Source: Nitratidesulfovibrio oxamicus (GTDB taxonomy: Bacteria; Desulfobacterota; Desulfovibrionia; Desulfovibrionales; Desulfovibrionaceae). From it: a stretch of 35,124 bases of DNA. The translations under genes and the position numbers were made by a program. The stretch is taken from assembly GCF_015731765.1 (NCBI RefSeq), contig NZ_VRYY01000651.1:1-35124 (forward strand). Direction: 5' to 3'. The notes beneath the pieces were generated by a model. It did not search any database. It was not told where the DNA came from and was given only the letters and a program-made list of their open reading frames with translations. Below, piece by piece: positions 1 through 35,124 of the stretch. How positions within the stretch are numbered: the stretch's first letter is position 1; each line of letters starts with the position of its first letter.

Positions 1-2
1 GC

Positions 3-1418
3 GCGGCGGGCACCGAGGGTCCGGACGGTGCGGACGGTGCGGACGGTGCGGCGGGCGAGAACAGCGGAAGCGGCGCGGGCAGTGCACCCCGGCCCCACCA
101 TCCGCCCCGCAGTGTCTATCTGGCCTGGGGCCGCCTGCGCACCACCGAGGGGGGGCAGGAAATGGGCTTCACCATCCTGCCCAACGGGGTCATTCAGGCG
201 GTCAGCCCCGCGCTGTGCGCCATTTGCGGGTATACGCGCGACGAACTGGTGGGTCGGTCCGCGCGGGTGTTCTACTTTACCCCCACGGCGCGCAAACGCA
301 TCGTCAGCCAACTCATCAAACGGACGGAAGTGGAGAACGGCGAGGTGACCCTGCGCCGCAAGGACGGATCGCCCCTGGCCCTGTGGTACACGGCGGAATC
401 CATCCGCGACGCGACGGGCCGCATGGTTGCCTACAGCGGCTATTTTCAGGAACGCCCGTTTGCCTTCTCGTCCAAGCTGGCCAGCGACTTTTCGCGCGTG
501 GTGGACGCCCTGCCGGGCCTGGCCTGGGTGTGCGGGCGCGACCTGCGCATCGTCGCCGTCAACGATGCCTATCTTGCCGCTTATGGCCGCACGCGCGACG
601 AGGTGATGGGCCGCACCGAATACAATTTCCTGCCGCCGGAACTGGCCCGCTACCCCGTGGAGGCGGCGCTGAAGGTGTTCGAGGAAAAGCGGGAACTGGA
701 ACATCCTGCGGTGCCGCACCTGCTGGATCCCACCGTGTGGTACAGGGTGATCAGGCGGCCCATCTTCGACGACAACCGGCAGGAGGTCATCGGACTTCTG
801 GGCATTGCGCAGGACATTTCCGCCAAGGTGGTGCAGGAAAACGCCTTTATCGAACAACTGCACACCCATCAGGGCGACGTGGTGGTGGTGACCGACGACC
901 AGGGGCGGATACTGCGGCGGTCGCGCCAGACGCTGACCCCGGCCATCTTCGGGCGGCAGGAGCCGTACGACGCCTACACCCTGGACATGGGGCCGGTGCT
1001 GGACCTGCTGCACGCGGACGACCTGCCCGCCGTGCGCCAGGCCCTGCTGCGGGCCATGCGCGAACACCGCGAGCAGCACTTCGAATGTCGCATCCGCAAC
1101 CTGTCGGGCAGCTATTCCACCGTGCATTCACGACTGGTGTACAACGATACCATCTACGGCGAACCACGCGTGTACGTGGTGGCGCGCGACGTTTCCGGCG
1201 AGATGGGACTGCGCCAGGCACCCATGGTGCTGGAACGCCTGAAGGAGGCGGCGGGGGCACGCACCGACCGCGAACTGGCGAGCTTCCTGAACGTGTCGGC
1301 TGCATCCATCTCCAACGCCCGCAAGAACGGGCGCATCCCCCCGGACTGGCTCATCGATGCCGGGTTAAGGACGGGACGGTCGATTGACTGGCTGGTGAGG
1401 GGGGTGGGGTTGGCCTAG
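3..1418 (+). CDS. PAS-domain sensor with C-terminal phage-CI-type helix-turn-helix (5' end outside window)
   Basis: The frame is open to the left edge, so the gene probably starts outside the window. The ATG at 162, preceded by a G-rich stretch, is an alternative start giving 418 aa. Counting from that ATG, three PAS-like repeats can be read: about 1-100 (GFTILPNGVIQ, then CGYTRDELVGR), about 105-225 (LPGLAWV, YGRTRDEVMGRTEYNFL, ending GIAQDIS) and about 230-350 (ending VVARDVSGEMG). The last 60 residues (TDRELASFLNVSAASISNAR, then IDWLVRG) match the N-terminal DNA-binding domain of phage CI-type repressors. The inferred role is a one-component transcription regulator that senses a small ligand or redox signal through PAS. 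Upstream of residue 1 the frame encodes a Gly/Ala/Asp-rich linker. Its target is unknown. It converges on the polysaccharide genes. Confidence 0.8.
   Translation, partial: AAGTEGPDGADGADGAAGENSGSGAGSAPRPHHPPRSVYLAWGRLRTTEGGQEMGFTILPNGVIQAVSPALCAICGYTRDELVGRSARVFYFTPTARKRIVSQLIKRTEVENGEVTLRRKDGSPLALWYTAESIRDATGRMVAYSGYFQERPFAFSSKLASDFSRVVDALPGLAWVCGRDLRIVAVNDAYLAAYGRTRDEVMGRTEYNFLPPELARYPVEAALKVFEEKRELEHPAVPHLLDPTVWYRVIRRPIFDDNRQEVIGLLGIAQDISAKVVQENAFIEQLHTHQGDVVVVTDDQGRILRRSRQTLTPAIFGRQEPYDAYTLDMGPVLDLLHADDLPAVRQALLRAMREHREQHFECRIRNLSGSYSTVHSRLVYNDTIYGEPRVYVVARDVSGEMGLRQAPMVLERLKEAAGARTDRELASFLNVSAASISNARKNGRIPPDWLIDAGLRTGRSIDWLVRGVGLA
18..53 (+). repeat. 9-bp tandem repeat (GGTGCGGAC-like, four units)
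   Basis: Four consecutive 9-bp units (first GGTCCGGAC, then two GGTGCGGAC, then GGTGCGGCG) lie in frame with the PAS regulator and would encode a Gly-Ala-Asp linker. They lie upstream of the first in-frame ATG in the window, so they are coding only if the gene starts further left. Confidence 0.6.
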
Positions 1419-1633
1419 TGGAGTATGCGGTGCCGTGCCCACGTTGTGACCGGCCTTGCCACCTGCCCGGACAGCCTGCGGCCCGCGCCAAGGCACACTG
1501 CAACGTCCGTAGCGCAAGTCGGCAACGCAAACGGAAACGATGCGGGTGGCAGTGCCCTCAGGGGGTGGCTATCCAGCATCAGCCGTTCATCCAGCCGCGT
1601 CGCAGCCGTGCAGGCCAGTTGCACGTACCACGC

Positions 1634-2758
1634 TCAGCAAAACATCCGGGCCTTGAATGCCGTCCAATACGGGAGCACGGTGTTTTCCAGCTTCTCACAC
1701 AGGCTGGCAAGTGCACCATACAACATGCGCTGCACCGGAAACAACACGAATCGTTCTATCAGCGGATGAATCCAAATGTATACACATGACACCATTACGG
1801 AAATGAACACGATGACAGGAACCCTTATAAAAAACAGCACCAGAACTTTCTGGCTGTATCCAGTAGGAACAAGAGACATGATTGTTGTGTGGAATATGTA
1901 AACGTACCCGGTTACGGACGAAAGCATACGCAGAACACCCCCGCCCCCCTTTCCCGCAAAAACATTCTTGAAGAGCAGGAAAAGGGATACCGTGTACATG
2001 AAAACAAAGGGGTTGTTGCTATAATAAAAAAACTCGTGAAGCTGACCATGCCACAAGGACATGGCATATCCGGCTACGGAAGCGAGCATCAGGCCCAAGA
2101 ATGCACAACCAGCAAGCGCCCGCGTTGAACACCGCAGCTCCGATGTCGCAAGAAAATATCCCAGGACAAAGTACCCCACAAAAAACGAACCATACAGCAT
2201 ATTATCAACATACACATGATACAATCCAAGAATATTTGAAAGCAGGGGATTCACAATGCAAAACACAAACCACAATACAAGAAACAGCTTTGTCAAAACC
2301 CTGTTTTTCACAATGCATTGCAGCAATGGCGCTACGAGAACGAGACCTATGAGCATGAAAAAGAACCACATTCCCGACCCAAATCCGGCATAGAAATCGT
2401 AGACAAGCCCCTTGAGCAAGAACACATCTTGCCTAAGATACAAGGAAAGCGCCTTGGCAACCAGCAATCCCAGAAAAAGGTACCCCGCATAGCTTGCAAG
2501 ATACCTTCTGTAGAATTGCAGCACTTCGCCGCGGGTTTCCGCAGCACGCCCAAGAAGAACAGCGCCGCTGCACATGACGAAAGCGGGAACGGCAAAACGT
2601 GCCATCATGGAAAAGAAATGCGCGGCGAACCAGCTCATCCCGCCGCCAAAACTGGCCACCTTGAACCCAACGACGTGAATGACCACCACGAAATATATCG
2701 CTACGACCTTGAGTGCATCAAGGTAGGCAAGCCTTTTTGAAGCGGCAGCAGACTTCAC
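1634..2758 (-). CDS. Acyltransferase 3 family integral membrane protein (OafA/YrhL-like)
   Basis: This is a 374-aa multi-pass membrane protein. Its N-terminus, RLAYLDALKVVAIYFVVVIH, carries the family signature: Arg, then LDxLK/R, then a first membrane helix ending in His. About ten hydrophobic segments follow. Acyltransferase-3 proteins typically transfer O-acetyl or similar acyl groups to envelope glycans, so this fits O-antigen decoration. I chose the GTG at 2758 because GGAGG lies just upstream and the family motif follows at once. An upstream in-frame start at 2854 would add 32 non-hydrophobic residues and overlap the preceding gene. It is last in a run of minus-strand glycan genes, about 50 bp after the preceding gene. 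The exact acyl donor and target sugar cannot be read from sequence. Confidence 0.85.
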   Translation of the reverse strand: MKSAAASKRLAYLDALKVVAIYFVVVIHVVGFKVASFGGGMSWFAAHFFSMMARFAVPAFVMCSGAVLLGRAAETRGEVLQFYRRYLASYAGYLFLGLLVAKALSLYLRQDVFLLKGLVYDFYAGFGSGMWFFFMLIGLVLVAPLLQCIVKNRVLTKLFLVLWFVFCIVNPLLSNILGLYHVYVDNMLYGSFFVGYFVLGYFLATSELRCSTRALAGCAFLGLMLASVAGYAMSLWHGQLHEFFYYSNNPFVFMYTVSLFLLFKNVFAGKGGGGVLRMLSSVTGYVYIFHTTIMSLVPTGYSQKVLVLFFIRVPVIVFISVMVSCVYIWIHPLIERFVLFPVQRMLYGALASLCEKLENTVLPYWTAFKARMFC

Positions 2759-2808
2759 ACTCCCTCCACGACCAAATCCATCATGCAATACCCCGCCAGC
2801 ACCAGGCC

Positions 2809-4791
2809 TCACCACGACTGAGCACCCGGCGTCCAGAATCCGTACGCCCACCACGGACGCATCGGGTCGCGCTCATCGGGATGAAACAACACCACCATGC
2901 CCGCGTCGGGTGCGTTAAGAATGATGAGCTTATGCTCAGCCCCACTGGCTCTGTAGAGGAACTGCACGTTGTTCTCGCCCGTCTTTATGATCGAAAAGCC
3001 GTCCCGAAGCCCATACGGCCCGCTACCCACTCCGCCAGCCGCTATCTCGTCCTTGAGTGATCGCGCCTGCTCAAGCAGTGCGCTCGCCGCCTCGGGGCGG
3101 TGCTGGTAATACACGTAGCAGCCATGCCACAACAGCACCATTGTACCCGCGACAGGCAAGAACATTCCTGCGGATACCCGCGCCGCAAGCTTCTGCTCCC
3201 GCCTGCGCAATGCATGCATCCCCAAGAGCATCGTCGCCCCGCCCCACAGCGCAAACATTACGTATATTTGCTTGTAGCTATTCTGGTGCATGAAGGAATG
3301 CTTGTGCGAAAGGCCTGGATAAGAGTCGGGCAAAAAAACGAAGCCGGGCCCATAGCCAAGGCTCACCCTGAAAAAGCTTGGATGCCTGAGCCAGGCTATG
3401 GTCCGGTAAAGGTTGTCGCGGGCGCTCACACCCTCATTGAGGCCGAATTCGTTGACGGGCGACTGGGTGTACCCCCATACGGGGTTGGAATTGAACGCAA
3501 CCGGGGCCATGGTCCCGAACAGCGAAGCAACCAGCACCACAGCCATGAACACACGGGTGGCAACTCCCGGTGAATCCCCCGCCCGCAACCGCCACAGCAC
3601 GAACCCCAGAAACCCCAAGGGCACGAGCGGATACAGATACCGGAATCCGTACGCCGACCCCGGCATGCGCCAGAGCAACACGGCAGAGACGGGACCGATG
3701 AGGTATGCGAAGGCCAGCAGTACCCACAGCGCCCACAGAGAACGACGGCCCTGGCGGCGCATGGCAAGAGCACCATGGATGAAGAGCCCTCCAATGCCGA
3801 AAAACACAATGGGCATGAAGCACCACAGGGGAAAGCTGTTGCCCACCAGAATGACCGGCACAAGCAGTAAACGCGAACCCACGAGCGCCAGCACGTCACC
3901 CACGAACTTGAGAAGCGTCGTATAGACGGGGACGTAGCTATATATGTTACCGTATGCCTCAAGCTTTGGGGCAGGACCGGCGTAAATCCCGTACATCAAC
4001 AGGATGGCCAGGGTGAAGCACGGCACGAGACAGAGTGCGTACATACCCACCTTGGAAAGAAACACCCTTCTGCCATATGTCTGCAGGGTCAGCATGAAGC
4101 CGAGGACTATCACCACCGGCAGCAGTACCGGAAAAATGGCATGCAGCCGCGTCAGCCAGGCCAACGCCACCGCAACGGCGGCAAGCAGGGCGTACAACCA
4201 CTGCCTGCCCCCCTGTTCGCGGTACAACTGCACCGACGCGAAAAACGCCAACGCATAATTGAAGAACTCGAAGGAATGCGCCATCAGTGGCCGCATCAGG
4301 ACATAGAAAAGTATCCCCGTCCCAGTGCACAGCAAGAACGCGAACACAGGCGATATGTCGATAAACCTTCGCAACGCCCTATAATACAGGTAGACCCCAA
4401 ACAAAAAATAAAAGGACGAGGCCAACCCCACCCCAAAAAAAGCCCATGAGCCAAAATACTGGGAATGGTTCTGTATAACGGGGTGCCCGGCAAGGCGATC
4501 GAAGATCGAAAAAAAGGCAACGAACGGTGCGGAAAGGACGCCGATACCCGGAGGAACGGGCGGTGTCCCCTTGTATGCCTTGGCATATTTGCCCAGCGAC
4601 ACTTCATTCATGTAATCGAGGTCGAAGTCGAGCCCCATGGTGAAGCTGTGCCCAAGCGTACAGGCATCGTCATGGATCGCCTCCTTCGAATACCACCATG
4701 CGTTGGCACCGATGGTGTACGACATTGCAAGGACTGTCCCCACGACCACCACAAGGGCTATGACGTCCTTCCATCCGCGACTGTCGCTCAT
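2809..4791 (-). CDS. Multi-pass membrane protein, GT-C-like glycosyltransferase candidate
   Basis: The protein is about 660 aa with an N-terminal membrane helix, a loop, then roughly ten further hydrophobic segments and a C-terminal soluble tail. The first loop contains an acidic motif (AIHDDACTLGHSF, then DLDYMNE) and a TPPVPPGIGVLSAPF segment. This resembles the first extracytoplasmic loop of GT-C enzymes, with acidic residues followed by a Pro-Pro-Gly motif, as in GT39/ArnT-like proteins that use lipid-phosphate sugars. That assignment is inference: no full family signature is obvious, and the safe description is a polytopic membrane protein of the polysaccharide locus. Start choice is uncertain. 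The ATG at 4791 is used; a GTG at 4806 sits only 2 nt after AAGGA. Confidence 0.7.
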   Translation of the reverse strand: MSDSRGWKDVIALVVVVGTVLAMSYTIGANAWWYSKEAIHDDACTLGHSFTMGLDFDLDYMNEVSLGKYAKAYKGTPPVPPGIGVLSAPFVAFFSIFDRLAGHPVIQNHSQYFGSWAFFGVGLASSFYFLFGVYLYYRALRRFIDISPVFAFLLCTGTGILFYVLMRPLMAHSFEFFNYALAFFASVQLYREQGGRQWLYALLAAVAVALAWLTRLHAIFPVLLPVVIVLGFMLTLQTYGRRVFLSKVGMYALCLVPCFTLAILLMYGIYAGPAPKLEAYGNIYSYVPVYTTLLKFVGDVLALVGSRLLLVPVILVGNSFPLWCFMPIVFFGIGGLFIHGALAMRRQGRRSLWALWVLLAFAYLIGPVSAVLLWRMPGSAYGFRYLYPLVPLGFLGFVLWRLRAGDSPGVATRVFMAVVLVASLFGTMAPVAFNSNPVWGYTQSPVNEFGLNEGVSARDNLYRTIAWLRHPSFFRVSLGYGPGFVFLPDSYPGLSHKHSFMHQNSYKQIYVMFALWGGATMLLGMHALRRREQKLAARVSAGMFLPVAGTMVLLWHGCYVYYQHRPEAASALLEQARSLKDEIAAGGVGSGPYGLRDGFSIIKTGENNVQFLYRASGAEHKLIILNAPDAGMVVLFHPDERDPMRPWWAYGFWTPGAQSW

Positions 4792-4839
4792 GACTGTACC
4801 GCACACGTTCCTTTCAGTTTGTTTCTGCCGCGCGCCGCA

Positions 4840-6513
4840 CTACACATGCTTGCGAACAACCACTATGCCCTGCGTCAACCCCAGGCGATAACTCATACCT
4901 TGCTTGACCACGGTTCCATACTGCCCGGCAGTCCGGAGAACCTCGCCAAAACCCAACGGGCGCTCATCATGGAAGGGCCACTTGCCGATGAACTCGAGCA
5001 GCCAGCGCGTGGCCCTGTACAGGCGGGTAGGCGTGGGGAACGAGATGTACACGATCCCCCCCGGCTTCACGAGCGAGAAATGCCTGGCGATCAGGGTCGC
5101 CGTGCCCTCCTCGTCGAAGTGCTCTATGAGGCCGAAACTGACGACGCAGTCGGCGCTTTCGCGGTGCTGCGCCAAATCATCGGCAAGCACATCCGCCTGC
5201 AGGTAGCTAGTGCCCTTGTCCGGCGCAATTTTCTCCGCAAATGCCCGGGTCGGAGGGCACTTATCGACAAGACACAAATGGGCTTCCGGAAAGCGCGCCC
5301 TGAAACGGTCATAAAAAATCGAGTTGGCCCCGCCCAACTCGACGAGATGCTTCATCCCCGGGGCGAACTGCACCATATCTTTCCTGAAACTGGCGAATGC
5401 CACCGCAGAGGTAATGCTGGAAAACGTGCTTCTGGCATCATAATACGCGCACCAGTCCGTCGCGCGTGGGGTGGCCTGGGCTTCCGACTGTTTCGTGAAT
5501 ATGAATTCGCGCTGAATGACGAAACTGAACAAGAAAAGCACGCATTCCGTGAATATCTTGGCGACATACACGCTTACGCCGGTGACGTCCGCAAGCGCCG
5601 TAATGGACACGTAGGCAATGCTGCCCATGAGAATCACGGTCAGGACATACAACACAAGCGTCTCCACATGACGCCGTGTCGACCTGAACACGATCTCCCT
5701 GTTGACCATGTAGTTGAAGGCTCCGGCGCACAGCCGCGCAAAGACGATGCCAAGTCCGACACTGGAACTGAAAGCGAACATCACCCCGAACACGAAGTAG
5801 TCGATCGCGAAGGTAAGAAGGGCGGACAGGTTGAACCGCAGGAACACCATGTAGATTTTGACGGAATCCCAGAACGGGTTGAAGCTGGATGAGGCGTTGT
5901 TGTCCAGGTACACGGTTTCGATGGGCACCTGCAGCAGCGGCACCCGCTGCTCGCAGGCGGTCATCAGCATGTCGAGTTCGAAATCGTACCCGCCGGACTT
6001 GAGCTTCAGCAGGGCCGGAAAAAGGAAAGACGGTATCCCCCGCAGGCCGGTTTGGGTATCGGCCACGTCCACGCCCGAAAAGAACCTAGTCACGTAGCGG
6101 GTTGCGGCATTGCCGAATCTGCTCCGGAAGGGAACATCGGCCGCATCGAACCTTCTTACCCCAAGCACCAGTTGCCGCCCGTTGCCAGCCAGCGCCCTGG
6201 CCACCGCCACGCAATCCTTGGCAAGGTGTTGTCCATCGGCGTCCAGGGTCACCGCCCCCACAGCCTCGGGATACTGAACGGCAACATGGTTGATGCCCGT
6301 CTTCAGCGCGCTTCCCTTGCCAAGATTCGTCGCGTGCCGCAGGACAGTGACCCCCAGGCCGCAAAGTTCATCGAACAGATGCCGGTATTCCGGGCCACTG
6401 CCGTCATCCACGCAGACGATGGCCTGAAACACGCCGGATGCATTCAGTTCGCGCACGATATCGACAAGGCTTGCGGAAGGCTTGTACGCGGGGATCAGGG
6501 CAACAGGAAGCAT
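4840..6513 (-). CDS. Three-domain fusion: GT2 glycosyltransferase - GtrA membrane domain - SAM methyltransferase
   Basis: This is a 557-aa protein. Residues 1-225 are a GT2 domain of the DPM1/GtrB type (LIPAYKP at 6-12, VDDGSG near 35-40, DADGQH at 91-96, DTQTGLRG near 152-159). Residues 225-340 hold about four membrane helices of the GtrA type (NYMVNREIVFR near 267-277, then VIQREFIF). Residues 360-557 are a class I methyltransferase (LVELGGANSIFYDRF near 390-404, SFGLIEHFDEEG near 459-470, VKPGGIVYIS near 482-491). GT2 plus GtrA normally makes and flips an undecaprenyl-phosphate sugar. The fused methyltransferase suggests methylation in the same pathway (inference). The ATG at 6513 is supported by AGGAG five bases upstream. 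A longer open frame to 6855 is rejected because it runs into the preceding gene. Confidence 0.88.
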   Translation of the reverse strand: MLPVALIPAYKPSASLVDIVRELNASGVFQAIVCVDDGSGPEYRHLFDELCGLGVTVLRHATNLGKGSALKTGINHVAVQYPEAVGAVTLDADGQHLAKDCVAVARALAGNGRQLVLGVRRFDAADVPFRSRFGNAATRYVTRFFSGVDVADTQTGLRGIPSFLFPALLKLKSGGYDFELDMLMTACEQRVPLLQVPIETVYLDNNASSSFNPFWDSVKIYMVFLRFNLSALLTFAIDYFVFGVMFAFSSSVGLGIVFARLCAGAFNYMVNREIVFRSTRRHVETLVLYVLTVILMGSIAYVSITALADVTGVSVYVAKIFTECVLFLFSFVIQREFIFTKQSEAQATPRATDWCAYYDARSTFSSITSAVAFASFRKDMVQFAPGMKHLVELGGANSIFYDRFRARFPEAHLCLVDKCPPTRAFAEKIAPDKGTSYLQADVLADDLAQHRESADCVVSFGLIEHFDEEGTATLIARHFSLVKPGGIVYISFPTPTRLYRATRWLLEFIGKWPFHDERPLGFGEVLRTAGQYGTVVKQGMSYRLGLTQGIVVVRKHV

Positions 6514-6577
6514 GACATCTCCTGGACATGGCGGCCGGCAAAAAGTGAACCGGCACGGTTTGAGCCTGAAAACTGCA

Positions 6578-8527
6578 TCACCTGACCGCCTCGACGAACA
6601 GGCTTTCCGGCTTGTATGTGCTGCCGTCGTTGCAGGTATCCAGCGCGTACGACGAGAACCCCGGAATGGCCGATTCGGTCGCCGTCCGCCGCGTGACATC
6701 TGCAAATCCGGCCTGCCGGAGCAGCAACCCCAGCGAGACTTCGTCATACATCCACAGGTGCGGCTCGCCAGAGGTCCTGAAACGGCCAAGGCGCGCGTTT
6801 GCTGCGTCCGGCTGCGCCGAGGCGGGCAGCGGATACTTCCCGGGCGCGAAGGCATATTTCAGCCGCTGCATGAAGGAAGGCCGGGCCGACGCGCCCGACA
6901 TATGCGCCCCAGGCGCAGGCCCGGCTCCGCCTTCCCCCGCCGCATCCTGCAATTGCAGGGCGATGAGGCTTCGCACCGCCTCCACGCCGTTGGTCGCCAT
7001 GACGTACTCGGCGGCTGGCAACGGTGATCGCCTCCAAAAACGCAACATCTCTCCACCCGGCACATGACGACAAAGCTGATCGACAAGATTGATGACGGCA
7101 TACTCATGGCGCGCGATCACATCCGCTCCACCTGTCGCCTGCCCCTCGGACATGGCATCGCGCGCAGCATCGAAGGCCGCCCGATACCCATCGACAAGCC
7201 AACACAGATCAGGAACCGCAAGGCGCAACACACCGCTCGGTCGCAAGATTCTGCGGCACTCTTCCAGAAAGCGCAACGCGCCGTTACGTTCTAAACGCTG
7301 CAACACATGCGATGCACAGACTACTGCGGCGCTTGCATCCGCAAACGGCAGGGGGTCAGCAAGGCAGAACTCAATCTCACCGAGTTGCGCCTGGGCGATG
7401 CCCACATTGACCCACCCCTCGCGGGCACGCCCCACCCATCCGAAGTTGATACGTAACCCCTCAGCGCGGGACGGAGCCGATACGTCGCCTATGTCGTTAC
7501 GGCGTCTCATGACTCGCCGCTCGCAGAAATCGTGCAGCCGTTGCTTCCAGCGCCCTATGGCATCAAGAGGAAGCGCGATGGAGCCCACCCCATCGTGTCG
7601 GCCCGCATGCCAGTGCTCTATGCCGGTCATGTCGCCACGCTCGACGACCGCCAGCCCCGTCTCGCGGGCTATTTCCCTTGCCCGGTTATCCACGCACAGA
7701 ATGAGCGAACTGTGCCCCTGCTCCAGGCTCCAGATACCTGCGTGCAGCCGTGTGCCCACATAGTCCCACGAAGCGCGCCCGGCCAGGTCGTCCAGGCTTG
7801 CGGGGGAGTGGCCCAGCAGCTCTATGTGGTTGCGGCATTCGGCAAATGCGGAAAGGGAGGAGATGTAGTCGAGATCGTGGCTTCCCTGAGGAAAAAACAC
7901 GATACCTTCGGGATAAAGACGGACAAGCGTTCGTATGAGGTCTTCGTCGGCAGCGTTTCTGGAATAATCCGTCAACGTGAACAGGCAGACTTTCGCATTG
8001 CCCTCGCGCGCGGTCTGTCGCCCCTGCAGTTGCCACAACGTGGGGCAGGAAGTGTTGTACAATTCCCCCAACCCGCACCGGCTAAGGTGACCGAGGCTGT
8101 AGGCATCCCGCAGGGAATGCGGCCCCGTCCGCGCAAGAACGCGGTCATAGAACCAGCGAGTGACGGCATCCGGCTCGTCCTGATACTGCCACCAGCCCAC
8201 CCCGCAGAGCACCGCCTCGAGAAACGGCGGGTTGGCATGATGCAGGGGATCGTCAAACAGCTTCCACTGGTTGTAGCGAACCACGTGGGACGACAGCAGG
8301 TTGGTACCGGCGATTAGGTTGAGATCGGCATCAAGGGCTTGTTCAAGCAATGCCTGCGTTGGCGGGGTATGCGTCGAAACGCGTGCAACATCGGCACCGG
8401 AAAAAAGCTCGGCCAGCACCCTGTCGACGCTACGCGTGATGATGATGTCACCCAGATTGCTGCTGGCATTGCCCGCATTATCGGCAAGCGCGGGATCGAA
8501 TACGGTTATCCTGGTCATGACGGTCAC
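6578..8527 (-). CDS. Polysaccharide pyruvyl transferase family protein fused to a methyltransferase-like domain
   Basis: This 649-aa protein has two parts. Residues 1-300 match the polysaccharide pyruvyl transferase family: NLGDIIITRSV near 24-34, LRDAYSLGHLSRCG near 139-152, FFPQGSHD near 211-218 and TRLHAGIWSLEQG near 259-271. Members add pyruvyl ketals to glycans, though many homologues have unproven chemistry. Residues about 355-640 look like a Methyltransf_11-type domain (LPFADASAAVVCASHVLQRL, then CRRILRPSGVLRLAVPDL). The expected Gly-rich SAM loop is replaced by INFGWVGRAREGW, so methyltransferase activity is uncertain. The start is a GTG with GGAG four bases upstream; an ATG at 8518 is the alternative. 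It lies 64 bp upstream of the next gene in the same direction, which suggests co-transcription. Confidence 0.82.
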   Translation of the reverse strand: MTVMTRITVFDPALADNAGNASSNLGDIIITRSVDRVLAELFSGADVARVSTHTPPTQALLEQALDADLNLIAGTNLLSSHVVRYNQWKLFDDPLHHANPPFLEAVLCGVGWWQYQDEPDAVTRWFYDRVLARTGPHSLRDAYSLGHLSRCGLGELYNTSCPTLWQLQGRQTAREGNAKVCLFTLTDYSRNAADEDLIRTLVRLYPEGIVFFPQGSHDLDYISSLSAFAECRNHIELLGHSPASLDDLAGRASWDYVGTRLHAGIWSLEQGHSSLILCVDNRAREIARETGLAVVERGDMTGIEHWHAGRHDGVGSIALPLDAIGRWKQRLHDFCERRVMRRRNDIGDVSAPSRAEGLRINFGWVGRAREGWVNVGIAQAQLGEIEFCLADPLPFADASAAVVCASHVLQRLERNGALRFLEECRRILRPSGVLRLAVPDLCWLVDGYRAAFDAARDAMSEGQATGGADVIARHEYAVINLVDQLCRHVPGGEMLRFWRRSPLPAAEYVMATNGVEAVRSLIALQLQDAAGEGGAGPAPGAHMSGASARPSFMQRLKYAFAPGKYPLPASAQPDAANARLGRFRTSGEPHLWMYDEVSLGLLLRQAGFADVTRRTATESAIPGFSSYALDTCNDGSTYKPESLFVEAVR

Positions 8528-8670
8528 GCTACTCCATGGAAGCCGTGCAATTATTCTGTGTCACCCCCCCCCTCCTTTGCGGGACAGCCCCACCCCGCAC
8601 TCCGCCTAGGCGCAGATACGGAAAAGCAACAGGCGCCACCGACAGCACCAACCCACCGGGACAGCCCGGA

Positions 8671-10827
8671 CTAGGCGCTGGCCCGGCCACAAACGCTGCG
8701 ATACATCCGCCGCAATCTCGTCCATACCGGGTAGGGAAGCATCCTGCGGACCCAGTCCTTGAACATGCCAAACGAACTCGGCTTTTCGATGTGCATCACC
8801 ACGTCGCTCTGGGAGAGGGCGACATCGAAAAAAATGTTCTTGCCGATGCGCCCGGCGGGGAGAAGGTGCGCATGCTCCAGAGCCGTGTGGAAACTGTGGT
8901 ACTCGGAGTGTAACGTACGCGTGTTTCTGGAATGGATGTACGCCCATGTGCCCAGGGCACTGCGGAGACCCGCACTACGATGCAGTTCACGCAACCGGTC
9001 GATGAGCGCGGCAGGCGACATGGGTACCAGGAAACCGGCAATACCGTCGGCAACGGCGTCAGTCTGCCCCGTGCACCGATACGCTAGCGTCGGAATGCCG
9101 CAGCACCCGGCCTCCATGAGCGTCTGCCCGAACGTTTCGGCATGGCTGAAGCTGACAACCACGTCCGTGGCCCGGTATGCCGTGGCCACTTGCTCCGGCT
9201 CGCACAGGTAGCCCAGGCTTTTCAACAGCGGATAGCGCTCGAGTATTTCCTTTTCCACCATCCCGAAACACAGGATGCGCAGGTTTTCCAGCCCGGCACC
9301 CGAAAGAGCTTCCAGCCCTGCGATGGACCCCTTGAACGGGGAGGAAAAGTCCACCATCGGCATCAGGACGACAAAGTCATCCGCATCCAGACCCAGCTCC
9401 AGCCTGGCCCCCTGCCTGCTGCCCGGATGGAAGGTCTTCTCGTCGCACCCAAGCCGTAGCAGGCGTGCTTCACGACCATCGGGAGCGCAACGGTTGTACT
9501 GCTCCCTTGTCCATGCACTGTTGGCCAGGGCAAGAAAGTTGTCTCTGGCCATGACGCGACGTTTCCCCGTCCAGGCGGCGTATATGTCGCCAGGCGCGAT
9601 GGCCGGATATGTGTCGGGACTTGGGCACATGTGGTCGCAGCCGATAACGTGCTTGTCGCAATCAAGAAATCCCGGATGCGGACAATGCCCGGTAAGCAGC
9701 CACAAATCATGAAGACAGAAACAGGTAGGCCAGTCTTCCGTGAGCCGTTCCAGCATGCCTGAATCTGCCAGTGTACAATGAAGATTGCCGCATACCACAA
9801 GGTCGGGAGCAAAATTGTGCAATTCTGACAAAATCAGATTAGCCCGCTGCTCGTACCGCTTCCTGTCGCCCTGAAACCCTGTCGTCCAAGCCTCGCAGAC
9901 ATGGCCAGCCGCCACAAGCCCCTTGAAAAGTCGCTTGTGCGCTATGCCAGCCCCGTACAAAAAGCCGATGTCGTTCACGAAGGCAACGCGCAACGGAGGC
10001 GGGGGATCGGCTTGGCGCCGCCCTGTGATGGGCGCCAAGCCATGCTCTGCCCGCCAAGCGTTGGCGACGGGAAGATATTCATCCGGCGAGGCATGCGGAT
10101 TGTTGGTCTTCTGCTCCTCATGCAGGCGGAACATGGCAACCGGGGCGCCAATCACATGCAGTATGGCACCGCACGCCGCAAATCGAAGCCACATCTCAAC
10201 GTCCATGCAAAAATGCAGATCTTCCCGCACATACCCGCCAGCCCGTAACCACAGATCGCGGGTAAACATGACCTCCGGCTGATAGAAAAACTTACCGGTC
10301 TGCCATCCCCCGTAAAGATCGGAAATCTCATCCGCAGGTAACGGCCCATCGGCACACGAGGTCAGATGGGTTCCGAGGAATCGACCGTTACGGTACAGTT
10401 GGCACCCACCGGCCACAATATCTGCGCCGGACGTATGGAAGGCCATGGCGATTGAGGCGAGAGCACCGGGGGCCAACATGTCGTCGCTGTTCAACCAAGT
10501 GACGATGTCACCGGTTGTGAGACGCATCCCTTTGTTAATGGCGTTCGACTGTCCGGTATCAGGCTCCTGGATGACATGGGCCAGTTTTTCTCTGTGCCGG
10601 TCCAGAATAGCCGCCGTGCCATCCTTGGATGCCCCATCAACAATGATGTGCTCTACATTCGGATACTCTTGCAGGAAGACTGAAAGAATCGTGTCTTCGA
10701 TATATTTCGCATTATTGTAAGAAGGCGTTATAATAGAAATCCTTGGCCAAGGACTTCCGCCAGGCAGCGTCTCGGGCAACGTGAAATCATTTTTGTTGCC
10801 CTTAAAAACATCAAGCATACTATTCAC
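8671..10827 (-). CDS. Two-domain glycosyltransferase, GT2 fused to GT4
   Basis: The protein is 718 aa. Residues 28-270 form a GT-A/GT2 domain (ISIITPSYNNAKYIEDTILS, IIVDGASKDGT at 61-71, WLNSDDM at 111-117). Residues about 275-680 form a GT-B/GT4 domain (LRVAFVNDIGF, CLHDLWLLTGHCPHPG, SHAETFGQTLMEAGCCGIP with the E-x7-E donor-site motif). It probably adds two sugars in succession to the growing O-chain in the cytoplasm (inference). The GTG at 10827 overlaps the preceding gene by 8 bp; an ATG at 10818 would instead leave one base. Either way translational coupling is likely. The C-terminus ends in a basic tail. Substrates cannot be read from sequence. Confidence 0.9.
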   Translation of the reverse strand: MNSMLDVFKGNKNDFTLPETLPGGSPWPRISIITPSYNNAKYIEDTILSVFLQEYPNVEHIIVDGASKDGTAAILDRHREKLAHVIQEPDTGQSNAINKGMRLTTGDIVTWLNSDDMLAPGALASIAMAFHTSGADIVAGGCQLYRNGRFLGTHLTSCADGPLPADEISDLYGGWQTGKFFYQPEVMFTRDLWLRAGGYVREDLHFCMDVEMWLRFAACGAILHVIGAPVAMFRLHEEQKTNNPHASPDEYLPVANAWRAEHGLAPITGRRQADPPPPLRVAFVNDIGFLYGAGIAHKRLFKGLVAAGHVCEAWTTGFQGDRKRYEQRANLILSELHNFAPDLVVCGNLHCTLADSGMLERLTEDWPTCFCLHDLWLLTGHCPHPGFLDCDKHVIGCDHMCPSPDTYPAIAPGDIYAAWTGKRRVMARDNFLALANSAWTREQYNRCAPDGREARLLRLGCDEKTFHPGSRQGARLELGLDADDFVVLMPMVDFSSPFKGSIAGLEALSGAGLENLRILCFGMVEKEILERYPLLKSLGYLCEPEQVATAYRATDVVVSFSHAETFGQTLMEAGCCGIPTLAYRCTGQTDAVADGIAGFLVPMSPAALIDRLRELHRSAGLRSALGTWAYIHSRNTRTLHSEYHSFHTALEHAHLLPAGRIGKNIFFDVALSQSDVVMHIEKPSSFGMFKDWVRRMLPYPVWTRLRRMYRSVCGRASA

Positions 10828-12334
10828 ACTTTCTCAGCGAGAGAACCTTTTGCAGCATTGCCCCGATCCACGTTCCCGAAGACGCACTCGCTTCGGGGCG
10901 AATGATACAGCCACGACGCGAATCTTCTGGGTACGCCCCACTCTCTTCCATCCCGCCGCCCCGCTTTCCACCCTTGGCGCAAGACGGCTGCACCGCTATT
11001 TCGCAATACGCGCCGGTTGCGACCATCACCTTGAAAAGGCTGTCCATGACATTGGCCACGAGAACCTCTTCGAGAGACCCATGGCTCTGCCTGCGGCCCC
11101 CAGTTCCGGCATGCTCTTCATATACGCGCGAATACTGTTGCGCAACAGATTCTTCGCAAAATCTACGGGATGCAAATTCGCGTGCTGCAACGCGCATGCG
11201 CGGACGGTCACTCATGAACATCTTGTTGATGGTACGAGCCAACGCCTCTGGCGACAGTTCGGAAATGAAGCCCGTCACACCGTCTTGGAACGCTTCGGCA
11301 CTTCCCCCGGTATCGAAAGCTATCACAGGCGTTCCGCAACACTGCGCCTCGCAAAGAGTATTGGAAAGATTATCCAACTTCGAAGGGTGCACGAAAACGT
11401 CGGCCATATTGTACCAGTCCGCCAGAGTATCGCTCTCCACGCTTCCCACATGGCGGATGCAAAACGAGGCGGAAAGCACGCCACCACCACCAAACATGAC
11501 AAGTTCAAAGGGGATTTCGGGATACGTTTCTGCAAATATTTCCATTGCCTCTATAACACACTCGATGTTCTTGCGGGGGTTGTCGAGCGACTCCATCCCG
11601 GCCAGAACGACGAACTCGTCTTGCGGGACATCATACTCCTCACGAAGCGCCTGCCTGTCGCGCGGGGAAAACAGCTTGATGTCATGCGCATTGGGGATAA
11701 CCGCAACCGGTTGGCCGGCAAAAAGCGAACTGTTGCTAGCAAGCTTGGCAAGCCATGCACTGGGGCTTGCCAACGCCAGATCAAGATGAGGATACAGTTC
11801 CCGCTTCAGCCGATGACTTTGCGCACTGAGGTCGTTGGAGCTTGGGGTGACCAGCATCGGGCATTCGCCGCACTGCTGGTCATAGCGGCGGCACGAGACA
11901 TGGTAATGACAGCCGCCCGTGAAGGGATTCATGTCGTGAAAGGTCCACACGATCTTCTTCCCGCACAACTGCGGGAAAAGCTTGGGAGAAAGCAGTACCC
12001 CCTGCGCCCAGTGCAGATGGACGATGTCAGCTTGGGCAATCGCGTCATCGGACACAGCACAGGAAAACAAAACCGTGGACATGTCCGAAAAAAGCTCACA
12101 CGCGGCTTCAGTCCGCGAATCCGGGGTAGTAAGACTGTCCCAGTACCTGAACAGCGATGACATCAGGGGTGCCCCGCCAGGGCTCGTATAATTGAGCGGC
12201 AAACAGCCGGGCAATACCGGGTCGGTACAAACAAAAGTACCTCGATGCCCATGGGCCATGAGCGCAACATGAAGCCGCAGAGCCGCATATGCGGCCCCGC
12301 CGGAGGGAAGGGCATTGATCGTGAGTATGTTCAT
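10820..12334 (-). CDS. GT4 family glycosyltransferase
   Basis: This is a 504-aa GT-B-fold protein. It starts MNILTINALPSGGAAYAALR, the usual opening of GT4 enzymes with a Gly-rich acceptor-side loop. HLHWAQG and WTFHDMNPFTGGC follow, then VIPNAHD and the donor-site region SKLDNLSNTLCEAQCCGTP near residues 310-330. There the usual first Glu of E-x7-E is Asp. It resembles WcaC-type colanic-acid glycosyltransferases. The last ~80 residues extend past the normal GT4 end with Gly/Arg/Ser-rich sequence and may be a run-on tail. GAAAGG lies about eight bases before the ATG. It overlaps the GT2-GT4 gene downstream. Confidence 0.9.
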   Translation of the reverse strand: MNILTINALPSGGAAYAALRLHVALMAHGHRGTFVCTDPVLPGCLPLNYTSPGGAPLMSSLFRYWDSLTTPDSRTEAACELFSDMSTVLFSCAVSDDAIAQADIVHLHWAQGVLLSPKLFPQLCGKKIVWTFHDMNPFTGGCHYHVSCRRYDQQCGECPMLVTPSSNDLSAQSHRLKRELYPHLDLALASPSAWLAKLASNSSLFAGQPVAVIPNAHDIKLFSPRDRQALREEYDVPQDEFVVLAGMESLDNPRKNIECVIEAMEIFAETYPEIPFELVMFGGGGVLSASFCIRHVGSVESDTLADWYNMADVFVHPSKLDNLSNTLCEAQCCGTPVIAFDTGGSAEAFQDGVTGFISELSPEALARTINKMFMSDRPRMRVAAREFASRRFCEESVAQQYSRVYEEHAGTGGRRQSHGSLEEVLVANVMDSLFKVMVATGAYCEIAVQPSCAKGGKRGGGMEESGAYPEDSRRGCIIRPEASASSGTWIGAMLQKVLSLRKCE

Positions 12335-12488
12335 GTTCAGAACCTTTCTACGATTCGCCCTCGGAGCAACTCATAAGTCAAACCGAACGAATCATCCTAC
12401 CACAAGAGCGCCTGCAAAGCACATTCCAAAAAAACCTACAGGCAAGATAATGCAGCAAAAAAACAAATGCACAGTCAAAATGCAAAAA

Positions 12489-13235
12489 TTAAGCAACCTC
12501 AACACGAACAATATGCAATCGCACACGTCTTTCACATTTAAACTCATTGCCATGGCGAGCTACATACTCATCCACAGCTAATCGGCACCCGCTATAATGA
12601 TCATAGTCGTCAATTACCATACGCCCGCCCACAGGAAGACAGGGCCCAATCCTTTCAAGACAAACCTTCACCGACTCATACCAATCGCAATCAATGTGCG
12701 CCAACGCAATCAAATCTTTGGGATAGAGTGTATTTTCATACAATCCCTTAACAAAGTGCACGGTGTTTTGATGTGCAGGATAGCCTGCATCAGCAAAGTT
12801 CTTGGAAATAATTGTGAGCAAGTCAGGGGTATACCCATAATACGCCCCTCCCTTAAGCCCTTCGGAACAGCCCGAACGAATAACCTCGTAACGCTGGTGG
12901 ACATCAGGCCCATCATGGACGGAAGGCTCAGGAATCATTCCAAATACATCATAGACATGCAAAGGGCGCCCCTCCCCTTTTGCCGCAGCGAGAACAATAG
13001 CAGATCCCCCCAATGCGCACCCTGCCTCAAGCACAATGCCGGGGACGCCCAACTCATCCACTTCAACCATCGTCTGCGCAAGGTCTACCAGGGCCTCAAC
13101 ACCCAGGTAAGAGAGGCCTTGTGTATCCATTCGCTTCGCTAATTCAGCAAAAAAAGATTCTTTCGCCCCCGTGCAACCAGACGACTGCCGAGCATTCTTG
13201 CAAAAGATTGCCCGCAAAAAACCATACACACCCAT
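12489..13235 (-). CDS. TylF/MycF-like SAM-dependent O-methyltransferase
   Basis: The 248-aa protein carries the SAM-binding loop VLEAGCALGGSAIVLA. It also has the TylF-family acidic metal-binding signature HIDCDWYESVKVCLERI followed by GGRMVIDDYDHYSGC. TylF/MycF enzymes O-methylate sugars in a Mg-dependent way, so this may methylate a residue of the O-chain, perhaps its non-reducing end (inference). The ATG at 13235 is chosen because AGGAG lies eight bases upstream; an in-frame GTG at 13241 is too close. The DNA here is clearly more AT-rich than the glycosyltransferase genes to the left, which suggests separate acquisition. Confidence 0.88.
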   Translation of the reverse strand: MGVYGFLRAIFCKNARQSSGCTGAKESFFAELAKRMDTQGLSYLGVEALVDLAQTMVEVDELGVPGIVLEAGCALGGSAIVLAAAKGEGRPLHVYDVFGMIPEPSVHDGPDVHQRYEVIRSGCSEGLKGGAYYGYTPDLLTIISKNFADAGYPAHQNTVHFVKGLYENTLYPKDLIALAHIDCDWYESVKVCLERIGPCLPVGGRMVIDDYDHYSGCRLAVDEYVARHGNEFKCERRVRLHIVRVEVA

Positions 13236-13297
13236 TAACACAACTCCTGCAACTTACCTACACGCCCGACCTGAAACACTGCGACGCCCGCCGAACC

Positions 13298-13858
13298 TTA
13301 TGATTTCCGCTGAAACCTGAGTAGTTCATGCACTGGAGACTCAACCTCTCCACAGAGAAAGAACCCTCTCTCTCGAAACAAATCAATAATATCTTGCCGT
13401 TTCATATCATTAACCCAAGCAAGAGACCTTCGCAACTGAAAATCAGGATACTTCTCTACTGAACAATAAGAAAGCACAACAGCATCACAGGCACCTGAGA
13501 TAGCGCCTACAAACCATGGCACGTCTTCTACATACTCAAGACATCCACTAATGAATGCTAGTTCGGCATAAATATGCGGAAATTGACGTGCATTAAAATC
13601 ACAAACGATTGTATCATCTGTTCTTCGCACATAATCAACAGGAAAATACTTTACCTCACGAGAGAGATGGTGACGTAAAAGCTGCATTCCACATCCAAGA
13701 TCTATAACACTCTTCTCACCTTGCATAAGTTTGCACAAAGCAACAACACGCAATTCCCATGATGGATCAAAATACTCAATCGACTTCCACGTTACACCAG
13801 CCTGTCGTGGCCTCAAGCGTAACGCGGCTCGAATACGCCGGAAAAGACACATCACCAC
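13298..13858 (-). CDS. Small SAM methyltransferase-like protein
   Basis: This is a 186-aa protein with a class I methyltransferase core: SVIDLGCGMQLLRHHL near residues 49-64, then PVDYVRRTDDTIVCDFN and LAFISGCLEYVEDVPWF. It is shorter than most such enzymes. The C-terminus (DIIDLFRERGFFLCGEVES) fits the end of a Methyltransf_11-like fold. The target is unknown; its position next to the TylF-like gene suggests sugar or lipid-linked glycan methylation. The GTG at 13858 has GGAG six bases upstream; a GTG at 13855 and an ATG at 13852 are alternatives. Coding bases are AT-rich relative to the window. Confidence 0.75.
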   Translation of the reverse strand: MVMCLFRRIRAALRLRPRQAGVTWKSIEYFDPSWELRVVALCKLMQGEKSVIDLGCGMQLLRHHLSREVKYFPVDYVRRTDDTIVCDFNARQFPHIYAELAFISGCLEYVEDVPWFVGAISGACDAVVLSYCSVEKYPDFQLRRSLAWVNDMKRQDIIDLFRERGFFLCGEVESPVHELLRFQRKS

Positions 13859-14094
13859 AGAACACTCCTACACAAGGGGGAACCGATCACCACTATAACG
13901 TCCCCAGCAGATCTACCAATAAAATCAACCTGATGCTTTGAAAAATATTTTCCCCAATCGCCACAAACTCCCTTACGAAGAAAAGACGCATTGGTATTTC
14001 CAAACACATGCGAAGAACACACACTTTCACGACAACTTAATATCGTTACAGACAGATGCCGCCCTACGAACACCACGATGCTACTCAAAGTCAT
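13852..14094 (-). CDS. Unrecognised small open frame (doubtful)
   Basis: An 80-codon frame starts at ATG 14094 and ends overlapping the start of the methyltransferase gene downstream by 7 bp. A purine-rich AAAGAG lies about six bases before the ATG. The product begins MTLSSIVVFVGRHLSVTIL and matches no family I know. It may be a remnant or a chance frame in AT-rich DNA. Confidence 0.2.
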   Translation of the reverse strand: MTLSSIVVFVGRHLSVTILSCRESVCSSHVFGNTNASFLRKGVCGDWGKYFSKHQVDFIGRSAGDVIVVIGSPLCRSVLW

Positions 14095-14498
14095 TGCGAA
14101 CTCTTTTTTCATTTCCTCATACTTCACAAAAAGCTTCCAGGTTCCAACACCGCTAAATTAACACCAACTATCGAACATGCCCCCACCCACACAACAACAT
14201 GTTCTACTAAAAAAGCCATAAAATTTTTTGCATCGAAACGAACACCCACAGCACTCTTCACATATTCAATGCATATAAAAGCAACGCAACAATATGAGGC
14301 CTACAACACAACTATACTTAGCCATACATGCTTTTTATGACAAAAATCCTTCCACTCATGCGCGCTTTAATGATAAAAACGACACGTATCATCTTTAAAC
14401 GTCAGATATACACAGCCATTCAACCCTTGCCTTCTCAAATAATTAAAAACTAATTTCGGTTTCTTGAGTTGGCGCATAGATATCCTGAAACGGTCGAA

Positions 14499-14678
14499 TC
14501 ATCCTCGTCGCAACCAACCGAGAATAGGTTGCAACAACAAGAACACTTCCAACGTCCACAAAATCTCCTTACTACACGTTTGGCAACCCGCAAGATGCCT
14601 ACCAAACAAAAACCATGCAAAATCGCGCACAATTGAGTATTCCAACTCTATCGGGCTGCCCAAAACAACCTTGAGCAC
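14499..14678 (-). pseudogene. Possible gene remnant between IS and AT-rich segment (doubtful)
   Basis: This 59-codon frame (GTG at 14678) encodes a protein-like stretch with hydrophobic segments (DFAWFLFGRHLAGC, then LWTLEVFLLLQPILGWL). It is bounded by stops, has no clear ribosome binding site and belongs to no recognised family. Upstream of it, on the far side of the IS, an ATG overlaps the wzt stop codon. The piece could therefore be part of a former gene that followed wzt. That link is inference. Confidence 0.2.
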
Positions 14679-14725
14679 AACTCAATCATAGCCAAGAGCC
14701 TGCACGCGTGCCCATAAAAAGCCTG

Positions 14726-14733
14726 AAAAATAT
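14726..14733. repeat. IS target-site duplication, left copy
   Basis: AAAAATAT directly abuts the left inverted repeat and matches the right copy at 15549-15556 (AAAAACAT) at seven of eight bases. Confidence 0.75.
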
Positions 14734-14756
14734 GGCAATATCTAACCAAACCGGAC
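14734..14756 (+). repeat. IS terminal inverted repeat, left
   Basis: It begins GGCAATATCTAACCAAACCG and pairs with the right-end repeat at 15526-15548 with three mismatches. Confidence 0.9.
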
Positions 14757-15496
14757 TAATTCGTTGTAAAATCTCTCGCAGGCCTTGCCTTCAATGCTTT
14801 TAAAGTATGGGAAATAAGTCTTCTTTCCGGTGGTTAAACCGGAAACAAACTTCACCAAGAATAAGGTGGAAAGTTTTTCTGGGTACACCTCGAAATGAGT
14901 AAAGCCAGTTCTTGGCGTAACTCCAGAATCCTTCAATTCCGTTAACGTGGTCGCGGTCCTTGGGGCGGCCACAACATCATGCTCACCGCGACCCCTCAAG
15001 CTCGCGCAAACCTGCCAATCGTCAATGTAGCAAAGGCTTCCCGGAAGTGTATGTTCACACACCAACTCGAACATTTCACGCCGGGTTCGCCTATGCAATG
15101 AGAAGGCCTTGACCTGTCCGTTCCGTTTGACGATCCAGAAAACAATAAACTTGCCAGCGGCTCCCCACCCCCGTTTGCCTTTGCGGTGACCGCCAAACGA
15201 GCTTTCATCGCATTCAAGGCTTCCTTCAAAGGACTCCGGGCATTCTTTCAGGTAGGCGCAGCAGGTGCGAAAGTACGATACAAGTACTCCAACGCAGGGG
15301 CACTCGCCTCCACCCGGAAACGTTGCCGAAACAGCGGCACGCCATAGACAAAGAGTTCCAGCGCCTAGAGCCTCTCGGCCTCAGAAAGGCGACTAAGCTC
15401 CCAGGCGGTTTTCCACGAGTACTTGCTGCCGCAACGACGGCATTTGGAGCGGCCATCGGCAAGGCACCAAGCTCGGGAGTACGTGCACTTCGGCAT
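14742..15496 (-). pseudogene. IS1595-family (ISXO2-like) transposase, disrupted
   Basis: Reading from ATG 15496, a zinc-ribbon-like start (CRRCGSKYSWKTAWELSR) runs into an in-frame TAG at 15365-15367. It resumes in the same frame with ALELFVYGVPLFRQRFRVEA, typical of the family. A frameshift is needed near 15250. The DDE-domain part then continues to 14742: GSLECDESSFGGHRKGKRGW, GAAGKFIVFWIVKRNGQV, and a C-terminal region ending KACERFYNELVRFG. The stop at 14742 lies inside the left inverted repeat. One nonsense codon and one frameshift make it very likely inactive. Any movement would need a transposase supplied from elsewhere. Confidence 0.88.
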
Positions 15497-15525
15497 TCTC
15501 TCATGTACAGACCGGCCTACCACAG

Positions 15526-15548
15526 GTCCGGTTTGGTTAGGTGTTACC
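15526..15548 (-). repeat. IS terminal inverted repeat, right
   Basis: Read on the minus strand it begins GGTAACACCTAACCAAACCG, matching the left end apart from three C/T differences. Confidence 0.9.
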
Positions 15549-15556
15549 AAAAACAT
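15549..15556. repeat. IS target-site duplication, right copy
   Basis: AAAAACAT abuts the right inverted repeat. Its last base is the final base of the wzt stop codon, so insertion occurred exactly at the end of wzt. Confidence 0.75.
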
Positions 15557-16974
15557 TACCTACCAACTCGTTGGACCTTAACCGTTGTCGCAAGATCAGC
15601 CAAACCCATAAAGGGGATGCGCATCCCCTCGAGAGGCGCAACGACAACAAACGAACCAACGCGGACAAGGCTCACAAGCGGAACACCAAATGACCAAAAA
15701 TTCTCAGGCGTTACCGTTTCAATACTTTCTGACATCCACTTAGGATATTCTGCCAAATCAAATGTGACCGTATACGGCCCCCTTGCAATAGACAGCACAA
15801 TAGTCCAGCACATCCTAATGTGCGCCCCTTTCTTAAGCTCACAAGGAATACCTGCACTAACCTGCAAAGAACTCTGACAATAAACAGCAACATTATCCGC
15901 AGTCCACAACGTTATTCCAGCTACAAGCTGCTGCATATCACGGAGGACTGTCATCTCAGCATAAAAATACGCACTCTCACCCTGCTCAAAATCACGTCGA
16001 GCCAGTCCGTGTTTACAGCTTAGCCCAAACCCATCAACGCGAACTCCCCCCTCCTCCCCATCAGTGCTTATTGCTCGACTCAAATCAAAAAAGACATCGC
16101 TACCTGGCCAATTCGGAAGTATTTCCTCAGAAAAATCCGAGACACAAGAGCTTGTCTCTGTCGATTTTTCAGAAAACGCGAGACCAGCTCGCGCTACGGT
16201 AGCTACACGATTTAAATATCTGCGCACCCCTTCTTCAACGCCCCCCTGATGAACAACGCGCCCACCTTCAAGAACGATCACAGAAGAGCAGTATTTACGC
16301 ACGGCCTGCACATCATGCGTCACGAGTAGTATGGCAGTACCTTTCCGCAACAGCTCGTCCATATGCGCATGGCACTTCTGCTGAAAAAAAATGTCGCCGA
16401 CGGCCAAGGCTTCATCGACGATGAGGATGTCTGGGTCCAGGCAGGCTTGCACGGCAAAGGCAAGGCGGACAAACATACCGCTGGAGTACGTTTTGACCGG
16501 ACGCTCAAAGAAGTCGTCAATATCCGCAAACGCTCGTATTTCCTCGATACGTTGAGCTATTTCGACCGTCGAAAGCCCCAAGGCGGTGCCATTGACGAAG
16601 ACATTCTCGCGGCCCGTGAACTCCGGCAGAAAACCGCTACCCAGTTCAAGCAGCGAAGCCACCCGCCCCCGCAGGCGCGCTTCTCCCACGGTAGGGCGAA
16701 GCGCACCGGCTAGAATCTGAAGCAAAGTGCTTTTGCCAGCGCCGTTATGCCCCAAAATGCCGAGCGCCTCACCTTTTCGCACCGTGAAGGAAACATCGTG
16801 CAGAGCCCAGAACTTATGACCGCACTGACGCCGCAGCAAAGCTTGTTTGAATCTGTCTCGCGGCCTGGCAAAGACGTCGTAACACTTGCCAAGGTTGGCG
16901 GCGGCAATGACCACATCGGAATCATCGCGCATGAGCGCGTCAACGGAGATGGCCTCTGGTGTATCACATGACAT
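15556..16974 (-). CDS. wzt: O-antigen/polysaccharide ABC exporter ATP-binding protein with C-terminal Wzt domain
   Basis: The 472-aa protein is a cytoplasmic ATPase of polysaccharide export. Walker A GHNGAGKST is at 75-83, followed by LELGSGFLPEFTGREN near 109-124, the signature YSSGM at 163-167, Walker B ILIVDEALAVGD near 183-194 and the switch motif LLVTHD. Residues about 300-460 form a beta-rich C-terminal extension matching Wzt_C, which in characterised systems recognises the modified non-reducing end of the O-chain before export. The start overlaps the end of wzm by 11 bp, so the pair is coupled. The 3' end abuts the IS remnant, but the reading frame is intact. The C-terminal half is more AT-rich than the ATPase half, suggesting exchange of the specificity domain. 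Confidence 0.95.
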   Translation of the reverse strand: MSCDTPEAISVDALMRDDSDVVIAAANLGKCYDVFARPRDRFKQALLRRQCGHKFWALHDVSFTVRKGEALGILGHNGAGKSTLLQILAGALRPTVGEARLRGRVASLLELGSGFLPEFTGRENVFVNGTALGLSTVEIAQRIEEIRAFADIDDFFERPVKTYSSGMFVRLAFAVQACLDPDILIVDEALAVGDIFFQQKCHAHMDELLRKGTAILLVTHDVQAVRKYCSSVIVLEGGRVVHQGGVEEGVRRYLNRVATVARAGLAFSEKSTETSSCVSDFSEEILPNWPGSDVFFDLSRAISTDGEEGGVRVDGFGLSCKHGLARRDFEQGESAYFYAEMTVLRDMQQLVAGITLWTADNVAVYCQSSLQVSAGIPCELKKGAHIRMCWTIVLSIARGPYTVTFDLAEYPKWMSESIETVTPENFWSFGVPLVSLVRVGSFVVVAPLEGMRIPFMGLADLATTVKVQRVGR

Positions 16975-17878
16975 CGGCGAATGCCCTTCGCGCTTGCATG
17001 AAAATCATGTACCCGAACCACATAAGACAAAACCCCAGCCCGGTGACAATACCTAGGGAGGCCATATCTGGAGCCTGCCCGAAATAGATGACCTGCCGGA
17101 AGAATTCGACAACTTCAGTCATTGGATTGCAACGCAGCCAAGGGCGCAGGCGCTCAGGAACGATGTCCATCGAATAGACTATGGGGGTAGCAAAAAACCA
17201 CAACTGCAACCCGACCCCGACGGCGTGGTGCAGGTCGCGCAAGAACACGCCAGCCCCGGACAAGATGAAGGCAACCCCCAACGCCCACAGGCAAAGGGGA
17301 ATATACAAGACCGGGAGCCAGAGCAGTGTTGGATGATAGGGCACTCCTTTCACCGCGAGTGCCCCGAACAGAATGACCAACGCCGCCAGGGAATTGAACA
17401 ACGAAACCCCAAGATGAACGACCGGAAGCATCTCGAGCGGAAAGGACATTTTCTGCACAAAGCTGGGCCGCGACAGGATCAACGACGGGGCCCCACCTAC
17501 CACTTCGGCAAACAACCACCAGGGAATAAAGCCGCAAAAAAGCGTGAGGGCGTAGTCACTTACGCCGCCATTGAAACGTGAAGCCTGGTATATGACACCA
17601 AATACAATTGTATAGACCCCCAACACCAAAAGCGGGGTAACAAGTGCCCACACGCCCCCAAGACAAGTTCCACGGTAGCGTGCGGCAGTGTCGCGTCGCA
17701 ACAACTGAAGCAGCAAGTCGCGGCGTGCCAGCAAGGTACGCAGCAACGCCAGCGGATGGCTGGCCAGCAGGCTATCTCCACGGGCCGATATGCAGCGGAT
17801 TTGCGCAGAGCTGCGCTTTTGACCGATTAATGACATGGGCACATTCGCACTATACGCTGAGTTTGCATTTTCTGACAT
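16964..17878 (-). CDS. wzm: O-antigen/polysaccharide ABC exporter permease
   Basis: The 304-aa ABC-2-type membrane protein has about six helices. The family feature RDTAARYRGTCLGGVWALVT precedes the first helix, and LRCNPMTEVVEFFRQVIYFG lies near the C-terminus. It forms the channel half of the Wzm-Wzt exporter that moves undecaprenyl-diphosphate-linked glycan across the inner membrane. The start is uncertain: ATG 17878 gives a short cytoplasmic leader, a GTG at 17941 would add 21 residues, and neither has a strong ribosome site. It is the first gene of the minus-strand cluster and diverges from gmd. Confidence 0.93.
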   Translation of the reverse strand: MSENANSAYSANVPMSLIGQKRSSAQIRCISARGDSLLASHPLALLRTLLARRDLLLQLLRRDTAARYRGTCLGGVWALVTPLLVLGVYTIVFGVIYQASRFNGGVSDYALTLFCGFIPWWLFAEVVGGAPSLILSRPSFVQKMSFPLEMLPVVHLGVSLFNSLAALVILFGALAVKGVPYHPTLLWLPVLYIPLCLWALGVAFILSGAGVFLRDLHHAVGVGLQLWFFATPIVYSMDIVPERLRPWLRCNPMTEVVEFFRQVIYFGQAPDMASLGIVTGLGFCLMWFGYMIFMQARRAFADVM

Positions 17879-18388
17879 ATTTTTATGAAATAACCTTTCC
17901 AAACTATGAATACATGATTTCCCACGCGCATGCAAATCCACTAAAGGCTATGCCTACCCATGCAATACGCAAACAAAAAAAAAGCAGAACCAGCCCCACA
18001 CGCCCCCGTCGGGGATGATCTATAAATCTGTCTTATATTCCTTCGTTACAAAGCAACCATCTGCCGCTACAAACAAATACCCGGAATATACCGATACGCC
18101 AGCAGATGGCCGAAAAAGGGAAACATTTAGATTAGCCACGCGCCTGACGCACGCTTGACACCGCTCTTTTTGCTGCGGATAGAGCCGCATGCGCCGCACG
18201 GTTGTCCGGTTGCCATGCCAACTCAAGGGCAAGCACCCTTGCACATTGCCATGTCCGGTTGATAAAGGCTAACGGACGAAGGACGCGGGCATCCTCCGCC
18301 ACGGTTCGCACCCGTTCAAGTCGGCGGCTCCAATTGTTTCCGCCATGCCTGCTTTCCCGTTCCAGTTCACCAAAAGCCAGGAAGCACC
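17879..18388. other. Intergenic region between divergent wzm and gmd
   Basis: These 510 bp hold no convincing gene. The left half is AT-rich, with an A-run near 17973-17981. They should hold the promoters for wzm-wzt (minus) and gmd-fcl (plus); a candidate plus-strand -35 is noted separately. Confidence 0.6.
18155..18183 (+). promoter_or_regulatory. Candidate sigma70 promoter for gmd-fcl
   Basis: A perfect -35 TTGACA (18155-18160) is followed after 17 nt by a weak -10 GATAGA (18178-18183). It is about 205 bp upstream of the gmd start. The poor -10 makes this tentative. Confidence 0.3.
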
Positions 18389-19537
18389 ATGAAACGCGCA
18401 CTCATAACGGGCATTACCGGGCAGGACGGCGCCTACCTTGCCGAACTGCTGTTGAAGAAAGGATACGAGGTTCACGGCATCAAGCGCCGCGCGTCCCTGT
18501 TCAACACAGACCGCATCGACCACCTGTACCAGGATCCGCACGTCGAGGACCGCAGGTTCATCCTCCACTACGGGGACATGTGCGACACCAGCAACCTGAT
18601 CGGCATCATGCAAAGCGTGCAGCCCGACGAGGTGTACAACCTTGCGGCGCAAAGCCACGTGAAGGTTTCGTTCGAACAGCCGGAATACACGGCTAACGTG
18701 GATGCGCTCGGCGCGCTGCGCCTGCTGGAGGCCATCCGCACCCTGGGGCTGGAGAGCAAAACCCGCTACTACCAGGCCTCGACCTCCGAACTGTACGGAC
18801 TGGTGCAGGAAACCCCGCAGACGGAAAAGACACCCTTCTACCCCCGCTCGCCCTACGCCTGCGCCAAGCTGTATGCCTACTGGATAACGGTGAACTACCG
18901 TGAAGCCTACGGTATGTACGCCTGCAACGGCATTCTGTTCAACCACGAATCACCCGTGCGCGGCGAAACGTTCGTCACGCGCAAGATCACCCGCAGCCTT
19001 GCCCGCATTGCCCTGGGGCTTACCAACGGCCTGCACCTCGGCAACCTCAACGCCTTGCGCGACTGGGGACATGCCAAGGACTACGTGGAGATGCAGTGGC
19101 TCATGCTCCAGCAGGACGCCCCCGAGGACTTCGTCATCGCCACCGGCCAGCAGTATTCAGTGCGCGACTTCGTCAATGCCGCCGCTGCGGAAATAGGCCT
19201 GACCCTGGAATGGCAAGGTAAGGATCTCGACGAACAGGGCATCGCCGTCGCCGTGGACATGGACCGCTTCATGCAAGCCACTGGCCGACGCAACGGCGTT
19301 GCCTGCGCCATCAAGCCCGGCGACGTGGTAGTGCGTGTCGATCCGCGCTATTTCCGCCCCACCGAGGTGGAAACGCTGCTCGGCGACTGCACCAAGGCCA
19401 CGCAGTGCCTGGGCTGGCGACCCCGCATCGGTTTCGGCGAGATGGTCGCCGAGATGATCCGCGAAGACCTCAACCTTGCCATGCGCGACGCAGTCTGCAC
19501 GGTGGCCGGGTTCAAGTCCTTCTCGTACAACGAATAA
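18389..19537 (+). CDS. gmd: GDP-mannose 4,6-dehydratase
   Basis: The 382-aa short-chain dehydrogenase/reductase converts GDP-D-mannose to GDP-4-keto-6-deoxy-D-mannose using bound NADP. The nucleotide loop [10 protein letters not shown] is at 8-17, [16 protein letters not shown] at 32-47 is typical of Gmd, the catalytic Thr-Ser-Glu is at 132-134, and Tyr156 with Lys160 lies in [25 protein letters not shown] near 185-202 is the conserved GDP-sugar-binding stretch. Length matches the family. AGGAAG precedes the ATG by about six bases. It is followed by fcl, the next step, 46 bp downstream. Confidence 0.97.
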
Positions 19538-19583
19538 GCGCGACCGGGTCCGGAACGGGCCCGGCGCCGCAAAGGCATCGCCC

Positions 19584-20516
19584 ATGGAAAAGGACGCTCG
19601 CATCTACGTTGCCGGACACCGGGGGCTTGTGGGAAGCGCCATAGTGCGCGCCCTGCGGGCACGCGGCCACACCAACCTGCTCGTGCGCACCAGCGCCGAG
19701 TTGGACCTGCGACGCCAGGCCGCCGTCGAGGATTTCTTCGCCGGGGAAAAGCCCGACTACGTGTTCCTCGCCGCCGCCAAGGTAGGGGGCATCCTCGCCA
19801 ACGACACCTACCCGGCGGACTTCATCCGCGACAACTTGCAGATACAGGTCAACATCATCGAAACGGCCTGCCGGACCGGCGCGCGCAAGCTGTGCTTCCT
19901 GGGGTCGTCGTGCATCTATCCCAAGTTCGCATCCCAGCCCATGAAGGAAGAGCATCTGCTCACCGGCGCGCTGGAGCCGACCAATGAATGGTACGCCATC
20001 GCCAAGATCGCCGGGATCAAGATGTGCCAGGCCTACCGGCGGCAGTACGGGTTCAACGCCATTTCCGTCATGCCCACCAACCTCTACGGTCCGGGCGACA
20101 ACTTCGACCTCGCCAACTCGCACGTGCTGCCCGCGCTGCTGCGCAAGTTCCACGAGGCGAAGCTGGCGGGCGCACCCGAAGTGGTGGTGTGGGGGACCGG
20201 CACGCCCCGGCGCGAGTTCCTGCACGTGGACGACATGGCGGACGCCTGCGTTCACCTCATGGAAGCCTATGACGGTGAAGAAATCGTCAACGTGGGCGTG
20301 GGAGAAGACGTGAGCATCGCGGAGCTTGCCGCCATGGTCGGCAAGGCCGTGGGCTACACCGGCAACATCGTTTACGACGCATCCAAGCCCGACGGAACGC
20401 CGCGCAAGCTGCTTGACGTATCGAAGCTGACGGCCACAGGCTGGCGCGCCCGCATCGGCCTTGCCGAAGGCATCGCCGAAACCTATGCTTGGTATCTCGC
20501 CCAGATGAGGCCGTAA
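19584..20516 (+). CDS. fcl: GDP-L-fucose synthase
   Basis: The 310-aa bifunctional epimerase-reductase turns GDP-4-keto-6-deoxymannose into GDP-L-fucose with NADPH. It shows the N-terminal loop GHRGLVG at 11-17, the family stretch [11 protein letters not shown] near 63-73, catalytic Ser-Ser-Cys at 108-110 and Tyr137-x3-Lys141 in [18 protein letters not shown] follows near 168. ATG 19584 is chosen because the protein family starts here; the frame is open further upstream into gmd. AAAGG is about ten bases upstream. With gmd and the manC gene at 27431 it completes a route from mannose-1-phosphate to GDP-L-fucose. Confidence 0.96.
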
Positions 20517-20524
20517 GGCGGATT

Positions 20525-20540
20525 CCGCGCACTGGCGCGG
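20525..20540 (+). terminator. GC hairpin between convergent genes (weak)
   Basis: CCGCGC-ACTG-GCGCGG forms a perfect 6-bp stem just after the fcl stop and before the converging GT9 gene ends. There is no T-run, so it is at best a pause or Rho-associated site. Confidence 0.25.
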
Positions 20541-20563
20541 GCTACGCCGACAGCAACGGCAGG

Positions 20564-21571
20564 CTACGCCCTGCCCGCTTGTAGCAGCTCGTGCACGGCC
20601 CGCGACACCATTTCCGGGCTCAGGGCCTGCATGCACGGCGCCTCAAGGCAGGATGCATAGTCGCGCCCATCATAACAGGGCACGCACGGCAAAGCGGCGG
20701 ACAGCACGCGCACCCGCGCATACGGCGGAACCTTTTCCGAGCCAAGCGTGGGGCCGAACAGGGCCACGGTGGGCGTGCCCGCAAGGCAGGCTAGGTGCAG
20801 CGGACCGGTATCGTGGGTAACGCAGGCGGCCGCCCGCGCAAGCAAGGCAAGCAGCCCGGCGATGTCCGTCCTGCCGATGCATGACGTGACCCCAAGCCCG
20901 GCAAAGGCGGATTCGGCCCACCGGTCGCCTGCCCCCCCCACCAGCGTCACGGGCACCCCCTGCGCCAGCAGCGATGCGGCAAGCTCCCGGTAGTGCCCGA
21001 CAGGCCAACGGCGCTGGTCGTCGTCGCGCATGACGTTGCGGGCCCCCCCCGGCACCAGCAGAACCGGGGCGAGGACCTCGCCCTTCATGGATGGACCTTG
21101 CGCCCCCCCCCGCAACCTTGCCAACAGTGCTGGCGCCGTGAACGGGCCGTCCTCGCCCAGCGCAAGACGCCTGTATTCATCACCATGCCAGCGCCCGGGC
21201 ACGGGACCGTTGCGCCCGCCCAGAGCCCGCACGGCGCGGCAGCGCGCCGCACTGGGAATGAGTCGGTAGCGCCAGTCCTTGTGGGCCACAAGGCAAAGGT
21301 CGTACGAGCGCCCCGCAAGGCCTGCCATGGCAACGGCCAAGGTGGCGACCTTGACGGGAAGCGAGCCGGCCAGCAGCCGTCGTTCGTCAAGCGTCACGAT
21401 CTCGTCGATCCCTTCGAAGCAGTGGACCAGCGGGGCGATGCCCCGACCGCACAGCCACGTGATGTGGGCATCGGACCACCGTTCCCGTAATGCTGGCAAC
21501 ATGGTGGACGCCATGACGGCATCACCCAGCGCGGCAAGCTTGATGATGAGGATGCGGTGCCTGTCGTTCAC
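20564..21571 (-). CDS. GT9 family heptosyltransferase-like glycosyltransferase
   Basis: The 335-aa protein opens with the GT9 signature ILIIKLAALGDAVMASTMLP. LLVPGGARNVMRDDDQRRWP and the donor-site segment ACVTHDTGPLHLACLAGTP followed by ALFGPT come later. GT9 enzymes (WaaC/WaaF/WaaQ types) add heptose or related sugars to the LPS core using ADP-heptose. The exact donor is not determined here. The GTG at 21571 overlaps the stop of the upstream gene as GTGA, and GGAGG is about ten bases upstream, so it is coupled to the GT2 gene before it. Its coding strand contains three runs of eight or nine G, all in frame now. Confidence 0.92.
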   Translation of the reverse strand: MNDRHRILIIKLAALGDAVMASTMLPALRERWSDAHITWLCGRGIAPLVHCFEGIDEIVTLDERRLLAGSLPVKVATLAVAMAGLAGRSYDLCLVAHKDWRYRLIPSAARCRAVRALGGRNGPVPGRWHGDEYRRLALGEDGPFTAPALLARLRGGAQGPSMKGEVLAPVLLVPGGARNVMRDDDQRRWPVGHYRELAASLLAQGVPVTLVGGAGDRWAESAFAGLGVTSCIGRTDIAGLLALLARAAACVTHDTGPLHLACLAGTPTVALFGPTLGSEKVPPYARVRVLSAALPCVPCYDGRDYASCLEAPCMQALSPEMVSRAVHELLQAGRA

Positions 21572-22566
21572 GCCTGCCTGTCCTCCGAATTTGACGGATT
21601 GGGCCTGCCCATCCGTCCCGTCAGGCCGTGCCACGCGGCGCGCGCCACCAGTCCCAGCCTGCCCGCCTGCCCCCGCCGACAGCGATTGACGACCACGCCG
21701 AGGTAGGAAGCCAGGACCAACGGAAGGGCAAATGGGTATGCCGAACGCACCAGCCAAACCCTGTTGCGGAGTGTCAGGTAATCGATGAACCTGCTGCGCA
21801 CCGGCGCGCCTCCTTTGCGCGAGGAAGCCGCACCGGTGGAGCCGCCTTCCTTGTGGAGAACGACGCTGCCGGGCGCATAGCCAAGGTCGAAGCCCGCCCG
21901 CCGCAGGCGAATACCCCACTCAACATCTTCGTAATACAGAAAAAACGCTTCGTCGGGCAGGCCTGCCCGCTCCACGGCCGAGCGCGACACAAGCAGCGAG
22001 GCCCCGCATATGTAGTCCAGCCGCGCCCCGACATCTTTTGCAGACAACCGTCGTGCCGCCTCCGTCGTCAATCCTTCTCCCAGGTGGCGGGCCGTGCCGA
22101 GCAAACGGTTCAGCCTGCCACCCCCGGTGCACTGCACCCTTCCCGCGCCGCCCATATGGACCAGCAGGGAACCGCAGGCCCCGGGTGTGGCTAGTCCGTT
22201 CAGAGTCTCGCACAAGGCGTCAAGGGCTGCGGGTTCCGGTTCGGCATCGTTGTTGAGCAGCCAGAAGGCCCGGCAGCCCTGGTCCCGCAACAGCAGGCGC
22301 AGGGCGGCGTTGTTGCCTCCCGCAAAACCCTCGTTCCCCGGCAGTTCGAGCAGTTCCGCGCACACTCCGGAACCGGGCCTAGCCAGTTCCCTCCGCAAGG
22401 TCTCAGCGGAGCCGTCATCGGAGCCGTTGTCCACCACGATGACGCGCCTGGGGGGGGTACGCAGGTTGGCGACGGCTCCCAGGCAGGACAACGTGTCGCG
22501 CAGCCCCCGGAAATTGACCAGGATGATGCCGACATCCTCGGCCGCGATGCCTATGGTGCGCACCAT
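21568..22566 (-). CDS. GT2 glycosyltransferase, rhamnosyltransferase-like
   Basis: This 332-aa GT-A-fold protein has GIILVNFRGLRDT near the start, VVDNGSDDGSAETLR near 44-58, NEGFAGGNNAAL and WLLNNDAEPEP for donor and metal binding, and FFLYYEDVEWGIRLRRAGF with the ED-x-E-like catalytic base. This architecture matches WbbL/RfbF-type rhamnosyltransferases. A C-terminal membrane-associated helix (FALPLVLASYLGVVV) is present. ATG 22566 lies one base after the stop of the upstream gene; a longer frame to 22743 would overlap that gene heavily and is rejected. It carries a run of eight C on the coding strand. Confidence 0.9.
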   Translation of the reverse strand: MVRTIGIAAEDVGIILVNFRGLRDTLSCLGAVANLRTPPRRVIVVDNGSDDGSAETLRRELARPGSGVCAELLELPGNEGFAGGNNAALRLLLRDQGCRAFWLLNNDAEPEPAALDALCETLNGLATPGACGSLLVHMGGAGRVQCTGGGRLNRLLGTARHLGEGLTTEAARRLSAKDVGARLDYICGASLLVSRSAVERAGLPDEAFFLYYEDVEWGIRLRRAGFDLGYAPGSVVLHKEGGSTGAASSRKGGAPVRSRFIDYLTLRNRVWLVRSAYPFALPLVLASYLGVVVNRCRRGQAGRLGLVARAAWHGLTGRMGRPNPSNSEDRQA

Positions 22567-22567
22567 G

Positions 22568-23407
22568 TCAGGCCCGCCCCAGCAAGCGTTTGACGATCTG
22601 CCGCGCCTTCCATTCCAGCCGGAGCAGCGGACCCGCCACGCGCCATGCGAGCAGGCATTCGCGTTGCGCCCGTTCCTCGTGCAGGCGGCGGTAGGCCATG
22701 AAGAAGGCCTCCACATGCCGCGCGTACAGGTCGCGGTGGGCATTGAAGACGGCCAGGGCTGCGTCCTGTTCCCTCCCCTCGATGAACAACCGGGCGGATC
22801 GGGAACGGCGCTTTATCCGATAGTGCAGAAACGCTTCTGGAATGTGGTGCGCCCGGTGCCCGCGTTCCAGCAGGGAAAGCCAGAACGAAAAATCCTCGAA
22901 GCCATGCAGCAGCGTTTCGTCAAAGCCACCGACGGCTTCCCAGTCACGTTTGCGGAACATGGACGCGGAGGTGATGATCGTATCACCAAGCAGGATGCTT
23001 GCAACGTCCTGCCTGCTGAAACGCCACTCCCCCTTGCGCAGACCGAACATGCGCACGTCGCAGAAGCAGACGCACACGTCCGACTCGGTGTCGAGCACGG
23101 ATGCCGCCGTTGCCATGTACTCGGGCTCAATGAGGTCGTCGGCGTCAAGGGGCAGGATGTAGACGCCCGTAGCGGCGGCAATGCCGGTATTGCGGGCGGC
23201 AGCCGGGCCGGGTCCCCGGGAAGGCACGATACGTATCCCCCGCTCCCGCAGTACCTCGAACACGGCGAGCGTGGCGGGATCGTCGGAACGGTCGTCAACG
23301 ACGATGACCTCCCGATCCGCATGTGCCTGCGCGGCAACGGAAGCCAGCGCCTCTTCAAGGTATGGTCCGTCGTTGTGGCAGGGAATGACGACACTGATCT
23401 TTGTCAT
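22568..23407 (-). CDS. GT2 family glycosyltransferase
   Basis: The 279-aa protein has the GT2 opening KISVVIPCHNDGPYLEEALA, VVDDRSDD near 36-43, GPAAARNTGIAAA and LPLDADDLIEPEYM near 86-99. FDETLLHGFEDFSFWLSLLE supplies the catalytic-base region. ATG 23407 is strongly supported by GAGGAG six bases upstream. The start overlaps the previous gene's stop as ATGA, so the two are co-translated. Sugar specificity is unknown; the context suggests a core or O-chain sugar. Confidence 0.93.
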   Translation of the reverse strand: MTKISVVIPCHNDGPYLEEALASVAAQAHADREVIVVDDRSDDPATLAVFEVLRERGIRIVPSRGPGPAAARNTGIAAATGVYILPLDADDLIEPEYMATAASVLDTESDVCVCFCDVRMFGLRKGEWRFSRQDVASILLGDTIITSASMFRKRDWEAVGGFDETLLHGFEDFSFWLSLLERGHRAHHIPEAFLHYRIKRRSRSARLFIEGREQDAALAVFNAHRDLYARHVEAFFMAYRRLHEERAQRECLLAWRVAGPLLRLEWKARQIVKRLLGRA

Positions 23408-24267
23408 CCGCCGCTCCTCATCGTGGTAGATGCCTGGGTCGTCCAGCACGGTGGCAGCCCGCGCAACATCCGCAACCGGTCGAGTAGCGCGGGGCCGTGC
23501 TTTCCGGTGCTCACACACACGCCCCAAAGCAGTACAGCCTTGAGCAGGGGCACCACGCGCCGTGCCGTGAACACGGGATACCCGTGCCGATGGGCAATGC
23601 GCGCGATCTCCCACAAGGTGCGCAGGCGATGCCTAGGGTGCGAGGACAAGCCGCCCGCACCCATGCGCGTCACCGTGATTCCCAGCGTGTGCCCCACGCC
23701 GTCGTGGGACCAGGTGCGGCAGATGAAGTCGTAGTCGGCCGCGATGCGGAACTCAGGGTCGAAGCGGTGTTCGGCGAACAGGGCCGTTCTGTGCCATAAC
23801 GACGAATGGCAGAACGGAACGTGCTCTCCCATGCGCCCCAGCGCACCTTCCGCACGACCTGAGTATGCCACCGAGGAACCGTCGGGGTACACGTAAAGCA
23901 CATCGCCGCACCCATATAATATCTGTGCGGAAAGTCCGGCAAGCACCATAGCGCACCGTTCCAGCACATCCGGGCCGTCCAGCCTGTCATCGCTACCCAG
24001 AAACAAGGTCCAGGTTCCGCATAGCCGAGGGAGTGCCTTGTTCCACGCGTCGTACACGCCCCTGTCCGCCACGCTCTCCACCTCAAGCCGCGGCAGAGAC
24101 GGGGCGAATCCTGCGGCAAGGGCCACGGTATCATCCGTGGACACCCCATCCTGAATGATCACTTCAAAATCGCGAAAGCGCTGTTCCGCCAGACTCTCGA
24201 GACAGCTCTGGAGCACAGCTGCGGAATTGCACGTGGCTATCACGATGCTCAAGAAAGGCTGTTTCAT
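23404..24267 (-). CDS. GT2 family glycosyltransferase (WcaA-like)
   Basis: The 287-aa protein opens FLSIVIATCNSAAVLQSCLE, followed by VIIQDGVSTDDTVAL near 36-50, DRGVYDAWNKALP and TLFLGSDDRL. The QDG-S-DDT and GVYDAWNKA motifs are typical of the WcaA subgroup. RIAADYDFICRTW is the acceptor-side region. ATG 24267 follows only a weak ribosome site (GCAAGC), so the start is less secure. It is the first gene of a four-gene minus-strand glycosyltransferase operon with overlapping or abutting junctions (4 bp, 1-bp gap, 4 bp). The tRNA-Ser gene lies 371 bp upstream in the same direction. Confidence 0.9.
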   Translation of the reverse strand: MKQPFLSIVIATCNSAAVLQSCLESLAEQRFRDFEVIIQDGVSTDDTVALAAGFAPSLPRLEVESVADRGVYDAWNKALPRLCGTWTLFLGSDDRLDGPDVLERCAMVLAGLSAQILYGCGDVLYVYPDGSSVAYSGRAEGALGRMGEHVPFCHSSLWHRTALFAEHRFDPEFRIAADYDFICRTWSHDGVGHTLGITVTRMGAGGLSSHPRHRLRTLWEIARIAHRHGYPVFTARRVVPLLKAVLLWGVCVSTGKHGPALLDRLRMLRGLPPCWTTQASTTMRSGG

Positions 24268-24638
24268 GGCATATCGCTTGCGACAATGGCCGGTAGCCCA
24301 CCATTGCATGTATTGTTGCGCCAACAGCGTCGCCGGTCAGGGCATGGGACCATATCATGACGAGCACGGCAACCGGGATGTCGGCCATTGCATGTGCCCC
24401 GGCATGCACAGCCATGCCAAATCGAGGGCTCGCCGTCGAGAGGAAATGCCCGGCGAAACTTTTCCGCATTACCGCAAGGGTAAGACGCCATCCCGTCATA
24501 TGGCGCGCAGATCACGCCCCGCCGGGCGGCAACTTCAATCCAGGCGACACCAGCCTTCCTGCCGCGGAGCCCCCTCATGGAAAACGCATGCCGCACCTGT
24601 GCCCGAGGCACAGACACGGCATGTGATGATACTTCTTC
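24268..24638. other. Intergenic region upstream of the glycosyltransferase operon
   Basis: These 371 bp separate tRNA-Ser from the first glycosyltransferase gene. I see no gene and no clear promoter hexamers, although the operon promoter should be here unless transcription reads through from the tRNA. Confidence 0.5.
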
Positions 24639-24730
24639 TGGCGGAAGGGGAGGGATTCGAACCCCCGGTGGGGTTCCCCCCACAACGGTTTTCAAGACCG
24701 CCGCAATAAACCGGACTCTGCCACCCTTCC
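24639..24730 (-). tRNA. tRNA-Ser (anticodon UGA)
   Basis: On the minus strand the sequence starts GGAAGGGTGGCAGAGT and ends CCCTTCC, discriminator G and an encoded CCA. The anticodon arm is CGGTCTTGAAAACCG with anticodon TGA. A long variable arm (TGTGGGGGGAACCCCACC) and the T-loop GTTCGAATC are present, all typical of type II tRNA-Ser. Its 92 bases include the CCA. Confidence 0.97.
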
Positions 24731-24950
24731 GCAGGTGTTGCAGGGCATGCCGTACCAGAACCGATACGCCGCTACCCTGCCTTGCCGGGCGGTTATGCCC
24801 TGCCCGCCCGTGGCGGTCAAGATGGCGGGACCGCACACACGAGGCGCATCAAGACGCATGCCCGCGAGGACCTTGCGGCTTGCCCGCCCCCTGCCGCCAA
24901 CCCTACCATTCCAGACGCGAGATACCATCCCGCACCCTGCCGTTCGCCCG

Positions 24951-26648
24951 TTACCCGGCGCCGCCCCCGGTCGCCCCGCCCCGGCGGCACTTCTGGATGT
25001 GCTTCAGCAGCAGGCTGCGCAGGTTGTCGGAATTGATGGGCTTGCCGATGTAGTCGTCCATGCCCGCCGCCAGAAACTGTTCGCGATCGCCCTTCATGGC
25101 GTGGGCAGTCATGGCGATGATGGGCACGCTGCTGCTGGTGGCCATGCCCTGGGCCTTGCGCACCATGCGCGTTGCCTCCATGCCGTCCATGACCGGCATG
25201 GCGATGTCCATCAGCACCAGGTCGAATTCCTGTTTGCGCAACGCGGGCACCACCTCGCTGCCGTCCGTCACGGACTGCACTTCGTAGCCCTGCTTTTGCA
25301 GAAACTTCTCGATGAACATCAGGTTCATGGGGTTGTCTTCCGCCACCAGGATGCGCGCCCGGCATTCCGGCTCGGGCGTCTGCACCGGCGCGCGGGCGGC
25401 TTCCTCTCCTTCCAGGCGCGCCATGTCGAAGCGGGCCGTGAAATGGAAAGTGCTGCCCTGCCCCGGCGTGCTGTCCACGCGGATGTCCCCGCCCATGAGC
25501 TGCGACAACCGCTTGCAGATGGCCAGCCCAAGGCCCGTGCCCTTGTGGCGGCGCGACAGCGATCCATCCGCCTGCACGAACCGTTCGAAGATATGCTCGC
25601 GGTGCTTGTCCAAAATGCCGGGGCCGGAATCGGTGACGGAAAATTCCAGCAACGTCGATTCCGGCGTGGCCTGCACCGCGCGCACGGCAAGCGAAACGCG
25701 GCCCTGCTCGGTAAACTTCAAGGCATTATCCAGCAGATTCACCAGCACCTGGCGCAGCCGCATGGGATCGCCCACCAGGCCGTCGGGTACGTCTTCCGGC
25801 ACCAGAAAGGCAAAGCCCAGCCCCTTTTCCTCGGCCCGGTGCACGAACATGGTGTGCAGGGTGGACAGGCGCTTGCGCAGGCGGAAGACCTGGCTGTCCA
25901 GTTCCACCATCCCCGCCTCGATCTTGGAAAAATCGAGGATGTCGTTGATCAGCGCCAGCAGCGATTCCGCGGAATTCTGCGCCGCCTCCAGGTATTCGCG
26001 CTGCTCCTCGTCCAGCGGGGTGTCCAGCGCCAGATCCAGCATGCCGAGCACGCCGTTCATGGGGGTGCGTATTTCGTGGCTCATGGAGGCCAGAAACTCG
26101 CTCTTGGCCTTGTCCGCCGCCTCGGCGGCCTCCTTGGCCACGCGCAGTTCGCGCTCCATCCGGCGGGTTTCGGTCACGTCGCGCACGTATTCCGCCACCA
26201 TGGCCACCTGCCCGGCGGCGTTGCGCACCGGAAACACGGTGATGGAGCGAAACGTGCGCGAATCGGGGTTGTACAATTCGATGATCTTCTGGCGCCCGGT
26301 CTCGAACACCTCTGCTATCTGACAGGCATCGCAGGATTTCTCGCCCCGAAAGTAGCAGCCGAAGCAACTTCTGCCGTGCTGGTCGCCGCCCTGCGTCTCC
26401 CAGCGCACGTTGTCGCCCTGCCAGTTGCTGAACACCACCTGTTCCGCCCGGTCGTGCACGGTCAGCAGGTCAGGAATCGAGGTCAGGATGTCGCGCAGGG
26501 TGCGTTCGGTCGCACGCGCGGCGTCACGCTCGCCTCGCAACCGCGCGATTTCCGCTTCCAATGCGGCCTCGCGTGCCGTTCCGGCATTTTCGAACACCAT
26601 TCCCGTCCCCTGTGCGGGCGCCGTCAACGCCGTATCTTGCTCACTCAT
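24951..26648 (-). CDS. Hybrid sensor histidine kinase (PAS - HisKA - HATPase - receiver)
   Basis: The 565-aa protein has no obvious membrane helix and is probably cytoplasmic. A coiled-coil-like start (20-50) leads to a PAS domain (50-165) with a Cys-rich insert SCFGCYFRGEKSCDAC near 94-109. A HisKA domain follows with the phospho-acceptor His191 in SMSHEIRTPMNG. The HATPase domain has N-box VNLLDNALKF near 303-312, DSGPG near 340-344 and GTGLGLAI near 370-377. The C-terminal receiver starts RILVAEDN near 432-439 with phospho-acceptor Asp481 in LVLMDIAMP and Lys in GKP. With no output domain it should pass phosphate to an Hpt or regulator elsewhere. ATG 26648 has only weak upstream purines. 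It diverges from rfbC. Confidence 0.95.
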   Translation of the reverse strand: MSEQDTALTAPAQGTGMVFENAGTAREAALEAEIARLRGERDAARATERTLRDILTSIPDLLTVHDRAEQVVFSNWQGDNVRWETQGGDQHGRSCFGCYFRGEKSCDACQIAEVFETGRQKIIELYNPDSRTFRSITVFPVRNAAGQVAMVAEYVRDVTETRRMERELRVAKEAAEAADKAKSEFLASMSHEIRTPMNGVLGMLDLALDTPLDEEQREYLEAAQNSAESLLALINDILDFSKIEAGMVELDSQVFRLRKRLSTLHTMFVHRAEEKGLGFAFLVPEDVPDGLVGDPMRLRQVLVNLLDNALKFTEQGRVSLAVRAVQATPESTLLEFSVTDSGPGILDKHREHIFERFVQADGSLSRRHKGTGLGLAICKRLSQLMGGDIRVDSTPGQGSTFHFTARFDMARLEGEEAARAPVQTPEPECRARILVAEDNPMNLMFIEKFLQKQGYEVQSVTDGSEVVPALRKQEFDLVLMDIAMPVMDGMEATRMVRKAQGMATSSSVPIIAMTAHAMKGDREQFLAAGMDDYIGKPINSDNLRSLLLKHIQKCRRGGATGGGAG

Positions 26649-26772
26649 GGCATATCCATGGATAAAAAACACAAACTGCGAAGTTCACCACAATTGCGTT
26701 TCTGTATCCCAAATCCACGGGCATGGGCAACGGTTTTGGCAATCCGCACCCGACGCGGAATTGGGGCGCGCC

Positions 26773-26791
26773 GGGGCTTCAAAAAAGCCCC
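26773..26791. other. Inverted repeat in the kinase-rfbC divergent region
   Basis: GGGGCTT-CAAAA-AAGCCCC is a perfect 7-bp stem. A second pairing option is offered by TTGGGG at 26761-26766 with CCCCAA at 26790-26795. It has no T-run. It may be an operator or a leader structure ahead of rfbC. Confidence 0.3.
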
Positions 26792-26843
26792 CCAATCGGG
26801 TAAGCGCTTTGGGGATTCCACATTCACAGGCACCGGAGGCCCC

Positions 26844-27434
26844 TTGCAGATCATCGAAACCGGCATTCCCGGCCTGCTCCGTCTAGAGCCGCGCGTGTTT
26901 CGCGACGAACGCGGCTTTTTCCTCGAAACGTACCGCCGCGACCTGTTTGCTGCGCTGGGCGTGTCCGCCGGATTCGTGCAGGACAACCACGCCCGCTCGG
27001 AACAGCCCGGCGTGATGCGCGGCCTGCACTTCCAGTTGCCCCCCGCCACCCAGGCCAAGCTGGTATGGGTCACCCGCGGCGCCGTCTTCGACGTGGCCGT
27101 GGACCTGCGTGTCGGCTCGCCCAGCTACGGACAGTGGTACGGCTGTGAACTGAGCGAACGCAACTTCGCACGACTGTTCGTGCCGCAAGGTTTCGCCCAC
27201 GGATACATGACCCTGGAGCCGGGCACCGAGTTCCAGTACAAGGTCGACGCCTACTACTCGCCGGAGCACGACGCGGGCATTGCCTGGGACGATCCGGACC
27301 TGGGCATCGCCTGGCCGGACATCTCCCCCATTCTGCCCGTTCTTTCGGACAAGGACCGCCGCCTGCCCCGGCTGCGCGACTTCCGGTCTCCGTTCACCTT
27401 CGAACCCGCCTCCCCGGCAAAGGCCGACGCATGA
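26844..27434 (+). CDS. rfbC: dTDP-4-dehydrorhamnose 3,5-epimerase
   Basis: The 196-aa cupin epimerase acts in dTDP-L-rhamnose synthesis on dTDP-4-keto-6-deoxyglucose. Signatures are the start IETGIPGLLRLEPRVFRDER, then GFFLETYRRD, FVQDNHARSEQPGVMRGLHF with the catalytic His, KLVWVTRGAVFDVAVDLR and FVPQGFAHGYMTL. KVDAYYSPEHDAGIAWDDP is also conserved. The TTG at 26844 is chosen because GGAGG lies four bases upstream and the family N-terminus begins there; the frame is open far upstream but unrelated. The stop overlaps the manC start by 4 bp, so the two are coupled. rfbA, rfbB and rfbD are not in this window. Confidence 0.94.
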   Translation: MQIIETGIPGLLRLEPRVFRDERGFFLETYRRDLFAALGVSAGFVQDNHARSEQPGVMRGLHFQLPPATQAKLVWVTRGAVFDVAVDLRVGSPSYGQWYGCELSERNFARLFVPQGFAHGYMTLEPGTEFQYKVDAYYSPEHDAGIAWDDPDLGIAWPDISPILPVLSDKDRRLPRLRDFRSPFTFEPASPAKADA

Positions 27435-28936
27435 CCATACTCCCCGCCAACGCCTCCCCTGCCGCGCTCGACCGCTGCCACGCCGTCATCCTGGCGGGCG
27501 GTTCCGGCACCCGGCTGTGGCCCCTTTCGCGCGCGCTGTTCCCCAAGCAACTGCTGGCCCTGAACGGCGACCTTTCCCTGCTCCAGCAGACCGTGCGCCG
27601 CGTGCTCTCGCTGTTCCCCCCCGAACGGGTACACATCGTGACCAACGAGGAACACGTGTTCGAAGTGCGCGCCCAGGCCCGCTCCCTGGACGAACGGCTG
27701 GATACCCAGGTGCTGGCCGAGCCGGTGGGCCGCAACACCCTGCCCGCCATCCTGCTGGGCCTGGATGCAGCCATGAATGCTGCCAAGGGCACCGCAGAAG
27801 CGGACGCAGCCGCCCTGCCCCCCCTGCTGGCCGTCTTCCCGTCCGATCACCAACTGCACGACGAGGCCCGCTGGGGTGCGGCCGTCACACGCGGGGCAGG
27901 CCTTGCCGCAGAAGGGTGGACCGTCACCTTCGGGGTGCCGCCCACCACGCCGGAAACGGGCTACGGCTACATCCGCCGGGGCGCCCCCTTGCCGACCGCC
28001 GATGCGGCCCCGCAAGGCGCGGCCTTCGCCGTGGACGGCTTTGTGGAAAAGCCGGACCTGGAAACCGCGCGCGGCTTTCTGCGCCAGGGCATGCATTTCT
28101 GGAACAGCGGCATGTTCGTGCTCAACGGCGGCGTGCTGCTCTCCGCCGTGGAACGCTTTCAGCCCGCGCTTGCCGCCTGGTGGACCACCCGCACGGACAC
28201 CACCCTGGCCCCCGGCATTCCGCTTACCCACGGCTACTCCACCCTGCCGTCCATATCCATAGACTACGGCATCATGGAGCATGTGGACCGCATCGCCGTG
28301 GTGGAAGCCGCCTTCGGCTGGGACGACCTGGGCAGTTGGGAAGCGCTGTACCGCCTGGGCGCCAAGGACGAACGCGGTTGCGTGGTACAGGGCGACACCA
28401 TGGCGCTTGACTGCGACGACTGCCTGCTGCTTTCGCGCGGGGGCAAGCTGGTGGCCATCGGGCTTTCGAACGTCATCGCCGTGCAGACCCGCGACGCCAC
28501 TCTCATCTGTGCCAAGGACCAGGTGCAGCGGGTGAAGGACGTGGTGGAAAAACTGAAGGCCGAAAAAAGCCCGCTGGTGGACGTGCACCTTACCGTGCGC
28601 CGCCCCTGGGGCAACTACACGGTGCTCGACGAGGGGCCGGGACGCAAGGTCAAGCGCATAGAGGTGAACCCCGGCGCCCGCCTGTCGCTGCAAATGCACC
28701 ATCACCGCAGCGAACACTGGGTAGTGGCAAAAGGCGCCGCGCTTGTGCAGGTTGGCAACGAGGAACGCACCCTGACCGAAAATGAATGGATGGACATCCC
28801 GAAAGCCACGCTTCATCGGTTAACCAATCCGGGGCGCATTCCTCTTGAACTCATTGAAATTCAAAGTGGTCCGTATTTGGGCGAAGACGACATCGTTCGC
28901 TTCGACGACGTCTACGGGCGCCGCAAGGAGGGCTGA
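27431..28936 (+). CDS. manC: Mannose-1-phosphate guanylyltransferase / mannose-6-phosphate isomerase (bifunctional)
   Basis: The 501-aa type II enzyme makes GDP-mannose from mannose-1-phosphate and GTP in its N-terminal domain (HAVILAGGSGTRLWPLSR near 17-34, FVEKPDLETA near 203-212, WNSGMFV near 224-230, SIDYGIMEHVDRIAVVEAAF). The C-terminal cupin domain (RPWGNYTVLDEGPGRKVKRI near 391-410, LSLQMHHHRSEHWVVAKGAA) is the mannose-6-phosphate isomerase half, with the metal-ligand QMHHHR. GDP-mannose made here feeds gmd-fcl at 18389-20516. It overlaps rfbC by 4 bp. After its stop a regulatory region precedes qrcA. Confidence 0.97.
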   Translation: MTILPANASPAALDRCHAVILAGGSGTRLWPLSRALFPKQLLALNGDLSLLQQTVRRVLSLFPPERVHIVTNEEHVFEVRAQARSLDERLDTQVLAEPVGRNTLPAILLGLDAAMNAAKGTAEADAAALPPLLAVFPSDHQLHDEARWGAAVTRGAGLAAEGWTVTFGVPPTTPETGYGYIRRGAPLPTADAAPQGAAFAVDGFVEKPDLETARGFLRQGMHFWNSGMFVLNGGVLLSAVERFQPALAAWWTTRTDTTLAPGIPLTHGYSTLPSISIDYGIMEHVDRIAVVEAAFGWDDLGSWEALYRLGAKDERGCVVQGDTMALDCDDCLLLSRGGKLVAIGLSNVIAVQTRDATLICAKDQVQRVKDVVEKLKAEKSPLVDVHLTVRRPWGNYTVLDEGPGRKVKRIEVNPGARLSLQMHHHRSEHWVVAKGAALVQVGNEERTLTENEWMDIPKATLHRLTNPGRIPLELIEIQSGPYLGEDDIVRFDDVYGRRKEG

Positions 28937-28990
28937 TCGCCCGATCAGGCGCCATGGAATTTCACCTAGTTGCGCGAAATGGAAGCGGAT

Positions 28991-29008
28991 TCGTGAAATA
29001 TTTCACCT
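28991..29008 (+). promoter_or_regulatory. Rex-box-like operator upstream of qrcABCD
   Basis: TCGTGAAATATTTCACCT contains the perfect 14-bp palindrome GTGAAATATTTCAC. It fits the Rex consensus TTGTGAAnnnnTTCACAA at 11 of 14 fixed positions, with the correct 4-bp spacer. It abuts the -35 of the qrc promoter, so binding should interfere with transcription. Half-site-like ATTTCAC (28959-28965) and GCGAAAT (28974-28980) lie upstream. Rex is an NADH/NAD+-responsive repressor; the assignment is from motif similarity. Confidence 0.65.
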
Positions 29009-29037
29009 TGACAGCCTTTCAAACTGTCGCCTAGTAA
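29008..29037 (+). promoter_or_regulatory. Sigma70-type promoter of qrcABCD
   Basis: A perfect -35 TTGACA (29008-29013) and a -10-like TAGTAA (29032-29037) are separated by 18 nt. Transcription would begin near 29044, leaving a leader of about 57 nt before the qrcA ATG at 29102. Confidence 0.6.
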
Positions 29038-29101
29038 GGTTGTCGTGGCAAGTGTGGGCATTCGTTATTCATCTCTCAAATCAGCTAATGAGGCGAAGGG
29101 T

Positions 29102-29737
29102 ATGGAGGACAGGCAGTTAAACAGTTCAGGCTGCGCGAAGGATGGCGGGAAGTGCTGCGGCGGCGGCATCACCCCGTTTCTCGTGGGTCTGGTCGTGTCG
29201 CTCATCTTCGGCTGGTGGGTGTTTCCGGACATGATCTACAGCAAGAAGGAACAACCGATACGCTTCAGCCACAAGGTGCACATGGAAAGCGCGGGCATGG
29301 AATGCAAGCAGTGTCACGTGCTGCGTGAGGACGGGACCTTCGCGGGTCTGCCCTCCACGGCAAGCTGTGCCGACTGCCATTCCGACGTGCTCGGGTCCGA
29401 CCCCGAGGAAGCCCGCTTCGTCAACGAATACGTGAAAACCGGCAAGGAAGTTAAGTGGCTGGTCTACCAGATCCAGCCCGACAACGTCTTCTTCAGCCAT
29501 GCCGCCCATTCCCTTGACGGCTGCAACCAGTGTCACGACTTCAAGGAGTCGGAACTGTGCGCCCAGTGCCACCCCGATGTGGCCAACTCCGACAGCGCAC
29601 CGACCCACTTCGAGAACAAGCTGACCGGTTACAGCAAGCAAACCATGAAGATGTGGCAATGCGAACGCTGTCACGCCAATGAGAACCACTACGGCGTGAC
29701 GAATTCCAGCAATGCCTGCTTCGTCTGCCACAAGTAA
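29102..29737 (+). CDS. qrcA: QrcA, periplasmic membrane-anchored hexaheme cytochrome c of the quinone reductase complex
   Basis: The 211-aa protein has one N-terminal membrane helix (FLVGLVVSLIFGWWVFP near 26-42) and six heme c motifs: CKQCH, CADCH, CNQCH, CAQCH, CERCH and CFVCH. It accepts electrons from the periplasmic type I cytochrome c3 and passes them toward the menaquinone pool via the Qrc complex. ATG 29102 is chosen because GAGG lies eight bases upstream and the promoter ends near 29044; a GTG at 29045 would fall at the transcription start. It is first in the operon, 12 bp before qrcB. Confidence 0.95.
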   Translation: MEDRQLNSSGCAKDGGKCCGGGITPFLVGLVVSLIFGWWVFPDMIYSKKEQPIRFSHKVHMESAGMECKQCHVLREDGTFAGLPSTASCADCHSDVLGSDPEEARFVNEYVKTGKEVKWLVYQIQPDNVFFSHAAHSLDGCNQCHDFKESELCAQCHPDVANSDSAPTHFENKLTGYSKQTMKMWQCERCHANENHYGVTNSSNACFVCHK

Positions 29738-29749
29738 AGGGGTGGTGCT

Positions 29750-31825
29750 ATGGCTCTGGACAGAAGAGGTTTCCTGAAGTTCATCGGCGGCGCCACCGCG
29801 GGTATTCTCGCCACCCCCGTCGTCTGGAAAAGCCTGGACGACGTGTCCATCTGGACGCAGAACTGGTCGTGGATTCCCCGCAACATCGACGGCGCCAATT
29901 CGTACGTGCCCACCGTCAGCAAGCTGTGTCCGTCCGCCGTTGGCGTGAAGGTGCGGCTGGTGGACGGTCGCCCGGTGCGCGTGCTGACCAACAACGATCA
30001 TCCCCTCGGCGGCGGGCTTTCGTCCATCGCCGCGGCGGAAGTGCAACTGCTGTACAGCCCTTCCCGCATGAAGCGCCCCCTCAAGCGTACCGCCGACGGC
30101 GCGTACGTGGGCATCACCTGGGAAGAGGCGGAAGCGATGCTGGTGGAAGGCCTGAAAAAGGCCAAGGGCGGCGACAAGCTTGCCGTCATCTCCGGTGACG
30201 AAACCGGCACCGTCAACGAACTGTTCACGGCGCTTGCCGCCGAGATGGGTTCGAAGTCCTGCTTCATCATGCCCGGCGAGGCCCAGCCCGCCGCCAAGGC
30301 GTGGGAACTGATGGGCGGCGAAGGCCAGGTGGGTTACGACATCGAAAAGAGCGACTACGTGCTCGCTATCGGTGCCAACGTGCTCGAAACCTGGGGCCCG
30401 GTCATCCGCAACCGCCACGCCTTCCGGGTGGGTCGCCCCCATGGCGAAGCCCCGGCCGTGCGTTTCGCCTATGCGGGCCCGGTGCAGAACAACACCGCCG
30501 CTACCGCCGACGTGTGGCTGGCCATCCGCCCCGGTACCGAAGCGGTGCTGGCGCTCGGCCTGGCCAACCTGCTGATCAAGGCGGGCGCCACCAGCCCCGC
30601 CGCCGACTTCGCCGACTTCAAGGCCCTGGCCGCCAAGTTCACCCCCGAACAGGTGGCGGCGCAGACCGGCGTGGACGCCAAGCGCCTTGCCGCCGTGGCC
30701 CAGGAACTGGCCAAGGCCAAGCGGCCCCTGGTCATCGCCGGGTCCGAATTCGGGCAGGGCGGCGGCGCGGCCCCCGTGCTGGCCGGTCTTGCCCTGAACG
30801 CGCTGCTGGGCTCCATGAACCGCGAAGGCGGCATCCGCGCCCTGCCTTACGCCCGCAAGGTCGTACCCGCTGCCATGGACCGCAAGGCCCTGCTGCAGAA
30901 CGACCTGGTGGCGTGGCTCGGCAAGGTGGCCTCCGGCAAGTCCGCCGCCCCGCAGGCGGTGGTCTTCTACGAAGCCAACCCCGTCTACGCGCTGCCCCAG
31001 GCCGACGCCATGAAGGCAACGCTGACCAAGGTGCCCTTCAAGGTGGCCTTCACCAGCTTCCTCGATGAAACCGCCATGGCCTGCGACCTCGTGCTGCCGG
31101 TGCCCATGGGCCTTGAACGCTTCGACGACGTGGACACCCCCTACGGCTGCGGCCAGGTGGTCTACGCCCTTGCCGTGCCCGCGCTGGCGCCCCTGGTGGA
31201 CGCCCGCCCGGCAGGCGATGTGGTCATCGGCGTGGCGAAAAAGCTGGGCGCCGACCTTGGCGTTGCCACCTTTGCCGACGCCCTGAAGGCCAAGGCCGAA
31301 GCCCGCGGCGCGAGCTTCACCGAGCCTTCGGCCACCAACGCGCACGTGAGCAACGCGGTGCTGCCGGTCAACGGCATCGCACTGCGCGCCGACGTACTTT
31401 CCAAGGCCATTGACGTGAAGGCTCCGGCCTTCCCCGTCGCCCTCGCTCCGGTCGCCAAGCTGAACGTGGGCACCAGCAAGACCGCCACCCCGCCCTTCAA
31501 CACCAAGACCGTCCGGCGCTGGGAAATCCAGGGCAAGGAACTCTACGTGCTGATGAACGGGGCCACGGCCGCCAAGCTGGGCCTGCGGATGCACGACCGC
31601 ATCGAGCTCTCGAACCCCGCCGGCAAATTCACGGCGCGGGTGAACCTGTTCGAAGGCGTCATCAACGATACGGTGGCCGTCCCTGCCGGGCACGGGCACA
31701 CCGCCTTCGACGAGTTCAGCAAGGGCAAGGGCGAAAACGTCATGCGCCTGCTCGCAGCTGGTGCGGAACCCGGCACGGGCCTTTCGGTCTGGACCAGCGC
31801 CGGCGCAAACATCGCCAAAGCATAA
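29750..31825 (+). CDS. qrcB: QrcB, molybdopterin-oxidoreductase-like periplasmic subunit
   Basis: The 691-aa protein has a twin-arginine-type N-terminus (LDRRGFLKFIGGATAG) and the fold of CISM/molybdopterin oxidoreductases (GITWEEAEAMLVEGL near 115-130, KSDYVLAIGANVLETWGPVI near 201-220). At the N-terminal cluster site only one Cys (SKLCPSAVGVKVRLVDGRP) is seen instead of four, so a [4Fe-4S] cluster there is not expected. Characterised Qrc also lacks molybdenum. It is therefore probably a structural or electron-relay subunit in the periplasm. GGGGTGG precedes the ATG. It lies between qrcA and qrcC with gaps of 12 bp on each side. Confidence 0.94.
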   Translation: MALDRRGFLKFIGGATAGILATPVVWKSLDDVSIWTQNWSWIPRNIDGANSYVPTVSKLCPSAVGVKVRLVDGRPVRVLTNNDHPLGGGLSSIAAAEVQLLYSPSRMKRPLKRTADGAYVGITWEEAEAMLVEGLKKAKGGDKLAVISGDETGTVNELFTALAAEMGSKSCFIMPGEAQPAAKAWELMGGEGQVGYDIEKSDYVLAIGANVLETWGPVIRNRHAFRVGRPHGEAPAVRFAYAGPVQNNTAATADVWLAIRPGTEAVLALGLANLLIKAGATSPAADFADFKALAAKFTPEQVAAQTGVDAKRLAAVAQELAKAKRPLVIAGSEFGQGGGAAPVLAGLALNALLGSMNREGGIRALPYARKVVPAAMDRKALLQNDLVAWLGKVASGKSAAPQAVVFYEANPVYALPQADAMKATLTKVPFKVAFTSFLDETAMACDLVLPVPMGLERFDDVDTPYGCGQVVYALAVPALAPLVDARPAGDVVIGVAKKLGADLGVATFADALKAKAEARGASFTEPSATNAHVSNAVLPVNGIALRADVLSKAIDVKAPAFPVALAPVAKLNVGTSKTATPPFNTKTVRRWEIQGKELYVLMNGATAAKLGLRMHDRIELSNPAGKFTARVNLFEGVINDTVAVPAGHGHTAFDEFSKGKGENVMRLLAAGAEPGTGLSVWTSAGANIAKA

Positions 31826-31837
31826 GGAACGTACGTC

Positions 31838-32605
<768 letters not shown>

Positions 32606-32614
32606 GGGGCGGCC

Positions 32615-33868
32615 ATGGATAAGAACTACGACCTTCCCATCGACGCCGCGCTGTTCCCCGAAGGCTGCACGCGCTGCTCGCTGTCCAAGTTCCTGGTCTG
32701 GATCACCATCGTCATGGCCGTGTTCGGGTGGGGCCTGTACGCCGCCTACCGGGTGCTGGCCGAAGGCCTTGGCGTGACCGGGCTGGACGACTACTTCGGG
32801 TTCGGCCTGTGGATCACCTTCGACCTTGCGGTCATCGCCCTGGGCGCCGGTGCGTTCTTCACGGGCCTGCTCCGCTACATACTGAACATCGATCCGCTGA
32901 AGAACATCATCAACCTCACGGTCATCGTGGGCTTCCTGTGCTACTCGGGCGCCATGCTCGTCCTGGTGCTCGACGTGGGCCAGCCGCTGCGCGCATGGTT
33001 CGGCTACTGGCACGCCAACGTACACTCCATGCTGACGGAAGTTATCTTCTGCATCACCTGCTACTGCCTCGTGCTGGTCATCGAGTACGTCCCGCTGATC
33101 CTCGAGCAGAAGCAGCTGAACCGCAACAAGCTGGTGCACGCCATTGCCCACAACTTCCACCTGATGATGCCGCTCTTCGCCGGTATCGGCGCCTTCCTGT
33201 CCACGTTCCACCAGGGGTCGCTGGGCGGCATGTACGGCGTGCTCTTCGCCCGCCCGTACATCGCGCGCGACGGCTTCTTCATCTGGCCCTGGACCTTCTT
33301 CCTGTATGTCCTTTCCGCCGTGGGTTCCGGGCCGGTGTTCACCGTGCTCGTGTGCACCATCATGGAAAAGATGACCGGCAAGCAGCTGGTCAGCTGGGAA
33401 ATCAAGAGCCTGATGGGCAAGATCGCCGGCACCATGCTGACCGTGTACATGGTCTTCAAGCTGGCGGACACCTGGGCGTGGGCCAATGACATCCTGCCCC
33501 GTTCCGGCCTGACCTTCGACCAGGTCTTCTACGGCTGGATCTACGGCAAGTGGCTGCTGTGGGCGGAACTGTTCGCCTGCGGCGTGCTGCCCGCCATCCT
33601 GCTGATCATCCCGTCCACGCGCAACAACCGCACGCTGTTCTACACGGCGGCTATCCTGGACTGCATAGGGGTGACCATCAACCGCTACGTCATGACCGTG
33701 CAGGCCCTGGCCGCGCCGGTGATGCCCTTCGACACCTGGGAAACCTACGCCCCCAACTGGGCGGAATGGGGCGCCAGCGCCATGATCATGGCCTATGCGG
33801 CCCTGATTCTCAGCCTGTCGTACCGCTACCTGCCGGTGTTCCCGCAGGAAGTGAAGCTGAACAAGTAG
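32615..33868 (+). CDS. qrcD: QrcD, NrfD/PsrC-type integral membrane subunit
   Basis: The 417-aa protein has about ten membrane helices (first ones FLVWITIVMAVFGWGLYAAY and WITFDLAVIALGAGAFFTGL), the arrangement of NrfD/PsrC menaquinone-interacting subunits. DPLKNIINL and the helices that follow fit the family. It should reduce menaquinone with electrons delivered via QrcC. It is last in the operon, 9 bp after qrcC, and is followed by an intrinsic terminator. Confidence 0.95.
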   Translation: MDKNYDLPIDAALFPEGCTRCSLSKFLVWITIVMAVFGWGLYAAYRVLAEGLGVTGLDDYFGFGLWITFDLAVIALGAGAFFTGLLRYILNIDPLKNIINLTVIVGFLCYSGAMLVLVLDVGQPLRAWFGYWHANVHSMLTEVIFCITCYCLVLVIEYVPLILEQKQLNRNKLVHAIAHNFHLMMPLFAGIGAFLSTFHQGSLGGMYGVLFARPYIARDGFFIWPWTFFLYVLSAVGSGPVFTVLVCTIMEKMTGKQLVSWEIKSLMGKIAGTMLTVYMVFKLADTWAWANDILPRSGLTFDQVFYGWIYGKWLLWAELFACGVLPAILLIIPSTRNNRTLFYTAAILDCIGVTINRYVMTVQALAAPVMPFDTWETYAPNWAEWGASAMIMAYAALILSLSYRYLPVFPQEVKLNK

Positions 33869-33906
33869 CCTTGCGGCCGCAAGGCCGTGAAGCCGCCGCC
33901 TTGCCG

Positions 33907-33938
33907 GGCGGGACAGGGCAACCTGTCCCGCCTTTTTT
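33907..33938 (+). terminator. Rho-independent terminator of qrcABCD
   Basis: GGCGGGACAGG and CCTGTCCCGCC form a perfect 11-bp stem with a four-base loop GCAA, followed by six T. It lies 39 bp after the qrcD stop. Confidence 0.95.
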
Positions 33939-33997
33939 CACGCCTGCCCACCGCCCAGAATGCGCCGCCCACCTTGGCAGGTGGCGTGTTGCGGCGT

Positions 33998-35002
33998 ATG
34001 CTGCGCCACAGAATGGAAAATTCCCGACACAGCCGGAACCGCTCGGCCCCACAACTCGGGACGGGGCACCCCCCCCAGCCTGATGCGCCCGGCTCCGCAT
34101 CGCTGCCCGGCCCGGCCCCGCCCGTCCGGCAAGACACGCCCGTCCGGCAAGCCTCGCCAGTTCGGCAAGCCTCGCCAGTTCGGCAAGCCTCGGTGGTTCC
34201 GGCGCCCCCTCCCGCACGCCGCGCCCTGCTGACCGTGCTTGGCGACGTGGCCCGGTACTGCTGCCTGATGGGGGCGCTGGTTTGGATTACCCTGCGCGGC
34301 ACGGCGGCATCCGGCTACGACTGGCAATGGCACCGGCTGTGGCGACACCTGTTCACCACGGCGGGAGACGGCGGTTTCCACGCCGGACCGCTGCTGGACG
34401 GCATCGGCGTGACACTGCAGGTGGTGACGGCCAGCCTTGTCCTGGCGCTGCTGACCGGGCTGCTGGCCGCCCTGCTGCGCCAATCCGGCTCGCGCGTGGG
34501 GAGCACCCTGGCAGTGGTCTACGTGGAAACGGTGCGCAACACCCCGCTGCTCATCCAGTTGTTCGTGGTCTATTTCGTGCTGGCGCCTGTGCTGGGTCTG
34601 GGGCGCTTTGCCGCCGGGGTGCTGGCCCTTTCGCTGTTCGAGGGGGCGTACATCGCCGAAATCCTGCGCGCGGGCATCCTTTCCGTGCCCACTGGCCAGT
34701 GGGAAGCCTCGCGCAGCCTTGGCATGGACGTGCCCGGAACCTATATGGAGGTGGTGCTGCCGCAGGCGGCCCGCACCGCCCTGCCCCCCCTGACCGGGCA
34801 ACTGGTGTCGCTGGTCAAGGATTCGTCCCTGGTCAGCACCATCGCCCTGCACGACCTGGCCATGCAGGCCCAGGCGGTAGCCGCCGACACGTTCCTGGTG
34901 TTCGAGGTCTGGTTTCTCGTGGCGGGCATGTACCTTGCCCTCACGCTGTCCCTTTCGGCCCTGGCGCAGTTGCTGGAACGGCGACTGCGCTACGAATCCT
35001 GA
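33998..35002 (+). CDS. Polar amino-acid ABC transporter permease (HisM/GlnP type)
   Basis: The protein is 334 aa if started at 33998. The C-terminal ~210 residues form the permease: GIGVTLQVVTASLVLALLTG (first helices), YVETVRNTPLLIQLFVVYF and the EAA loop EASRSLGMDVPGTYMEVVLP followed by LVSLVKDSSLVSTIAL. It forms part of the channel for an amino-acid uptake system. Its ATPase and binding protein are not in the window and may lie further right. The first ~95 residues are Pro/Arg-rich with a hexapeptide repeat (PVRQAS) and are not normal for this family. The true start may be later, for example the GTG at 34193 after the repeat. No strong ribosome site is seen for either. Confidence 0.85.
   Translation: MLRHRMENSRHSRNRSAPQLGTGHPPQPDAPGSASLPGPAPPVRQDTPVRQASPVRQASPVRQASVVPAPPPARRALLTVLGDVARYCCLMGALVWITLRGTAASGYDWQWHRLWRHLFTTAGDGGFHAGPLLDGIGVTLQVVTASLVLALLTGLLAALLRQSGSRVGSTLAVVYVETVRNTPLLIQLFVVYFVLAPVLGLGRFAAGVLALSLFEGAYIAEILRAGILSVPTGQWEASRSLGMDVPGTYMEVVLPQAARTALPPLTGQLVSLVKDSSLVSTIALHDLAMQAQAVAADTFLVFEVWFLVAGMYLALTLSLSALAQLLERRLRYES
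34121..34192 (+). repeat. 18-bp tandem repeat, four units
   Basis: Four 18-bp units encode Pro-Val-Arg-Gln-Ala-Ser or variants (first PVRQDT). The last two units are identical (CCAGTTCGGCAAGCCTCG). They lie ahead of the first membrane helix of the ABC permease. Confidence 0.85.
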
Positions 35003-35124
35003 CGCGCCCGGCATACCGGCACCCGCCGCGAACCACTGTCCCGCGGTAGCCGGAGATGCCGGACGCGGCCACCCCGCCGACCGGCGGCACCATGCCGCCG
35101 TGGCGCAGCCTGCGCGCCGCAATG

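Follow-up and report, generated by a model that had tools for sequence, protein, structure and literature searches.

A predicted Rex operator at the qrcABCD promoter of Nitratidesulfovibrio oxamicus and its relatives

The qrc operon and its upstream region

The window, by which we mean the whole 35,124-nucleotide stretch of Nitratidesulfovibrio oxamicus DNA that was analysed, contains the genes qrcABCD downstream of a gene for mannose-1-phosphate guanylyltransferase/mannose-6-phosphate isomerase (Table 1). An earlier note made from the sequence had named the qrc operon, and the assignment is confirmed by NCBIfam equivalogs, with QrcA, QrcB, QrcC and QrcD all scoring above their cut-offs. The qrcA start that is common to relatives is the ATG at 29102, not the GTG at 29045.

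The same note had described a perfect 14-bp palindrome lying directly on the -35 of a promoter with TTGACA. The palindrome, GTGAAATATTTCAC, is indeed there, at 28993-29006, and it is the sole perfect copy in the draft genome. Its position relative to the promoter has to be worded differently: the palindrome abuts the -35, with one base between it and TTGACA, and it is the longer, 18-base operator (28991-29008) that reaches the first base of the hexamer. The promoter itself stands in part. TTGACA is present, and a TA at a spacer of 18 recurs in most of the genomes that carry the operator (Table 1), but the -10, TAGTAA, is poor, agreeing with TATAAT at three of six positions, and a sigma-70 scan of 28850-29150 reported no promoter (0 found vs 0.2 expected). 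Rex operators follow the consensus TTGTGAA-N4-TTCACAA, which the window operator matches at 11 of 14 positions, the deviations falling on the outer bases.

Table 1. Features of the qrc locus, in window coordinates
Feature	Position	Strand	Remarks
Upstream neighbour, mannose-1-phosphate guanylyltransferase/mannose-6-phosphate isomerase	27431..28936	+	
Near-frozen regulatory block	28959..29101	+	Variation in 2 of 143 columns across 8 genus genomes
Half-site-like TTTCACCT	28960..28967	.	Genus-invariant; not found in other operator-bearing genomes
Half-site-like CGCGAAAT	28973..28980	.	Genus-invariant, weak
Predicted Rex-type operator TCGTGAAATATTTCACCT	28991..29008	.	18 bases, 3 mismatches to TTGTGAANNNNTTCACAA
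Palindrome core GTGAAATATTTCAC	28993..29006	.	No other perfect copy in the draft genome
-35 hexamer TTGACA	29008..29013	+	TTGAC shared by 76 of the 90 upstream regions in the family
Probable weak -10 TAGTAA	29032..29037	+	Spacer 18; 51 of the 60 operator-bearing genomes have TA there
qrcA, multihaem cytochrome c subunit of menaquinone reductase	29102..29737	+	NCBIfam equivalog; ATG start conserved
qrcB	29750..31825	+	NCBIfam equivalog QrcB
qrcC	31838..32605	+	NCBIfam equivalog QrcC
qrcD	32615..33868	+	NCBIfam equivalog QrcD

Rarity of the site and its companion at sat

A match to the palindrome with up to three mismatches is not unusual in a sequence of this kind: one was found in the window against 0.63 expected, and at least one appeared in 47 of 100 shuffles. 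A match in the window is unremarkable by this measure; the case rests on the site being unique in the genome, conserved and phased.

The genome from which the window comes is a 4.02-Mb draft, 93.5% complete and in 818 contigs. Apart from the perfect copy at qrc, it holds a single one-mismatch copy of GTGAAATATTTCAC, at C112:35013, which lies about 150 bases 5' of the sat start codon (the Sat domain match runs from C112:35188). Across the genus, GTGAAWWWWTTCAC occurs once per genome in all eight genomes, each time at qrc, and its reversed control yields 0. The pattern TTGTGAAATATTTCACAA, with up to three mismatches, was searched in six of the eight genus genomes and matched 2 to 5 places in each; only sat and qrc were matched in 6/6, and the reversed control in 0/6. 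The sat site was found in all eight genus genomes.

Farther afield, exact searches with TYGTGAAWWWTTTCA gave a more mixed result. Seven of the 13 genomes searched match exclusively at qrc, and two match at qrc plus two further places. One genome has its exact match at sat alone, and three have no exact match anywhere, the qrc copy there being one mismatch off. That the qrc site is not an exact match, or not the sole one, in 6 of 13 genomes counts against the Rex reading. The free-centre palindrome GTGAANNNNTTCAC, with one mismatch allowed, hit 123 places in the N. oxamicus genome against 31 for its reversed control, and was dropped as too unspecific.

Other places surfaced in these genomes. 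For example, TTGTGACATATTTCACAA (positions 1501-1518 of locus L244, genome G066) is one mismatch from the Rex consensus and lies several hundred bases 5' of an ORF that by eye resembles DsrC; in the TTGTGAAATATTTCACAA search, no place with this sequence is among the matches listed in any of the five remaining genus genomes. Similarly, TTGTGAAATTTTTTACAA (positions 1501-1518 of L195, genome G069) lies about 160 bases 5' of an ORF that by eye resembles riboflavin synthase.

Conservation and spacing across the family

A QrcA match was present in 126 of 149 family genomes, and the upstream regions of 90 of these 126, representing 35 genera, were read. Before each TTGAC, sites with at most four mismatches were sought at 80 offsets (-20 to 59). 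A site lies at exactly 17 or 22 in 60 of the 90 genomes and 20 of the 35 genera: 21 genomes (5 genera) have offset 17 and 39 genomes (15 genera) have offset 22. Within the tested range, sites were otherwise confined to offsets 25, 36 and 37, each in a single genome, and 30 of the 90 genomes have no Rex-like site at 17 or 22 before TTGAC. Within the genus, the palindrome is unchanged in 8/8 genomes. The conservation upstream of qrc that the earlier note had proposed checking in relatives was therefore not refuted.

The 60 sites are not equally constrained along their length. GTGAA and TTC are unbroken in every one of them, while the base preceding GTGA is C in 49 and T in 10. The right half is most often TCAT (29 sites), followed by TCAC (21), TCCT (nine) and TCGT (one). 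Agreement with the Rex consensus ranges from 10 to 12 of 14 positions, corresponding to two mismatches in nine genomes, three in 42 and four in nine.

The two spacings follow the QrcA tree for its 57 sequences, from which Melioribacter (L082) was left out and into which some genomes were entered twice. The offset-17 class makes up a single clade, in a nested group of which the site has been lost; the offset-22 class makes up a separate clade, in which two Desulfonauticus loci have offset 24. Two loci with Desulfomicrobiaceae in their titles also have offset 22.

The relation between the qrc and sat sites was also assessed with a matrix derived from sat sites alone, using one site per genus from 11 genera (11 sites from 29 loci); two sat-like loci with six mismatches were left out of the build. 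For every genus, one qrc region was scored with this matrix and compared with 500 shuffles from a dinucleotide model. Of the 35 genera, 20 have a qrc region that outscores its shuffles (p up to 0.05), where about two would be expected by chance. In 16 of those 20, the best matrix site lies at offset 17 or 22, and in the other passing genera (g2, g28, g33 and g43) it lies elsewhere. The offset-22 genera above p 0.05 are g17 (0.178), g29 (0.054) and g32 (0.076). The matrix entry for g16 is a different upstream site from the one adjoining TTGACA.

At sat, the site starts 8 bases after the start of TTGAC (register -8) in 7 of the 11 genera used, and therefore lies inside the sat promoter. The sat sites of g8, g21 and g30 (for example L100, L101 and L105) use TTGAC itself as the left half of the Rex-type motif (TTGACA...TTTCACAA).

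Rex and competing regulators

The N. oxamicus genome has one Rex gene, identified by the NF003993 equivalog (344.7 bits, cut-off 217), which adjoins an ORF resembling, by eye, an ATP synthase subunit. Almost the full length of its product is matched by eight distinct Rex sequences of solved structure. Thirty of the 76 rex matches were examined as loci, and over these 30 Rex genes the DNA-binding segment SQIRKDLAYFGEFGVRGVGY is near-invariant, the changes being I replaced by V or A by T in some genera, and an altered E of FGEFG in two genomes. In 16 of the 30 loci, by an uncontrolled count, a Rex-type site with at most three mismatches lies up to about 310 bases 5' of the Rex domain; these come from g22, g8, g16, g6 and g34 (L209, L214, L218 and L231 are among the loci). 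Among the loci examined from the window's own genus, no Rex-type site was found upstream of rex. The pattern suggests that Rex may be autoregulated in several genera.

The presence of rex was tested in 80 of the 90 genomes, the omitted 10 all being operator-bearing and from genera otherwise represented. Among the 60 operator-bearing genomes, rex is present in each of the 50 that were tested; it also occurs in 26 of the 30 genomes without the operator, G131 being counted as rex-bearing on a partial match; 26 of the 76 rex-bearing genomes tested are thus without a qrc site. This co-occurrence fits Rex but weakly, because rex is so frequent where the operator is missing. The four genomes with no rex match are all without the operator as well, which is also weak evidence, since three of the four are only 79-88% complete.

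Published work gives Rex a place in sulfate reduction. Passages of PMC7531388, citing Christensen 2015, state that Rex represses sat in Desulfovibrio (now Nitratidesulfovibrio) vulgaris, where the Rex site of sat was mutated; sat transcript levels were about 11-fold higher in the absence of Rex and 4.6-fold higher in the absence of its site. A passage of PMC4215793, citing Ravcheev 2012, describes Rex as coregulating Rnf and many sulfate-reduction genes, and one in PMC4001038 links the loss of rex to higher nitrate resistance. At qrc we find a match to the Rex consensus in a genome with rex, abutting the promoter of an energy gene and sharing its motif with sat, a Rex target shown in D. vulgaris. 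The conserved site, its fixed spacings, the companion at sat and the rex gene support the earlier note's reading of a Rex-like operator, and from these sequence comparisons Rex appears to be the best-fitting regulator among those compared.

HcpR/CRP-type proteins recognize TGTGA-N6-TCACA, and the site could instead belong to one of them, which would activate or repress under nitrosative or redox stress, although we consider this unlikely. It is the strongest rival because Rex is reported, in a passage of PMC5701242, to bind sites identical to those of HcpR1; according to the same source, HcpR1 of D. desulfuricans binds TGTGA-N6-TCACA, with a core spacing as at qrc. The N. oxamicus genome has four cNMP-binding-domain matches, one of which is HcpR-like with an R-E-T-L-S-R helix of the TGTGA type (L037), and relatives of this protein occur in 28/28 genomes tested. 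Co-occurrence of Rex or HcpR with the site was consequently set aside, as it does not discriminate.

The site itself speaks against HcpR, and the recognition helix may do so for the L037 protein. We aligned 29 of the 30 relatives of the L037 protein (L285 was excluded by length), and within that family alone the R-E-x-x-x-R helix is present in 5 of 29. The first helix residue is R in these five (g1 twice, g22 twice, and g17) and P or Q in 24, a difference that bears on the site through the helix residue-to-site code, which is partly given in PMC5701242. Of the genomes that contributed these 24 rows, only G032, with a site at 25, and G024, with none, depart from a qrc site at 17 or 22. Moreover, the TGTGA and TCACA halves are not both conserved, with T before GTGA in 10 of the 60 sites and the TCAC half unbroken in just 21. 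An activator would also be poorly served by a shift of half a turn from one clade to the other. CRP class II activators obey a spacing rule, and an activator of that type was ruled out by the two conserved spacings, which are 5 bases, or about half a turn, apart.

Alternatively, the stretch could act as an A+T-rich upstream promoter element and aid RNA polymerase, with the palindrome incidental. The position directly 5' of the -35 and the A/T-rich centre would suit such an element, but the GTGAA and TTC kept in all 60 sites extend beyond that centre, and the same type of motif recurs inside the sat promoter, 3' of the -35. We regard this explanation as very improbable.

Half-site-like copies and the frozen leader

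Two more half-site-like copies upstream of the palindrome had been taken, in the earlier note, as a sign of cooperative binding or a second regulator. Both are present and invariant in the genus, but they are weak. TTCACCT (28961-28967) has two mismatches to TTCACAA, no better than TTGACAG at 29008 or TTCAAAC at 29018, and CGCGAAAT has no register within two mismatches of either half-site. As full second operators they were rejected, for only one 18-base window with at most six mismatches begins in 28930-29059, the operator itself. TTTCACC begins 31 bases 5' of the operator in 8/8 genus genomes and upstream of it in 0/52 operator-bearing genomes outside the genus, two of which have TTTCAC at other distances; this comparison covers fewer than 60 upstream bases where the operator is close to the distal limit of the 300-base region (g3, g26, g37, g44 and others). 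Cooperative extra half-sites are thus unsupported, and the original observation as a whole is partly confirmed.

The frozen block begins exactly at the first half-site-like copy. Among the eight genus genomes, 0 of 34 columns vary in 28959-28992, compared with 14 of 22 in 28937-28958 and 41 of 252 in the upstream coding region. The 58-base stretch 29044-29101 likewise has no variable column. Conservation of the 143-base leader exceeds the needs of an 18-base operator. The 5' leader was considered as a structured RNA and rejected, as it folds no better than shuffles (z 0.41), and Rfam gave one match in the whole window, a tRNA elsewhere, with none at the leader.

A second regulator bound at the upstream half-sites, so that two signals would be integrated, would add to the Rex reading rather than exclude it. 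The contrast between 28959-28992 and the variable bases just upstream favours such an arrangement. Against it, TTTCACC is confined to the genus among the operator-bearing genomes, and the half-sites are not singled out, since the 5' leader and the rest of the 143-base block are just as frozen. We think a second regulator doubtful. A wider scenario is to be held just as tentatively: the qrc operator may have shifted about half a helical turn within the family, perhaps once, and later been lost in some lineages, with the leader of the genus integrating Rex and a second regulator. If this were true, the shifted and lost operators would form a natural series on Rex repression from 5' of the -35.

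A model for qrc control by Rex

Returning to Rex itself, we predict with good confidence that the palindrome is the operator of this NADH-sensing repressor at the qrcABCD promoter. At low NADH, a Rex dimer would occupy 28991-29008, abut the -35 and exclude RNA polymerase. When NADH rises, Rex would depart, and qrc would be made together with Sat, the enzyme of sulfate activation; the Qrc route would then carry electrons from periplasmic cytochrome c3 to menaquinone. The direction of the response, with qrc on at high NADH, is assigned because of the reported behaviour of Rex at sat. The position by the -35 and the tolerance of a half-turn shift would suit a -35-blocking repressor and not an activator facing RNA polymerase; two spacings about half a helical turn apart that track the QrcA tree favour a blocking repressor.

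If the model is right, sat and qrc would answer one NADH signal, which would explain how electron supply is matched to sulfate use, and the qrc sites offer a natural pair of operator spacings. Among the passages on Rex and qrc that we found in the literature, including those of PMC4215793, none places qrc under Rex, although Rex control of qrc has possibly been predicted already in earlier work.

Comparison with known systems

Among the closest known counterparts is the Rex operator of D. vulgaris sat. The palindrome there is of the same type as at qrc, and both lie near a TTGAC promoter, the sat sites compared here being those of the genus genomes and other genera. The two differ in placement, since the sat site is downstream of the -35 start and the qrc site upstream of it; the outer bases at qrc are mostly C, compared with T/A at sat. 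The sat geometry in which TTGAC serves as the left half-site differs from that of qrc as well. A second point of reference is the predicted Rex regulon of Desulfovibrio, in which, according to a passage of PMC4215793 citing Ravcheev 2012, Rnf and sulfate-reduction genes are coregulated by Rex. Finally, the HcpR1 site of D. desulfuricans 27774, as described in a passage of PMC5701242, shares its core spacing with the qrc site. In contrast to the TCACA half of the HcpR1 site, the qrc sites hold on to GTGAA and TTC throughout (60/60) and to TCAC in 21/60.
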